Origin: a bacterium
GTDB lineage: Bacteria > Krumholzibacteriota > Krumholzibacteriia > LZORAL124-64-63
Assembly (NCBI GenBank): GCA_003353795.1
Contig: PIVY01000004.1
Span: 1-64,000 of the forward strand
Direction: 5' to 3'
DNA length: 64,000 nt
The notes beneath the pieces were generated by a model. That model did not search any database, was not told the DNA's origin, and saw only the letters and a program-made list of their open reading frames with translations. The position numbers were made by a program, and so were the translations under genes. Position 1 is the stretch's first letter. Every line of letters starts with the position of its first letter. Below are positions 1 through 64,000 of this stretch, piece by piece.

Positions 1-1122
1 CTGATTCCGGATCTGCCTCGGCCCCTCGCCAGACAGGCTCACGGGCGCCCAGGAGATATTCATGCGGTCGCGCGAGATGGCGGTGTTCGACCACCACTGC
101 AAGCCGGCGGCCGGGATGGTGAGCCGAAAGACCTCTTCGCTCGACTCCGGCATCGTGCCGCGTCCAGCGAGCAGGCCAACCGCAACTGCGACGGCCGCAA
201 CGGCCACGCCGCCGAGCGCCAACGGCCAGCGACGGGAGCGGGTTGCGACCATCGGGCCGGCCACCGGCTCGTCGTCGACGGCCAGGAGTTCGAGCCTCAG
301 GTCGGCGACGTCGCGTAAACGCTGGCGTGGGTCGCGCTGGAGGCAGCGCCGCAGCGCTCGCCGCACCGATACGGGCGTGGCGTCCGGCAGGAGATCGAGA
401 TCGGGATCGCGGGTGAGCACGGCGGCGAGGGAATCACTCACGGTGTCGCCGGCGAAGAGACGCGAGGCGGTGAGCATCTCGAAGAGCACCACGCCCGTGG
501 CCCAGATGTCGGCGCGTTTGTCGGTGTGCTGGCCGCGCGCCTGCTCGGGGCTCATGTAGGCCGCGGTGCCGAGGATGGTGCCGGCCTGGGTCATGGCCGC
601 CGTCAGGGTGGGCGACATGGAAGGGTCCACGTCGTCGCTGGTGTCGCCGGCCCAGGCGCGCGCGAGGCCGAAGTCGAGGATCTTCACCGTGCCGTCGGCG
701 GTGAGCATGATGTTGGCTGGTTTGAGGTCGCGGTGGACGATGCCCTTCTCGTGGGCCGCCTCCAGGCCCTCGGTGACCTGGACGGCGATCCGCAGCGCCT
801 CCTCCAGGTCGACGGGACCGCGTTCGAGCCGCTTGGCGAGATCTTCGCCATCGACCAGCTCCATGACCAGGAACCGCACCTCGCCGGTCTCCTCCAGCCC
901 GTAGATGGACGCGATGTTGGCGTGCTGCACGGTGGCCAGGGTACGGGCCTCGCGCTGGAATCGCGCCACGCGCTCGGCATCGGCGCTCATGGCCGGCGTC
1001 AGCGTCTTGAGGGCGACGTCGCGCTCCAGCTTGGTGTCACGGGCGCGATAGACGTCGCCCATGCCGCCGGAGCCGAGGTGGGAGACGACTTCGTAGTGTC
1101 CGTAGGTCTGGCCGGGTTGCAT
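1..1122 (-). CDS. Eukaryotic-like serine/threonine protein kinase (partial, runs off left edge)
   Basis: Minus-strand translation from ATG at 1122: MQPGQTYGHYEVVSHLGSGGMGDVYRARD...HRDLKPANIML...KILDFGLA...GTAAYMSPEQARG; canonical kinase motifs. Absent from ORF track because it is truncated by the window edge. Confidence 0.93.
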   Translation of the reverse strand, partial: MQPGQTYGHYEVVSHLGSGGMGDVYRARDTKLERDVALKTLTPAMSADAERVARFQREARTLATVQHANIASIYGLEETGEVRFLVMELVDGEDLAKRLERGPVDLEEALRIAVQVTEGLEAAHEKGIVHRDLKPANIMLTADGTVKILDFGLARAWAGDTSDDVDPSMSPTLTAAMTQAGTILGTAAYMSPEQARGQHTDKRADIWATGVVLFEMLTASRLFAGDTVSDSLAAVLTRDPDLDLLPDATPVSVRRALRRCLQRDPRQRLRDVADLRLELLAVDDEPVAGPMVATRSRRWPLALGGVAVAAVAVAVGLLAGRGTMPESSEEVFRLTIPAAGLQWWSNTAISRDRMNISWAPVSLSGEGPRQIRNQ

Positions 1123-1227
1123 GCGCGATCCTGGGTTGAATGGCGGGCGAGATCGTATAGAAACCCTCCATTCATACCCATGCGGACCTGATTCAGCCAG
1201 TCGGGCGAAGGGTCGATCGAACATGAC

Positions 1228-1259
1228 GAGGCCGACCTCTTCGCCGAGAGGTCGGCCTC
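1228..1259. terminator. Strong dyad GAGGCCGACCTCT-tcgccg-AGAGGTCGGCCTC, probable terminator
   Basis: 13-bp perfect stem, 6-nt loop, just downstream of the minus-strand CDS ending at 1283. Confidence 0.7.
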
Positions 1260-1282
1260 CACGAATCACCGGTGGCGGTCCT

Positions 1283-4200
1283 CTAGAACCGCTTCCACCG
1301 CCGCGCCTCGTCCCCGCCGTCGTTCTCGGGCACGAGGTGCTCGCCGCCACCGCTGTACGGCGCGCCCATCGCTTCGAGCGCATCGACCAGGGCGGGAATG
1401 TCGGTCAGGGCGATCCGGTCGATGACCGGCTGCACCTGCGCGAACTCCTGCGCCGCGGCCGCGATGCTCGCCTGCTGGGTCCCGGTGGGCCCCATGGTGG
1501 TGGAGCTCAGCGACCAGCGCACCCGACCCACGCGGCTGCGCACGTCGGTGGGCGTGGCCTCGTTGCGGCTGGCGATGGTCCGGTCGCCGCCCAGGATGAT
1601 CCACGCATCGCGCAGCTCGTTCTCCAGCGCAGCGATCTGCTCGAGATGCTCGTTGCTGGCCACGGCCGCGGCCGCCACCCGCAGGTACTCCAGGCGCTCA
1701 CGCGACTGCCGCAGACGCCGCGTGGCGCCTTCCACCTCGCGAGTCAGCTTCTGCACGTCCATCTCGAAGGCCAGCTTGGCCTGCTGATCGCCGGCCATGG
1801 GGTTGAGGTCGAGGTCGGTGACCACGAACTCCACGGGACCAGTCAGTGGCGTCTCCACGCCCTGCACGCGGCTGTGCATCTCCACGGTGTAGTTGCCGGC
1901 CACGGCCATGGGGCCGTCGTCCAGCTTCTCCCAGGGCGAATCCTCGGTGGCGTCGGCGCCTTCCACGGGACTCAGGCCGGCGTAGCGCAGGTTCCAGTCG
2001 GCGCGGTGGAGACCGCTGCCGGTCGAGGCGTTGATCCGCCGCACCACGGCGCCGCTCGCGTCACGAATGGTGAGCAGCACCTGCGGTTTCTCCTCGCGCT
2101 CCTCGGCGCGCAGGTCGTCCCAGCTGGGGTAAGAGACCGGCTCCTCGTTCTTCGACAGTTCCTTCTCTGCCTTCTGCCGCTGCGACTCCAGCGACTTCAG
2201 CCCGTCCTTCAGATAGAAGGTGAAGACCGCGCCGAAGGGCGGGTTGTCGCCCGACCAATCCTGGCCGCCGTCGCTGCCCGGACGCAGGCGGCTGGGGATG
2301 TACCGCAGCGCCGGCTTCACGGGGAAGAGGATGGCGTCCTGCTCGAGCTGTTCCTCGGTGAGGCCGCGCAGGGCACTGTAGTCGTCGAGCACGTAGAAAC
2401 CGCGACCGAAGGTGGCGATGACGATGTCGTTCTCGCGCCGCTGGATCTCGAGGTCCGGCACCTTGATGGTGGGCAGGTCGCCGCCCAGCTCGATCCACTG
2501 CTTGCCGTCGCGGGTGAAGAATACGGAGAACTCGGTGCCCAGGAAGAGCAGGTCGGAGTCGACGTGGTCCTGCCGGATGGAGAACGCGGTGCCGCGCTCG
2601 GGCAGGTCGCCGGTGATGGATTTCCACGACTTGCCGTAGTCGCGACTCACGTAGACGTACGGCGCCAGGTCGTTCTGCTTGCGGTTGTCGAGGGTAGCGT
2701 AGACGACGCCTTGCTCGTGGAGAGATGCGGTGAGGTCGTGGACATAGCTGCCCTTGGGCGCCTTGCCCACCTGGTCGGTGCGGGTCCAGGTCTGGCCGCC
2801 GTCACGGGTGACCTGCACCAGGCCGTCGTCGGTGCCGACGTAGAGCACGCCTTCCTCAAGGGGCGACTCGTCCAGGGCCACGATGGAGCCGTAGAACGAC
2901 GTCGACCGGTTCTTGGCCACGGTGTCGATGCCCCAGACCTTGCCCATCACCGGCAGGGTGTTGCGGTCGACGCCGGTGGTGAGGTCGCCCGAAATCTTCG
3001 TCCAGCTGTCGCCGCGATCATCGCTGCGGAAGAGCTTGTTGGCGGCGAAGTAGAGGCGCTGGGGGTTGTGCGGGCTGATGATCAGCGCCGAGTCCCAGTT
3101 CCACTTGAGGATCTCGCCGGGCTCGGCCTGGGGCTTGATGTCGATCTTCTCGCCGGTGGTCTTGTCGAAGCGCACGAGGTTGCCGTGCTGCCACTGGCTG
3201 TAGACGATGTTCGGGTTGCCGGGCTCGATGGCGGGCTCGAAGCCGTCGCCGCCCAGGGTCACGAACCAGTCCTCGGTGCGCACGCCCTGGCGGCTGAGCG
3301 TCCGGGTGGGTCCGCCCTGGGTGTTGTTGTCCTGGGTGCCGCCGTAGACGTTGTAGAAGGGCTCGGCGTCGTCGATGGCCAGGCGGTAGTACTGGGTGAT
3401 GGGCAGGTTCTTGGAGAAGCGCCACTGCTCGCCGCGATCGAAGGTCTCGTAGAGGCCGCCGTCGCAACCCACGAGCATGTGATCGGGATCGTCGGGGTCG
3501 ATCCACATGGAGTGATCGTCCACGTGCTTGCCCTTGAGCGGCACGTTGGACCAGGTCTTGCCGCCGTCCTCGCTGCGCTTGAACCAGGTGTCGAGGCTGT
3601 AGACGCGATCGCTGTCGTGGGGATCGACCCGGATCTGCTGGTAGTACTGCGGGCTGGTGGACACGTAGTCGCTGCGCCGCGACCAGTTCTCGCCGCCGTC
3701 GACCGAGCGGTAGAAGCCGCCCTTGTCACCCACGGCCTCGACGATGGCGTAGATGGTGTCGGGGGCCTTCTGGGCCAGCGCCAGGCCGATGCGACCCTTG
3801 TCGCCGCCGGGCAGGCCCTTGTTGATCTCGCGCCAGGTGGCGCCGCCGTCGGTGGTCTTGTGCACGCCGCCCTCGGGGCCGCCGTTGATGAGCGTCCAGG
3901 TGTGGCGCCGGCGCTGATAGCTGGCCGCGTAGATCACGTCGGGATCGCGCGGATCCATCTCCAGGCAGACCACGCCGGTGTCCTCACTGACGTCGAGAAC
4001 CTTGTTCCAGGTCTCGCCGCCATCGGTGGTCTTGTAGAGACCGCGATCGCCGCCGGGACCCCACACCGAACCCATGGCCGCCACGTAGACGATGTCGCCG
4101 TTCTGCGGATGGACGATGATCTCGCCGATGTGCATGGACTCCTTCAAGCCCATGTTCTTCCAGCTGCGACCGCCGTCGAGCGACTTGTAGACACCGTCGC

Positions 4201-4576
4201 CGTAGCTCACCGAGCGCTGGCTGTTGTTCTCGCCAGTGCCCACCCAGACCACGTTGGGATCGGTGGGATCGATGGCCAGACAACCGATGGCGTAGCTGCC
4301 CTCGTCGTCGAAGATGGGCTCGAAGGTGATGCCCGCGTTGGTGGTCTTCCAGATGTTGCCGCTGCAGACCGCCACGTACCAGTGCGACTTGTTGCGCGGG
4401 TCGACCGCGATGTCGCCGATCCGGCCGGACATCATCGCCGGCCCCAGCGCGCGCCAGGAGAGGCCGCCGAAGGTTCCGGAGGACCACTTCGAGTCATCTT
4501 CTTCGTCGTCGTCGGCCATGGCCGGCAGACTGAGCATCAGGGCCAGAGCGGCCAGCAGGAGCAGCAAGCGTTTCAC
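1283..4576 (-). CDS. Secreted sortilin/VPS10-BNR-repeat beta-propeller protein (glycosyl hydrolase-like)
   Basis: GTG start at 4576 after AAAGGAG; signal peptide VKRLLLLLAALALMLSLPAMA; repeated S-x-D-x-G-x-x-W BNR motifs (SLDGGRSWKN, TTDGGETWNK, SVDGGENWSR, SEDGGKTWSN). Confidence 0.88.
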   Translation of the reverse strand: MKRLLLLLAALALMLSLPAMADDDEEDDSKWSSGTFGGLSWRALGPAMMSGRIGDIAVDPRNKSHWYVAVCSGNIWKTTNAGITFEPIFDDEGSYAIGCLAIDPTDPNVVWVGTGENNSQRSVSYGDGVYKSLDGGRSWKNMGLKESMHIGEIIVHPQNGDIVYVAAMGSVWGPGGDRGLYKTTDGGETWNKVLDVSEDTGVVCLEMDPRDPDVIYAASYQRRRHTWTLINGGPEGGVHKTTDGGATWREINKGLPGGDKGRIGLALAQKAPDTIYAIVEAVGDKGGFYRSVDGGENWSRRSDYVSTSPQYYQQIRVDPHDSDRVYSLDTWFKRSEDGGKTWSNVPLKGKHVDDHSMWIDPDDPDHMLVGCDGGLYETFDRGEQWRFSKNLPITQYYRLAIDDAEPFYNVYGGTQDNNTQGGPTRTLSRQGVRTEDWFVTLGGDGFEPAIEPGNPNIVYSQWQHGNLVRFDKTTGEKIDIKPQAEPGEILKWNWDSALIISPHNPQRLYFAANKLFRSDDRGDSWTKISGDLTTGVDRNTLPVMGKVWGIDTVAKNRSTSFYGSIVALDESPLEEGVLYVGTDDGLVQVTRDGGQTWTRTDQVGKAPKGSYVHDLTASLHEQGVVYATLDNRKQNDLAPYVYVSRDYGKSWKSITGDLPERGTAFSIRQDHVDSDLLFLGTEFSVFFTRDGKQWIELGGDLPTIKVPDLEIQRRENDIVIATFGRGFYVLDDYSALRGLTEEQLEQDAILFPVKPALRYIPSRLRPGSDGGQDWSGDNPPFGAVFTFYLKDGLKSLESQRQKAEKELSKNEEPVSYPSWDDLRAEEREEKPQVLLTIRDASGAVVRRINASTGSGLHRADWNLRYAGLSPVEGADATEDSPWEKLDDGPMAVAGNYTVEMHSRVQGVETPLTGPVEFVVTDLDLNPMAGDQQAKLAFEMDVQKLTREVEGATRRLRQSRERLEYLRVAAAAVASNEHLEQIAALENELRDAWIILGGDRTIASRNEATPTDVRSRVGRVRWSLSSTTMGPTGTQQASIAAAAQEFAQVQPVIDRIALTDIPALVDALEAMGAPYSGGGEHLVPENDGGDEARRWKRF

Positions 4577-4757
4577 GGGGTCTCCTTTGCGAAGCTGAAC
4601 GGGCGAAGGAATCCGGGTACTGTAGCCGGGACGGCTGCCGGGGGCAAGTCTGACGGTATATGCGGATAGCAAGGGTCCAGCGGCCATGTTCATCGAGACG
4701 GAGAAGATCGATATAGATCTTTTATTTGTTGCAACTTGAGAGAGGTGTACGCACCCG

Positions 4758-5477
4758 TCACCCCTCGCCGACACCCAACTCGGCAACTTGTTCGACCACG
4801 GCCTCCACATTCCCGAGATCGGGCACCCAAGCAGCCGGCGGCCCATCGCGAACGACCACATCCTCCCGCCGCAACCCCATGGCCCCCGTCCCCAGAAACG
4901 GCAGCCCAACGGCCGCGGCCCCCGCGTGATCGTGCACCGTATCGCCCAGCACCACGAACGGCCCGCCCGACGATCGCGCCACCGCCGTCCGCACGATCTG
5001 CTCGCGCTCGCGCCCGTGGTCGCCGAACGCCGACGGCCCCTCGAACAACCCCAGATCGATGCCCGCCTCGCGCAGCTTGTAGAGCGCGAAGAACGACACG
5101 TTTCCCGTGACCACCCCGAGCACGTGGCCGGCCGAGCGCAGCGCAACCAGCACCTCCGGCACCCCGGGCAGCCGCCGATACACCGCCTCGCCACCCGGCA
5201 CGCCCGGCGCGAACACCGCCTCCGCCCGCGCCACCACCGCCTGCCAGATCGGTCCGTCGAGGGCGAACTCCGGCCGCTGCAGCCGAACCGCCCGCTCGGC
5301 GATGGCCCAGTCGGTGAGGCCGTGTTCGAGGCCGAGCGAGAAATCCACCGCGGGCGCGTCGCACACCTCGGCCAGCGCCCGGTTGATCGCCGCACGCTTC
5401 GGCGCCACGAATCCGGGCGGATCGCGCCTCGCCTTCACCAGCAAAGTGCCGTCGAGATCGCAAAGAATCGTGGCCAT
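4758..5477 (-). CDS. HAD-superfamily hydrolase
   Basis: MATILCDLDGTLLVKARR (DxDGT motif I), later VVLGDTVHDHAGA motif IV. Confidence 0.85.
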   Translation of the reverse strand: MATILCDLDGTLLVKARRDPPGFVAPKRAAINRALAEVCDAPAVDFSLGLEHGLTDWAIAERAVRLQRPEFALDGPIWQAVVARAEAVFAPGVPGGEAVYRRLPGVPEVLVALRSAGHVLGVVTGNVSFFALYKLREAGIDLGLFEGPSAFGDHGREREQIVRTAVARSSGGPFVVLGDTVHDHAGAAAVGLPFLGTGAMGLRREDVVVRDGPPAAWVPDLGNVEAVVEQVAELGVGEG

Positions 5478-5487
5478 GAACGAACCC

Positions 5488-6450
5488 TCAGTCGTCGTGC
5501 TTGAAGACCCTGGCCCAGTCCCGCGCCATGCTCACCTCGAACGTCCAAGGGTGCTCGGCCGCCAGGGCCGCGATGTGCTCGGTGCTGCGATCGTAGTCGT
5601 ACTCGCGCTCCGCGTCGTCGTGGTGGATCCACAGGGCCATGGCGCGGCGCGGACCGGTCACCGACCAGCGGCACATGGCCTGATCGTTGTTGCTGTTGCC
5701 GGCGGCGAAAATGGGTCGTCGACCGATGCGCAGCTCGATGTTGGCCGGCTTGTGCTGGTGGCCGTTGTAGACCTGCCGGTCGCCCCGCACCATGGTGACC
5801 TCGCCGCCTTCCTCGCCATAGACCGGCGGGGTCCACGAACCGATGACCCGCTCCGGCGGTATGCCCGCCGCGTCCTCCAGAAAGCTGCGCACGAACTGCT
5901 GCTCGGCGCCGGTCACCACCCAGACCTGGAAGTCGTGGGCCTCGAGCAAGCGCATGAGTTCGAGCATGGGCGGATAGTAGAGGTCGGTGGGGCGCACGCC
6001 GAAGCGGGGATCGCTGGCGCGGTCGAGGTAAGCGAGCGCCGAGTCCGTGAACGCAGTGACGGGCATGCCGGCATACGAGCGGATGAGCGCCTGGTAGGCC
6101 TCGCTGTAGCCGTACGCGCGCAGGGCGTCGCGATCGTCGGCCAGCCAGGCGCTGTAGGGCATGGTATCGGGACTCACCTTGCCGGCGTCCGCCATGCTGG
6201 CCATGAGTTGTACCTGGAACTGCGTCGACCAGTATCCCGGGCGCTCGCACCAGGACGTGCCGTCGTTGTCGATGACCGCCACCCGCTCGGCGACGGGTAC
6301 GAACTCGTCGCCGGCAGGATCGGTCACCGCGGCCAGGAAGTCCTCAATGGCGGTCTTGACCTCGCCGTCGCGCCAGTTCGGCAACGGATCGGCGGCCTGG
6401 GCGAGCGCGGCGGCGAACATGAAGACGACGAGGACGAGGTGGCGCAGCAT
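5488..6450 (-). CDS. Secreted HAD-family phosphatase-like protein
   Basis: MLRHLVLVVFMFAAALAQA signal; VAVIDNDGTSWCERPG (DxDGT); WVVTGAEQQFVR; AAGNSNNDQAMCRW. Confidence 0.8.
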   Translation of the reverse strand: MLRHLVLVVFMFAAALAQAADPLPNWRDGEVKTAIEDFLAAVTDPAGDEFVPVAERVAVIDNDGTSWCERPGYWSTQFQVQLMASMADAGKVSPDTMPYSAWLADDRDALRAYGYSEAYQALIRSYAGMPVTAFTDSALAYLDRASDPRFGVRPTDLYYPPMLELMRLLEAHDFQVWVVTGAEQQFVRSFLEDAAGIPPERVIGSWTPPVYGEEGGEVTMVRGDRQVYNGHQHKPANIELRIGRRPIFAAGNSNNDQAMCRWSVTGPRRAMALWIHHDDAEREYDYDRSTEHIAALAAEHPWTFEVSMARDWARVFKHDD

Positions 6451-6552
6451 GGGCGAACTCCCGGATTCATTGCTTCCTTGATGGACGGGCGGGCAATGGG
6501 CCCGCCTGCATGATGCCCTCGCCGTCGTGCGCCCGCCACCCGAGAGTTGACC

Positions 6553-7272
6553 ATGAGCTTCTACGACCAGTTCGCCAGCCACTACGAGCGTGTCTTTCCC
6601 TTCCGGCCCGCGACCCTCGCGTTCCTAGCGGCGCGATTGCCCGCGAGCGGCCGCGTACTCGACCTCGGTTGCGGCACCGGCCACTACACCGGCGCGCTGG
6701 CCGGCAAGGGCCTCGAGGCGGTCGGCCTGGACCTCGACAGCGACATGATCGACGCCGCTCGCGAGCGCTACGGCGGCGCTCTCTTCGCCGTGGGCGACCT
6801 CACGGAGATTGCCACCATCGCCGACGGCGCCGACGGGGGGTTCTGCATCGGCAACGTGCTGCCCCACCTGCCCCACGACCATCTCGACCGCTTCCTCGCC
6901 GACCTGGCCGGCCTGCTGGCGCCCGGCGCTCCCTGGATGGTCCAGACCGTGAACTTCGACCGGCTGTTGCCCCTCGCCGGCACGTACGAGTTCCCGCCGC
7001 TGGATGCGGGAGACGGTCTGGTGTTCCAGCGTCGGTACGAGGCCCGGCCCGGCGGCGAGATCGGCTTCGCCACGGCGCTCGCCCGCGACGGCGCGACGCT
7101 CTTCGCAGGCGAGGCTTCGCTCTGGCCCCTGGCCAGCGACGACCTCGTCGCCAGACACGCGGCCGCGGGCTTCGATCTGAAAGAGGCAGCGGGAGGATTC
7201 AACGGCGAGGCGTTCGACCCGACGGCTTCGGGCGGCTGCGTGCAGGTCTATCGCCGCAGCACCGACGCCTGA
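6553..7272 (+). CDS. Class I SAM-dependent methyltransferase
   Basis: MSFYDQFASHYERVFPF...GRVLDLGCGTGHYTGALAGKGLEAVGLDLDSDMID. Confidence 0.9.
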   Translation: MSFYDQFASHYERVFPFRPATLAFLAARLPASGRVLDLGCGTGHYTGALAGKGLEAVGLDLDSDMIDAARERYGGALFAVGDLTEIATIADGADGGFCIGNVLPHLPHDHLDRFLADLAGLLAPGAPWMVQTVNFDRLLPLAGTYEFPPLDAGDGLVFQRRYEARPGGEIGFATALARDGATLFAGEASLWPLASDDLVARHAAAGFDLKEAAGGFNGEAFDPTASGGCVQVYRRSTDA

Positions 7273-7273
7273 A

Positions 7274-7564
7274 CTACTGGCTGTCCATTTCCCCGTCGCA
7301 GCGGGGGCATGGCCGGGCGATGGGCCACGGCGTCAGGCCGGACTTTTCGCAGGTCGGGCACTGGGCCGCCACCGCGTGCCAGCGTTCGATGGGGATTCCG
7401 AACTCGGTCTCGCCGGGCACGAGCCGCGCCACCACCGCGTCCACCACGGCGTGGCACTGGCGGCAGACCATGGTCTTGAGCTTCACCTCGTGATCGCGAT
7501 CGGATCCACCCAGCACATTGGCGCGATATCCGCATTCAGCACAGTGGTATAGCTTGGTTTCCAT
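7274..7564 (-). CDS. Small zinc-ribbon protein
   Basis: METKLYHCAECGYRANV...CRQCHAV...CPTCEKSG...CPRCDGEMDSQ; four CxxC knuckles. Confidence 0.8.
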   Translation of the reverse strand: METKLYHCAECGYRANVLGGSDRDHEVKLKTMVCRQCHAVVDAVVARLVPGETEFGIPIERWHAVAAQCPTCEKSGLTPWPIARPCPRCDGEMDSQ

Positions 7565-7790
7565 GATCGGATCGCCTCTTTCTCGCGGCTGGATCCCGGC
7601 CTTGAATCGGCCGGATCGGACCGTTCGCTGAGCGGTGAGGTCTCCCAGCATACTAGCCCGCCGATCGAGTCCTGTCATCATCGGACCTGCATTGGGCCTG
7701 CATCGGGCCGCCCGGCTGGCGATCGGGTACTTTTTTGCTAATCTTTTGAACCTGCAACAACCCGGCGACAATCAGCGAGGGAGCCCGCCC

Positions 7791-8492
7791 ATGGTTGAGT
7801 TCACCGACGCCCAACACCGCACCTGGACCAAGCTTTACGGCATGTTGGAGCCCCGGATCGAGAAGATGGCCTGCAAGGAATACCTGGACGGATTCGCCGG
7901 CCTGGACATGGCCCGCGACCACGTCCCGACGGTCGACGAGTTGAACGCCAAGATCACCCCGGCCACCGGCTGGGCCGTGGTCCGCACCACCACCCGCTAC
8001 AGCGACGCGGTCGACTGGTACAGGATGTTCGACCAGAGGAAGTTCCTGATCACCGACTACATCCGTGAGGAAAATGAGCTGGAATTCACCCCTGAGCCCG
8101 ACATGTTCCACGACGTGTTCGGTCACCTCCCGTTCCTCATGGACAAGCAATACGTCGAGTTCGAGGAGCTCTTCGCTCCCACCTTCCTTCGGGTGGGCGA
8201 GGACGACCGCGAGAGGATCAAGCGACTGGCCTGGTACTCGGCCGAGTTCGGAATGATCCGCGAGAATGGCGACATGAAAGTGTTCGGTGCGGGACACCTG
8301 AGTTCGGCCGCCGAGATGGACCGCGTGGCCAGTGGCGAGGTCCCCATCAAGGAATTCGTCTGCGAGGACGTCATCGAGCACGCCAAGTCGGTGTGGGAGT
8401 TCAACAGCGTCCTGTTCGTGGCCGACAGCGTTCAGGCGTACCACGACGAGATCAAGCGGTTCTTCGACGCCATGCCGGACGGAGATAGCTAG
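7791..8492 (+). CDS. phhA: Phenylalanine 4-monooxygenase (aromatic amino acid hydroxylase)
   Basis: Conserved EPDMFHDVFGHLPFLMD iron-binding region and WYSAEFGMI; family recognised by motif. Confidence 0.87.
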   Translation: MVEFTDAQHRTWTKLYGMLEPRIEKMACKEYLDGFAGLDMARDHVPTVDELNAKITPATGWAVVRTTTRYSDAVDWYRMFDQRKFLITDYIREENELEFTPEPDMFHDVFGHLPFLMDKQYVEFEELFAPTFLRVGEDDRERIKRLAWYSAEFGMIRENGDMKVFGAGHLSSAAEMDRVASGEVPIKEFVCEDVIEHAKSVWEFNSVLFVADSVQAYHDEIKRFFDAMPDGDS

Positions 8493-8521
8493 CCGCCAAT
8501 CGTCATCGCCGACGACCACGG

Positions 8522-8550
8522 GGCCGGCTCCGCCATGGAGCCGGCCTTCT
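8522..8550 (+). terminator. Dyad GGCCGGCTCC-gccat-GGAGCCGGCC followed by TTCTTGTT
   Basis: 10-bp stem plus T-rich tail downstream of phhA-like CDS. Confidence 0.7.
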
Positions 8551-8641
8551 TGTTGCCGCCCGGGTCTACCCTTGAGATCGCTGTCGATCTGCGGAACTAT
8601 GGATGGGTTCCTCCGAACGCTGACCTCGGGAAGGCTGATCC

Positions 8642-10537
8642 ATGGCAGAAATCGATCCCACACCCGCCCACGATCAAGACGTCTATCTGATCCACGACGG
8701 TACCCTCGATCTCGATGCCGTCGCCGAGGCCGCGCCGGACCGCACGATCGTCGTCCTCGAATGGGATCAGCGTCTCGCCCCGCCCTCCGCGGCCCGCGTG
8801 CTCCTGTTCCTGAGTACCGACCAGATCCGTGAGCTGGCCCCCGTGAGCCTGGAGCGACAGTGGGAGATCGGGATCCTTCCCCACGACGACGCCGGGCGAG
8901 CTAGGCGCGCGCTCGGCGTCAAGGGGGACCTGGGCGACGCGCTGAAACACGCGCTCGAGGTCGAATCGGTCGCGGCCGATATCCTGACCTGCAACGACCG
9001 CATCGTTTTTACCTCGGTGATGGTCGGCGAGGCACTCAACCTCCGCCCCTACGACGCCAGGGAGATCCCGGACCGGCGGTCCTACGTCGCCGACGTGTTC
9101 CGGTCGATCAAGAACCTCCACCTCAAGGGCTACCGCATCACCGTCGGCGAGGATCAGAAGATCAACCTGGCCGCCTTCGGATTCGTGGTCCTCGACCATA
9201 CCCAGAGCAAGCTGGTGGGACGCAGCTTCTCCGGCACCCTCAACATCGCCGACGGCCGCCTGACCATGCTGGCCCTGGCGCCGCGGAGCATCATCAGCTT
9301 CCTCTGGTTCATGCTGCGCGTCCTGATGCCGCGCAAGATCAGCCTGGCGAGGCTGCCGGACGCCATGGGGCTGATCCGTTCTCGCCGCATCCTGATCGAG
9401 GCCGACGAGGAACTGGAATTCAGCCTGGACGGCGAGCTCGAGACCGCGCCCTCACTCGAGTTCCGGATCCTCGAAGAACGCCTGCGTGTCCTGCCGGGCG
9501 CCGCCATGTCCTCCGACGGGGAGTCGAGCCCGGACAAGGAGCAGATCAAGGTCAAGCACCTGCCCGTGGGCGAGACCGCCAAGCAGATGGCCGGTTCCTC
9601 GCTGCCGTTCTTCAGCCACGCCAGCGAGGAGGAATATCGCGACCTCTTCTCACTCCTGCGCGACAGCTCCAAGCTGACGTCCTCGTACCTGGTTCTGACG
9701 GTCCTGAGTGTGTTGCTGGCGCTGTCAGGGCTCTATGCCAACTCGGCGCCGGTGATCATCGGCGCCATGATCCTGGCGCCGCTGATGGCGCCGATCATTT
9801 CCCTCGCCATGGGAATCGCACGAACCCAGGCGACCCTGATTCGCCGCTCGCTGCGGACCTTGCTGGTCGGGATCTCGGCCGGACTCGGCTGCGCCATCGT
9901 CGCCGCCTGGATCATGCCGCTGGAGAACATCACGCCCGAGATGCAGGCACGCATGACGCCCACCTTGCTCGATCTCAGCGTGGCCGTGATCTCGGGCATC
10001 GCCGGCGCCTACGCCCACTCCAAGGAAGAGATCGCCAAGAGCCTGGCCGGCGTCGCCATCGCCGTGGCCCTCGTGCCGCCGCTGAGCGTGGCGGGCATCG
10101 GGCTCGGCTGGGGTCACTGGCCACTGGCCCAGGGTGCGCTCCTGCTCTTCATCACCAACCTCGTGGGCATCGCCCTGGCGGCCAGCGTGACCTTCCTGGT
10201 GCTGGGATTCGCACCGTTCAAGACGGCGCGGAAGGGGATGTCGGTGGCCCTGTTGATGCTGGCGCTGATCGCCGTGCCGCTGGGCTTCGCCTTCAGCGAC
10301 CTCGTGAAGCAGAACCGGGTCCTGAAGCTGGTGCCGCGCGGTCAGGTGGAACTGGCCGGCTCACCGGTGGAAGTCCGCAGCGTCAGCGTGCGCGTCGGCG
10401 ATGAGACCGTGGTACGCGTCACGCTGAGTTCCCCCAATCGGTTGGACGCCAAGCACATGGACGCGCTGAAGAAGATCATCGCCGACCGTGTCGGTCATCC
10501 GGTCGTGCTGGAAGCGCAGTTCAGTTTGAGACGCTGA
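8642..10537 (+). CDS. DUF389/TIGR00341 membrane protein with N-terminal diacylglycerol-kinase-like C-domain fusion
   Basis: C-terminal TM repeats SGLYANSAPVIIGAMILAPLMAPIISLAMGI...AYAHSKEEIAKSLAGVAIAVALVPPLSVAGIG are typical of DUF389; the middle region (FGFVVLDHTQSK...GTLNIADGRLTMLALAP...LEFSLDGELETAP) resembles lipid/DAG kinase C-domains. Confidence 0.75.
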   Translation: MAEIDPTPAHDQDVYLIHDGTLDLDAVAEAAPDRTIVVLEWDQRLAPPSAARVLLFLSTDQIRELAPVSLERQWEIGILPHDDAGRARRALGVKGDLGDALKHALEVESVAADILTCNDRIVFTSVMVGEALNLRPYDAREIPDRRSYVADVFRSIKNLHLKGYRITVGEDQKINLAAFGFVVLDHTQSKLVGRSFSGTLNIADGRLTMLALAPRSIISFLWFMLRVLMPRKISLARLPDAMGLIRSRRILIEADEELEFSLDGELETAPSLEFRILEERLRVLPGAAMSSDGESSPDKEQIKVKHLPVGETAKQMAGSSLPFFSHASEEEYRDLFSLLRDSSKLTSSYLVLTVLSVLLALSGLYANSAPVIIGAMILAPLMAPIISLAMGIARTQATLIRRSLRTLLVGISAGLGCAIVAAWIMPLENITPEMQARMTPTLLDLSVAVISGIAGAYAHSKEEIAKSLAGVAIAVALVPPLSVAGIGLGWGHWPLAQGALLLFITNLVGIALAASVTFLVLGFAPFKTARKGMSVALLMLALIAVPLGFAFSDLVKQNRVLKLVPRGQVELAGSPVEVRSVSVRVGDETVVRVTLSSPNRLDAKHMDALKKIIADRVGHPVVLEAQFSLRR

Positions 10538-10540
10538 CGG

Positions 10541-10570
10541 ACCGGCGCCGTGATGGATCACGGCGCCGGT
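10541..10570. terminator. Bidirectional dyad ACCGGCGCCGTGAT-gg-ATCACGGCGCCGGT between convergent genes
   Basis: 14-bp perfect inverted repeat located at the convergent gene ends 10537(+)/10558(-). Confidence 0.7.
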
Positions 10571-13212
10571 TCCTCCATTCCCGGATGATGGATCGAGTCT
10601 TCCATCTCCATGGTGTGGCACACCTCGCAGCTGGCCGCCGCCCCGATGGCGCGCCGCATACCCTGGTACTGCAGCGGCTGGACGTTATCGCGGTCGGCCC
10701 CGAAGTTGGCGTTGTGGGCCGGGTACGTGGCGTGGGTGGCGCCGTGACAGGCCTGGCACTGCAGGCGTTCGCTCTCGTCGGTGCTGCGCCGGTAGAGGTC
10801 GTCTTCACCCTCGGTCCACTGGTTGAAGGCCGACACGTCCACGGGATCGGGCCGCTCGAAGTCGTCGGTGTGACAGGCGAGGCAGTCGGGCAGTTGGACC
10901 CACGGCTGGCGAGGTTCGAGGTCGTCGACAGATTCCACGAGCCGCGGCCGGATGGTGGCCATGAGCGCGGCCGCCCCCGGCTTGCCTGCCTCGTGCTCGG
11001 CCTTGAGCAGCCCGAGCGCATGGTCCTCGAGCGTGCCGTGGCAGTGGGTGCAGTCCAGGCTCGTGGCGTGACCGCCGCGCAGGGCGACGGTAGCCCCGGC
11101 CGGATCGACCGGATGGCAGAGCGCACAGGCGTCGGCATCGCGGCCGGCGAGGAACTGGGCGTGGAAGCCGTGCATGGCCGCCGAGAATCCGAGCAGTTCG
11201 GGCCGACCCTCGGCATCCTGGGACGGATCGGCATGGCAGCTCTGGCAGAGGCGCGGCTTGCCGGCCCGGGCGAGCGCCAGCAGCTGGGTGCCGCTGCGCT
11301 GGTCATGGGCCTCGAGGATGCGTCGGCTCGTATCGTCGGAGAAGCCGGCCAGACCGTCCACGCGCCAGCCGCCGCCGTGGCAGCCGGCACAAGCGATCTC
11401 GCTGCTCACCGGCACCACCGCGCGGGTCGAGGCCAGCACCTCGCCGGATTCGGAGTCGCGCGCCTCGATGGTGAAGATCGGGTACGGATTGAACTGGCCG
11501 TCCTGGTAGGGTACCACCGGAATCCTGGTGGCCGCGAACATCTCGCGATCCTCGTCGAGCGCCATGGTGCCGGACACCCGGTTGCCGGTGAGCCCGACCC
11601 CCGGTTCGAGATCCTCGGCGAGCCCGAGATTCTCGCGGGCATGCTTCCAGAAGCTCACCTCGTTCTCCGGATGCTCGAACCCCGGCTCGACCGCGTAGGT
11701 GATCGTGACACCCTCGGTGATCACGTCCGGCGTCTCGCCCCGCTCGATGAGCTGGGCGTGGAGGTCGGCGCCCGGCGGGAAGATGACGAACCACGGATCG
11801 CTGTCGGTGAGGCCGCGCAAGCCCTGGTCGCTCCAGGCCAGGAGCACGTAGGGGTCGTCCTGCGGATCGAAGGGCGGGATGTCGATGGGATCGTCCCGGG
11901 GCGTCACCTTCGTCGGCGGGGCCTGCTCCTGCCCCTGCACCGTCTGCAGCAGATACGACGCCACAGCCCGCCGCTCGGCCGCATTGCCGAAGAACGGCGG
12001 CATGTACGGCGACGCCGTGCCGTGGCCCGCGATCTCCGCCTCGAGCCCCACCTGGGTGAACCGGCTGCTCAGCGGCACGATGTCGTTGAGCGGCCCGCCG
12101 ATCGAATGGCAGGCGGCGCACTGCAGCCGGAAGATCTCCTCGCCTGCCGCGAGCAGGTTCGCGTCGGTGACCTCGCGGTGCTGCGCCCAGCGCGCCGTGG
12201 CCAGGAAACTGCGCCCCTGGAGCTCGTCCGCCTGCTGGGCGGTCACCGCATTGGAGTACATGAGCCCGTGGATCACCCACGGCCGCCGGCCCGCCTCGCG
12301 GATGAACTCGAAGCTGCCCATGTGCACGAAGCCGATGATGGCCAGCACCACGGCGGTGGCCTGCTGGGCGCGCTGCGGCATGCGCACGATGGCCACCAGC
12401 CCGCCCACCAGGATGAAGGGCGTCAGCCACAGGAACCGCGACAGCCAGGGCGCCACCTCGCGCGCCTGCTTCAGGATCATGGTCTCCTGGGGCTCGGGCA
12501 TGGCCTTGAGATACCAGAAGGCCGACAGTACCAGGATTGCGAACGGCGCGATCACCCAGCGCGCGCTGTACTTCACCACGCGCTCGCGCAGGCCGACATC
12601 GCGCTGCCAGGAGCCGGTCAAGAGACCGAACATGCCGGCGATGCCGAAGCACAGCGCCGAGCGGAAGAAGAGCGCCGGCCAGAAGCTTTCGTTGAAGAAG
12701 CCGTGCCAGAAATTGCCGGTCTCCAGCCAGCGACCCGGGGTGAGCATGAAGCCGATGATGCCGTTGATGAGGAAGAGCGACAGCCAGGCGAACACGAAGT
12801 AGAACCAGCCGATCACCACGTGATCGCGCGCCTTCATGGTGTCGAACTTGTAGTAGTAGATGAGCAGGGCCACGATCTCGCCCGAGAAGCAGACCCATTC
12901 GGCGGCCCAGCCGAAGACGAAGGTGTGGATGAGCGAACTGGTGGCTGCGGGGTTCAGCAGCGCGATGGTCCACCAGATGCCGACGCCCGAGAGGCCGCCG
13001 AACACCATGGTCAGGAGCAGGAAGAACTTGGCGTGCCCCTTCACGTAGCCCAGCAGCAAGAAGTCGTTCTCGCGGCGGGCCTTCATCTCGGTGAGCACGA
13101 GCCACAGTCCGCCGCCCACCGCGAAGTGGCTCACGAACACGTGGGTCACCGCCACCAGCGCGATCCAGAAGCCGCCGCCGAGGGCGCCGAGATCCCATAC
13201 GGGGTAGTTCAT
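10558..13212 (-). CDS. CydA-like (cytochrome bd superfamily) membrane domain fused to C-terminal multiheme c-type cytochrome (8 CXXCH)
   Basis: N-terminus MNYPVWDLGALGGGFWIALVAVTHVFVSHFAVGGG with multiple TM segments and FMLTPGRW; then CAACH, CAGCH, CQSCH, CALCH, CTHCH, CLACH, CQACH, CEVCH. Confidence 0.82.
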   Translation of the reverse strand: MNYPVWDLGALGGGFWIALVAVTHVFVSHFAVGGGLWLVLTEMKARRENDFLLLGYVKGHAKFFLLLTMVFGGLSGVGIWWTIALLNPAATSSLIHTFVFGWAAEWVCFSGEIVALLIYYYKFDTMKARDHVVIGWFYFVFAWLSLFLINGIIGFMLTPGRWLETGNFWHGFFNESFWPALFFRSALCFGIAGMFGLLTGSWQRDVGLRERVVKYSARWVIAPFAILVLSAFWYLKAMPEPQETMILKQAREVAPWLSRFLWLTPFILVGGLVAIVRMPQRAQQATAVVLAIIGFVHMGSFEFIREAGRRPWVIHGLMYSNAVTAQQADELQGRSFLATARWAQHREVTDANLLAAGEEIFRLQCAACHSIGGPLNDIVPLSSRFTQVGLEAEIAGHGTASPYMPPFFGNAAERRAVASYLLQTVQGQEQAPPTKVTPRDDPIDIPPFDPQDDPYVLLAWSDQGLRGLTDSDPWFVIFPPGADLHAQLIERGETPDVITEGVTITYAVEPGFEHPENEVSFWKHARENLGLAEDLEPGVGLTGNRVSGTMALDEDREMFAATRIPVVPYQDGQFNPYPIFTIEARDSESGEVLASTRAVVPVSSEIACAGCHGGGWRVDGLAGFSDDTSRRILEAHDQRSGTQLLALARAGKPRLCQSCHADPSQDAEGRPELLGFSAAMHGFHAQFLAGRDADACALCHPVDPAGATVALRGGHATSLDCTHCHGTLEDHALGLLKAEHEAGKPGAAALMATIRPRLVESVDDLEPRQPWVQLPDCLACHTDDFERPDPVDVSAFNQWTEGEDDLYRRSTDESERLQCQACHGATHATYPAHNANFGADRDNVQPLQYQGMRRAIGAAASCEVCHTMEMEDSIHHPGMEEPAP

Positions 13213-13213
13213 C

Positions 13214-14269
13214 TCACGCCTCCTTCCCGGCCCGGGCGGCCAGCTTGAGCATGTACACCACGCTGACGATGCCGACAGCGAGCACCGCCAGGAACAGGAC
13301 CAGCGGCGAGTACTGCGGGTTCACCGCCAGGTCGCGCGGATGGAAAACGCCGGCGAGGTAACCGCCACGTACGATCTCGCGCAGCACGGCCATCACCAGC
13401 ACCGTGGCGACCAGGAAGCCGGCCGCCAGTCGCACCTTCTTGAGGAAGGCCATCACCACCGCGTAGACCGACAACCCGACACCCACCACCAGCAGGATGG
13501 ACGCGAAGATGCTACCGCCCATGAACAGCTTCATGACCGCGTCGGGGAGCACCATCAGCCACCAGATGCCTACCAGCATGGATGCCATGCTGCCGTGGGT
13601 GAAGATGCGCAGCGCCCAGTCACGGGCGGCGGCCGCCTCGAAGTCGCCGCCGCGAGCCCACTGGTCCTGGACCAGAGCCAGGAAGAGCCCGCCCACGGCC
13701 ACCGCGCCGAGGATCATGTGCAGCCAGCGAGCCCAGACCGTGGGTTCGCTGACGTTGAGGAACGATCCGTCGGGGCGGTCGAAGTACACGTTCCAGCGGT
13801 CGGGAGTGAGCGACAGGGTGTTGTTGCTGGTCCACATGAAGGCAACGAAGAACAGCACGGCGAGGGTCACGATGGACAGGACCGGGCGCCACCGTCCTTC
13901 GTAACGGAGCGCCACGCCGTAAGCCGCGTAGTAGCCGATGATCAACAGCGGGATGATGGCGAACCACCAGCCGGCCATGACGATGCTGCTGGTGTAGAGC
14001 AGGTGGCCGTACAGCACCTGCACGAAGAGCAGCGGGGCCACGCCGGCGTTCACCGTGAGCGCCACCAGGGTGGGCACGCGGCCGGCGGCGTCGCGGGCGG
14101 CCACGGCGGCGGGACCGGAGCGTTTCAGCCCGCCGATCAGGGTGATCAGGGCGCTGCCCACGAGAGCGTTCATCAGGAGGATGTGGACCACCCAGGTCAC
14201 GGTGAGCAGCAACTGGAACCAGATCCAGCCCACCGGCAGGGTGTCGGGACGCGGAACGAGGTCGGGCAT
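13214..14269 (-). CDS. Polytopic membrane partner subunit of the cytochrome bd-like/multiheme complex
   Basis: MPDLVPRPDTLPVGWIWFQLLLTVTWVVHILLMNALVGSALITL...; TM-rich, contains LSLTPDRW similar to LTPGRW of the neighbouring CydA-like protein; 1-nt gap to it. Confidence 0.65.
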   Translation of the reverse strand: MPDLVPRPDTLPVGWIWFQLLLTVTWVVHILLMNALVGSALITLIGGLKRSGPAAVAARDAAGRVPTLVALTVNAGVAPLLFVQVLYGHLLYTSSIVMAGWWFAIIPLLIIGYYAAYGVALRYEGRWRPVLSIVTLAVLFFVAFMWTSNNTLSLTPDRWNVYFDRPDGSFLNVSEPTVWARWLHMILGAVAVGGLFLALVQDQWARGGDFEAAAARDWALRIFTHGSMASMLVGIWWLMVLPDAVMKLFMGGSIFASILLVVGVGLSVYAVVMAFLKKVRLAAGFLVATVLVMAVLREIVRGGYLAGVFHPRDLAVNPQYSPLVLFLAVLAVGIVSVVYMLKLAARAGKEA

Positions 14270-14419
14270 GACGATACCTCGGCGACGGAGGTGATGGCGG
14301 ACCGAGACGGTATCCTGGCCATGGAAACCCACGAGAACGAACCGGTCAACTGCTATGCAGCCGACACCGCCTGGTCGCCGAATCGCATCGGTTCCAGCAC
14401 CGTCACCAGCGGTAGAGCA

Positions 14420-15970
14420 CTAGGTCTCGTCGTCGTCCACCAGGCTGCGCCCCACGGCGAAGTCGTACAGCGTCCGGCGCCGGAGATCGGCCACCGCCAG
14501 CCGGTAGGCGACGGTGGCGTCGAGCATGGAGCGCCGCGCCTGGATCAGTCGATCACGATCGCTGGCCAGCGCCTCGCTGGTGATGTCGCCCGCCTCGAAG
14601 CGTTGCTGACTGATGTCGAAGCTGCGTTCGGCCACGCTCAGGCTGCGTTCGAGCACCTCGTAGCGCCGGATCGAAGCATCCAGGTTGGCCAGGGCCGCCT
14701 TCACTTCCCGCACGATGTTGCGGCGAATATTGTCGAGGGTGATCTGCTGGCGCTGCAACGCGACCTGGGCCGCGGCCACCTCGTTGCCGTTCACGCCGGC
14801 GTCCCAGATGGGCACGCTGAGGCTAAAACGCACCCCGCGATTGCCGGGACGCCGCCGCAGGTCTTCCCAGGCGCTGTCGACCATCTCGCGCAGCGTGGGA
14901 TCCGTGAGGTAGGAATCGCTGATGCCGGTGAGGTTGTAGAAGGCCGACAGCTCGCCCTTGAGATCGTCTCGAGCGTCGGTCTCGGTGACGGTGATCTCGG
15001 CCCGCCGGATCGTGTCGTCCTGGTCGGCCAGCTCGGTGCGGTAGGTCAGGGCGTGGCGGATGGCGAGCTCGGTATCCACGGGGAAGAACACCGGATCGAC
15101 ATCCGACTCGGCCACCACGGGAATGCGCAGCGGCAGTCCCACGAGGAGGCGGAAGCGGTCGGCGCGGAGGATCAGCTCGGCCTCGGCGGCCAGGACCGCG
15201 TTGTGGCTCTCGGCGAGGTCGACTTCCATCTGCAGCGCTTCCACTTCGGGGATGAGGCCGGCGGCATACTTGCGCTCGGCCAGATCGTGGTTCTGCTGCT
15301 GCCGGGCGAGCATGTCGAGGGCGATGGTCAGCTCCTGCTGCGCGCGGTAGAGGTCGTAGAAGACGGCCGTGACGGCGTAGTTCAGGTCGAGGCGCCCCCG
15401 GGAGTAGGCGCGGCGCGCGAGGCGGTGGGAGATCTCGGCGCTCTCGAGCCCCAGCTTCAGGCTGTTGGGCTGGAACAGCGGCTGGTCCACCGCGATCTCG
15501 TAGCTGTTGAAGTACGTGCTCTGCTTGGATTCGGAGTCGGAATTGGGATCGTAGACCGAATCGTCGGCCTGGTAGGCGTGGATTCGGAAGCTCACATCGC
15601 CGTCGGTGGGCAGCGGCTGGGTGACCTGCATCTGGGCGCTGATCTCGCGATGGCCGTAGCTGTCGTAGCGGGGCAATTGGCCGGGAATGGTCTGGCCCTG
15701 CACCTGCTCGACGAGGTCGGGCAACACGAGTTCGAGGTCGGCCCGGGTGCGGAAGCGGCCGCGCGCCGCGTCCACCTGATAGCTGGCGGCCGACAGTTCC
15801 ATGGCGAGGGTGCGGGCCTGGAAACTCTCGTCCAGGGCCAGGGCCACCGCGTCGCCGACGTCGAAGGCGAGAGTATCGCCGGTGCTGAACGTGAAGTCGG
15901 TATCCTGGGCCCGGGCCGGAACCACCAGCAGACATGGGATCAGCATGGTCGCAGCGAGTCGGTTCATCAT
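14420..15970 (-). CDS. TolC-family outer membrane efflux protein
   Basis: MMNRLAATMLIPCLLVVPARAQ signal; VGDAVALALDESFQARTLAMELSAA...; heptad-rich helices; QRFEAGDITSEALASDRDRLIQARRSMLDATVAYRLAVADLRRRTL. Confidence 0.85.
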   Translation of the reverse strand: MMNRLAATMLIPCLLVVPARAQDTDFTFSTGDTLAFDVGDAVALALDESFQARTLAMELSAASYQVDAARGRFRTRADLELVLPDLVEQVQGQTIPGQLPRYDSYGHREISAQMQVTQPLPTDGDVSFRIHAYQADDSVYDPNSDSESKQSTYFNSYEIAVDQPLFQPNSLKLGLESAEISHRLARRAYSRGRLDLNYAVTAVFYDLYRAQQELTIALDMLARQQQNHDLAERKYAAGLIPEVEALQMEVDLAESHNAVLAAEAELILRADRFRLLVGLPLRIPVVAESDVDPVFFPVDTELAIRHALTYRTELADQDDTIRRAEITVTETDARDDLKGELSAFYNLTGISDSYLTDPTLREMVDSAWEDLRRRPGNRGVRFSLSVPIWDAGVNGNEVAAAQVALQRQQITLDNIRRNIVREVKAALANLDASIRRYEVLERSLSVAERSFDISQQRFEAGDITSEALASDRDRLIQARRSMLDATVAYRLAVADLRRRTLYDFAVGRSLVDDDET

Positions 15971-17190
15971 TCGTACCGCAAGCAATCGATGGGGTTCAGC
16001 GCCGCAGCCCGGCGCGCCGGAACGAAACCGAAGGTGATGCCGACCGCGGCCGACACCCCGAAGGCCAGCAGGATGGACCAGACCGAGACCACCGTGGTCC
16101 AGCCGGCCGCCGCGGCGATGATCCAGGCCAGCACCACGCCCACGATCACGCCGGCCAGTCCGCCGCCGAAACTCACCGCGGCGGCCTCCACCAGGAACTG
16201 GGTGAGGATGTCGCGGCGAGTGGCGCCGCAGGCCAGGCGCACACCGATCTCGCGAGTGCGCTCCAGCACGCTGGCCAGCATGATGTTCATGATGCCGATG
16301 CCGCCCACCAGCAACGAGATGCCGGCGATGGCGCCCATCACGAGGGAGAAGATGCGCTGGGTGGCCTGGCGGCGACGGATCAGCTCCAGAGGCACGACCA
16401 CGCGGGTGTCCTGCTCGTCGTGGTGGCGGCGCTGCAGGACGCGGGTCACCAGGCCGGCCACGGCGTCCAGTTGCTCGAGGTCGGCGACCTGGACGATCAG
16501 TCGGTCGAGTTCGCGCTGCCAGACCAGGCGATCGCCGCGCAGGAGCGCGCAGTTGAGGGGAATGTAGATGTCGCGCTCGGTGGCGCGGAGCAGCCCCTCC
16601 TGGTCGTCCTCCACGTCGCCGCTGCCGCTCAGGACGCCGATGACCTCGTACCACTGATTCTCGATCTTGAGGAACGATCCCACCGGCTCGTCCACGCCGA
16701 TGAGTTCGCGCACGAGCCCCGCTCCCAGCACGCACACCCGGGCCAGGTTCTCGTCCTCCTCCTCGGAGAAGAACCGGCCCGCCAGCAGGCGATCGTGGCG
16801 GACCACGGGCAGCGCGGCGGTGGTGCCGACGACGGCGGTCTTGACCCGCTCGCGCCCGAAGACGTCGCGCTCGGACACCACCAGCGGCACCACCGCGGCG
16901 ATGGCCGGGGTGAGCGCGGCGAGGGCGGCCGCGTCGCCGCGGTCGAGGCCCAGCGAACGATGGCCGGTGTCGTCGCCGTCATGGGTCTCGGGCGGATCCT
17001 GGTGCAGGACGATGACGCTGTCGGCGCCCAGGGATTCGAACTGGGCCAGAGCCTCGCGCCGCGCGCCCTCGCTGATCGACAGCATGGCGATGACCGCCGC
17101 CACACCGAACACCACGCCCAGCGCGGTGAGCACCGTGCGCAACCGGTGATCGCGAAGGCCGGCGAGTCCTTGCTGCAGCGCGAGCTTCAT
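15967..17190 (-). CDS. MacB-type ABC transporter permease (FtsX-like)
   Basis: MKLALQQGLAGLRDHRLRTVLTALGVVFGVAAVIAMLSISEGARREALAQFESLGADSVIV...IGIMNIMLASVLERTREIGVRLACGATRRDI...AALNPIDCLRYE. Confidence 0.92.
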   Translation of the reverse strand: MKLALQQGLAGLRDHRLRTVLTALGVVFGVAAVIAMLSISEGARREALAQFESLGADSVIVLHQDPPETHDGDDTGHRSLGLDRGDAAALAALTPAIAAVVPLVVSERDVFGRERVKTAVVGTTAALPVVRHDRLLAGRFFSEEEDENLARVCVLGAGLVRELIGVDEPVGSFLKIENQWYEVIGVLSGSGDVEDDQEGLLRATERDIYIPLNCALLRGDRLVWQRELDRLIVQVADLEQLDAVAGLVTRVLQRRHHDEQDTRVVVPLELIRRRQATQRIFSLVMGAIAGISLLVGGIGIMNIMLASVLERTREIGVRLACGATRRDILTQFLVEAAAVSFGGGLAGVIVGVVLAWIIAAAAGWTTVVSVWSILLAFGVSAAVGITFGFVPARRAAALNPIDCLRYE

Positions 17191-18422
17191 GGTGTCTGCG
17201 CCGGTTCGGCGCCGGCCTCGCCCACCGCGTCGGGGGCCACGAGCAACAGCGTCTCGCCCGCTTCGATCCCCGACTCGACGATCACGTGGTCCTCGCCGGC
17301 GGCGCCCAGCTGCACCTCCCGCGCGCCGCCGCCGGCCGCGGGGTAGATCACGGTCTTGCCGCCCTGCCGGAACACGGCTTCCAGTGGCACGTGGACCACG
17401 TCGTCGAACTCCTCGTGGATGATGCGGCACTGGGCGGTCATGCCCGGCAAGAGCCCCGCGACCTCGCCCTTCAGCAGGATGTCCACGTCGAAGACCTTCA
17501 GCTTGCTGTCGCCCTCGGGACGGGCCAGGGGCGCGATGCGTGACACCTTTCCCTCGCGGACCTGGTCCTGCAGGGCGTCCACGGTCACCACGACACGCTG
17601 CCCGGTCTCGAGGCGATGGACGTCTACCTCCTGCACCCAGGTGTGCACCTGGAACGCGGTCAGATCGGGAAGCTCCAGGATGGGCTGCCCCTGCCACACC
17701 TGATCGCCGAGGCGAATCTTCCGGGTCTCGCCGCCCGCCCAGATCTTGCGGAAGACCACCATGCCGCTGTCCGGTGCGATGACCGTGAGGCTCTCCAGGC
17801 TGTCCTCGGCACGGGTGAGTTCGAGCTCTTCCTTGCGCGTCTCGGCCTCGGCCTTGGCCATCTCGGCGGCGTTGATCTCGCGCTGGGCGGTGAGATTCTG
17901 ATCAGCCTCTTGCCGGTCCAGTTCCACGCGACGCAGATCGAGTTCAGCCTCGCGTTGACGGCTGGCCGACTCGAACCGCAACGCCTCGCACCGCAGTCGG
18001 GCCTGCTCGAGGGACAGTTCCTGACGCCGCAGCGTGGCCTCCTTCTCGGCGAGGTTCTTGGCGCCGGTGGCGCGCTGGTTCGCGAGATCGGCGAGGGCGC
18101 CCTCGTGGGCCGTGCGCCGCTCTTCCACCCGCTGCATCTGCTCGGAGGTGTCGAACAGCGCCAGGGTGTCGCCCGGCGAGACGCGGTCGCCCTCGTCGAT
18201 CAGGTGGACCACCTTGTTGTTCCAGCCGCGTGGCGCCGGGATGGCGACGCTGTTGACCGCGGCCAGTTCACCCTGGGTCGCGGTCTCCACCGTGAATGCA
18301 CCTCGTTCGGCCTCGCCGGTGAGGGCGTCGGCCGCCTCGCCGCCGCCGCGCCAGATCACGAGTACCAGCACCAACAGCGCCAGCGCGACGAGCACGGGGA
18401 CCACACGTCTAGCGGCTCGCAT
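17187..18422 (-). CDS. HlyD/MacA-type efflux periplasmic adaptor (alternative start 18428)
   Basis: MRAARRVVPVLVALALLVLVLVIW; VVHLIDEGDRVSPGDTLALFDTSEQ; coiled-coil; VIAPDSGMVVFRK; GMTAQCRIIHEEFDDVVHVPLEAVF. Confidence 0.86.
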   Translation of the reverse strand: MRAARRVVPVLVALALLVLVLVIWRGGGEAADALTGEAERGAFTVETATQGELAAVNSVAIPAPRGWNNKVVHLIDEGDRVSPGDTLALFDTSEQMQRVEERRTAHEGALADLANQRATGAKNLAEKEATLRRQELSLEQARLRCEALRFESASRQREAELDLRRVELDRQEADQNLTAQREINAAEMAKAEAETRKEELELTRAEDSLESLTVIAPDSGMVVFRKIWAGGETRKIRLGDQVWQGQPILELPDLTAFQVHTWVQEVDVHRLETGQRVVVTVDALQDQVREGKVSRIAPLARPEGDSKLKVFDVDILLKGEVAGLLPGMTAQCRIIHEEFDDVVHVPLEAVFRQGGKTVIYPAAGGGAREVQLGAAGEDHVIVESGIEAGETLLLVAPDAVGEAGAEPAQTP

Positions 18423-19398
18423 GGACATCCTCCAGGTCGATGGTCGCCCGTACGGACATGCCGGGCATGAGGTCGCCGTCGACGCTGTCCAGCAGCGCCA
18501 CCACGAGGAACGTCCGCGACACCGCGCCGGTCTCCGAGGCCAGCGGCAACGACTGCAGCGAGGTGATCCGGCCCGTGTACCGGCGGTCGGGATAGGCCTC
18601 GGGCACCGCCGACACGCCTTGACCGATCCGGACCCGGCTGCGGTCGCGCTCGTGGACCTCCATCTCGACCTCGAGGGCGGCGATGTCGGTGATGTCGAGC
18701 AGGTGTTGGTTCCAGCTGACAGTGTCGCCCATTCGCACCACCTCGATCCCCTCCTCGGTCCGCTCGCGATGGTAGATGACCATGCCCGCCGCCGGCGCGA
18801 CGAGGATGAGCTTGTCGAGATAGGCCTGGTAACGATTGCGGCGGGCACGCAGTCGATCGGCGCGAATCTGCGCCCGGGCCAGGGCGAGACTGTCGAGCCC
18901 GGCCTGCGCCACGCTGTCGTACAGGGCGCGGGTGAGGGAGATCTCGGCCTGGCGTCGGCCAAGTGCGGCACGCTCGCGTTCCAGGGCGGCGGCGAACTGC
19001 TGATTCTCCTCGGCGAGTTCGGCGGCTTCCATGTCCAGGCGCGCCTTGGTGATGGCGTTGTGCGAGGCCAGCACGTGGCTCGCGTGCTGGGCCTCCACGC
19101 TGACCAGCACCTGCTGCTGCACGGTGAGATCGGCTGCGACCCGACGGAGGTAGTCGACGAAGCGTTCGTTGCTCAGGACGGCCAAGGTGTCGCCGGGAGC
19201 CACCACCGAGCCCTCGGTCTGCAGGCGGACGACCCGGCTGTCGCCCCACACCGGCGGTGCGGCCACGGCGATGGAGTTCACCGCCGCCACGGTGCCCGAC
19301 TCGTGGAGGTAACGGATGGCGGGAGACGGCTGCGCGGCGGCGAGGCTCGCCGCCAGCAGGGTCGCGATGGTGCCGACGATCCAGAGGCGGCAGGTCAT
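18409..19398 (-). CDS. Second HlyD-type periplasmic adaptor
   Basis: MTCRLWIVGTIATLLAASLAAAQ signal; VVRLQTEGSVVAPGDTLAVLSNERF; LVAPAAGMVIYHR; LMPGMSVRATIDLEDV. Confidence 0.82.
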   Translation of the reverse strand: MTCRLWIVGTIATLLAASLAAAQPSPAIRYLHESGTVAAVNSIAVAAPPVWGDSRVVRLQTEGSVVAPGDTLAVLSNERFVDYLRRVAADLTVQQQVLVSVEAQHASHVLASHNAITKARLDMEAAELAEENQQFAAALERERAALGRRQAEISLTRALYDSVAQAGLDSLALARAQIRADRLRARRNRYQAYLDKLILVAPAAGMVIYHRERTEEGIEVVRMGDTVSWNQHLLDITDIAALEVEMEVHERDRSRVRIGQGVSAVPEAYPDRRYTGRITSLQSLPLASETGAVSRTFLVVALLDSVDGDLMPGMSVRATIDLEDVHASR

Positions 19399-19766
19399 GG
19401 TGCACCTCGAGGCAACGCGTAAACGGATCGGAATCAACCGGACCGGGGGAACAACAACCCATGGCGATGATTGGTCAGGCGTCTCCCCACAGAGCGAGAT
19501 ATATCGGGGGCACCGACGCGGCGTCAAGTGGCTTCGACCGCGGGCGCAGCCCTGTATACACTCGACATCGAGCGGAGTTTCGATCGAATCCCGAAGCGGC
19601 GGCCGGACGGGTCCCGAATGCTTGCGCTTGGATCGCAACGGCACGGCGCTTGCCGGCTGCGGCGAATATGACCCAGAATTTTCATGTAAGATTCCGGTCT
19701 CTACAAAACAGTCCCCTTTGTATCGTCGATGCGCCTGTCGGCGACCCCACACAAAGGAGCAAGAAG

Positions 19767-20342
19767 ATGCATCCCAAGCGATCGACCCGGAACTGGCTCG
19801 CCCTCGCCGCCCTCGCGGTGATCATCGCCGCCGTCCCCGCCCAGGCCGAAATCCTCAACGGCGACTTCGAGAATGGAGGCACCGACTGGGCCTACAACGG
19901 CCCGGCCACGTGGGGCAACGGCTTCCCGCCCGCCGGCGGCAACCCCGACGGCTATGCCGTCATCGCCTCGCCGCTGCTCGACTCCGGCGGCATCGGCTGC
20001 CTCACCCAGACTTTTCTGTGCGGCGAGCCCGGAGGCGCCACGGTCTGCTCGATCACCCTGGACTTCTGGCTGGCTCCCGACAATTCCGGCGACCCCACGT
20101 CGGGCGTCATCAAGGTGTTCATCGACGGGCAGGAACTGTTCAGCTTCGTCGGCGAGACCGACGGCTGGCAGACCGCCACCGTCACCGTCCCATGCGGTGT
20201 GCACGTCATCGACATCTGCCTCGAGGTTGCCGACGGGGACAACGGCTGGCGCGCCTGCTTCGACAACGTGGCATCCGTGTGCGAAGACACCGTGGCCGTG
20301 AACGAGAACACCTGGAGCAACCTCAAGGGTCTGTTCCGCTAG
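19767..20342 (+). CDS. Secreted protein with jelly-roll-like N-terminus and WSNLKGLFR C-terminal tail
   Basis: RBS AAAGGAG; MHPKRSTRNWLALAALAVIIAAVPAQAEILNGDFENGGTDWAYNG (signal peptide, CBM-like NGDFE start); ends VAVNENTWSNLKGLFR. Confidence 0.85.
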   Translation: MHPKRSTRNWLALAALAVIIAAVPAQAEILNGDFENGGTDWAYNGPATWGNGFPPAGGNPDGYAVIASPLLDSGGIGCLTQTFLCGEPGGATVCSITLDFWLAPDNSGDPTSGVIKVFIDGQELFSFVGETDGWQTATVTVPCGVHVIDICLEVADGDNGWRACFDNVASVCEDTVAVNENTWSNLKGLFR

Positions 20343-20370
20343 ATCGATCGCCCATTGATCGGTCCAGTGC

Positions 20371-20412
20371 GACCGGCGGTTCTCCCCCCCGGGGACCGCC
20401 GGTCGATTTTTT
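20371..20412 (+). terminator. Rho-independent terminator GACCGGCGGT...ACCGCCGGTC + ATTTTTT
   Basis: 10-bp perfect stem followed by a T tract, downstream of CDS 19767-20342. Confidence 0.88.
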
Positions 20413-20482
20413 ACGCACGGCCCTGGCGATCACGTATCATCAATGGCGTCCGCACCCGATCGTCACTGCCCGGAGGCTCGCA

Positions 20483-20995
20483 ATGCGTCGCTCGCTGCCA
20501 TTTACCCTCGTGTTGATCGCCGCTGCCCTGCTCGTGTCGTGCGCAGACGACGACCATCCCGAAGCTCCCGGCATCCCGGTCTACACGGGGCTGGATATCT
20601 CGTCGCCCGGCACCGCGTTCGCCTCCGGATTCGGGCTGGCACCGCCCGACGTGGATCACTACTCGTTCAACCAGCTTCTCTGGGACGGCACGCTGCGCGT
20701 CGACCACCGCGGCGAGTGGCCCGAGCGCGTTCACGAGGTCCAGATCAGCGACGCCGAATTGACAGCGGTCATGGCCCTGGCTCACGGGGATCGGCTGGTG
20801 GCGATCATGCGCGGCGAGGTCGAACCCGCGTGTGAGGAACCGCCCACCGACGTGATGGCGCAGCTCCACCTGGGCATGGACGACGCTCACTACTCGATCA
20901 GCACCCTCGCTTGCGACGAGGACGTCTTCACCGACCTCACGCTCGCCCTGCGCGATCTCCAGCAGAAGTACTTGCCCTTCGAACCCGAGGATTGA
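20483..20995 (+). CDS. Hypothetical lipoprotein
   Basis: MRRSLPFTLVLIAAALLVSCADDD lipobox; no recognised domain. Confidence 0.75.
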   Translation: MRRSLPFTLVLIAAALLVSCADDDHPEAPGIPVYTGLDISSPGTAFASGFGLAPPDVDHYSFNQLLWDGTLRVDHRGEWPERVHEVQISDAELTAVMALAHGDRLVAIMRGEVEPACEEPPTDVMAQLHLGMDDAHYSISTLACDEDVFTDLTLALRDLQQKYLPFEPED

Positions 20996-21053
20996 ACCGG
21001 AATCACCGGAAACCCTTGGAGGTCACTGGTCGGGCCGTTACACTCGTGCGGTC

Positions 21054-22409
21054 ATGAGCACCAACGACAACCATGATCGATCCAATGACCGCCTCGGCTG
21101 GCGCACCGTCATCGCCGCGGCGCCCACCGAGCCGGCCAGCGAGCGCGACCGCTCCCGCCTCGCGCGCTTCAGCTTCCTCACCCATCTCAGACCGGTTCGC
21201 GTCTCCAGCGGTGCCATCGCCTGGTCGCACACCATGGGCCTCGGCGGAACGTCGCTGGTCCTGCTCGTGCTGCTGGTGCTCAGCGGCGTCCTCCAGATGC
21301 TGGTCTACGTTCCCGTACCGGCCGAAGCACACGGCTCGGTGGCGACGCTGGATCACGCGGTGACCTTCGGCGCCCTCGTGCGCGGCATGCACTACTGGAG
21401 CGCCAACCTGCTCATCGCCGTGATGCTGCTGCACGCAGCGCGCGTGTTCTTCACCGGCGGACTGGGCGGCACGAGACGGGTGAACTGGATCATCGGCGCC
21501 GGCCTCCTGCTGGGCGTCCTCGGCGCGGCCTTCACCGGCTACCTGCTGCCCTGGGACCAGCGAGCGTTCTGGGCCGTGACCATCACAACCAGCATGCTCG
21601 AATACGTGCCACTGGTGGGCGCTGCCATGCGTGAAACGGCCCTCGGCGGCTCCGAACTCGGCGGCGCCACCTTGGTCCTGTTCTACACGCTCCACACGTC
21701 GGTGCTGCCGATCGCGCTGGCGGCGGTGGCGGCCTGGCACTTCTGGCGCGTGCGGCGCGCCGGCGGCGTGATCGAGCCCGCGGCCGGCAACGAACCGGAG
21801 AAGGTTGCCTTCCTGCCGCATCTCTTCGTGCGGGAGCTGTCGCAGGCGCTCATCATGGTCGCCATCGTCGTGGTCCTGGCCGCTGCGTTCGGCGCGCCTC
21901 TCGGCGACGAGGCCAACCCCGGCATGAGCCCCAACCCGGCCAAGGCGCCGTGGTACTTCGTGGGCTTCCAGGAACTCCTGGTCCACCTGCATCCGACCGT
22001 CGCCGTTCTCGTGCTACCGCTGCTCGGGTTGGTCGCCTTCGTCCTCTTGCCCTTTCTCGCAGCGCCACGCGAGGGCGCCGGCCGCTGGTTCCTCTCGAAA
22101 ATCGGCAAGCGTGCGTGCGTCTTCGCCGCGGTCGCGGCCACGGTCGCGACGCCGTTGCTGGTGATCGTGTCCGACCGTTTCGGATCGGGCGCCACGGGGT
22201 GGCTCACCGGCGGTATGCTGCCCATCGCGATCGTGGCGGCCATGGCCGCGGCGACCGACGTTTTCCTGCACCGTGTCGTGCACGCCCCGAGAGACGAACG
22301 TCGCCAGGCGACCGTCACGCTGTTCGCCGTCGGCTTCGCCGCGCTCACCATCATCGCGCAGTTCTTCCGCGGCGCTGGCATGGCGCTCGGCTGGCCCTGG
22401 GGGGCGTGA
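21054..22409 (+). CDS. Cytochrome b (bc/b6f type)
   Basis: HTMGLGGTSLVLLVLLVLSGVLQMLVYVP...MHYWSANLLIAVMLLHAARVFFTGG...GYLLPWDQRAFWAVT...NPAKAPWYFVGFQELL. Confidence 0.92.
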   Translation: MSTNDNHDRSNDRLGWRTVIAAAPTEPASERDRSRLARFSFLTHLRPVRVSSGAIAWSHTMGLGGTSLVLLVLLVLSGVLQMLVYVPVPAEAHGSVATLDHAVTFGALVRGMHYWSANLLIAVMLLHAARVFFTGGLGGTRRVNWIIGAGLLLGVLGAAFTGYLLPWDQRAFWAVTITTSMLEYVPLVGAAMRETALGGSELGGATLVLFYTLHTSVLPIALAAVAAWHFWRVRRAGGVIEPAAGNEPEKVAFLPHLFVRELSQALIMVAIVVVLAAAFGAPLGDEANPGMSPNPAKAPWYFVGFQELLVHLHPTVAVLVLPLLGLVAFVLLPFLAAPREGAGRWFLSKIGKRACVFAAVAATVATPLLVIVSDRFGSGATGWLTGGMLPIAIVAAMAAATDVFLHRVVHAPRDERRQATVTLFAVGFAALTIIAQFFRGAGMALGWPWGA

Positions 22410-22410
22410 G

Positions 22411-22905
22411 ATGAAGACCGCCGAAACTCCGCAGAGCAAGCCGAGGCGCCGTTTCCTGCGCTGGCTGTGGACCGGGCTGGGGCTCGTGGTGATTGCCGAA
22501 ACCGCGTGGGTGATCGCCGCGTTCCTGCGCCCGCGGAGCAAGGCGGCGAAGGCCGGTTCGTCACTCTTCACCGCCGGCACGATCGACGAGTTCGCGCCCG
22601 GTTCGGTCACCGCGTTTCCGGCCGGCAAGTTCTACCTCTCGCGTCTCGATGACGGCGGGTTGCTCGCCCTCCACCGCGAGTGCACGCACCTCGGATGCAC
22701 CGTGCCGTGGTCCGAGTCGGAGCAACGATTCGTGTGTCCATGTCACGCGTCGACGTTCGACTCGCGCGGCCGGGTGCTCGGCGCACCGGCGACTCGACCA
22801 CTCGACATGCTTGCAGTCCGCGTAGAGAATGGTATCGTCAAGGTAGACCTCAGTCACCGCACCCGACGCGTGGCGTACCATGCGTCACAGGTGACGAAGC
22901 CATGA
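22411..22905 (+). CDS. Rieske [2Fe-2S] protein
   Basis: CTHLGCTVPW...CPCHASTFDSRGRVLGAPATRPLD, with N-terminal TM. Confidence 0.93.
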   Translation: MKTAETPQSKPRRRFLRWLWTGLGLVVIAETAWVIAAFLRPRSKAAKAGSSLFTAGTIDEFAPGSVTAFPAGKFYLSRLDDGGLLALHRECTHLGCTVPWSESEQRFVCPCHASTFDSRGRVLGAPATRPLDMLAVRVENGIVKVDLSHRTRRVAYHASQVTKP

Positions 22906-25079
22906 GTGACCGCGCACTCCGCCACTGGCAGATCGCGGGCCTCGCGGCGCTCGTCGTCATCGTGGTCACAGTTCCCATGTCGCAGATGCGACGGGACGGC
23001 CGTGAGGCGGCCGTTGCATACGAAGGAGCACCCACCTTCGTGGGCACGGCCGCCTGCACGGAGTGCCACCAGGAGGTCGCCGCCGAGTGGCGCGGATCCG
23101 ACCACGACCTGGCCATGGACGTGGCCGACTCCTCCACCGTTCTCGGTGATTTCGACGACGCCGAATTCACCAGCCACGGCATCACCTCCCGCTTCTATCG
23201 CCGCGACGGTCGGTACCTCGTCCACACCGAGGGACCGGGCGGCGAGATGGGCGAATTCGAGATCACCCACGTCTTCGGTCACGATCCCCTGCAGCAGTAT
23301 CTCGTGCCCTTTCCCGGCGGTCGCCTGCAGTGCCTGACTCTGGCCTGGGACAGCATCCAGAACCGCTGGTTCGACCTCTACGAACGCCAGCGAATCGCGC
23401 CCGACGACTGGCTGCACTGGACCCGTAACGCCATGAACTGGAACGGGATGTGCGCCGAGTGCCACTCCACGGACCTGCGCAAGAACTACGATCCCGCCAC
23501 CGACACATACGAGACCACCTGGTCGGACATCGACGTGGGTTGCGAGGCCTGTCACGGCCCCGGTTCGGCGCACGCGGCATGGGCCGAGGTGCCGCCCATG
23601 GCCCGTCCCGCGCTTGTGGACGCCGGCCTCGTGGCACCCACCTCGGAGCTCACTTCCACTCAACTCGTGGAGCGCTGCGCACCATGCCACTCGCGCCGCG
23701 CGGAGCTGGGCGATTACGACCACACCAACCTGAACCTGCTCGACCACATGCTGCCGTCGCTGCTCGAGGAACGCCTCTACCACGCCGACGGTCAGATTCT
23801 GGACGAGGTCTACGTCTACGGTTCGTTCCAGCAGAGCAAGATGAACGCACGCGAGGTGCGCTGCAGCGACTGCCACGACAGCCATTCGTTGAAGCTGCAC
23901 TACGAGGGCAACCGCCTCTGCCTGCAGTGCCACCAGCCCGAGGTCTACGACACCGCCGATCACCACTTCCACAAGAAGGTGCACGAAGGCGAGCCGAGCG
24001 ATGGCGCGCTCTGCGTGAAGTGCCACATGGTCGAGCAGCCGTTCATGGTGATCGACTGGCGCGCCGACCACAGCTTCCGCGTGCCGCGGCCGGACTTGAC
24101 CGCGGAGATCGGCACGCCGAACGCGTGCAGCGGATGTCATGACGACAAACCGCTGCAGTGGTCCATCGATGCGTACCGGAAGTGGTACGGCGAGGCGCGC
24201 AAGCCGCACTTCGGAACGACCTTCGCGAAGGCACGCGAGGGGAACGCCGAAGCGGTGCCGGAACTCACGCGGCTAGTGGAGAGTCCGCTGCAGCCCGAGA
24301 TGGTGCGGGCCACGGCGCTGTCACTGCTGGCGCGCTATCCGGATCCCGAGGCCGCGGCCGTCATCGAGCGCGCTCTGATGGCCGAGGAGCCACTGCTGCG
24401 CCGCACGGCCGCAGCGCATCTGCTCGAGCCCGCCCCCACGCGCCGCGTGGAACTCATGGCGCCGCTCCTTTCCGACTCATCGCGGGCCGTGCGCCTGGTG
24501 GCGTCGTCGGAGCTGGCGGGCGCGCCGGTGGAGTTGCTGAAACCGTATCAGCAGGCAGCCCTCGACAGTGGGATTGCCGAGTATCGCGCCGTCATGGCCC
24601 ACTCCCTCGATTTCGCGGGATCCGGTCACAATCTGGGCAACCTGGAGGCCCGGCTGGGCGATCTCGACGCCGCGGCGCGCTACTACCGGCTCGCCTTGCG
24701 CATCGACGACCTCTTCCTCCCCGCACGCATGAATCTGGCCGTGCTGCTCAGCTCCCGCGGCCGGAACGTCGAGGCGGAGCAACTGCTACGCGAGGGAGCG
24801 GCCAAACACCCTGACAGTGGCGAGGTGGCCTACTCGCTGGGTCTTCTGCTGGTCGAGATGGAGCAGATGGAAGAGGCGCTGACCTGGCTGGACAGGGCGG
24901 TCATCCTGCAGCCCGATGACGCGCGGACGCGGTACAACTACGGCGTGCTGCTGGCACAAGCGGGGCGGATCGAGGATGCTCATCGACATCTGAGTGCGGC
25001 CGTGGAACTCGCGCCGGAGCGATTGGACTTCCAGCAGGCGCTGACCTGGCTGGAGGGGCTGCGACGGGAGAACGAGTAG
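22902..25079 (+). CDS. Octaheme c-type cytochrome with C-terminal HEAT/TPR-like repeats
   Basis: CTECH, CAECH, CEACH, CAPCH, CSDCH, CLQCH, CVKCH, CSGCH; C-terminal YYRLALRIDDLFLPARMNLAVLLSSRGRNVEAEQLLREGA... TPR-like. 4-nt overlap with Rieske gene. Confidence 0.9.
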   Translation: MSDRALRHWQIAGLAALVVIVVTVPMSQMRRDGREAAVAYEGAPTFVGTAACTECHQEVAAEWRGSDHDLAMDVADSSTVLGDFDDAEFTSHGITSRFYRRDGRYLVHTEGPGGEMGEFEITHVFGHDPLQQYLVPFPGGRLQCLTLAWDSIQNRWFDLYERQRIAPDDWLHWTRNAMNWNGMCAECHSTDLRKNYDPATDTYETTWSDIDVGCEACHGPGSAHAAWAEVPPMARPALVDAGLVAPTSELTSTQLVERCAPCHSRRAELGDYDHTNLNLLDHMLPSLLEERLYHADGQILDEVYVYGSFQQSKMNAREVRCSDCHDSHSLKLHYEGNRLCLQCHQPEVYDTADHHFHKKVHEGEPSDGALCVKCHMVEQPFMVIDWRADHSFRVPRPDLTAEIGTPNACSGCHDDKPLQWSIDAYRKWYGEARKPHFGTTFAKAREGNAEAVPELTRLVESPLQPEMVRATALSLLARYPDPEAAAVIERALMAEEPLLRRTAAAHLLEPAPTRRVELMAPLLSDSSRAVRLVASSELAGAPVELLKPYQQAALDSGIAEYRAVMAHSLDFAGSGHNLGNLEARLGDLDAAARYYRLALRIDDLFLPARMNLAVLLSSRGRNVEAEQLLREGAAKHPDSGEVAYSLGLLLVEMEQMEEALTWLDRAVILQPDDARTRYNYGVLLAQAGRIEDAHRHLSAAVELAPERLDFQQALTWLEGLRRENE

Positions 25080-25259
25080 GCCCGATCCTGGATGGTCGCC
25101 GGTGCCGTCATCTTCGAGGACCAACGATGATACCGGTCCTTTCTGACGGACTTCGCGCGTGCAGAACCGCCCTCGCTTGTTGGCTCCGTTGACTCATGGT
25201 AACGTGGCCTCGATCCGTGACCGGTCAGGATACCTTCGATATCTCAGGAGACGTGATCC

Positions 25260-26858
25260 ATGGGAATCCTCGTCATCGCCATACTGCTGGGATTACTCGT
25301 AGCCCAGCCCGCTGCCGCCGAGCCGCCGCCCACGGTCGAGCCGCCGGTCTTCGCCACCTTCTACTACACCTGGTACGGCAATCCTGAGCACGACGGCAAG
25401 TGGTCGCACTGGAACGAGTACGGCCGGCAACCGCCGCTGGACATCGCCAGCGACTTCTATCCCTACCTGGGTCTCTACAGCGTGCAAGACGAGGCGGTGG
25501 TCGACCAGCAGATGGCCTGGATCGCCGAGGCTGGTCTGGATCTGGTGATCCTCACCTGGAAGGGCCGAGCCCACTACACCGACCGGGTCACGCCACCGAT
25601 CATGGACGCCGCCGCCCGCCACGGCCTGACCGTGACCTTCCACATCGAAACCTACGAGGGGCGCTCTCCCGAGACCATTCCCGGCGACGTCGCGTACCTC
25701 TACGAGACCTACGGCGGTCACGAGGCGTTCTTCCGCACGCGGCGGGGTTCGCCACACAGTCCCGGCGACGAGCCGCGGGGGCTGTTCTTCTTCTGGGACC
25801 CGGACTTCAAGTACAACGAGGGTCCCAAGAACGACGGCACCTACTGGCGCAACGCGCTCGACCGGATCCACGCCCTACCCGAAGGCGCCATCGTGCTGGC
25901 CAGCGTCACCGATCCGGAATACATCGATCGTGGCCACTTCGACGGCGGTTTCAGCTACCTCAATCGCGGGACCATGAACGCCAAGGCGTCCGATCGGTTC
26001 TTCTTCTGGGTCCAGGACATGCCCCGCGACTCGTGGTACGTGCCCTCGGTCACGCCGGGCTACGCTTGTCGGCGCATCGGCTACAACCGCGACGCGAACA
26101 TGTCGCGCGACCAGGGCCGCACCTACGACGAGCAGTGGCGCGAGGTGCTGAACACCGGTGTGGTCCCGCCCATGATCACGGTGACCAGCTTCAACGAGTG
26201 GCACGAGGGAACCATGATCGAGCCGGCGATCTGCTGGCGCGACGACGGACTGGACCACGAGTACGACTGCTTCACCATGGGGCCGTTCCAGTACCTGCTC
26301 GCAACGGCGACCTGGACCGAGACCTTCCGGCGGCTACCCGATCCCGCCACCGTGCCCTCGGTCACCGTGGAACTCGGCGCGCCGAACGTCTCGCGCGGAC
26401 TCTACCAACGCGATCTGCCCGACGGGCCGACCGAGCCATGGTCGGAGGGACACCGGCGGGGGCGGCGCACGGTTCGCAACGACCTCACCGACCAGCGTTA
26501 CATGTACTTCTGGGTGAGCGACGACTTTCATCGCGGCAAGACCGCGGACCTGCGTCTGCGGGTGGAGTACCGGGACGACGGGCCGGGATTTCTGATCGTG
26601 GATTTCGACGCCACGGAGCCGGTTCTGGGCAGACCGCCGGCCTACCGGCCCGGTCCTGTGCTTGCCATGGAGGGCACGGGCGAGTGGCGCTCGGCACTGG
26701 TGGAGTTGCCGCGGGCCCTGCTGGACAACCGCCAGCACGAGGGCGCGGATCTGAGGATCGGCGGGCCGCTCGACTTCGTGATCGGACGGGTGACGCTGGT
26801 GCGCGGGGGCTCGGCCGCCGGCGCAGCGGCTCGAGTGGATGGATCGACAACCCGCTAG
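25260..26858 (+). CDS. Secreted GH99-like (endo-alpha-mannosidase-like) glycoside hydrolase
   Basis: FATFYYTWYGNPEHDGKWSHWNE...LDLVILTWKGR...GLTVTFHIETYEGR...VTSFNEWHEGTMIEPA typical of GH99/WbsX-like folds. Confidence 0.75.
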   Translation: MGILVIAILLGLLVAQPAAAEPPPTVEPPVFATFYYTWYGNPEHDGKWSHWNEYGRQPPLDIASDFYPYLGLYSVQDEAVVDQQMAWIAEAGLDLVILTWKGRAHYTDRVTPPIMDAAARHGLTVTFHIETYEGRSPETIPGDVAYLYETYGGHEAFFRTRRGSPHSPGDEPRGLFFFWDPDFKYNEGPKNDGTYWRNALDRIHALPEGAIVLASVTDPEYIDRGHFDGGFSYLNRGTMNAKASDRFFFWVQDMPRDSWYVPSVTPGYACRRIGYNRDANMSRDQGRTYDEQWREVLNTGVVPPMITVTSFNEWHEGTMIEPAICWRDDGLDHEYDCFTMGPFQYLLATATWTETFRRLPDPATVPSVTVELGAPNVSRGLYQRDLPDGPTEPWSEGHRRGRRTVRNDLTDQRYMYFWVSDDFHRGKTADLRLRVEYRDDGPGFLIVDFDATEPVLGRPPAYRPGPVLAMEGTGEWRSALVELPRALLDNRQHEGADLRIGGPLDFVIGRVTLVRGGSAAGAAARVDGSTTR

Positions 26859-26919
26859 TGCCACGATCGTCAGATCCCACTAGACTTGCTGAGTGTCATC
26901 ATCTGGAGGTCTCTCGCCC

Positions 26920-29790
26920 ATGCCCCGCTGTCCGCGCTGCGATCACGAACAATCGACTCCGTGGGAATCCTGCCCGGTGTGCGACGCACCGTTCGAGGAT
27001 ACCGGCGAGCTCGACGCCACCCTGGATTCCGGCACCGCGGCGGCCACCGAGCCCGCCGGCGACGCCACCGAACCGGCCGGCACGGCCACGGCTCCCGCCG
27101 GCACCGAAACGGCGCCTGCCGACACGACGCCCGTCGACGACGGCGCCACCGTGGTCAGCAACGCGCAGACGCCGGTGCCGCCGCCACCCACCGCGCCCCG
27201 CCCCACCCGCTCGTCGAGCAGCCTCCTGCGCAGCGGCCTCTCCTCGTCCAGTGCCCGCGCCGACGAACGCTTCGCCCCCGGCACCCTGCTGCTCGACCGC
27301 TACCGCATCCTCGGCAAGATAGGCGCCGGCGCCATGGGCGAGGTCTACCGGGCCGACGACCTCACCCTCGACCAGGAAGTGGCCCTCAAGTTCCTGCCCG
27401 AGGACTTCAGCGCCGACCAGTCGAAGCGCCAGCGTTTCCTGCAGGAAGTGCGCCTCGCGCGCCAGGTGTCGCACCCCAACGTGTGCCGCGTGTACGACGT
27501 GGGCGAGGTGGACGGCCTCCTGTTCCTGTCCATGGAGTACGTGGCCGGCCGCGACCTCTCGTCGGTGCTGCGAAGCATCGGTCGCTTTCCCGAGGAGAAG
27601 GCCCTCGACATCGCCCGCCAGCTCTGTGCCGGCGTGGCCTCGCTGCACGACCGCGGCGTGCTGCACCGCGACCTCAAGCCGGCCAACGTCATGCTCGACG
27701 ATGACGGTCGGCTCAGGATCACCGACTTCGGTCTAGCCGGCGTGGCAGAACAGATCGCCGCCCACGACGTGCGTAGCGGCACGCCGCTCTACATGGCGCC
27801 CGAACAGCTCGAGGGCCGCGAAGTCACCGAGCGCAGCGACATCTACGCCCTGGGCCTCGTGCTCTACGAGATCTTCACCGGCAAGAAGGCCTACGACGCC
27901 GAGACCCTCGATCAGCTCAAGGATCTGCGCCAGTCGTCGGCCGCGCCGACGATCAGCTCGCACGTTTCCGAGGTCGATCCGGCCGTGGAGCGGGTGGTGT
28001 CCCGCTGCCTGGAGGTGGAACCCGAGCGCCGGCCGCCGTCGGCCATGGTGGTGGCCACGGCGCTGCCGGGCGGCGACCCATTGGCTGCGGCCCTGGCCAT
28101 GGGCGAGACGCCGTCGGCCGATCTGGTGGCCGCCGCCGGCGGCAAGGGGGGCATCCACCCCGTGCTGGGTCTGGCCTTCTTCCTCATCGCGCTGGCCGGC
28201 GTCCTGCTCGTCGCCGGCCTCGGCCCCCGCCGCGACGTGGCCCATTTCTCCGATCTCGACCGCTCGGCCGACGCCTTGCAGGAACGCGCTCGCCAGCTCG
28301 TGGTGGACCTCGGCTACGACGACAAGCCGGTCGACCGCTACCACGCCTTCGCTCGCTCCGGCGCCATGCTCGGCTGGTACGCCGAGCAGGACAGCTCTCA
28401 GAACCGCTGGGACCGCGTGGGCGAGATGCGCCCCACGCCGCTCATCTACTGGTACCGCCAGTCGCCCCGTTATCTCCTTCCCGCAAACAGCAGAGCCAAC
28501 GTCACCACCAACGATCCGGCGCCCCTGATCAGCGACATGGTGCAGGTGGTGCTCGATTCCGAGGGCCGGCTCCTCTACTTCGAGGCCATGCCTCCCGAAC
28601 GCCCGGCCCCCGCCGACTCCACCTCGGAAGCCATGTGGGACCGTCTCTTCGAGGCCGCCGCGCTCGACCGCGCGGCCTTCGCCGAGCAGGACGCCGAGTG
28701 GGTTCCCGACGTCTTCGCCGACGAGCGCCGTGCCTGGGCGAGCACCCTGGAAGTCGCCGGCCACACCATCGACTACACCGTCGATGCCGGTTCGGTGGCG
28801 GGCCGCCCCGTGTACTTCCGGCTCCACGGCCCCTGGTCCGACAACCATCGCACGGTAACAGCACGCCCCTCCGCCCGGGGCGCCGACGTGTTCATCCTGC
28901 TGCTGGTCTTCGCCATCATCTCCACGGGCGTCACGCTGGCCGTGCGCCACCACCGCCGCGGACGCACCGACATGCGCGGCGCCGGCCGCATCGCCGTGGT
29001 CCTCATGATCATGCCCATCGTCGGCTGGCTCTTCGGACGCCACCACGCACCGTTGCCCGACGCGCTGCTCGACCGCTTCTTCGTCTCGGTCTCCCAGGGC
29101 GCCCTCTACGCCGTGCTCTGCCTGCTGCTCTACCTGGCTCTCGAACCCTACGTGCGCCGCATCTGGCCCGAGGTGATGATCGGCTGGACCCGTCTGCTCT
29201 CCGGCGGCTGGCGCGACCCCATGGTGGGCCGTTCGGTGCTCATCGGGGGCGCCATGTGTGGCATGAGCGCCATCCTCGGCGTGGTCCAGCTCCAGCTCTT
29301 CCGCGCCTTCGACTACCCGCCGCCCATGCTGCAGGGCCTCGACTATTACGCCCTCGCAACGCCGCGGGTCATGATCGGCACCATGGCCAACCAGATTCCC
29401 AATGCGCTGTTCAATATCCTCTTCTTCCTCATGATGCTGGTGGTGCTGCGGCTGTTGACCCGCCGCCCGTGGCTCACCTACCTGACCTTCTTCCTCGTGA
29501 CCGCCACGGTGATCATGGTGCAGGCCGGCGACCTGGTGATCGGTGCCATCGCCGGCTCACTACTGGCAGCCCTCTGGCTGGTGACCCTGGTACGAGGCGG
29601 CATGCTGGCCTTCGCGGTGGGCTTTTTCCTCTGGCAAGTGGTGCAGACCGCGCCGCTGACCCTGGACTTCAGCCAGATGCACGCCGCGCCCTCGCTCATG
29701 CTGCTGGCGGCGGTCTTCGGCCTGCTCGGGGTGGCCTTCTCGGTGGCGCTGGGCGGGCGTTCGCTGCTGCAGGACATGCCGGGCAAGTAG
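26920..29790 (+). CDS. Zinc-ribbon eukaryotic-like Ser/Thr kinase with polytopic membrane C-terminus
   Basis: MPRCPRCDHEQSTPWESCPVCDAPF zinc ribbon; YRILGKIGAGAMGEVYRADD; HRDLKPANVMLDDDGRLRITDFGLAG; TM segments near the C-terminus; RBS TGGAGGT. Confidence 0.9.
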   Translation: MPRCPRCDHEQSTPWESCPVCDAPFEDTGELDATLDSGTAAATEPAGDATEPAGTATAPAGTETAPADTTPVDDGATVVSNAQTPVPPPPTAPRPTRSSSSLLRSGLSSSSARADERFAPGTLLLDRYRILGKIGAGAMGEVYRADDLTLDQEVALKFLPEDFSADQSKRQRFLQEVRLARQVSHPNVCRVYDVGEVDGLLFLSMEYVAGRDLSSVLRSIGRFPEEKALDIARQLCAGVASLHDRGVLHRDLKPANVMLDDDGRLRITDFGLAGVAEQIAAHDVRSGTPLYMAPEQLEGREVTERSDIYALGLVLYEIFTGKKAYDAETLDQLKDLRQSSAAPTISSHVSEVDPAVERVVSRCLEVEPERRPPSAMVVATALPGGDPLAAALAMGETPSADLVAAAGGKGGIHPVLGLAFFLIALAGVLLVAGLGPRRDVAHFSDLDRSADALQERARQLVVDLGYDDKPVDRYHAFARSGAMLGWYAEQDSSQNRWDRVGEMRPTPLIYWYRQSPRYLLPANSRANVTTNDPAPLISDMVQVVLDSEGRLLYFEAMPPERPAPADSTSEAMWDRLFEAAALDRAAFAEQDAEWVPDVFADERRAWASTLEVAGHTIDYTVDAGSVAGRPVYFRLHGPWSDNHRTVTARPSARGADVFILLLVFAIISTGVTLAVRHHRRGRTDMRGAGRIAVVLMIMPIVGWLFGRHHAPLPDALLDRFFVSVSQGALYAVLCLLLYLALEPYVRRIWPEVMIGWTRLLSGGWRDPMVGRSVLIGGAMCGMSAILGVVQLQLFRAFDYPPPMLQGLDYYALATPRVMIGTMANQIPNALFNILFFLMMLVVLRLLTRRPWLTYLTFFLVTATVIMVQAGDLVIGAIAGSLLAALWLVTLVRGGMLAFAVGFFLWQVVQTAPLTLDFSQMHAAPSLMLLAAVFGLLGVAFSVALGGRSLLQDMPGK
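27046..27130 (+). repeat. Low-complexity Ala/Thr/Pro linker (EPAGDATEPAGTATAPAGTETAPAD)
   Basis: Imperfect short repeats in the kinase N-terminal linker. Confidence 0.6.
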
Positions 29791-29881
29791 CTGGCGTGCG
29801 ATCCGGGTGGATCGACGGTAGATTGAGCGCGATCCACCCGTCTTCCATCACGCCACCGCGCGATCCCGGAGGAGGAATCCC

Positions 29882-30490
29882 ATGTCCAGAAAGACCCTCA
29901 AGGTCGGCATGCAGGTCCCCGATTTCGAGCTCACCTGCTACGACCCCAAGGCCCACGACTTCACCAAGGTCCAGCTGAAGGATCTCAAGGAGAAGGGGAA
30001 GTGGACCATCCTCTTCTTCTACCCCGCCGACTTCACCTTCGTCTGAGCGACCGAATTCGCTGCTCTGGCAGAGCAGCAGGATCGCTTCGCGAAGATCGGC
30101 GCCGAGCTGATCACCGTCTCCACCGACACCGAGTTCGTGCACCTCGCGTGGAAACGCGACGAGAAGGAACTGGCCGACGTGACGTACCTCATGGGGTCCG
30201 ATCCCACCGGCAACCTATCGCGCAAGTTCGGGGTGTACGACAAGGGCAGCGGCCTGGCCCTGCGCGGCACGTTCATCATCGCGCCCGACGGCACGCTCTT
30301 CAATTCCGAGGTCAATTTCTACAACATGGGCCGCAACATCGACGAGCTCATGCGGAAGTTCAAGGCCAACATCTACCTCTCGCGCAAGACCGACGAGGGC
30401 TGCCCCTCCAAGTGGAAGGACGACGGCGACAAGACGCTGCGCCCGGGGCCCGAGATGGTGGGCAAGGTGCACGAGGCGCTCAACGACTGA
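29882..30490 (+). CDS. Selenocysteine-containing AhpC-type peroxiredoxin (in-frame UGA at codon 55)
   Basis: ATG 29882 after GGAGGAGG; MSRKTLKVGMQVPDFELTCYDPK...KWTILFFYPADFTFV-U-ATEFAALAEQ...; UGA at 30044-30046 sits at the peroxidatic Cys of FTFVCPTE; resolving-Cys-like EGCPSKW near the C-terminus. ORF track recovers only 30137-30490. Confidence 0.9.
30047..30085 (+). promoter_or_regulatory. Candidate bacterial SECIS element
   Basis: Just 3' of UGA: GCGA...GCTGCTCT-GGC-AGAGCAGC...TCGC; 8-bp perfect stem (30059-30077) with G-initiated apical loop 20 nt after UGA. Confidence 0.8.
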
Positions 30491-30516
30491 GTCGCACCGC
30501 GTGCCCGTTGATAGAA

Positions 30517-30545
30517 GAAGCCCCGCTGAAAGGCGGGGCTTCGTT
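30517..30545. terminator. Terminator GAAGCCCCGC-tgaaag-GCGGGGCTTC
   Basis: 10-bp perfect stem between convergent genes 30490(+) and 30594(-). Confidence 0.85.
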
Positions 30546-30593
30546 CGTCTTCGTCGTGACGCACGGTCACGGGCCGCCGTACGGCCCGGCCTT

Positions 30594-31211
30594 TCAGGTT
30601 CCCGCTTCGAGGACGTCGGCGTCCAGGAGTTCCAGCCGCACCGACGCCAGTTCGCCGTGCGCGGACTCGAGAATCCGCTCCTCGTCGCCGATGTCGAGGC
30701 GGCAGACCAGCGCGACGTCAAGGCTCGTCAGCAGGAGATCGGCAGGATCGACGCTGCCGCCGGGCCAATCGGCCCAGATCAGGGCGCTGGCCACGAAGGC
30801 GTCATCCTCGGGGACGATCACGGCGCGATAGACCTTCTCGGGGTCGTCCGCCACGGTGAGGCGGAAATCCAACAGTCCGCTGACGGTCAACGTGTCGTAA
30901 AACACCGCACCTCCGACGTCGAACGCCGTCTCCACCACCGCCGACGACCACCCTCCGCCCACAACCACCAGCCGCAACTGCCGGAATCCCTCCACCTGTG
31001 CCGGGATGCCGAATGTGGATTCGCGGGACCGCGGCGGGTCGTCCTGTGGCTCGTCGGCATGCATGTAGGCGCCGGCGAGGTCAGCCAGGGGGATCGGGAA
31101 CTCCTCGTGGTAGACGAGTTCCGGCTCGGGTTCGTCATCCGACGAGCACCCCGGCGCCAGGATGAACAGGGGCAGGAGCAGGGCCAGCAAAGGGAGTCGA
31201 CGGATGGACAT
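30594..31211 (-). CDS. Hypothetical lipoprotein
   Basis: MSIRRLPLLALLLPLFILAPGCSSDDEPEP lipobox. Confidence 0.75.
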   Translation of the reverse strand: MSIRRLPLLALLLPLFILAPGCSSDDEPEPELVYHEEFPIPLADLAGAYMHADEPQDDPPRSRESTFGIPAQVEGFRQLRLVVVGGGWSSAVVETAFDVGGAVFYDTLTVSGLLDFRLTVADDPEKVYRAVIVPEDDAFVASALIWADWPGGSVDPADLLLTSLDVALVCRLDIGDEERILESAHGELASVRLELLDADVLEAGT

Positions 31212-31405
31212 GCGTGGTGCCTCACGTATGGATCGGGGTAGGACATTCCGGTCGAACCGCTAGCCGATGACAATACGGGGCGGCGACCGTCCCGCACCAC
31301 CAGGAATGCAGGCGCCGCCGGCTGGATTGACGGCGGTCGCCACCGAACCTAAGATCCGACGACGCCCCGACGCAACGCGGCTTTAGCCCCGAGGTCTCCA
31401 TCGCC

Positions 31406-33841
31406 ATGACCGTTCCATCCTCCCGCCGCCGCTGGCCGCGCCGAGTCCTCCGCATCGTGCTGATCGCGCTGGCGGCTCTGCTGGGGCTCGCCACCGTGGC
31501 TGCGCTCGGCGCCGTCGTGCTTCTGCGCGGCAGCCTGCCAATCCTCGACGGCGACCGCGGTCTGCCCGGCCTCACCGCCCCGGTCACCATCACCCGCGAC
31601 CAGCTCGGCGTCCCCGACATCCACGCCGCCAGCCGCGCCGACGCCGCCCGCGCCCTGGGCTACCTCCACGCCCAGGATCGCTTCTTCCAGATGGACCTCC
31701 AGCGCCGCGGCGCCGCCGGCGAACTGTCGGCCCTCATCGGACCCGGCCTGCTGAAGACCGACCGTAACCTGCGACGCCACCGCTTCCGCACCCGCGCCGA
31801 CGCGGCGCTCGCAGCCCTGCCCGCCGACGAACGCGAACTCCTCGACGCCTACACCGCCGGCGTCAACGCCGGCCTCGACCAGCTGGGCGCCCGCCCCTTC
31901 GAGTACCTCCTTCTTCGCCGCCAGCCCGAGCCCTGGCGCCCCGTCGACACCATCCTCACGCTGCACGCCATGTGCCTGGATCTCAGTCTCTCCGCCGCCG
32001 ACAACGAGGAAGCCTGGGCCGTGGTCCGCGACAATCTCCCGGTCGCGTGGTCCGAGTTCCTGCTCCCGCGCAGCAACCCCTGGAACGCGCCGCTGCAGAC
32101 CGGGCCGGTACCGGGCATCGCGATTCCCGATACCGCCGACTGCGACGTCCGCCGCTGGACCTTCGCCGGCAAATCGTACCGAGACTTCCGCGACGAGCAG
32201 CTGGGCATCGCCCGCCACGACTCCGCCGGCAGCAACAACTGGGCCGTGTCCGGCGCGCTCACCGGCCACGGCGGCGCCATCGTGGCCAACGACATGCACC
32301 TGGGCCACGGCTTGCCGAACATCTGGTACCGCGCCCGCATGAGCTGGCCCGAGGACGGCGGCCGCCGCACGGTGATCGGCGTCACGCTCCCCGGCACCCA
32401 TGCGCTCATCACCGGCAGCAACGGTCAGCTGGCCTGGGGCTTCACCAACACCTCGGGCGACTGGGCCGATCTGGTCATCCTCGAGACCGACCCCGCCGAC
32501 TCCACGCACTACCGCACCCCCGACGGCTGGCGTGCCTTCGAACGCGTGCCCGAGATCATCGAGGTCGCCGGCGCCGAGCCCGACACGCTGTGGATCGAGG
32601 AAACGATCTGGGGCCCCGTCTGGTCCACCGACTCCAGGGGCCGCCGCCTCGCGCTGCGATGGACCGCCCACGACGTCGAGGCCACCAACTTCGAACTGCG
32701 ACGCCTCGAGTCGGCGCCCGACGTCGACGCCGCCGTGGCCCTGGCCGGCCGCTGCGGCATGCCACCGCAGAACCTGGTCTGCGGTGACGCGGACGGCCGC
32801 ATCGCCTGGGCCATCGCCGGCCGCATCCCCCGCCGCGTGGGCTGGGACGGCCGACTGCCGGTGTCCTGGGCCGACGGCGTACACCGCTGGGACGGCTACC
32901 ACGATCCGGCCGACCAGCCACGCATGGTCGATCCCGCCGAGGGCCGCCTCTGGACCGCCAACAACCGCGTCACCGCCGGCGAGGACCTCGCCATGATCGG
33001 CGACGGCGGCTACTCCCTGGGCTTCCGCGCCGCCCAGATCCGCGACGGATTGCGCGCCCTGGAGAAGCCCGTGGAAGCGGACCTCCTGGCCGTCCAGCTC
33101 GATGACCGCGCTCTCATGCTCGAGAACTGGCGCGCCCTCGCCCTGGCCACCCTCGATCGGGCCGAGTCACCCCCCGACTCGCTGCGCCTCCAGTTTGCCC
33201 GCGTGGTTCGCGACGAATGGTCGGGCCGGGCCGAAGCGAACTCCGTGGCCTACCGCCTGCTGCGCTCCTTCGCGTTTCAGTGCATCGACGGCGTGTACGA
33301 GTTGCCGTTGCGTCCTTGCTACGCTGCCGTTCCCGAGTACCGCGACTCCTGGCTGCCGCATCGCCACGCCGTGGCCTGGGCGGTCATCGAACAGCGCCCC
33401 CCTCACCTGCTCGCCCCCTGGTATGCAGACTGGGACGACGTCGTCCTGAAAGCCGTCGACCGCACCATGGACCACGCCACGAGTGAAGGCCGCGCGCTCG
33501 ACCAGTACGACTGGCGTGCGTTCAATCAGGTCGAGATCGCGCACCCGTTCACGCAGATGGTGCCACAACTGGCGCGCTGGCTGGCCGCACCCACCCTCGG
33601 CCAGCCCGGCGACTCGTTCATGCCCCGCGTCCAGCACCGCAGTAGCGGCGCCAGCGAACGCATGGTGGTCTCGCCCGGACGCGAGGAGCAGGGGATCTTT
33701 CACATGCCCGGCGGACAGTCGGGGCATCCCTGGTCGCCGTTCTTCCTGGCGGGACACGATGCGTGGGTGAACGGAGACGCGACGGCGTTATTGCCGGGGG
33801 CGGAGCGGCACCGATTGATCCTGCGGCCGACCGATCACTAG
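31406..33841 (+). CDS. Penicillin acylase family (Ntn hydrolase) protein
   Basis: VTITRDQLGVPDIHAASRADAARALGYLHAQDRFFQMDLQRRGAAGELS; GSNNWAVSG nucleophile region; VANDMHLG. Confidence 0.92.
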   Translation: MTVPSSRRRWPRRVLRIVLIALAALLGLATVAALGAVVLLRGSLPILDGDRGLPGLTAPVTITRDQLGVPDIHAASRADAARALGYLHAQDRFFQMDLQRRGAAGELSALIGPGLLKTDRNLRRHRFRTRADAALAALPADERELLDAYTAGVNAGLDQLGARPFEYLLLRRQPEPWRPVDTILTLHAMCLDLSLSAADNEEAWAVVRDNLPVAWSEFLLPRSNPWNAPLQTGPVPGIAIPDTADCDVRRWTFAGKSYRDFRDEQLGIARHDSAGSNNWAVSGALTGHGGAIVANDMHLGHGLPNIWYRARMSWPEDGGRRTVIGVTLPGTHALITGSNGQLAWGFTNTSGDWADLVILETDPADSTHYRTPDGWRAFERVPEIIEVAGAEPDTLWIEETIWGPVWSTDSRGRRLALRWTAHDVEATNFELRRLESAPDVDAAVALAGRCGMPPQNLVCGDADGRIAWAIAGRIPRRVGWDGRLPVSWADGVHRWDGYHDPADQPRMVDPAEGRLWTANNRVTAGEDLAMIGDGGYSLGFRAAQIRDGLRALEKPVEADLLAVQLDDRALMLENWRALALATLDRAESPPDSLRLQFARVVRDEWSGRAEANSVAYRLLRSFAFQCIDGVYELPLRPCYAAVPEYRDSWLPHRHAVAWAVIEQRPPHLLAPWYADWDDVVLKAVDRTMDHATSEGRALDQYDWRAFNQVEIAHPFTQMVPQLARWLAAPTLGQPGDSFMPRVQHRSSGASERMVVSPGREEQGIFHMPGGQSGHPWSPFFLAGHDAWVNGDATALLPGAERHRLILRPTDH

Positions 33842-33864
33842 CGGCCAGCAATCGAGGAGTTCCC

Positions 33865-34620
33865 ATGAAGAAGTTCCTGCGCACACTCCACCGCTGGCTC
33901 GGACTGCTCATGGCCCTGCAACTGTTGGCCTGGTTCGGCAGCGGACTCTACTTCGCGCTGTCGCCCATCGAGACGATCCGTGGGACCCATCTCGTCGAGG
34001 AGCCGGCCGTCCTGCACGCCGCCGGTCTCGAAGGCCTGATCTCACCGTCCGTTGCCTGGGTGCAGGTGGCTGCCGATACGGGCGCCGAATCCGAACTCAC
34101 GACCGTCTCCCTCACCGCTCACGACGGCCACACCTGGTACCGCGTTTCGGGCACCTCGGCGGACGCGGAGTTCGTTCGGCTCGTGGACGGACTGACCGGA
34201 GCGGTGGCGCCCCGCATCGACGAGCGGGAGGCGCGGCGGATCGCAGAAGGATCGCTGGCCGTACCCGGCACAGTGAGCACCGTCGAATTGGTCACCGAGT
34301 CGCCGGCCGGCAGCGAGTATCGCGATCACCGGCTGCCGCTCTGGCGCGTGGGGTTCGACGACCCGGAATCGCTGAACCTCTACATCGACCCGTGGACGCG
34401 GGAAATCGCCATCAAGCGCACCGCCCGCTGGCGCATCTTCGACTTCCTCTGGATGCTGCACATCATGGACTGGAGCACCCGCGACGACTTCAACACGCCG
34501 CTCCTGCAGATCGCTGCTGCCGTGGGATTGATCATCGTGCTGTCGGGATTGATCTACTGGTTCATGACCTCGAAGGCGGTGCGGCGGCTACGGCCAGGGG
34601 CTCGGCCCCGAGGGCGTTGA
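33865..34620 (+). CDS. PepSY-domain transmembrane protein
   Basis: MKKFLRTLHRWLGLLMALQLLAWFGSGLYFAL; LYIDPWTREI; second TM near C-terminus. Confidence 0.75.
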   Translation: MKKFLRTLHRWLGLLMALQLLAWFGSGLYFALSPIETIRGTHLVEEPAVLHAAGLEGLISPSVAWVQVAADTGAESELTTVSLTAHDGHTWYRVSGTSADAEFVRLVDGLTGAVAPRIDEREARRIAEGSLAVPGTVSTVELVTESPAGSEYRDHRLPLWRVGFDDPESLNLYIDPWTREIAIKRTARWRIFDFLWMLHIMDWSTRDDFNTPLLQIAAAVGLIIVLSGLIYWFMTSKAVRRLRPGARPRGR

Positions 34621-34655
34621 TCAGCGCTCGCTCCTCTCCTCGCCGCCAGACCGAC

Positions 34656-35174
34656 TCAGTCGAACAGCGCCTTCACCCCGCTCAGCGTCCTCGCCTCGGC
34701 CGCCACCGTACCCTGGGAGAAATCCGCCGACTGTTCGGTGACGAAGTACCAGATGCCGTCGAGGTAGGCATGGTTCGGATCGTCCGGATCCGCCGGCGAG
34801 TAGATATCGATGATGAACCAGGCGCCGTAGTAGCCGTTGGCGCCCCGAAAGAAAACCGTCGACCCCTCGACCGCTGAAATGGCCTCCGATTCGTACTGGA
34901 AGACCGACGCGTCCGACACCACGGTGGGATCGGCGAGCCCGGCGTACACGTAGACGTCGCAGTTGGAATGCGGGTAGTTCAATCCGTAGAACCAACCCTG
35001 GCTGTTCTCATTCCTCATGGACCAACGCTGCACCAGGTCGTGCTCGCCGTCGCCCCAGGTGAAGTTCACCATGCTCTCGGCGACATGGTCGATGGCGCCG
35101 GTGAGAACCTCGGCCTGGGCGGCGGTCGTCGAGGCCAGGAGCATCAGAACAACGATCGCGCGGTGGCCGACCAT
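34656..35174 (-). CDS. Small secreted protein with divergent LSGVKALFD C-terminal tail
   Basis: MVGHRAIVVLMLLASTTAAQA signal; C-terminus TVAAEARTLSGVKALFD. Confidence 0.75.
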   Translation of the reverse strand: MVGHRAIVVLMLLASTTAAQAEVLTGAIDHVAESMVNFTWGDGEHDLVQRWSMRNENSQGWFYGLNYPHSNCDVYVYAGLADPTVVSDASVFQYESEAISAVEGSTVFFRGANGYYGAWFIIDIYSPADPDDPNHAYLDGIWYFVTEQSADFSQGTVAAEARTLSGVKALFD

Positions 35175-35288
35175 GGCGTTCCTTCGGTTCGGGACGCATT
35201 CAGGGATCATCAGGCAACGGATTCGACCGTACCGCGGAAACCCCGCAATCCCAACCGTTCATTGCCATTACACCTCCGCCATGCTACA

Positions 35289-35319
35289 TTGACCACCCGG
35301 TCAATGACCACCCGGTCAA
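35289..35319. promoter_or_regulatory. Two tandem TetR-type operator palindromes TTGACCACCCGGTCAA / TGACCACCCGGTCAA
   Basis: TGACC-acc-(c)GGTCA inverted repeats in direct tandem, ending 12 nt before the TetR start codon. Confidence 0.85.
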
Positions 35320-35331
35320 CACGGAGCGACC

Positions 35332-36027
35332 ATGGCAGAACGCACCACAGAAACCGCCCCGACCATCCCCGCCGGCACCGCGGCCTGGGACCTGGTCCCC
35401 GGTGACAAGCAGCAGCAGATCCTCGACGCCGCCGTGGACGAGTTCGCCCAGCGCGGCTACAGCAGCGCGTCCATGAACCACCTCGTCAAATCGGCCGGCA
35501 TCAGCAAGGGCTCCCTCTTCCACTACTTCCGCACCAAGGGCGACCTCTTCGGCGGCATCGTCGACGCCGCCTTCGGTCAGGTGAAGGCCCAGGTCAAGGC
35601 CGTGCGCGACGACACCGCCGGCGAGCCGCTGCCCCTGCGCCTGGAACGCCTGCTCGAGGCCGGCTTCGATTTCGTCACCGAACACCCCCGTCTGGCCCGC
35701 ATCTACTTCCGCGTACTCCGCTCCGGCGACGCGCCCTTCGGCCGCGGCAAGCTCGAGGTCCTGGGTCGACACAGCCGCCGGTTCCTCGCCGAACTCATCG
35801 ACGATGCGCAGCAGCGCGGTGAGGTCGACGCGTCCGTAGACGCCGCCCGCACCGCCTGGCTGATCGACAGCATGATGGAACGCCTCCTCGCCGCCTGGCA
35901 CGAGGGACAACTCACCGAGGACATGACCGATGAACAGCGCTCCGCCGAACGTCGCGACTGGGTCGCCGCCTTCCGCAGATTCGTCGCCGAAGGACTGCCC
36001 GCCGCGAAAGAGATCGACCATGCCTGA
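35332..36027 (+). CDS. TetR/AcrR family transcriptional regulator
   Basis: QQILDAAVDEFAQRGYSSASMNHLVKSAGISKGSLFHYFRTKGDLF helix-turn-helix. Confidence 0.95.
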   Translation: MAERTTETAPTIPAGTAAWDLVPGDKQQQILDAAVDEFAQRGYSSASMNHLVKSAGISKGSLFHYFRTKGDLFGGIVDAAFGQVKAQVKAVRDDTAGEPLPLRLERLLEAGFDFVTEHPRLARIYFRVLRSGDAPFGRGKLEVLGRHSRRFLAELIDDAQQRGEVDASVDAARTAWLIDSMMERLLAAWHEGQLTEDMTDEQRSAERRDWVAAFRRFVAEGLPAAKEIDHA

Positions 36028-37072
36028 CCGCTGGCTCGTGCTCGACCTCGAACAGCTTCCCGTCGGCGACGACCCGCTGCTCGCCGAGGCCCGACAGCTG
36101 GCCAACGGCGAACAGCCGCATCTCATCGACGCCGGCTGGGCGTGCTTCCTCGCCGCGGCGGTGGGCGCCAGCGGCGGCCGTCGCGCCGGTGATCCCGGCC
36201 TCGACCTGGACCGCTGGCAACGGCATCCGTCGGTGCGGCGCGCCTGGGTCCAGGACTCGGACGTGGTGCTCGCGGGCAAGCTCTGGCCCGACGGTGGCCC
36301 GGGATTCGAGGCGGCCGGCTGGCGTCACCAGACCAACGAGCTGCTCCTGGTCACCGGACCCTGCGCCGTGGAATCGGCGGCGCAGATGGACGAGGTGGCC
36401 GCCGCGAGCAAGGAGGCCGGCGTGCGCTGGCTGCGCGGCGGCGCCTGGAAACCCCGCACCAATCCGTACGAGTTCCAGGGCCTGGGTACACAAGGACTGG
36501 AGATCCTGCGCGACGCCGCCGACCGCCACGGGCTCGCCGTGATCACCGAGGCCATCGGCGTGGACGAATTGCCGCTGGTGGCCGAGGCCAGTGACGTCTT
36601 GCAGGTCGGCGCACGCAACGCCCAGAACTTCCCCCTGCTGCGCAAGCTGGGCAGCGTGGACAAGCCGGTGCTCCTCAAGCGCGGCTTCGGTTGCACTCTG
36701 CGCGAACTGGTGTGCGCCGCGGAGTACGTCATGGCTCACGGCAATCCGCGGGTGCTGCTGTGCGAGCGGGGCATTCGCAGCTTCGAGTCGGCGACCCGGT
36801 TCACCTTCGACATCAATGCGGTCCCGCTCCTGAAGCAGTCCGTGCACCTGCCGGTGATCGCCGACCCGTCTCATGGAACCGGCCAGGCCGAACTGGTGGC
36901 CGGCGTGGCGCGCGCCGCCGTGGCTGCCGGCGCCGACGGTCTCATGTTCGAGGTCCATCCCGATCCGTCGCAATCGTTGAGCGACGGCAGGCAGGCGGTG
37001 CCCCTGGACCAGCTCGCCCCCATGGTGGAGAGCCTGCGGGCGGTGGCCGCAGCGGTGGGGCGCACGCTGTGA
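36020..37072 (+). CDS. aroF: 3-deoxy-7-phosphoheptulonate (DAHP) synthase, AroF/KDPS-related type
   Basis: [20 protein letters not shown]...[23 protein letters not shown]...[20 protein letters not shown]...[11 protein letters not shown]. Confidence 0.9.
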
Positions 37073-38484
37073 ACGCGCCGGCAAAACGCTCGTTGGTTCG
37101 CCGGCTCGCCCCCGCGCTCGACGTGGCTGCGGCCATACGCATCCTCGCCGCCGGCCTGGCCGAGCTGCCCGTGCGCACCGATCAGTTGCGACGGATCGAG
37201 GTGCCGATCGAGGGCGACGTCGATCCGCTGGAGCTTCCCGCCGGTTTTCCGCGAAACGTCATCGAACCGCTGGCCCTGCTCGGCCCCACGTGGAGTGCAG
37301 CCGGCGCCGTGCTCGACCGCGAGGTCGACCTGCCCGCAGCTCTCGACGACCCCACCGAGCGCCTCGCCACCCTCGGCTGGCCCGCCGCCGGTCCCGAGCT
37401 GCGATTCGCGCTGAGCGCCCGCTTCGATCCCGACCGCGACACCGGTTCGGAGTGGTCGGGCTTCGGCAGCTGCCGCGTGTGGTTGCCGGCCCTGCAGCTT
37501 GATACGGAGGCTCGTTGCCTGGCGCTCAACTGGCTCGACCGTGACGTGGGCGGCGAGTCGCGCCGCCCCTTGCTGGCGGCCCTGGCGCGCTGGCGCCCCC
37601 TGCGCGAGGCGGCCCGGGATCCGCGACCCGTCACCTGGCGCCACGACCCCGATGCACGCCACCACTGGCACCAGCAGGTCGAGGCCGCCCTCGAGCGCAT
37701 CGCCGATACGGAGGTCGGACCGACCCTGGAGAAGATCGTCCTCGCCCGGCGCCTCGACGGCATCGCCCATCGCAATCTCCACCCGGTCGACCTGCTGCGC
37801 GCCCGACCTCTCGGCACCGTGGGCTGGCCCTGGTGGCTGGAACGCGACGGCGCCTCGTGGCTGGGCGAGAGCCCCGAACTGCTCGGCATCCGCCAAGGCA
37901 CGCGCCTGAGCACCCTGGCCCTGGCCGGCACCCGCGTACGCCACGACGATCCCGACCGCGACGAGGAACTGGGCCGCGAACTCCTGGCCAGCGACAAGGA
38001 TCGTCGTGAGCAAGCCGCCGTCACCGAGTGGCTGCACGGCCGGCTCGCCGAACTGAGCGACCAGGAACCACGCCGCGGCGATCTCGAACTGGCCCGCCTC
38101 CCCCAGCTCCAGCACCTCAGCCGCCACCTCGAGACCGACCTCACCGGAACCGTCGCCGACGGCCGCTGGCTCGACGCCCTGCATCCGTCGCCGGCGCTGT
38201 GCGGCGCGCCGCGGGTCGCCGTACGCCAGTGGCTGCGCGACACCGAGCGGTTCGATCGCGGCCTCTACGGCGGCGTGATCGGCTGGCTGCAACGATCGCG
38301 GGCCGACATGTACGTGGCCATTCGCGGGATTCTGCTGCGCGAGCGCCAGGTTTCGGTGTACGCCGGCGCCGGTCTGGTGCGCGGCAGCGACCCCGGTCAG
38401 GAATGGGCGGAGACGGGTGCCAAGCTGGCCGCGGTGTGCAATCGCCTCGGTCTGCAGGCCCCGCGAAACGGACACAGCCCATGA
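37069..38484 (+). CDS. menF: Isochorismate synthase
   Basis: Chorismate-binding family signature LEKIVLARRLDG...WLGESPELLGIR...LALAGTRVRHDDPDRD...ALHPSPALCGAPR; GTG start overlaps previous stop. Confidence 0.9.
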   Translation: MNAPAKRSLVRRLAPALDVAAAIRILAAGLAELPVRTDQLRRIEVPIEGDVDPLELPAGFPRNVIEPLALLGPTWSAAGAVLDREVDLPAALDDPTERLATLGWPAAGPELRFALSARFDPDRDTGSEWSGFGSCRVWLPALQLDTEARCLALNWLDRDVGGESRRPLLAALARWRPLREAARDPRPVTWRHDPDARHHWHQQVEAALERIADTEVGPTLEKIVLARRLDGIAHRNLHPVDLLRARPLGTVGWPWWLERDGASWLGESPELLGIRQGTRLSTLALAGTRVRHDDPDRDEELGRELLASDKDRREQAAVTEWLHGRLAELSDQEPRRGDLELARLPQLQHLSRHLETDLTGTVADGRWLDALHPSPALCGAPRVAVRQWLRDTERFDRGLYGGVIGWLQRSRADMYVAIRGILLRERQVSVYAGAGLVRGSDPGQEWAETGAKLAAVCNRLGLQAPRNGHSP

Positions 38485-40226
38485 CCTTCGACGCCGGCGC
38501 CACCGTCAACTCTGGTCGCTTCCTCGCGGCGCTCGCCGTGGAAGAACTGCACCGCCACGGCCTCGGCTTCGTGGTGATGTGCCCCGGTGCGCGCAACCAG
38601 CCGCTGCTCGGAGCCCTGTCCGCTCGCGACGACCTCGTGCGACAGATCGCGGTGGACGAGCGCGCCGCCGGTCATCTGGCCCTGGGCTGGCTCCGCGGTC
38701 GCATGGTCGCCGGTGCACCTGCGGCCCTGGCAGCCGTGGTCACCACCTCGGGCAGCGCGCCGCTCCTGGTGGCGCCGGCCCTGGCCGAGGCCCAGGCCAT
38801 GGCCCTGCCGCTGATCCTGCTGTCGGCCGACCGACCCGCCGAACTCCACGGCGTGGGCGCGAACCAGACCCTCGACCAGACCTCTCCGCTGCGCCCGCTC
38901 CTGACCGGTCAGTTCGACCTGGCGTGCCACGAGGGCGGCGCCGCGCCGCGCAACCTGCTGGGCACCGTGGCCGAGGCGGCGCGGCTGGCCCTGGGTCCGC
39001 CGTGCGGGCCGGTGCAGCTGAACCTGGCGTTCCGCGAACCGCTGGCGCCCGACCCGGCGCCGCTGCCCGACGACTGGACCGAATCGGTGGCTGACTGGAC
39101 CACCACCGATCGGCCGTGGAGCGCCATGACGGCGGCGCCTCCGCAGCCTTGCGACGTCGCCGGTCTCCGCCACGCTCTGGCTTCGGCGAAGCAACCCGTG
39201 GTGTGGGTCGCCGGTCTCGAACACTCCGCCGATCGCGAGGCCGCCCTCGCCATGGCCACGGGCTGCGGCGCTCCCTGGCTGGCCGACGTCGGCAGCGGTC
39301 TGCGCCTCCTGCCCGACCAGGATCGCCGCCTCGATCATGCCGAATTCTACTGGCGAGACCTCGGCGACGCCGACCTCGTCGTCCAGTTCGGACGCCGGCC
39401 CGTGTCGCTGCGCCTGGGCAAGGCGCTGTCCGGCGCCCGCCGCTGGCTGGTGGACGACCATCCCGAGCGGCAGGATCCCTGGCGCCAGGGCGGCGAACGT
39501 CTGCGGTTGTCGCCGGCGCAGTTGCTGGCCGCGCTCGGCGACGAACCGTTGACCGCGAATCCCGACGCCGCCTGGGCCGAACAGCTCGTCGCCACCGACG
39601 CCGCCTGGCGCACCCGTCTCACCGGGCGCATCGACGACTCGAGCGACCTCTCGGAGGCCTGGCTCGCCCGCACCCTCGCCAGCCGCCTCGACGACGACCA
39701 CGCCCTCTTTCTCGGCAACAGCCTCGCCGTCCGACACCTCGACACCCTGGTCGAGCCGCACGGCACGAGCCCGGCCACCGTCACCAGTCGCGGCACCAGC
39801 GGGATCGAGGGTCTCATCGCCCAGGCGCTGGGCGCGGCCCGTGCCCTGGACCGCCCCACCGTCGCCCTTCTCGGCGATCTCACCGTGATCCACGACCTCG
39901 GCAGCCTCACGCTCCTGGCCCGAACCGGAGCACCCCTGCTCGTTGCCGCGGTGCAGAACGGCGGCGGCGCCATCTTCCGGCAACTCCCCGGGGGCAAGCA
40001 CGCCGGGTTGCTCGAACCCTGGCTGCTGGCCGATCAGTCCACCGACCTGGCCGCCGTGGCCGCCGCCTGCGGTCTCGAATCGACCCGCCTCGACGATCGC
40101 GCCGGCGTGGCCCGCGCTCTCGACGCCTTCCTCACCGCCCCGAAGCCCACCCTGCTCGAGATCATGGTACCGCCGGCCGGGCATGCCGAGCTCCTGGCCG
40201 ACCTCACCGATGGGACCCGTTCATGA
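38481..40226 (+). CDS. menD: 2-succinyl-5-enolpyruvyl-6-hydroxy-3-cyclohexene-1-carboxylate synthase
   Basis: [93 protein letters not shown]. Confidence 0.93.
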
Positions 40227-40999
40227 AAGCCCTCGCCCTGCACGGTTTCCTCGGCGATCGCTCCGACTGGACGGACTTCGTCGCAGCAGTCCGGTACGTG
40301 GTTCCCGAACTCGACTGCGACGCGCCCGACCTGCCCGGCCACGGCAACCTTCCCGAGTCCGTCCCCGACGACTTCGGCGGCTGGGTCGACTGGGTCCGCG
40401 AACGCCTCGTCGGCACGCCCGAGCCGGTGCATCTGGTGGGCTACTCCATGGGCGGCCGGCTGGCCCTGGCCGCGGCGCTGGCCGAGGCCGGCAGCGGTCG
40501 AGTGGCGTCGGTCACCCTGCTCGCCGCGTCGCCCGGCATCGCCGACGCGGACGAGCGCGCCGTGCGTGCGACGGCCGACGACGCGCGGGCCGGCCAGCTC
40601 GAGCACGACGGCCTCACCGCGTTCCTGCAGCAGTGGTACCAGATGCCCATCTTCGCCCCGGCCGTCGACCTCGTGGGGCTCGACCTCCTGGTCACCCGCC
40701 GTGCCCGCGGTCAGGCCCGCACCCTGGCCGAGGCCCTGCGCGCCGCCGGCCCCGGCCGCATGCCCGACCTGCGCCCGCACCTGGCCGGGCTCACCATCCC
40801 CGTGCTCACCATCGCCGGCGACGAGGATCCCAAGTACATGCAACTGGAGCAGGACATCGCCGCCCTGACGCCCCGCGGCCAGTTCGCCGTGGTACCCGGA
40901 TCCGGCCACTCCCTGCTCGTCGAGGCGCCCGAACAATGCGCCGCGTTCTGGCGTGGCTTCGTCGCCGCTACCGCCCATCCCGAAGGAGAATCGCCATGA
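40223..40999 (+). CDS. menH: SHCHC synthase-like alpha/beta hydrolase
   Basis: [14 protein letters not shown]...DLPGHGNLP...[22 protein letters not shown]; men operon context. Confidence 0.88.
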
Positions 41000-41835
41000 G
41001 CGACATCCGCTGGCTGGCCGCCGCCGAGTACACCGACATCCGCTACGAGAAGGGCGCGGCCGACAGCGACGCTCGCGGCGTCGCCAAGCTCACCATCGAT
41101 CGCCCCGAGGTGCGCAACGCCTTCCGGCCGCTCACGGTCATGGAACTGCGCAAGGCCCTCGACCTGGCCCGCGAGGACCCCGACGTCGGCGCCATCATCC
41201 TCACCGGCGAGGGCGACAAGGCCTTCTGCTCGGGCGGCGACCAGAAGATCCGCGGCGACGCCGGCTACGTCGACCAGCAGGGCGTGCACCGCCTCAACGT
41301 GCTCGACTTCCAGCGCGAGATCCGCACCTGCCCCAAGCCCATCGTGGCCATGGTCGCGGGCTACGCCATCGGCGGCGGTCATGTGCTGCACCTGATCTGC
41401 GATCTGACCATCGCCGCCGACAACGCCCGCTTCGGCCAGACCGGACCCAAGGTGGGCAGCTTCGACGGCGGCTTCGGCTCCAGCTACCTCGCGCGTTGTG
41501 TCGGCCAGAAGAAGGCGCGGGAGATCTGGTTCCTCTGCCGGCAGTACGACGCGCAGCAAGCGCTCGACATGGGACTCATCAACACCGTGGTGCCGCTGGC
41601 GCAGCTGGAAGCCGAGACCGTGCAGTGGTGCCGGGAGATGCTACAGCATTCGCCGCTGGCGCTGCGCTGCCTGAAGTCGGCGCTCAATGCCGACTGCGAT
41701 GGTCAGCAGGGATTGCAGGAGCTCGCGGGCAACGCCACGTTGCTCTACTACATGACCGAGGAGGGGCAGGAAGGGCGCAACGCATTCGTGGAGAAGCGGC
41801 AACCGGACTTCGAGAAGTTTCCGCGGCGGCCATGA
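40996..41835 (+). CDS. menB: 1,4-dihydroxy-2-naphthoyl-CoA synthase
   Basis: [21 protein letters not shown]...[13 protein letters not shown]...[37 protein letters not shown]. Confidence 0.96.
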
Positions 41836-42821
41836 AGCTGTTCTGGCGGCAGGTGGACTATCCGTTACTGCGACCGCTCACGGTCGGCGGCAAGGTGCTC
41901 CACGAGCGGTCGGTGATCGAGTTGCGGCTGGAGTCGTTCCGGGGAACGTCCTACGGAGAAGCCTCGCCTCTGCCGGGACTTCACTCCGAGACGCTGGAGG
42001 AATTGCCGGCGATGCTGCCACAGGCGCTCGATCGCCTGAACCGGCCCCGGAACGTATTCGATCTGCGTGTCGAGGCGGTCGCCGACCACGACCCCTGGCG
42101 AGAGCTCCCCCCGAGCTTGCGTTTCGCTCTCGAGATAGCCGTGGTGCGCCTGTTTCAGCGCGGCGAACGTCCAACTTATCTGGTCGGCCTGCCGTTCAGC
42201 GTCGCGCCTCCGTCCTGCGGTCTCGTCGATCGGGATCTCGCTGATCTCGACCCTGGGCTCGCTGCTCATCGTTGCCTCAAGGTCAAGGTCGGGCGCCGCG
42301 CTATGCACACCGAGGTCGCCATCGTCCACGCGCTTCGACGCGTCCTGGGCGACCATGCAGAACTGCGTCTCGACGCCAACCGGGCCTTCTCTCTCGAGGA
42401 CGCGCTGGACTTCGCCCACGAGGTGGCATCCGCCCGTCCGGTCTGGATCGAGGAGCCGCTGAGGGATCCGTCGCAGTTGCCGCAGTTCACTGCCCGCACG
42501 GGGCTGCGCGTGGCCCTCGACGAGTCGCTGCACGAACCCGAGCACGCCGCGCTCGCCGCCGCCGACGGCGTGGCGGCCTGGGTGCTCAAACCGGCGTTGC
42601 TGGGATTGCTGGGGACCGTCGAGCTGTTCGGGCGGGCGCTGGTGGCGCCGAACCGGCCACAGTGCGTGGTCAGCTCCAGTTTCGAGGGGCGGCTCGGCCT
42701 GGAGACGCTGCGGTTCCTGGCCAACTGCGCGCCGGGATTGCCGGCCCCGGGATTGGGGACCGGCGAATGGCTCGGACCCGCCGATTTCGAACCCTGGATC
42801 GAGGTCCATGCCGACAACTGA
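41832..42821 (+). CDS. menC: o-succinylbenzoate synthase
   Basis: Enolase-superfamily: [44 protein letters not shown]; operon context. Confidence 0.9.
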
Positions 42822-44106
42822 TCGACACTGGCTGACGCTGCTGGAGGAGCGGCCGGAGGCGCCGTTCTGGGACGGCGTTTCGCGGGGCGAATTGAACACC
42901 GCGGTGGTGAGTCGCGCGGCGGAGCTGCGGCGCGAAGGTTGGTCATCCGGCGACCGCCTCGCGTTGGCTCCCGATGCCGACGTGGCGACGGTGATCGCAG
43001 TGCTTGCCGCACTGCACGCCGACCTCTCGGTACTGCTATTGCCCCGACGCGAACCGCCGTCCGTACAGGATTCTCTCGTGGCGTGCGCCGGCGCGCGCCG
43101 AGCCGATGCGACGAGCGCCAAGACAAGCGACTCCGGCAACCGCCTACCCGGCACCATCTGGATCCGCAGCTCCGGCTCACTCGGCAACCCACGCTGGATC
43201 ATCCACACCCCCGCCACAATGCTGGCCGGCGCGGCGGTCGCAGCCCGCCACCTCGACTTCGGCCCCGGCGCCCGCTGGCGGGTGTCGCTGCCGCTGGACC
43301 ACGTGGGCGGGCTGTCACTCATCTTCCGGGCCATGGCCGGCGGCGGCGCGCTCACCACCCAGGATGACGCAACCCACGTGTCGCTCGTCGCCACGCAGTT
43401 GCGGCGGTTGCTCGCCGGTGGCGCCGACCTCGGCCGGCATCGTTGCGTGCTCCTGGGTGGCGGCCCCGCGCCCACCGCATTGCGCCGCGAAGCATTGTCC
43501 GCCGGCGTCCCGCTGGTCGTGTCCTACGGACTCAGCGAGACCGGCGCCGTGACGGCGGCCAGCGCCCTGGACGACCCGCCGGACGCGCTCTGCCGCGATC
43601 ACTTCGCCGGACGACCGCTCGTACCCGGTAGCATCGACGTGAATAAGGGCGGCATCGTTCGCGTGGGAGGACCAGCTCTTTGCGTGGCTACCGCCGGCGA
43701 CGACGGCAAACCGTCGCCCATGCGCCTGGAAGACGGCCGGTTACCCACGGGCGATCTGGGCCACTTCGACGGCAATGACCTCTTCGTCACCGGCCGCCAC
43801 GACAACGTCATCGTCTCGGGAGGCGAGAAGCTTCCGGCCGAGGAACTCGAGGCGGCGCTGCTCGCCCTCGACGGCGTGCTCGAAGCAGTGGTGGTGCCGG
43901 TACCCGACGATGAGTTCGGGCAGCGACCGGCTGCGTTCGTGAGCTGGCAGGCGGGGCGCGAGCGATCGCTGGACGCCCTGCGAGAAGCGCTCGCTGGCAC
44001 CATCGCCGAGTGGAAACGGCCGGTGGCGATCTGGCCGATGCCGGAATCGGACGGCTTCAAGCCCGATCGCGCCATTCTCCGACATCTGGCTCTCGAGCGC
44101 CGTTGA
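42808..44106 (+). CDS. menE: o-succinylbenzoate-CoA ligase
   Basis: AMP-binding enzyme: WIRSSGSLGNPRWIIHTPATML, VSYGLSETGAVTAAS, LPTGDLGHFDGNDLFVTGRHDNVIVSGGEKLPAEELEAAL. Confidence 0.92.
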   Translation: MPTTDRHWLTLLEERPEAPFWDGVSRGELNTAVVSRAAELRREGWSSGDRLALAPDADVATVIAVLAALHADLSVLLLPRREPPSVQDSLVACAGARRADATSAKTSDSGNRLPGTIWIRSSGSLGNPRWIIHTPATMLAGAAVAARHLDFGPGARWRVSLPLDHVGGLSLIFRAMAGGGALTTQDDATHVSLVATQLRRLLAGGADLGRHRCVLLGGGPAPTALRREALSAGVPLVVSYGLSETGAVTAASALDDPPDALCRDHFAGRPLVPGSIDVNKGGIVRVGGPALCVATAGDDGKPSPMRLEDGRLPTGDLGHFDGNDLFVTGRHDNVIVSGGEKLPAEELEAALLALDGVLEAVVVPVPDDEFGQRPAAFVSWQAGRERSLDALREALAGTIAEWKRPVAIWPMPESDGFKPDRAILRHLALERR

Positions 44107-44229
44107 ACCAGTGATTCCGTTTCTGTAGAATCAACAGGCGACGACGCCAACTGCCAGGACTCCGTGGTGACCGAATCGCAATCGTGGTCGGCGGTGAAGT
44201 CGATCTTCCGCCAGAAGGCGGAGGCTTAG
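44107..44229 (+). pseudogene. Orphan remnant of the W-x-x-[LV]-K C-terminal tail (…CQDSVVTESQSWSAVKSIFRQKAEA*)
   Basis: Open frame after the menE stop; no start codon or body; tail matches the tails of 48832-49425 and 44797-45471. CGC-CAG would become R-stop with one C to T change. Confidence 0.6.
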
Positions 44230-44630
44230 CGCAACGCCGCGAGCCCCTGCCGCATTCCCTCGGTCAAGGGCACCGACTGGCCGTTCACACGGTCAATGGC
44301 CGCGTGCGTCACCTGCGCCCGGGCCAGTTCCTCGCCTTCCGGATCCAGGAACACGTACCCCAGCGTGAACGAGCTCTCGCCCTCACGCACCACCGAGATC
44401 GCGATCTCCACCTCGGTGCCCAGGGTCATGGGCCGGCGATAATCGGCCTCGCAGCGCACGATGGGCGCGATGGGCTCGTCCGACTCGAGGGCGCCGGCCA
44501 GTGGCTCGCCCAGCTCGTCGAGCATGACCTCGTAGGCCTCGTGGGTCATCTCCAGCAGGCGGGGATAGAAGATCACGCCGGCGGCGTCGGTGTGGTGGAG
44601 GCGGACGGTCTGGCGGTGGGTCCAGGGCAC
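44226..44630 (-). CDS. menI: Hotdog-fold acyl-CoA thioesterase, probable DHNA-CoA thioesterase
   Basis: VRLHHTDAAGVIFYPRLLEMTHEAYEVMLDELG (4HBT signature), converging on menE. Confidence 0.78.
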   Translation of the reverse strand: MPWTHRQTVRLHHTDAAGVIFYPRLLEMTHEAYEVMLDELGEPLAGALESDEPIAPIVRCEADYRRPMTLGTEVEIAISVVREGESSFTLGYVFLDPEGEELARAQVTHAAIDRVNGQSVPLTEGMRQGLAALR

Positions 44631-44796
44631 GGGGCTACCTCGGGGGCTGAGATCTCGGCTGGTTCACGAGGGACAGAACATACAACGGTCTCCAGGGAGG
44701 GGCCAATTGGCAGTCCCCCTGGATCCGGCGTTTTTGATATCTTATCATCATCATGCCCCACCGACTCCGACAACTCGCTCCGTAGGGGGAGACATC

Positions 44797-45471
44797 ATGC
44801 ATCGCATTGCCATCGTATCACTGCTCGTTCTACTCATGGCCTCCAGCGCCCTGGCCGCTCCGACTTGGGGCGTATCTTTCAGCCGAATCTGCGAAGACGC
44901 CGTGACCCAGTTGCGGGTCATCGTCTGGAACGAAGATCCTGACCATCCGAATCTCCCGGAAGAATTCACGATCATCCGCACCACCACCGCCCCGGGCCTC
45001 GCCGATCCGCTGGTCCTGACCACGGACCCCATCCCCTTGCCCCCGTACGGCGAGCAGACTGTTGTCTTGCTGCCCGATCCGGGCGTCCCCGCCGAGGCCA
45101 TCGGCTACTACGAATGCTGGGCGACCTTCGGCGACGGCAGCGAAGTATTGACCGACGAAGGGGCCCTCAGTTGCGTCACCGATCCGTATCTCATGCGCGC
45201 CCTGCTGATCACCGATGACGTCGCCGAGCCGTGCGAGGGCATCGGCCTGCTCGAGTGCACCAGCGTGCTGCTCTCGGATCTGGACATGCTCGATTATGTG
45301 GGCACCGGTGAACTGGTCGACATCTACGGCTGGCCCGTGTGGCTGAACGACGTGAACTCGTGCGGAATCAACGTGACCCGCATCGAGCCTCTCGACGACG
45401 GCGCCACCTGCAAAGGCGTCGTGGCGTTGCAGCCGAAGTCGTGGTCGTCGGTGAAGTCTTTCTACCGGTAG
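44797..45471 (+). CDS. Secreted protein with WSSVKSFYR C-terminal tail
   Basis: MHRIAIVSLLVLLMASSALAAP signal; ends GVVALQPKSWSSVKSFYR; RBS GGGGGAG. Confidence 0.85.
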   Translation: MHRIAIVSLLVLLMASSALAAPTWGVSFSRICEDAVTQLRVIVWNEDPDHPNLPEEFTIIRTTTAPGLADPLVLTTDPIPLPPYGEQTVVLLPDPGVPAEAIGYYECWATFGDGSEVLTDEGALSCVTDPYLMRALLITDDVAEPCEGIGLLECTSVLLSDLDMLDYVGTGELVDIYGWPVWLNDVNSCGINVTRIEPLDDGATCKGVVALQPKSWSSVKSFYR

Positions 45472-45582
45472 TTCAACCGACAGCGCGGTCCAGCACCTGC
45501 TGCAGGTCCGCCACCGACACCGACCGCTGGCGATCGAACGTTGCCGGCTCGCCATCTGCGATGGCGGCCGGCACGTTCTCTG

Positions 45583-46362
45583 TCAGCGCACCTCCAGCCG
45601 GTCGACGAACTTCTCCACGTTGATCACGATATCGTCCTCGCCGATCTGGTCGTAGGGATTCTCGAGGTGCTCCTGGATGTTGTCGAGGCTCACCAGGATC
45701 ACCGTGAACAGCACGGGCATGACGTAGACCAGGCCGGGCGCATAGTCGGTGGCGATGGCCGCGAAGTAGGGACCGTAGGCCACCGGCAGCACGGTGACGA
45801 AGAAGTCGCTGAAGGCGCTCAACGTGCGCGGCGTGCGGTACTGGTAGATGTGCTTGGCGTCCTCGAAGGCCACGATCATCTTGCTGAGGAACTGGTTGCA
45901 ACGCGAGGCCTCGCCCGAGGGCATGCCACGGGTGCGCAGGTCCTCCTTGATGAACAGCGACAGCTTCGAGAAGGAGCGATAGACGGCCGCCTCGTTCTCT
46001 TCCATCTCCTCCACAGGCTCGGCCAGCAGTTGTCGGACCGAGCCCAGCAGCTCGCCCAGCAATCCGCGGGTACGGCCGAGGAGATCCTCGTCGGTGTCGT
46101 CGATCCAGTCGCGCGCCGCGAAGTAGAGGGCCCGCCCGTGAGCCTTGATGGAGCTGTAGCGGGTGAGCGCCTGCTCGCGCCGCTTGTAGGCGCCGCCGAT
46201 GGAGAACACGATGGGGAAGACCACGGCGGTGGCGATGAGGGTCATGGGGAACTGAGCGATGACCCCGTACCGGCGACAGAGGTAGGTCGACAGCACCGCC
46301 AGCACCGTGACGATCAGGGTCTTGAGATTGATGATGACCAGGATCTGCTTCAAGGAATTCAT
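45583..46362 (-). CDS. Bestrophin-like membrane protein
   Basis: N-terminal TMs and FTVILVSLDNIQEHLENPYDQIGEDDIVINVEKFVDRL, resembling the bestrophin/YneE C-terminal region. Confidence 0.6.
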   Translation of the reverse strand: MNSLKQILVIINLKTLIVTVLAVLSTYLCRRYGVIAQFPMTLIATAVVFPIVFSIGGAYKRREQALTRYSSIKAHGRALYFAARDWIDDTDEDLLGRTRGLLGELLGSVRQLLAEPVEEMEENEAAVYRSFSKLSLFIKEDLRTRGMPSGEASRCNQFLSKMIVAFEDAKHIYQYRTPRTLSAFSDFFVTVLPVAYGPYFAAIATDYAPGLVYVMPVLFTVILVSLDNIQEHLENPYDQIGEDDIVINVEKFVDRLEVR

Positions 46363-46373
46363 GCGAGCCTCCG

Positions 46374-47558
46374 TCAGGATCCGATGAGGATCAATTCCCG
46401 CTGCGGCGTCGAGATGTACTCCGCGCCGGACTCGGTGATCACGATCATGTCTTCCACCGTCACGATGCCCCGGCCGGGCACCGAGATGCGCGGCTCCACC
46501 GTGAAGACCATGCCCGGTTCCAGGGGCTGGTGCACCTTCTGGCCGTACTTCTCCCACTCCGGGCCCAGCAGCGCGGTGCCGTCGTGGGCGTAGCGTCCCA
46601 CCTGGTGGCCCACCGCGGCGGGGAATTCGTCGTAGCCGCCGGCCCGCAGAAAGTCGCGGCAGGCGGCGTCCACCGGCACGCCGGTCACGCCGGGCTTCGC
46701 GGTGGCCACGGCTCGCTCGATGGACTCGGTGAGTACGGCGAAGGCCCGCTTCACCTCGTCGGGCGCGTCGGTTTCGCCCTCGGCGAGGATGTAGAACGTT
46801 CGCTGGAGGTCCGAGCAGTAGAGGTCGCGCTTGGTGCCCATGTCCATGCTGACCACGTGGCCGGGCTCGATGACGCGATCGGTGGGCGGGTAGTGGGCCT
46901 CGGCGGTATTGGGGCCGGCAAACACGGCGGGGCAACAGTCGGCCTGCCAGGCGGTGTCCACGCCCAGCTTCGCGAACTCGGCGGCCACGAAGGCGGCCAC
47001 GTCCCGCTCGGTGACGCCGGCGCGCAGGAAGCCGGCCACCTTTCCGTAGACCGCTTCGGTGTCGGCGATCGCGCCCTTGATGGCGGCGAGCTCGGTGTCG
47101 GTCTTGCGCTGGCGCAGGGCGCCCACCAGCTGTTCGGCCGAGACGAGGCGATCGGCCATGCCGATGGAGCCGAGCACCTCGACGAGGGTGAGGTACATGC
47201 CGTGGGTGAGGCCGTCGGCGATCTCGCTGGTGACCGACCAGTTGACCGCGATCGTGCGCGGGTCGATCTCCTTCATGATCTCCAGGAGCGGCGGCTTGAA
47301 GTCCTTCACGTAACTCTCGACGCGTCCGTAGGCGCCGGTGTCCTCCACGGCCGCGCGGTCGTACTGGCCGACCACGGCAGCGGCGCCCAGCTTGCGCGAC
47401 AGGATGAACGAAGAGTGCCAGGTGACGTAGCTGCCCAGCAGGAACTCCACGGTGGGATCGCCGCAGATCTCGCTCTCGCGGGTGAACGTGAGCCAGCAGT
47501 CCACGTCGAACTCGTCGAGGAGAGCCAGGGCCTGGTCGACCTTTTCCTTCACCAGCAT
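46374..47558 (-). CDS. Peptidase M24 family (Xaa-Pro aminopeptidase/creatinase-like)
   Basis: VVSMDMGTKRDLYCSDLQRTFYI; GHQVGRYAHDG; LEPGMVFTVEPRISVPGRGIVTVEDMIVITESGAE. Confidence 0.92.
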   Translation of the reverse strand: MLVKEKVDQALALLDEFDVDCWLTFTRESEICGDPTVEFLLGSYVTWHSSFILSRKLGAAAVVGQYDRAAVEDTGAYGRVESYVKDFKPPLLEIMKEIDPRTIAVNWSVTSEIADGLTHGMYLTLVEVLGSIGMADRLVSAEQLVGALRQRKTDTELAAIKGAIADTEAVYGKVAGFLRAGVTERDVAAFVAAEFAKLGVDTAWQADCCPAVFAGPNTAEAHYPPTDRVIEPGHVVSMDMGTKRDLYCSDLQRTFYILAEGETDAPDEVKRAFAVLTESIERAVATAKPGVTGVPVDAACRDFLRAGGYDEFPAAVGHQVGRYAHDGTALLGPEWEKYGQKVHQPLEPGMVFTVEPRISVPGRGIVTVEDMIVITESGAEYISTPQRELILIGS

Positions 47559-47566
47559 GATCGCTC

Positions 47567-48637
47567 CTAACGCAGGACGAAGCCGTCGCGCAACGGATCG
47601 TCGGGATCGACGACCCAGGTGTTGAGCCCGGTGACGTGGGCGCGGCCGCCCACCTCGGGAATGACGGCGGTATGGCCGCCGAACGAGGTCTCTTCCAGAA
47701 CCTTGCCGGTGAAGCAGGTACCGAGGATGCTCTCGATGACGATCTCCTCGCCCACCTTCAGTTCGCCGCGCGCGTGGTGCAACGCCAGCCGCGCGCTCAC
47801 GCCGGTGCCGGTGGGACTGCGGTCCACCTCGCCCTCGGCGAAGACGCACACGTTGCGGCTGTGGTGCGCCGGGTCGTGGGCCGGGCCGGTGAAGATGGTG
47901 CCGTAGAGGAAGCCGAGGTCGGGATCCTCCGGGTGCGGGATCTCGCGCTGGGCCATGACGGCCTGCTTGATGGCCGACCCCTTCTCGATCAGTTCGCGGT
48001 TGGCCGCCGCGTCCAGTCCCACGTCCACGGACGCCGCGTCGACGTAAGCGTAGAAGGCGCCGCCAAAGGCCAGATCGTAGGTCACGGCGCCCAGGCCGGG
48101 CACGTCGACCCGCTGGTCGAGGTCGAGGACGAACGAGGGCACGTTGCGGAAACGAACCTCGCCGATGCCGGCGCCGGCGCCGTCGCCGTCGCCGTGGGCG
48201 AACGCCGTGACCCGGCCGGCCGGCGTATCGATGCGAACCTCGGTCACGGCGCCGGTGGCGGGCACCAGGCCGGTCTCCACGGCAACCTTGGCCACCGCGA
48301 TGATGCCGTGGCCGCACATGGTCGAGAAGCCCTCGTTGTGCAGGAAGAGCACGCCGAAGTGGGCGTCCGCAGTGGCGGGCGGCATCACCAGGCAGCCGTA
48401 CATGTCGGCGTGGCCGCGGGGCTCGAACATGAGGGACGTTCGGAGCTGGTCGTAGCGGTCGCGGGCCAGTCGGCGGCGCTCGAGGATGGGGCCCGTGCCC
48501 AGGTCGGGCCAGCCATCGAGGATGATGCGCAGGGGTTCGCCGGCGGTATGGGCGTCGATCACGTGATAGCGGGGCCAGCTGGCAGGCGGTCGCCAGTCGG
48601 CGAGATCGCGGACGCGGTCGGCGAAGGATTCGGTCAT
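47567..48637 (-). CDS. Proline racemase family; probable trans-3-hydroxy-L-proline dehydratase (Cys/Thr active-site pair)
   Basis: HVIDAHTAGEPLR; FSTMCGHGIIAVAKV (first Cys retained); EVDRSPTGTGVSARLALHHARGEL (second Cys replaced by Thr). Confidence 0.85.
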   Translation of the reverse strand: MTESFADRVRDLADWRPPASWPRYHVIDAHTAGEPLRIILDGWPDLGTGPILERRRLARDRYDQLRTSLMFEPRGHADMYGCLVMPPATADAHFGVLFLHNEGFSTMCGHGIIAVAKVAVETGLVPATGAVTEVRIDTPAGRVTAFAHGDGDGAGAGIGEVRFRNVPSFVLDLDQRVDVPGLGAVTYDLAFGGAFYAYVDAASVDVGLDAAANRELIEKGSAIKQAVMAQREIPHPEDPDLGFLYGTIFTGPAHDPAHHSRNVCVFAEGEVDRSPTGTGVSARLALHHARGELKVGEEIVIESILGTCFTGKVLEETSFGGHTAVIPEVGGRAHVTGLNTWVVDPDDPLRDGFVLR

Positions 48638-48720
48638 CGCTGCGCTCCCGGCAGTCAAGTTGGTTGCGGCAAGATCGGCAGTATATCCGGACAGGACCGG
48701 TTGAGCCAGAGGCACGTGAA

Positions 48721-48746
48721 AGGGACCGGCCGCGGGGCCGGTCCCT
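48721..48746. terminator. Dyad AGGGACCGGC-cgcggg-GCCGGTCCCT
   Basis: 10-bp perfect stem in the intergenic region. Confidence 0.5.
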
Positions 48747-48782
48747 CTCGTAATCCTCGCGATCGCACCGGGCAACAAAGAG

Positions 48783-48807
48783 CCCCGGTCTCGCGGAGAG
48801 ACCGGGG
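48783..48807 (-). terminator. Dyad CCCCGGTCTC-gcgga-GAGACCGGGG
   Basis: 10-bp perfect stem, 3' of minus-strand CDS 48832-49425. Confidence 0.7.
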
Positions 48808-48831
48808 CGCGTGAGCAGGATATCGTTCGCT

Positions 48832-49425
48832 CTAGCGGTACAGGCCCTTCAGCTCGGTCCAGCTCTTGCTCTCGGTGCCGACGCCACCGCAGAACACCAC
48901 GTTGTCGCTGGTGTTGATGGTGAAGTCGCCCATGTCGCCGGCGGAGAAGGTGGTGAGCACGAGCCAGTAGTCCACGCCGGGGCTCAGCATCAGGCCGTCC
49001 GAGATGGTGAACGCGCTCATGAGGCCGTCGCCGTCATCGTCGTCCGAGAACTTGGCGTTGGCGGTGGCGTCACTGGGATCGAACGGATCGCAGTACAGCT
49101 CCATGTGCGTGTCGCCGATGGTGGTGGCGGCGGCATCCACGATGACCTCGATGGGCATGTCGTCGGTCGAGGTGATGCAGAACACGTCGTAGTACTGGCC
49201 CGCGCTGGAGAGGGTCAACGGGAAGTCGCAGGCGGCACTCGGGGGGTCGACGTTGTTGAACGCGCGGTTCCAGGTGGGCGAGTTCTGATCGAGGGTGCCG
49301 CTGATCACCATCAGCGATGGGTTATTGTAGGTGGCGTCCTTGGTATCGGGGCGCTTCATCTCGGCGGAAGCGGCGGTTGCCAACACGAGGGCGAGAACGA
49401 GGGTCAAAAACAGTAGCTTTTTCAT
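48832..49425 (-). CDS. Secreted protein with WTELKGLYR C-terminal tail
   Basis: MKKLLFLTLVLALVLATAASAE signal; ends GGVGTESKSWTELKGLYR. Confidence 0.88.
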   Translation of the reverse strand: MKKLLFLTLVLALVLATAASAEMKRPDTKDATYNNPSLMVISGTLDQNSPTWNRAFNNVDPPSAACDFPLTLSSAGQYYDVFCITSTDDMPIEVIVDAAATTIGDTHMELYCDPFDPSDATANAKFSDDDDGDGLMSAFTISDGLMLSPGVDYWLVLTTFSAGDMGDFTINTSDNVVFCGGVGTESKSWTELKGLYR

Positions 49426-49633
49426 GCTGGTCCTCCCATTCATCACGGAAGTGATGAGGAAATGTTATGGGTCGACTCGGATCGTAGTGTACCTCATGGG
49501 TCTTAATTTCCACAAGGGGCGAAAATCGCGCGAATCGTGTGGCGCTCAAATCCTCAGAAACCGCGATATACTGCGCCGATGATTCCCGACTTCAGCCGGA
49601 GGTTCGCCCCATGACCCTCCGCCAGAGTATCCC

Positions 49634-49662
49634 GGCCCCGCCCGATGATCGGGCGGGGCCGT
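49634..49662. terminator. Dyad CGGCCCCGCCCGAT-g-ATCGGGCGGGGCCG
   Basis: Perfect 14-bp inverted repeat downstream of minus-strand CDS 49684-50313. Confidence 0.7.
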
Positions 49663-49683
49663 TCGCGTGGATGTGGATGGTCG

Positions 49684-50313
49684 TTAGTTACAATTGCCGC
49701 CGAGCCCCTGGGTCAACCGTACGATGTCCACCAGACTGATGGTGCCGTCGTTGTTGTAGTCGGCGCACGGGTGGTACAGGCCGATCGACTGGGTAAAGAT
49801 GACGATGTCCGAGAGGTTCACATCCAGGTCGGCGTTGAAGTCGAAGCTGCGAAAGATCAGTTCGATGGGGGAACTATCCAGCGGGGACCCGGCAACGAAG
49901 ACCACCGTGGTCTCCCCCACGGAGCAGCCGCCGGCATGCAGCGGCTCAACCCAGCGGGTCTGACCGTTCTCGTCGGTATCCGAGTCGGGACTCGACCCGC
50001 CGAAACAGGACACGAGACCGCCCAGCGTGGTCTCGAGCCAGATGTCGGCTGCGGGATAGTTCTCGATGGGAAGTTCATCGTTGTCGAGAAGCGTCAAGGT
50101 GATGGTCGCGTCGACGAGTGCGCCGGTCGGACTGTACGCCTCGGTGAACGGCGCCCAGGATCCGTCGGGCGCGACAGTCAGCCCTGCGCCGACGGCAGCG
50201 GAATCGATCACGGCGAAGCTATAGCCGAAATCGGGCGTGGATGCGGTGGAGACGGTGGTCGGAGCGATCAGGGCGATCAGGGGCAGGGCGAGGAGGGCGA
50301 GTTTGGGGGACAT
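49684..50313 (-). CDS. Secreted protein with C-terminal dockerin-like EF-hand repeats
   Basis: Signal MSPKLALLALPLIALIAPTTVS; DFNADLDVNLSDIVIFTQSIG...CADYNNDGTISLVDIVRLTQGLGGNCN. Confidence 0.75.
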   Translation of the reverse strand: MSPKLALLALPLIALIAPTTVSTASTPDFGYSFAVIDSAAVGAGLTVAPDGSWAPFTEAYSPTGALVDATITLTLLDNDELPIENYPAADIWLETTLGGLVSCFGGSSPDSDTDENGQTRWVEPLHAGGCSVGETTVVFVAGSPLDSSPIELIFRSFDFNADLDVNLSDIVIFTQSIGLYHPCADYNNDGTISLVDIVRLTQGLGGNCN

Positions 50314-50453
50314 GAATTGACCTCCAGTGAATTGCGGTCGGGATCGGCTCGGGATGGAATCATCGGATAGAACCTCGCTAGCAGATCGTTCATGAGTTGC
50401 GATCGCACATACTGGAACATTTTCATCCTATTTGTCAACCGGGATGCCGCGGA

Positions 50454-52634
50454 CTATCGCGCCAGCGCCAGGCGGGCGGTCCTCGCGAATCCGTCGCCGA
50501 CCAGCCTGGCCAGATAGACGCCCGAAGGCGCCGCACGGCCGTCCTGACCACGGCCATTCCAGGTGACCTGGTGCCGTGCGGCCCCGAGTTCGCCGCGAAA
50601 TACCTCCGCCACCCGACGGCCGGCCACATCGTAGATCGTGATCGTGACCGGACCGCCTCGCGCGAGCTCGAACGACAGCGTGACCGCTGGATTGAACGGA
50701 TTGGGTCGAGCCACGAGGGCCGGCGGGGCGGGATCGGCGGCGGGGTCGTCCGGAACCGCCAGCACCGTGTCGCAGTGCCGCGGCAGGAGCGCGAGCCCCA
50801 CATCGGTGGCCGCGGCATGCACCGCATGGTCGCTCAGGGCGAGCACGAAGGCCGAGTCGGGCAGGTAGGTGCCGCCGATCATCGTGGGCGCGGTCGGGTC
50901 GGTAACGTCGACAACGTGGACGAAACCCACGAAGGTGGTGACATAGGCCACCGAGCCGTCGACCACCACCTCGTGCGGTTCGCCGGGGATGGGCAACGAT
51001 CCGATCTGCTGCATGGCAGCCGGGTCCGACGCATCGAAGACCAGTAGCTCTCCCGCCGACCCCTGATCCAGTGCCACGATCACCTTGTCGCTGCCGACCG
51101 CCAGCCCGTTGACCGCCTCCCCCGGCAACATGATCTCGTCCGCGAGCACGGGCAGCAGCGGGTCGGAGAGGTCGAAGACCTGCACGACCGCGTCGCCGAA
51201 CGCCCCGGTGCCCACCAGCAGGTGATCGCCCACCTGCGCGAGTTGCAGGGCGAAAGGACGCGACGGGACCGTGGCCTCGAGGTCGGGGCGAGTGGGGTCG
51301 CCGATGTCCACGACGAATAGGCCGCCTTGGAAGAAGTCGGCCAGGTAGCAGAGCGAACCGCGCACGGTCATCTGGCTCACGAAACCGTCGAGTTCCAGGA
51401 TCGCGGCCTCCACCGGAGCCGCGGGATCGCGGATGTCGACGATCACCAGGCGGCCGCCGCCGGCGCCGGCGGGAGTGATCAGCACCAGGTCGTCGGCGAT
51501 GACCAGACGGCTGGTGGAACCACCGAAATCGAAGGTGCCGAGGAGGACCGGCGCCGCGGGATCGGAGTGGTCGAAGAGGCTGAGATTCTCGGCGCCGATC
51601 GCCGTGAGCGAACCGTGGGCATCCACCCCGAACGCTACGCCCGGCACGCTCGTGACGCTGAGTACGGGCGGTGAGCCCGGCGGGTCGGCGTCGATGACGT
51701 CCAGTCCGCCGTCGGCCGTGGGCACCAGGGCCAGGTCGCCGGCCACGGTCACCGAGATGGGGCCGTCGCTGGTGCCGAGGTTGCCCACCACGCGCGGCTG
51801 ATACGGCAGCGAAACATCCACCACGCAGAGACCGTCGCAGGCGATGAACGCCAGGTCGTCCACGCGCTGGATGTGGCGCGCCGGCCCCGGCAAGGGCAGG
51901 AGCGTGACCGCCGTCGGCGCCGCCGGATCGGTCACGTCGAAGACCTCGAGACCGGCGTCCCAGGAGGTCACCAGGGCGGTGGAGCCGTCGAGATCCACCC
52001 CGTACGCCTGGCCGATCACGTCGGTGCCGCCCAGAACCAGCGGCTGCTGCGGGTTGGCGATGTCGATCATGACCAGACCGGTCTCGTCGGCAACGGCCGC
52101 CAGGTCACCGACCGCATCGACGCCTCGCGCCACCCCCGGCGTATCGGCGACTCCGATGACGAACGGGTGCTCCGGATCGCCGACGTCCAGGATCAGCAAC
52201 CCGGCGTGGCCCGTGGCCATGAGCAGGTGAGGCGGCCTGAGCAGGAGCGCGTGTCCGTTGCCCGGCAGCGCCAGCTCGGCCACGTGGCGGGGTCGATCGG
52301 GAAACGCCACGTCGACCACGTGCAACTCGCCGGTGTTGTTGACGATGAAGGCATGATCGTCGTGGAGCACCAGCCAGAGGGCGATGCCGACGGTGTCGAG
52401 GCTGGCCACGGGTACAGGATCGCGGGGATTGGAAAGGTCGAGGATGGTGAAGCCGGCGTCGCCGTCGGCAAGGTAGGCGAGGTCACCTCTTAGCACGACG
52501 GCGCGGGCGCTTCCCTCGGTGGGGGCGTTGCCGATGAGGCGAAGGAAGTCGCCATAGTCGACGCAGATCTCGGCCGCCGGCCCGGCGCCCGCAATGGACA
52601 CCAGCGCGAGACATAGGGCGAGGGTACGAGGCAT
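50454..52634 (-). CDS. LVIVD-type beta-propeller secreted protein with FlgD-like C-terminal domain
   Basis: Repeats such as LLILDVGDPEHPF, LVMIDIANPQQPL, LEVFDVTDPAAPT, LFVVDIGDPTRPD; C-terminus ARPNPFNPAVTLSFELARGGPVTITIYDVAGRRVAEVFRGELGAARHQVTWNGRGQDGRAAPSGVYLARLVGDG. Confidence 0.88.
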   Translation of the reverse strand: MPRTLALCLALVSIAGAGPAAEICVDYGDFLRLIGNAPTEGSARAVVLRGDLAYLADGDAGFTILDLSNPRDPVPVASLDTVGIALWLVLHDDHAFIVNNTGELHVVDVAFPDRPRHVAELALPGNGHALLLRPPHLLMATGHAGLLILDVGDPEHPFVIGVADTPGVARGVDAVGDLAAVADETGLVMIDIANPQQPLVLGGTDVIGQAYGVDLDGSTALVTSWDAGLEVFDVTDPAAPTAVTLLPLPGPARHIQRVDDLAFIACDGLCVVDVSLPYQPRVVGNLGTSDGPISVTVAGDLALVPTADGGLDVIDADPPGSPPVLSVTSVPGVAFGVDAHGSLTAIGAENLSLFDHSDPAAPVLLGTFDFGGSTSRLVIADDLVLITPAGAGGGRLVIVDIRDPAAPVEAAILELDGFVSQMTVRGSLCYLADFFQGGLFVVDIGDPTRPDLEATVPSRPFALQLAQVGDHLLVGTGAFGDAVVQVFDLSDPLLPVLADEIMLPGEAVNGLAVGSDKVIVALDQGSAGELLVFDASDPAAMQQIGSLPIPGEPHEVVVDGSVAYVTTFVGFVHVVDVTDPTAPTMIGGTYLPDSAFVLALSDHAVHAAATDVGLALLPRHCDTVLAVPDDPAADPAPPALVARPNPFNPAVTLSFELARGGPVTITIYDVAGRRVAEVFRGELGAARHQVTWNGRGQDGRAAPSGVYLARLVGDGFARTARLALAR

Positions 52635-52804
52635 GTGGGGCCTCCCCGGTGGCGGCGATGAGTGTCCAGTCAAGGAAGGCATGAACACGTCTTGTCGCGA
52701 CCGGAGAGGCGGCCGCGCCGGAACCGCCTACCGATCCATGGGACGGCACCCTATCTTGGCTGAACTGTCCGGACCGCACCCATTGCCGCCCCGAGGAAGA
52801 CACC

Positions 52805-54760
52805 GTGACCCGAGTGCTGATGATCATCCCGGTCCTGGCATGCGCCCTCGCCGTTCCGGCCGCCGCCGAGGAATCCGCCCCCGCCGACACCCTCGCCGTC
52901 GACTTGCCCACCATCACCGTCAGCGGCGAGGCCGCCGTCGCCGTGAGCGCCGGTCGCACCATCCTCGATGCCCCCGCCATCGCCAATCTCGACGCCGGCT
53001 CGGTGGCCGACCTCTCGGTGGCCCTGCCGTCGACCCGCGCCGCCGTCAATTCCCGCGGCGACGCGCATCCCATGGTGCGCGGCGCCCCCGAGCGCCACGT
53101 GCAGACCTACCTCGACGGCATCCCGCTCAACATCCCCTGGGACGAACGCGTGGACCTGGAAACCGTACCTGCGGTGGCCGTGGGCGCCGTGGAGGGCAAG
53201 CGCGGACCCATCTCGCTTCTCGATGGCCCGGGCGCCCTGGCCGGCAGCCTCCGCCTGCTGCCGCCCACGGCCGGCGGACAGCCGATCACCAAATTTCGCG
53301 CCGCCGCGGGTACCGATGCCCTCGGCCACGTCGAGCTGTCCCATCAGCGACAGGCCGGTCAGTGGAACCTCATGGGCGCCGGCGCCTGGCGCACCCGCGA
53401 CGCGTTTCCTCTGCCCGACGACGGCGGCCGCCGCCAAAACAGCGACCTTCGCCAGGGCACCCTCCTGCTGCGCGCCGCCCGCCCGGTGTCCGGCACGGGA
53501 CGACTCAGCCTGCTCGGCACGGCCTGGACCGGCGAGAAAGGCGTGCCCCCCGAACTCCACCTCGGCGAGGATGCCCGCTTCTGGCGCTACCCCGTCCGCG
53601 AACGCGTGCTCCTGGGCGCGGTCCTCGTGCTCCCCCTGGGCGACAGCGATCACTGGGATCTGGGCGCCACCGCCTCGGCCGACTACCACCACCAGGAGAT
53701 CGACCCCCGCGGCCCCGACGGCTGGGGCGAACCCCTGGAAACCGGTCAGGCCTACGAGACAAGCTGGGACCGCACCGGCTTCGGCCGCCTGAGACTGACG
53801 CGCTGGTTCGGCGACGACGCCACCGTGGCCCTGCAGGCCTCGACCCGCTACACGAATCATCAGGAGATCGTCGAGGTCGGGGGGCCCGAGCTGACCTATG
53901 CCCAGTGGCTCACTTCGGTGGCGCTGGAGGGCGACGTCCGGCTGGGTCACCGCTGGGACCTGCGCGGCGGCCTGGGATGGGACCACGTCGATACGCCCGA
54001 GTCGGGCGACAAGCCGAGCAGCCCGGCCGATGACGCGGGCGCCGCCAATCTGCGTCTCAGCTATGATCTCGATCAGGGCAACGGCCTCTTCCTCGCCGCC
54101 GGCCGTCGCAGCCGTTTCCCGTCATTGCGCGAGGCTTACTCGGGCGCGCTGGGTCGCTTCATACCCAACCCCGACCTCGGTCCGGAACGTCAGGACCAGG
54201 TGGAACTCGGCGGACACTGGGAAGAGCGCACCTTCAACGTGGAAGCATCGGTGTTCTACGGACGCTTGACCGACGGCATCGAGCGCGTAGCCGTGTCGCC
54301 GACCCAGTATCAGCGCGTGAACCGGAGCGAGATCGACGTACCGGGGTTCGAGGTCATCGCGGCCTGGGAACCGGTGCGCGATGGAAGGCTCACCGTGCAA
54401 CACACCATGCTCGATGCCACGGTGAAAGACGACGGCGAGGAGCGGCCCGCCGAGGATCGGCCGGAGTACCTCTCCCGCATCGCCGCCGGCTGGCAGCCGT
54501 GGACCGGTCCCGAGGCATTCTTCGAGGCGCGCGTCACCGGCCCGCGCTGGAGCGCCGACGGCACTTCGCCCTCGGGAATGACCCAGCTTCCGGCCGGTGT
54601 CACCTGGCACCTGCGCGTGGGATGGCGCTGGGACACGGCGCGCGGCGAGGTCTCCGCATTCCTGCGCGTGGACAACCTGTTCGATCAGCGCGTGGATTGG
54701 CAGACGGGTTTGCCGGAGCCGGGCCGCGTCACGAGCGGCGGCATGGGCTGGTCGTTCTGA
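52805..54760 (+). CDS. TonB-dependent receptor
   Basis: Signal MTRVLMIIPVLACALAVPAAAEE; plug region SVADLSVALPSTRAAVNSRGDAHPMVRGAPERHVQTYLDGIPLNIPWDERVDLETVPAVAVGAVEGKRGP; C-terminal barrel VSAFLRVDNLFDQRVDWQTGLPEPGR...GWSF. Confidence 0.85.
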   Translation: MTRVLMIIPVLACALAVPAAAEESAPADTLAVDLPTITVSGEAAVAVSAGRTILDAPAIANLDAGSVADLSVALPSTRAAVNSRGDAHPMVRGAPERHVQTYLDGIPLNIPWDERVDLETVPAVAVGAVEGKRGPISLLDGPGALAGSLRLLPPTAGGQPITKFRAAAGTDALGHVELSHQRQAGQWNLMGAGAWRTRDAFPLPDDGGRRQNSDLRQGTLLLRAARPVSGTGRLSLLGTAWTGEKGVPPELHLGEDARFWRYPVRERVLLGAVLVLPLGDSDHWDLGATASADYHHQEIDPRGPDGWGEPLETGQAYETSWDRTGFGRLRLTRWFGDDATVALQASTRYTNHQEIVEVGGPELTYAQWLTSVALEGDVRLGHRWDLRGGLGWDHVDTPESGDKPSSPADDAGAANLRLSYDLDQGNGLFLAAGRRSRFPSLREAYSGALGRFIPNPDLGPERQDQVELGGHWEERTFNVEASVFYGRLTDGIERVAVSPTQYQRVNRSEIDVPGFEVIAAWEPVRDGRLTVQHTMLDATVKDDGEERPAEDRPEYLSRIAAGWQPWTGPEAFFEARVTGPRWSADGTSPSGMTQLPAGVTWHLRVGWRWDTARGEVSAFLRVDNLFDQRVDWQTGLPEPGRVTSGGMGWSF

Positions 54761-54767
54761 CCCACGG

Positions 54768-55181
54768 CTACATCCACGCCCCCAGCATGGCCCCGATGGC
54801 CGCGAACTCCACCAGATGGTGGGTCGCATAGATCATGGTGAGCTTGGTCGGCCGGCCCTCGAAGCTGTGGTTCACGGCGATGGACGAGACGGCGAACACC
54901 ACGCAGGTGAGCACGCCCAGCAGCAGCCCGTCGAGGGGCGTGGCCTTGCCGGTCCACACGATCACGCGCGCCAGGCCGTAGCTCAGGACGAATCCCCACA
55001 CCAGAGCCCAGACGATCTTGAGCGGGGAGAAATCCTTCTCTGCCTGCTCCTTGGTCTTGCCCACCAGAGCGAGCCAGGCATTGCCGAAGAGCGGCGGCGA
55101 AAACCAGAGCGCGCCCACGGCCACCGAGATGATGGCGCCGACGAGCACGGCGAGATAATTCATTTCCACGACGGGGGGCAT
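54768..55181 (-). CDS. DUF1761-like membrane protein
   Basis: VLVGAIISVAVGALWFSPPLFGNAWLALVGKTKEQ...; four predicted TMs. Confidence 0.75.
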   Translation of the reverse strand: MPPVVEMNYLAVLVGAIISVAVGALWFSPPLFGNAWLALVGKTKEQAEKDFSPLKIVWALVWGFVLSYGLARVIVWTGKATPLDGLLLGVLTCVVFAVSSIAVNHSFEGRPTKLTMIYATHHLVEFAAIGAMLGAWM

Positions 55182-55282
55182 GGAGATCCTCCAGGTTCAA
55201 CTCGGGTGATTCGCGTCGGCTGACACGATAGCGCCATCCGTGGCGCGATGGCCACACGCCATGGCACGCCCACCAATGAGAA

Positions 55283-55314
55283 GAGCCCCACCGGCATTCC
55301 TGCCGGCGGGGCTC
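55283..55314 (-). terminator. Dyad GAGCCCC-a-CCGGCA-ttcc-TGCCGG-c-GGGGCTC
   Basis: Near-perfect 14-bp stem downstream of minus-strand CDS 55340-56344. Confidence 0.75.
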
Positions 55315-55339
55315 GCGAGACCGTCTGTGCGAACCGACT

Positions 55340-56344
55340 CTAGTACTGGTCGGCATTCACCGTCCGCTTCATGAACTGCACCCGGTCGTAGGCCGAACCG
55401 TCGGGCCAGGCGTCCTTGTTCATCTTGCCGCGGAAGTCGTCGAGCTTGGTGTAGTTCTTGGCGACCATCCAGGCGCGGACCTCGTCGAGCATGGTGGTGA
55501 TGTGAGGAATCCGGTTGCGGTAGAGCGACGACGCCACCTGGACCACGGTGGCGCCCACGAGCAGTTGCTTGACCACCGCGGCGCCGTCGTGGATGCCCGT
55601 GGTCGCGGCGAGGTCGCACTTCAGCTTGCCCGAGAGCTGGGCCACGGCGCGCAGGGTCAGCGCCATCTCCTCGGGAACGCTCAGGGCCGGTCCGGCCACC
55701 ACCTGGAAGCGGTCGATGTCGATGTCGGGTGCGTAGAAGCGGTTGAAGAGCACCAGGCCGTCGGCGCCGCCGGCATCGAGCTTGCGCATCATCTGGGCGA
55801 TGCTGGAGAAGAAGTAGCCCATCTTCAACGCCACGGGGATCGACACCTGCTTGTTCACCTCGGCGAGCACGCGCAGGTAGGTGGCCTCGTTGTCGGCGCT
55901 GGTGGAGTCGGGATCGCTGGTGGGCACGAATATGTTCAGCTCGAGCGCATCGGCGCCGGCAGCCTCCACCTGGCGGGCGAACTTGCCCCAGCCCCGGGGC
56001 GTGACGCAGTTGACTGACGGGATCACCGGGACCGAGACGGCCGCCTTGGCTTTCTCGATCAGCTTGAGGTACTCGCCCACGGCGTTCTCGGTGCCGTAGG
56101 CCGAGATGTACTCCGCCGCCTCGGGGTGCCAGTTGGGATCCTCGGACGCGGCCATCATCTGGCCCACCTCCGCCTCGATCTGTTCCTCGAACATGGACTT
56201 CAGAACCACGGCGCCGGCGCCGGCCTCGGCACAGGCGCGCACCCCTTCCGCGGAATCGGTCAGGCCGCAGGATCCCACCACGATGGGGCTGGGCAGCTTG
56301 AGTCCGAGGTAGCGGGTGGCGAGAGAAACGCTGGGTTCGCTCAT
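55340..56344 (-). CDS. Dihydroorotate dehydrogenase-like protein
   Basis: LATRYLGLKLPSPIVVGSCGLTDSAEGVRACAEAGAGAVVLKSMFEEQI; VPVIPSVNCVTPRGWGKFARQVEAAGADALELNIF; LAATTGIHDGAAVVKQLLVGATVVQVASSLYRN. Confidence 0.85.
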   Translation of the reverse strand: MSEPSVSLATRYLGLKLPSPIVVGSCGLTDSAEGVRACAEAGAGAVVLKSMFEEQIEAEVGQMMAASEDPNWHPEAAEYISAYGTENAVGEYLKLIEKAKAAVSVPVIPSVNCVTPRGWGKFARQVEAAGADALELNIFVPTSDPDSTSADNEATYLRVLAEVNKQVSIPVALKMGYFFSSIAQMMRKLDAGGADGLVLFNRFYAPDIDIDRFQVVAGPALSVPEEMALTLRAVAQLSGKLKCDLAATTGIHDGAAVVKQLLVGATVVQVASSLYRNRIPHITTMLDEVRAWMVAKNYTKLDDFRGKMNKDAWPDGSAYDRVQFMKRTVNADQY

Positions 56345-56760
56345 GGTTCCGAGGCTCCTGGGTTGAGACGGATGAGAGGTCGCTGCAGTCTCGACTCTAC
56401 TCTAAAACCTGATGCTTCGGCAACGTCAGGGCAAGCGTAATGGACGGTCTTGGTCAGATTCTCGAGAGTGATCGGAGAGGCCCTCGGCACGAGAATCGGC
56501 GACGGCGACCGCCCCCTCGTGGCGGGTATCCAGACGATCTGCGTAGCGCCCATCGTGACATTCATGCCGGCATACCCCCCTACGCGCATCCCCTTCCCCA
56601 TCGCTCGAAGCATCTCGACAACAGGGCGGTCGCCGGCATGGTGGATCAGAACACATCGGTATCCGAAAGTGCGGGTACTAGGGGATGTCTGCAGGATGAT
56701 TCGCGACGGCCATTCGCGCGACCTGGTGAGCCGCCGTTCCTGATTCTATTATCCATAATC

Positions 56761-57219
56761 ATGACTTATTCACTCTCCATCGAGATCCGGAACGACCTCA
56801 ATCTGGCCATCTGGCGCGTCACCGGCAACGTCCCCATGTCGGTGATGATGGCGCGCACCAGGGTCTACGTGCGCGAGGGTTCGTACCGTCCCGGAATGAA
56901 CCTGCTCTCCATCAACAAGAACATCACGTCGTCCTACACCGGTCAGGATCTGGACGACCTGATGAGCGTCATCTCCGCCACGTACGGACCGCTGGGCCAT
57001 GACATCCTCTGCGCGTCGGTCCTCACGGACGACCTGCAGTTCGGCCTCGGCCGCATGTTCCAGGTGACCGCGGCGCGGAGCGCGCTGACGTTCAAGCCGT
57101 TCCGGACCGTGGCCCAGGCCCGCGAGTGGCTGGAGATCGCTGACGAGATCGTGATCGGCGAGGACCGGCCGGACCATGGTGATATCTGCGCGGAGGAAGC
57201 GTTTCACGGCACGGGCTGA
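56761..57219 (+). CDS. STAS/SpoIIAA-like hypothetical protein
   Basis: MTYSLSIEIRNDLNLAIWRVTGNVPMSVMMARTRVYVREGSYRPGMNLLSINKNITSSYTGQDLDDLM... Family call by general resemblance only. Confidence 0.5.
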   Translation: MTYSLSIEIRNDLNLAIWRVTGNVPMSVMMARTRVYVREGSYRPGMNLLSINKNITSSYTGQDLDDLMSVISATYGPLGHDILCASVLTDDLQFGLGRMFQVTAARSALTFKPFRTVAQAREWLEIADEIVIGEDRPDHGDICAEEAFHGTG

Positions 57220-57324
57220 GCTAGAATCCCGGTCGAGCCGATACGCGTCGAGAAACTCCTGCGCCGCGGGGACGAATCGAGCCAGGGCGAGCCGCTCGCC
57301 GAGGGCGACGGAATCCCACGGCCG

Positions 57325-59631
57325 TCACCGGACGAGCGTCAGGCTGACGCTCGCCGATCCCTGCCCCGTCACCAGCCGCGCCAGGTAGACACCCGACCCC
57401 ACCGACCGCCCCTGGTCGTCTCGCCCTTCCCAGCGGCGCTCGTGCCGCCCCGGATCCAGGACGCCGTCGACCAGCGTCGCCACGCGCCTTCCGCGCACGT
57501 CGAACACGGCGAGATTCACCGGACCGGCCCCGGGCACCGAAAACGCCACCGTGGTCGCCGGGTTGAATGGATTGGGATACGCGTGATGGACCGTCGCCAC
57601 CGCCGGCGGCAGAACCGGCGCGCCGATGGTGCTGTCGTTGGGCGCGCCCGGCGTGGGCGTGGTGAAGAGGATCCATGATTCGGGATCGTCGGGATCGCGG
57701 CCCTCGCTCACATCGGCGATCTGGGGACCGAACACGTGGGCGTCGAGGAACACGTTGCCCGAGGCCAGCGGTGCGTAGAGGCCGATCTCCTCGCCGGCCG
57801 CACTCAGCTTGAAGGTGGTGTGCAGCGGACCCTCGGCAGGATCGCCGTCACACCACACCACCACGTGCTCGTCCGGGCGCAGCATCACGGCTGGGAACTC
57901 CCACTTGGTGGGGTCGGATAGATCGTCGGTGAGGAAGAGACCGGTGAGATCGCGCGGCTCGGCGCCGACGTTGGCGATCTCCACCCAGTCGGCGAAATCG
58001 CCGGCCTCGTCCGCGTTGACGGTCTGGTTGCTGGCGAGGAACTCGTTGATCACCAGACCGTCGTGGGCGCCGGGCCAGGAAGGCGCGGGCCATTCGCTGA
58101 AGAATGTGTCGGCCTGGGCCAGGAAGATCGGGCGGCGGTCAGTGAGCCATTGCGCGGTGCGGTCGAGGTTGTAGGCGTACCAGTCGGTCTGGAAACCCTC
58201 CCAGCGATCGGCCTGACCGGGGACCTCGGGCCACTGGCCGGCGGCGAGTTGGTCGAGGCGGGCGGTGAGGCTCGCAGTGGTCATGACGCCGCCCAGGAGG
58301 TGCTCGAGGCGGGAGCGGAAGAGGCGGCGGAAGTCGGCGTTGCCCAGCAGGGTGCGGAACATGGTGAGCCATTCCTGCTGGGTGGGATCCCACGATCGGT
58401 GGTCGCCGGGTGCGCGGTACAGGTTCCATTCGCTGGCGTTCCGGGCGGTGAAGAAGCGGAACATGTTGGTGGCCTCGTCGCCGCCGTCGAACGCCAGCTC
58501 CTCGTCCCACATGATGAAGCGCCAGGGGTGATCGCCGGGCTGGAACATGGCCAGGTTCCAGGCGAAGCCGTTGTCGCCCGACACGGCGAACAGGTTGAGG
58601 ATCTGCCAGTCGATGTAGCTGGCCAGGTCCATGGTGGCGCGGACCTGGTCGAACCAGGCGTCGCTACTCGGGTCGGGCACGGATTCGAACGAGCCGAGGA
58701 ACGTCCACCAGGCCGCGGCATCGCCCGCCACGGTCTCACCGTCCTTGAGGAGGTTGTAGCCGGCAGCCTCCAGATCCCAGGTGGTCTCGATGAATTCCGT
58801 GTCGAGGCGCTCGCGCAGGCTGTAGGCGCCCCAGTATTCCCGATTCAGGTAGAGAGCCGCGAACTGGTAGCGGCTGGCCAGGTGGCCGAGGTCGGCGAAG
58901 AGGGTCTCGAGTAGGTTGGTGTTGATCGCGGCCGAGTCGTAGCGGTTGCCGCGCACGATGAGTCGGCGGAACGACTCGGGGCCGTCGGGGAAGAACGGAT
59001 GCTCCACGGTATCGACGGCGCCGTGGTCGTCGAAGTAGAAGCGCAGACCTTTCTGATGGTACCAGCGACCGTAACCGCCGTTGATCCGCAGGCCGATCTC
59101 CTCGTCCAGCACCTTGCCAAGGCCCGGCTCGTAGTACTCGAAGCGGGCGAGACGTTCCCAGGCAGCGCCGGTCTGCAGACAGTTGTCGTGGTCGCCCAGC
59201 ACGTAGATGCCGGTCGCGGGGTGCCAGAGATCGGTGGAGTCGACCACCACGTGGATCACCGGAAGCGCGTGGCCGAGGGGATCGAAGGGGCGCGGCGATC
59301 CGGGGGCGACGGTGACCTCGGTGAGGCCGCCGAGGTCGTCTCGCAGGGTGACGGTGCGCGGGCCGTTCCAGTTCCAGGGGAAGCGCGTGACGAAGGAGCG
59401 GTCGTCGAGGCGCTCGAAGTCGGGATCGGGAACCGCGAGGTCCACCGGGCGATCGGCGGCCACCACCACGGGCATGGCGGCCTCGAGGGCCGGATCGATG
59501 GGATAGATCGGATCGGGGATCAGGCGCCATCCGGGCAGCAACTCCACCGTGACCTGGGCCAGTGCCGGCCCGGCGATGGCAAGCAGGGCAGTCAGCGCGA
59601 GGACGGACTGCAGGATGAGGCGAGCGGTCAT
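57325..59631 (-). CDS. CotH-kinase-like secreted protein with lamin-tail domain and FlgD-like C-terminus
   Basis: EIGLRINGGYGRWYHQKGLRFYF...REYWGAYSLRERLDTEFIE...MWDEELAFDG; LVINEFLASNQTVNADEAGDFADWVEIANVG (LTD); AYPNPFNPATTVAFSVPGAGPVNLAVFDVRGRRVATL...GSGVYLARL. Confidence 0.87.
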   Translation of the reverse strand: MTARLILQSVLALTALLAIAGPALAQVTVELLPGWRLIPDPIYPIDPALEAAMPVVVAADRPVDLAVPDPDFERLDDRSFVTRFPWNWNGPRTVTLRDDLGGLTEVTVAPGSPRPFDPLGHALPVIHVVVDSTDLWHPATGIYVLGDHDNCLQTGAAWERLARFEYYEPGLGKVLDEEIGLRINGGYGRWYHQKGLRFYFDDHGAVDTVEHPFFPDGPESFRRLIVRGNRYDSAAINTNLLETLFADLGHLASRYQFAALYLNREYWGAYSLRERLDTEFIETTWDLEAAGYNLLKDGETVAGDAAAWWTFLGSFESVPDPSSDAWFDQVRATMDLASYIDWQILNLFAVSGDNGFAWNLAMFQPGDHPWRFIMWDEELAFDGGDEATNMFRFFTARNASEWNLYRAPGDHRSWDPTQQEWLTMFRTLLGNADFRRLFRSRLEHLLGGVMTTASLTARLDQLAAGQWPEVPGQADRWEGFQTDWYAYNLDRTAQWLTDRRPIFLAQADTFFSEWPAPSWPGAHDGLVINEFLASNQTVNADEAGDFADWVEIANVGAEPRDLTGLFLTDDLSDPTKWEFPAVMLRPDEHVVVWCDGDPAEGPLHTTFKLSAAGEEIGLYAPLASGNVFLDAHVFGPQIADVSEGRDPDDPESWILFTTPTPGAPNDSTIGAPVLPPAVATVHHAYPNPFNPATTVAFSVPGAGPVNLAVFDVRGRRVATLVDGVLDPGRHERRWEGRDDQGRSVGSGVYLARLVTGQGSASVSLTLVR

Positions 59632-59712
59632 GGCGGCCTGTCTGATAGATCTGGGCTAGACGCGTTTTCCACCCCCATGATCGCAGGTTTCGGGGTTGCC
59701 GCACAACCCCAG

Positions 59713-59852
59713 TGACGTGCCTCAGAAAATGTTGATGGTCGCAGAACCCGGCCTTCCATCAGGGCTTTATTGATGTTTGGCGCTCTCGAAGACAGGATTC
59801 GTGAGCTACTCTCAGGCCAGGATCGACCATCAACATTCTCTAAGGCACGTCC
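59713..59852. mobile_element. MITE-like 140-bp element with ~28-nt terminal inverted repeats and 9-bp target duplication CAACCCCAG
   Basis: Left arm 59714-59741 GACGTGCCTCAGAAAATGTTGATGGTCG; right arm 59824-59851 CGACCATCAACATTCTCTAAGGCACGTC (26/28 complementary); CAACCCCAG at both 59704-59712 and 59853-59861. Confidence 0.8.
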
Positions 59853-59901
59853 CAACCCCAGCGTGCAAAGCGGTACCGGCAACCGGCCTGCACCTGTTAC
59901 C

Positions 59902-61134
59902 ATGACCGGCATGAAGGCTGTCTATTTATCCCTGACGTTTGCCCTCGTGGCTGCCGGTTGCGTGACCGTGCAGGCGGTGGCGTTGCCGGAGATCGGCCTG
60001 GTCACCGCGGACGCCGGTCTCTGGGATCCGGACACCGGAATCTACGCCAACCCCCGCGAGCGAGGCGGCGAATGGGAGCGCGAGGCATTCTTCGAGTACC
60101 GGGCCTCCGGCGTCGAGGTCCGCACCCGCGCCGGTCTGAGGATCCACGGTGGCCGCAGTCGCGACCTCGATCAGAAGAGCCTGCGCCTCTACTTCGACCA
60201 CGGCGACGGTCCGGTGACCCTCGACCTCTTCGGCGATGCGCCGGCCCGCCTGGCCCGCCTCATCCTGCGCAGCGACCAGACTCCCGATCGCATCCTCCAC
60301 ACCAACCTGGCCGAGTCGCTGTTCGGTGACCTGGGTCATCTGGGCAGCCGCCAGGCGCCGGTCACCGTCACCCTCAACGGCGACGACTGGGGCCTCTACA
60401 GCGCGCGCGAACGTCTGGACCCCGAGTGGGTCAACACCACCCTCGGCCACACCGGCGAGTTCACGCTCATCCGCGACGGCAAGACCCGCCACGGCGACGG
60501 TCAGGCATGGTGGGATTTCCTGGCTTCTTTCGCCGCTCCGGCCGACCGCACCTCGCCGGCCTGGCTCGCCGGGGTGCGACGGAACCTCGACCTCGCCTCC
60601 TACATCGACTGGCTCCTGATCCTCGCGTTCGGCGCCGCCGCCGACAACGGCGACGCCCACAACCTCGTGCTGCTCCGGCTCGACGACCGCCCCTGGCGCG
60701 TGATCCTCTGGGACGCCGACGATCTCTTCCGACCGGACAACCTCCACAACGACCACTTCCGCTGGTTCGCGGCCGTCGATGCCGACGAGTACCGTCGCTT
60801 CCGGCCGCCCCTGCTGATCACCGGCGACTGGAAGAGCCGGGCACCCTGGTCCGCCCTCTTCCGCGGACTGCTGGAGAATCCCGAATTCCGGGAACGGTTC
60901 TTCGTCCGGGCGGAGGAATTGCTGGCCGGAGAACTGTCGGTGGCGCGTCTGAACGACCGCATCGGCGAGGTGGTGGATGCCCACGAACCAGGCGTGGCGC
61001 GTCATGCCGCGCGCTGGGGCTGGTCGAGCCCCGGCGATCTTCAGGTGCAGGCAGCGAAACTGTCGGCCTGGATCGAGGAACGGCACGCCATCGTGCGCGA
61101 AGACCTGGCGGCCTTCCGGACCCGTCACCCCTGA
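59902..61134 (+). CDS. CotH-kinase-like (lipo)protein, paralog of 57325-59631
   Basis: MTGMKAVYLSLTFALVAAGCVTV; GLRIHGGRSRDLDQKSLRLYFDHGDG...LIRDGKTRHGDGQAWWDFLASF...LWDADDLFRP, parallels the CotH domain of its neighbour. Confidence 0.83.
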   Translation: MTGMKAVYLSLTFALVAAGCVTVQAVALPEIGLVTADAGLWDPDTGIYANPRERGGEWEREAFFEYRASGVEVRTRAGLRIHGGRSRDLDQKSLRLYFDHGDGPVTLDLFGDAPARLARLILRSDQTPDRILHTNLAESLFGDLGHLGSRQAPVTVTLNGDDWGLYSARERLDPEWVNTTLGHTGEFTLIRDGKTRHGDGQAWWDFLASFAAPADRTSPAWLAGVRRNLDLASYIDWLLILAFGAAADNGDAHNLVLLRLDDRPWRVILWDADDLFRPDNLHNDHFRWFAAVDADEYRRFRPPLLITGDWKSRAPWSALFRGLLENPEFRERFFVRAEELLAGELSVARLNDRIGEVVDAHEPGVARHAARWGWSSPGDLQVQAAKLSAWIEERHAIVREDLAAFRTRHP

Positions 61135-63812
61135 TCCAGAACCTCGCGGACCTTGAGCAGCAGGTCGTGGTGACGGTACGGCTTCTGGAGGAGATCCAGC
61201 CCCTCGTCCAGCACGAAATCGGTGTGGATGCCGTCCATGGCGTAGCCGCTGGAGAACAGGACCCGCACGTCGGGATTCACCTCGCGCATGCGCTCGAACA
61301 CGGCGTCGCCGCCGAGCCCGGGCATCACCACGTCGAGGACCGCCAGGTCGACCTGCGCCGCGTGCTTGGCGAACACCGCCAGCGCCTCCACCCCGTCGGC
61401 TGCCACGAGGACGGTGTAGCCCACGCCTTCCAGCATGGTCTTGCTGAGCCGGCGGACCATGTCGTCGTCCTCGGCCAGCAAGATGACCTCCGTCCCACCC
61501 GGCACTGATTCCGTGGCATCATCGACCACGCCGACCGAGTCGCGCTCGATCCGGGGCAGATAGATCTCGAAAGTGGATCCCTCGCCCACCTCGCTGGCAA
61601 CGCGGATCAGACCACCGTGCTGGCGTACCAGACCGTAGACCGTGGCCAGCCCCAGACCGGTACCCTTGCCGACGTCCTTGGTGGTGAAGAAGGGCTCGAA
61701 GATCCGGCTGATCGTCACGTCGTCCATGCCGCTGCCGTCGTCGGCCACGCTCAGGCGCACGTATGGTCCGGGCCGGGCCTCGGCGTGGTTCGCGCAGAAT
61801 TCCTCGTCGAGCTGCACGTTCGCCGTCTCGATGGTAATGGCGCCGCCGTCGGTGATGGCGTCGCGAGCGTTGATGCAGAGGTTGGTGAGGATCTGACCGA
61901 TCTGACCCCGATCCGCCCGCACGGTCCCGAGGTCGCGGCCGGGAACAACCTCGAGTTCGATGTGGGCGCCGATCACGCGGCGGAGCATCATCATCATCTC
62001 GGACACGGATTCGTTGAGGTCGACGTTGTTCATCTCGAGAACCTGCTGACGGCTGAAAGCCAGCAGCTGGCTGACCAGGACCTTGGCCCGCTCGCTCGCC
62101 TTCAAGACCTCGCCGATGCAATCGGACACGCGGCTTCCGGGCTCGGTTTCGGCCTCGGCCAGCTCGCCGTAGCCGAGGATCGCCTGGAGCAGGTTGTTGA
62201 AGTCGTGGGCCACGCCCCCTGCGAGCTGTCCCACGGCCTCGATACGCTGGGAATGGCGGAGCTGATCTTCGAGTATCTCGCGGGCCTCTTCGGCGCGCCG
62301 ACGATCGGTGATGTCGATGATCACACCGAGGGCCGCGTAGAGCCGGCCGTGCTCGTCGTAGAGGGGATGGGTGGCGATCCAGGCCGGAAAATGGGAACCG
62401 TCCTGGCGCACCATGGTCAGCTCACCGGCGAGGCCCTTGCGGCCATGCTGCATCCGGCGCAGCACGTCGGCGAGCCGGACCGCGTCCTCCGCCAGATGCA
62501 GGCGGGCCACGGCGTCGCCGAGAATCTCGTCTCGCGAGTAGCCGAAGATCTTCTCCGCGCCGGGACTGAACTCCTGGATCGTGTATACCGGCCCGACCAC
62601 GTCGGCGATGATGAACGCGACCTTGGATGCGCCCTCGAACACCGCCCGCAACCGCCGCTCGCTGCGACGCACCTCCAGTTCCACTCGGCGGCGCCGCGAA
62701 ATGCTGACGAACAGCGCCACGATCAGACCCACCAGGATCATGAAGACCGCGAGCGTGGACCAGATGAGGGCGCGGTAGGTCCGATAGAACGAGAACGAGC
62801 GGTGCTCGAGAACGCTGTCGGGCGGCAAGGCGGCCTCGGCGAGGCCGAATCGATCCAGTTGCCGCCAGTCGAACATGTAGCGGAGGGGACTCTTGCCCAG
62901 GGGAATGTCGGCGGCATTCTCGCCGGCCAGGATGCGCCGGGCGAGGCGGGCGGCCATGGCTCCCTCCAGCACGCCGTCGGCCAGCTTGCCGCCCACGATG
63001 CCGTGGCCCAGGTAGAAGTCCCACACGGAATAGACCGGCACCGAGCAGTAGGGCGCGAGACGTTCGAGGTTCTGCTCGTGGGAGAAGACCCGCCCCTGGC
63101 TGTCGCGGCCGAAGATCAACAGGAAGACGAGGGTCCGTTCGGAGAACTCGGCGACGATATCCTGGAGTTCCGCCACGGTCTTGTCGTCGACGTATCGGAC
63201 GGACACGCGGTCGGTCAGGGATGCGAACTCGACCTCGGCGCGTTCGCGCAAGGCCTGCCCGGTACGCGATTCGTCGGTGATGACGACCACCTCGCGCGTG
63301 TCGGGATGCAGACGCAGGGCCAGCTCCAGCGTCTCGCCCATGGCGATGGATTCGCGGAGCCCGGTGAGCCGGCGACCGTCGCGCATGTCGGGCCGGAAGC
63401 CGCTGACGCTGCAGAACACGATGGGCACGCCGGGCGCCAGGGACTCGCCGCGATCGAGCATGAACTGCAGGGCATGGTCGTCGGCGCAGATCACCACGTC
63501 GAGGCACTGGGCCGCGTACTTGATCTGGAGCATGTCCGCGAAGGCATCGAGGTACGCATCGTTCGTCACGTGCCTCGTGTCCATGAACTCGAAGCGCAAT
63601 TCGGCGAACTGGGGCTCGTCGGCGAAGACTTCGCTGATTCCGCGAGAAATGCTGTCGGACCAGGAGAATCCGTGGTGGTAGGAGTGCAGGACCAGGACGC
63701 ACTTCCGGGGATCCGACGGCTCGTCGGCGGTTGCGGCCATGGCCGGGACCGCAAACAGGAACAGCGCCCAGAGGAGGACGGCGCGTTGGATGCGTGGGTG
63801 GATGGTCGCCAT
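61125..63812 (-). CDS. Hybrid histidine kinase: periplasmic ABC-substrate-binding-like sensor, TM, PAS, HisKA, HATPase, receiver
   Basis: Signal peptide; [21 protein letters not shown] sensor; [62 protein letters not shown]-box; [36 protein letters not shown]...[16 protein letters not shown] receiver. Confidence 0.93.
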
Positions 63813-63869
63813 GGGTCGTGTATATCAGGGAGCCACTGGGTCGTCAATCGCCGCAAGTGTCAGATGCAA

Positions 63870-63900
63870 GAAGGCCGGGCGTCAGTGCCGCCCGGCCTTC
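63870..63900 (-). terminator. Dyad GAAGGCCGGGC...GCCCGGCCTTC
   Basis: 11-bp perfect stem immediately 3' of a minus-strand frame ending at 63924. Confidence 0.7.
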
Positions 63901-63923
63901 GACAGGATTCAGAATCCGTGATC

Positions 63924-64000
63924 CTAATCCTCCACGTATCGCCGCTCCGGCTCGGTCACTTTCCGCGCCTCTTCCAGGTGCCCGGGATGCTCATGCATAT
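63924..64000 (-). CDS. C-terminus of a minus-strand gene truncated by the window (…MHEHPGHLEEARKVTEPERRYVED*)
   Basis: Open minus frame to TAG at 63924-63926 followed by terminator-like dyad. Confidence 0.4.
   Translation of the reverse strand, partial: MHEHPGHLEEARKVTEPERRYVED

Follow-up and report, generated by a model that had tools for sequence, protein, structure and literature searches.

A 140-bp MITE between divergent CotH genes and a ladder of lengths among related elements of Candidatus Krumholzibacteriia

In Acinetobacter, the 113-bp element MITEAba12 is non-coding, has terminal inverted repeats in common with the co-resident ISAba12, and inserts into AT-rich targets with a 9-bp duplication that is detectable in 36 of 90 copies (PMC6382973). 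The MITE that we describe here, found in a window of 64,000 nucleotides (the whole stretch of bacterial DNA that was analysed), is alike in being short and non-coding, in sharing its ends with a co-resident insertion sequence (IS), in its AT-rich targets and 9-bp duplication, and in having many copies that lack one. MITEAba12 differs in its parent, ISAba12, in the phylum of its host, and in that the part of its published description drawn on here notes no helical length ladder (PMC6382973).

Elements with quantised lengths are already documented in Paramecium internal eliminated sequences (IESs) and, reportedly, in engineered IS1 and IS50 constructs. Paramecium IESs have transposon-derived ends and a length periodicity of about 10.2 bp, which was attributed to looping in which the two ends share one helical face (PMC3464196). 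Like the MITEs of Krumholzibacteriia, they are natural elements with transposon-derived ends and periodic lengths; they differ in belonging to a eukaryote, in being excised by a domesticated piggyBac transposase, in having lengths from 26 bp upward, and in that selection acts on excision rather than insertion. For short bacterial elements, activity reportedly varies with the helical repeat of the end-to-end distance, as is said of IS1 (Lane, 1994) and of IS50 (Goryshin, 1994), both cited in PMC3464196. Those laboratory helical-twist experiments reportedly used engineered constructs, whereas here a natural population appears to follow the same rule. A limited literature search found no report of natural bacterial MITEs with a helical length ladder.

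The 140-bp element and its copies

The first-pass annotation of the window had described a 140-bp element with 28-nt inverted termini, complementary at 26 of 28 positions, around an 82-nt spacer without transposase, and direct reading of the sequence confirmed both the coordinates and the counts (Table 1). Inspection of open reading frames found none of substance inside the element. The start that the ORF track places at 59770 was correctly judged an artifact: the TTG there just extends the frame of the CotH gene upstream, and the gene has two in-frame ATGs of its own. The paired-end pattern had no match in 100 dinucleotide-preserving shuffles of the window, and the reversed-pattern control had none in any genome searched. 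Only one other inverted pair of at least 20 nt within 300 bp occurs in the window (16802-16911); it is GC-rich, apparently coding sequence, and unrelated to the 140-bp element.

Table 1. Features of the insertion locus, in window coordinates
Feature	Position	Strand	Remarks
CotH gene	57325..59631	-	CotH kinase and lamin tail domain; an FlgD-like Ig match is weak and under the cut-off
7-bp dyad GGGGTTG-CCGCA-CAACCCC of original target	59692..59710	.	direct reading
Left copy of 9-bp target-site duplication CAACCCCAG	59704..59712	+	register equals family-wide duplication
MITE	59713..59852	.	140 bp; GTGCC...GGCAC distance 132 nt
Left terminal inverted repeat GACGTGCCTCAGAAAATGTTGATGGTCG	59714..59741	+	resembles both IS ends at contig breaks
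Non-coding interior, 82 nt	59742..59823	.	between the inverted arms
Right terminal inverted repeat	59824..59851	-	26/28 complementary to left arm
Right copy of 9-bp target-site duplication CAACCCCAG	59853..59861	+	perfect match to left copy
CotH gene, divergent	59902..61134	+	in-frame ATGs 59902, 59911

The source genome is a draft assembly of 5.7 Mb in 953 contigs. A search of it for further copies, which the first-pass annotation had proposed, found three (on contigs C27, C358 and C156), each 74-76% identical, and a covariance-model search of the same genome added no full copies of this kind. Among the four copies the arms are 79-98% identical and the 82-nt interiors 59-74% identical, with zero insertions or deletions. 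Contigs C137, C438 and C358 hold three more elements of the class, which are of two other kinds and have GTGTC-type ends, bringing the total to seven. The window element was not found in the relatives searched by sequence. Because it is multi-copy, the scenario of a single-copy regulatory dyad conserved in relatives, named at the outset as the outcome that would speak against an insertion, is excluded.

Taken as a whole, the 140-bp stretch is very probably a MITE of an IS1-like IS of Ca. Krumholzibacteriia; the further copies, together with ends in common with an autonomous IS, uphold the original description of a MITE-like non-autonomous insertion, and the window insertion itself is an ordinary MITE. 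Such an element would offer only two transposase-binding ends. Transposase encoded by co-resident full-length ISs would bind both ends, synapse them, and then insert the MITE at AT-edged sites (consensus CAWNNNWTG) with a 9-bp duplication. We infer this mobilisation in trans by the IS transposase from the sequences.

Lengths of the related elements

Two facing ends 38 to 218 nt apart were sought in 38 genomes of the family, and an additional single scan of public genomes covered end distances of 87 to 147 nt. The MITE insertions found, 108 distinct ones in 27 genomes, include one of 96 nt that is apparently coding sequence matched by chance. By interior the insertions form 54 clusters, between which no similarity was detectable, and no interior motif common to lineages was found; a central IHF-like ATCAA box, promising by eye, was rejected as not enriched. 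One 131-nt MITE lineage reaches about 30 copies in bacterium isolate Bsp_15 (G059; L160, L164, L169 and others), a burst much larger than the copy number in the window's genome.

Distances from GTGCC to GGCAC cluster at about 120, 131, 141, 151, 161, 172, 183, 193 and 204 nt, a ladder with a period of 10.3-10.7 nt, and the window element (132 nt) sits on the main rung. A 10.3-nt ladder has a rung no more than 1.5 nt away from 45 of the 50 interior lineages, versus 29% expected. Counting one length per genome and rung gave a Rayleigh R of 0.745 at 10.45 nt, compared with 0.272 ± 0.059 for the null, none of 5000 nulls being as high; one length per genus and rung gave R = 0.713. Support was weaker when rungs were weighted equally (R 0.558, fraction 0.03), and the ladder persisted without the 120 and 131 rungs (22 lineages, fraction 0.0006). 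The lengths of full ISs showed no significant periodicity. Off-ladder lengths were 62, 62, 65, 114, 136, 156 and 217 nt. The very short elements among these, L250, L252 and L253 (62, 65 and 62 nt), consist of little beyond two ends, and may be immobile relics or use a different geometry.

The best explanation for the ladder is that the two ends have to be in helical phase when they synapse. DNA of 120-200 bp is near the persistence length and would be too stiff for its ends to meet off-phase, and two transposase-bound ends would synapse only if they lay on the same helix face; from this analysis, the ladder would exist through the stiffness of the elements combined with the same-face requirement. 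We think it probable that the MITEs of this previously unnamed IS1-like family of Krumholzibacteriia run from about 120 to 204 nt in helical-turn steps by way of same-side synapsis.

The main rival reading, in which the ladder was handed down from a small number of old elements rather than imposed by a physical constraint on synapsis, appears unlikely. It draws on the dominance of the 131-nt rung, which is common to related genomes, and on the fast decay of interior similarity, by which distant kinship can escape detection. Common ancestry is, however, hard to square with at least nine rungs, at a spacing of about 10.4 nt, that are found across different genera and with unrelated interiors, or with a signal that survives both the removal of the 120 and 131 rungs and the reduction to one length per genus and rung. 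Old copies, moreover, keep their exact length although their interiors are only 59-74% identical, and therefore length itself has been held. Helical phasing would account for this drift in sequence without any drift in length.

The parent insertion sequence

Termini of the form GACGTGCCT..GA..TGTTGA lie at six contig ends of the source genome (C312, C558, C726, C84, C291 and C324), which encode either the start (…CPNPTCR) or the end (…AVNRRHELKLAA, then stop) of a transposase. A collapsed multi-copy IS causes contigs of a draft assembly to break inside it. These IS ends and transposase termini are what came of the search, also proposed at first pass, for an autonomous IS with shared ends; the cognate IS is nowhere assembled intact in the source genome, where only its ends are visible. 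One left and right contig pair, C312 and C291, carries GAACGCAAC and GAACGTAAC, a duplication with agreement at 8 of 9 positions. A complete related IS is present on contig C175 of the source genome. In the window's own genome, a complete related IS of the same group (L047:1884-2990), with ends GTTGTGCC... and a 368-aa transposase, lies immediately after a strong terminator; several other copies also adjoin terminators.

Among relatives in Ca. Krumholzibacteriia, complete ISs are 1207-1227 bp long with a single open reading frame of about 370 aa and GGTTGTGCC-type ends (16-22/22 identity), and full copies have the ends GGTTGTGCCGCCGAAATTGTGTC. Such complete relatives are common: the C-terminal part of the transposase was matched in 36 of the 56 genomes searched. 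The plasmid and viral collections contained no relatives of the transposase. Contig records with related MITEs mostly name Ca. Krumholzibacteriia or simply a bacterium; Gemmatimonad or Latescibacterota appears in the titles of a few. The possibility that the MITE interior is a deletion remnant of a known IS copy was rejected, as similarity stops at the inverted repeat.

IS1 makes a 9-bp target duplication, and IS1 relatives with a single reading frame are known. The ends of the parent IS start with GGTNNTGC and its duplication is 9 bp, both as in IS1; in a comparison with E. coli IS1A (NC_000913.3:19796-20563), the ends GGTGATGCTGCC and GGTTGTGCCGCC were counted as alike. In an hhalign comparison the N-terminal zinc-ribbon/HTH of the transposase aligned with InsA of E. 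coli IS1 (94.6%, E 7e-8, 64 aa), whereas the same method detected no similarity between the remainder of the protein and the catalytic part, InsB. The parent IS also differs from E. coli IS1 in its size (1.2 kb versus 768 bp) and in the absence of the insA/insB frameshift organisation, having one frame of about 370 aa in place of two overlapping ones. The NCBIfam IS1 model matches 13 of 15 members below its cut-off (best E 1.9e-8), and for the member with its matches set out in full, the match is confined to residues 46-159 and lies far below the cut-off. No Pfam catalytic domain was recognised in the 15 members, and a PDB profile search with the transposase returned nothing relevant. On these sequence comparisons, IS1-like is the best label for the parent IS, short of full membership of the IS1 family, because of its GGTNNTGC ends, its 9-bp duplication and its InsA-like DNA-binding domain.

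This label replaces the IS256, ISL3 and IS4 families that had been guessed for the element. That an ISL3-, IS256- or IS4-type element mobilised the MITE is decidedly improbable: the N-terminal zinc-ribbon/HTH does match the NCBIfam ISL3 model (E 2e-6; weak matches in 13 of 15 members, best E 1.1e-6), and four members weakly match an IS256 zinc-binding model, but these matches are limited to the DNA-binding part and lie far below cut-off. A full ISL3 transposase is not matched, the similarity covering residues 14-121 only and scoring 26.9 bits where the cut-off is 180. There was also no Pfam or NCBIfam catalytic match to an IS256 or IS4 transposase among the members, nor to any transposase catalytic domain in Pfam, and the ends and the 9-bp duplication resemble those of IS1. 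Because its transposases have no catalytic domain that Pfam recognises, this IS group probably escapes or misleads annotation in the phylum, being missed or mis-annotated.

Insertion sites and the CotH neighbours

The element is very unlikely to be a structured RNA or a regulatory dyad that is dispersed and kept for gene expression rather than mobility. It is intergenic, it would form a strong hairpin if transcribed (the fold of the 140 nt is far stronger than that of shuffles, z = -6.75), and its four copies show zero indels. Yet the interiors are entirely different between lineages, and the site has IS-type ends and a 9-bp duplication; with no match near threshold in an Rfam search and double changes at just 2 of the 43 pairs predicted for the four aligned copies, a structured RNA was rejected.

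The window insertion is simple, with both duplications intact. Joining the flanks without the element leaves a divergent intergenic region of about 131 bp, and the uninterrupted site would read ...GCCGCACAACCCCAGCGTGC...; the right arm of the dyad of the original target (Table 1) lies in the duplicated 9-mer. The closest orthologue in a relative of the flanking CotH gene is at 45%, too distant for an empty-site comparison by orthology, and no relative yielded an empty site. A promoter scan found no sigma-70-like promoter in the CotH intergenic region as it stands, and a terminator scan found one weak terminator-like site, near chance. The source genome has at least six CotH-kinase genes, two of which form the divergent pair, while in most close relatives the CotH query used here detected none.

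For the duplication, left and right flanks were compared at each register against a permuted control. In 31 full ISs pooled, flank matching was strongest at a single register (z = 6.4), which, base by base, comprises nine matching bases and one extra base beside each end, as in the window. The 100 MITE insertions gave an identical peak register (z = 5.8); four of them, the window copy included, had perfect 9/9 repeats and four had 8/9, where about 0.1 each were expected. The target consensus is palindromic, CAWNNNWTG, and CAACCCCAG partly fits it. The 9-bp target-site duplication claimed for the window therefore stands, as a perfect repeat of CAACCCCAG in a register recovered family-wide in ISs and MITEs. 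Although most sister insertions are without matching flanks, it is extremely unlikely that the repeat arose by chance or local duplication and that the insertion left none, given a register identical to that of the 31 full ISs and the other MITE insertions and four perfect repeats among 100 insertions against the expected 0.1 or so.

At 74 of the 100 insertions, the left and right 9-mers match at four or fewer of nine positions, and the three sister copies on C27, C358 and C156 have no matching target duplication. In these non-matching flanks the left and right 9-mers each still carry the CAW…WTG motif. Intramolecular replicative transposition is known for IS1; it would place one end beside a new target and delete or invert the intervening DNA, giving unmatched flanks. 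Across 54 ends of the genome with 30 copies, mate 9-mers were in no clear excess; scrambling of duplications by exchange between copies was rejected on this ground, and deletions are therefore likelier than inversions or exchange. Errors of the draft assemblies are another possible cause of unmatched flanks. At the C27 copy (L002), the two flanking 9-mers form an almost perfect inverted repeat (GTTGGATTG / CAATCCATG), as the palindromic target consensus would produce.

If helical phasing does set the lengths of these MITEs, nature has carried out a helical-twist experiment on a transpososome, and a family of bacterial genomes preserves its record. The ladder would then predict the geometry of synapsis from sequence alone, offer a filter for the recognition of MITEs, and give a testable rule for the continued mobility of short elements.
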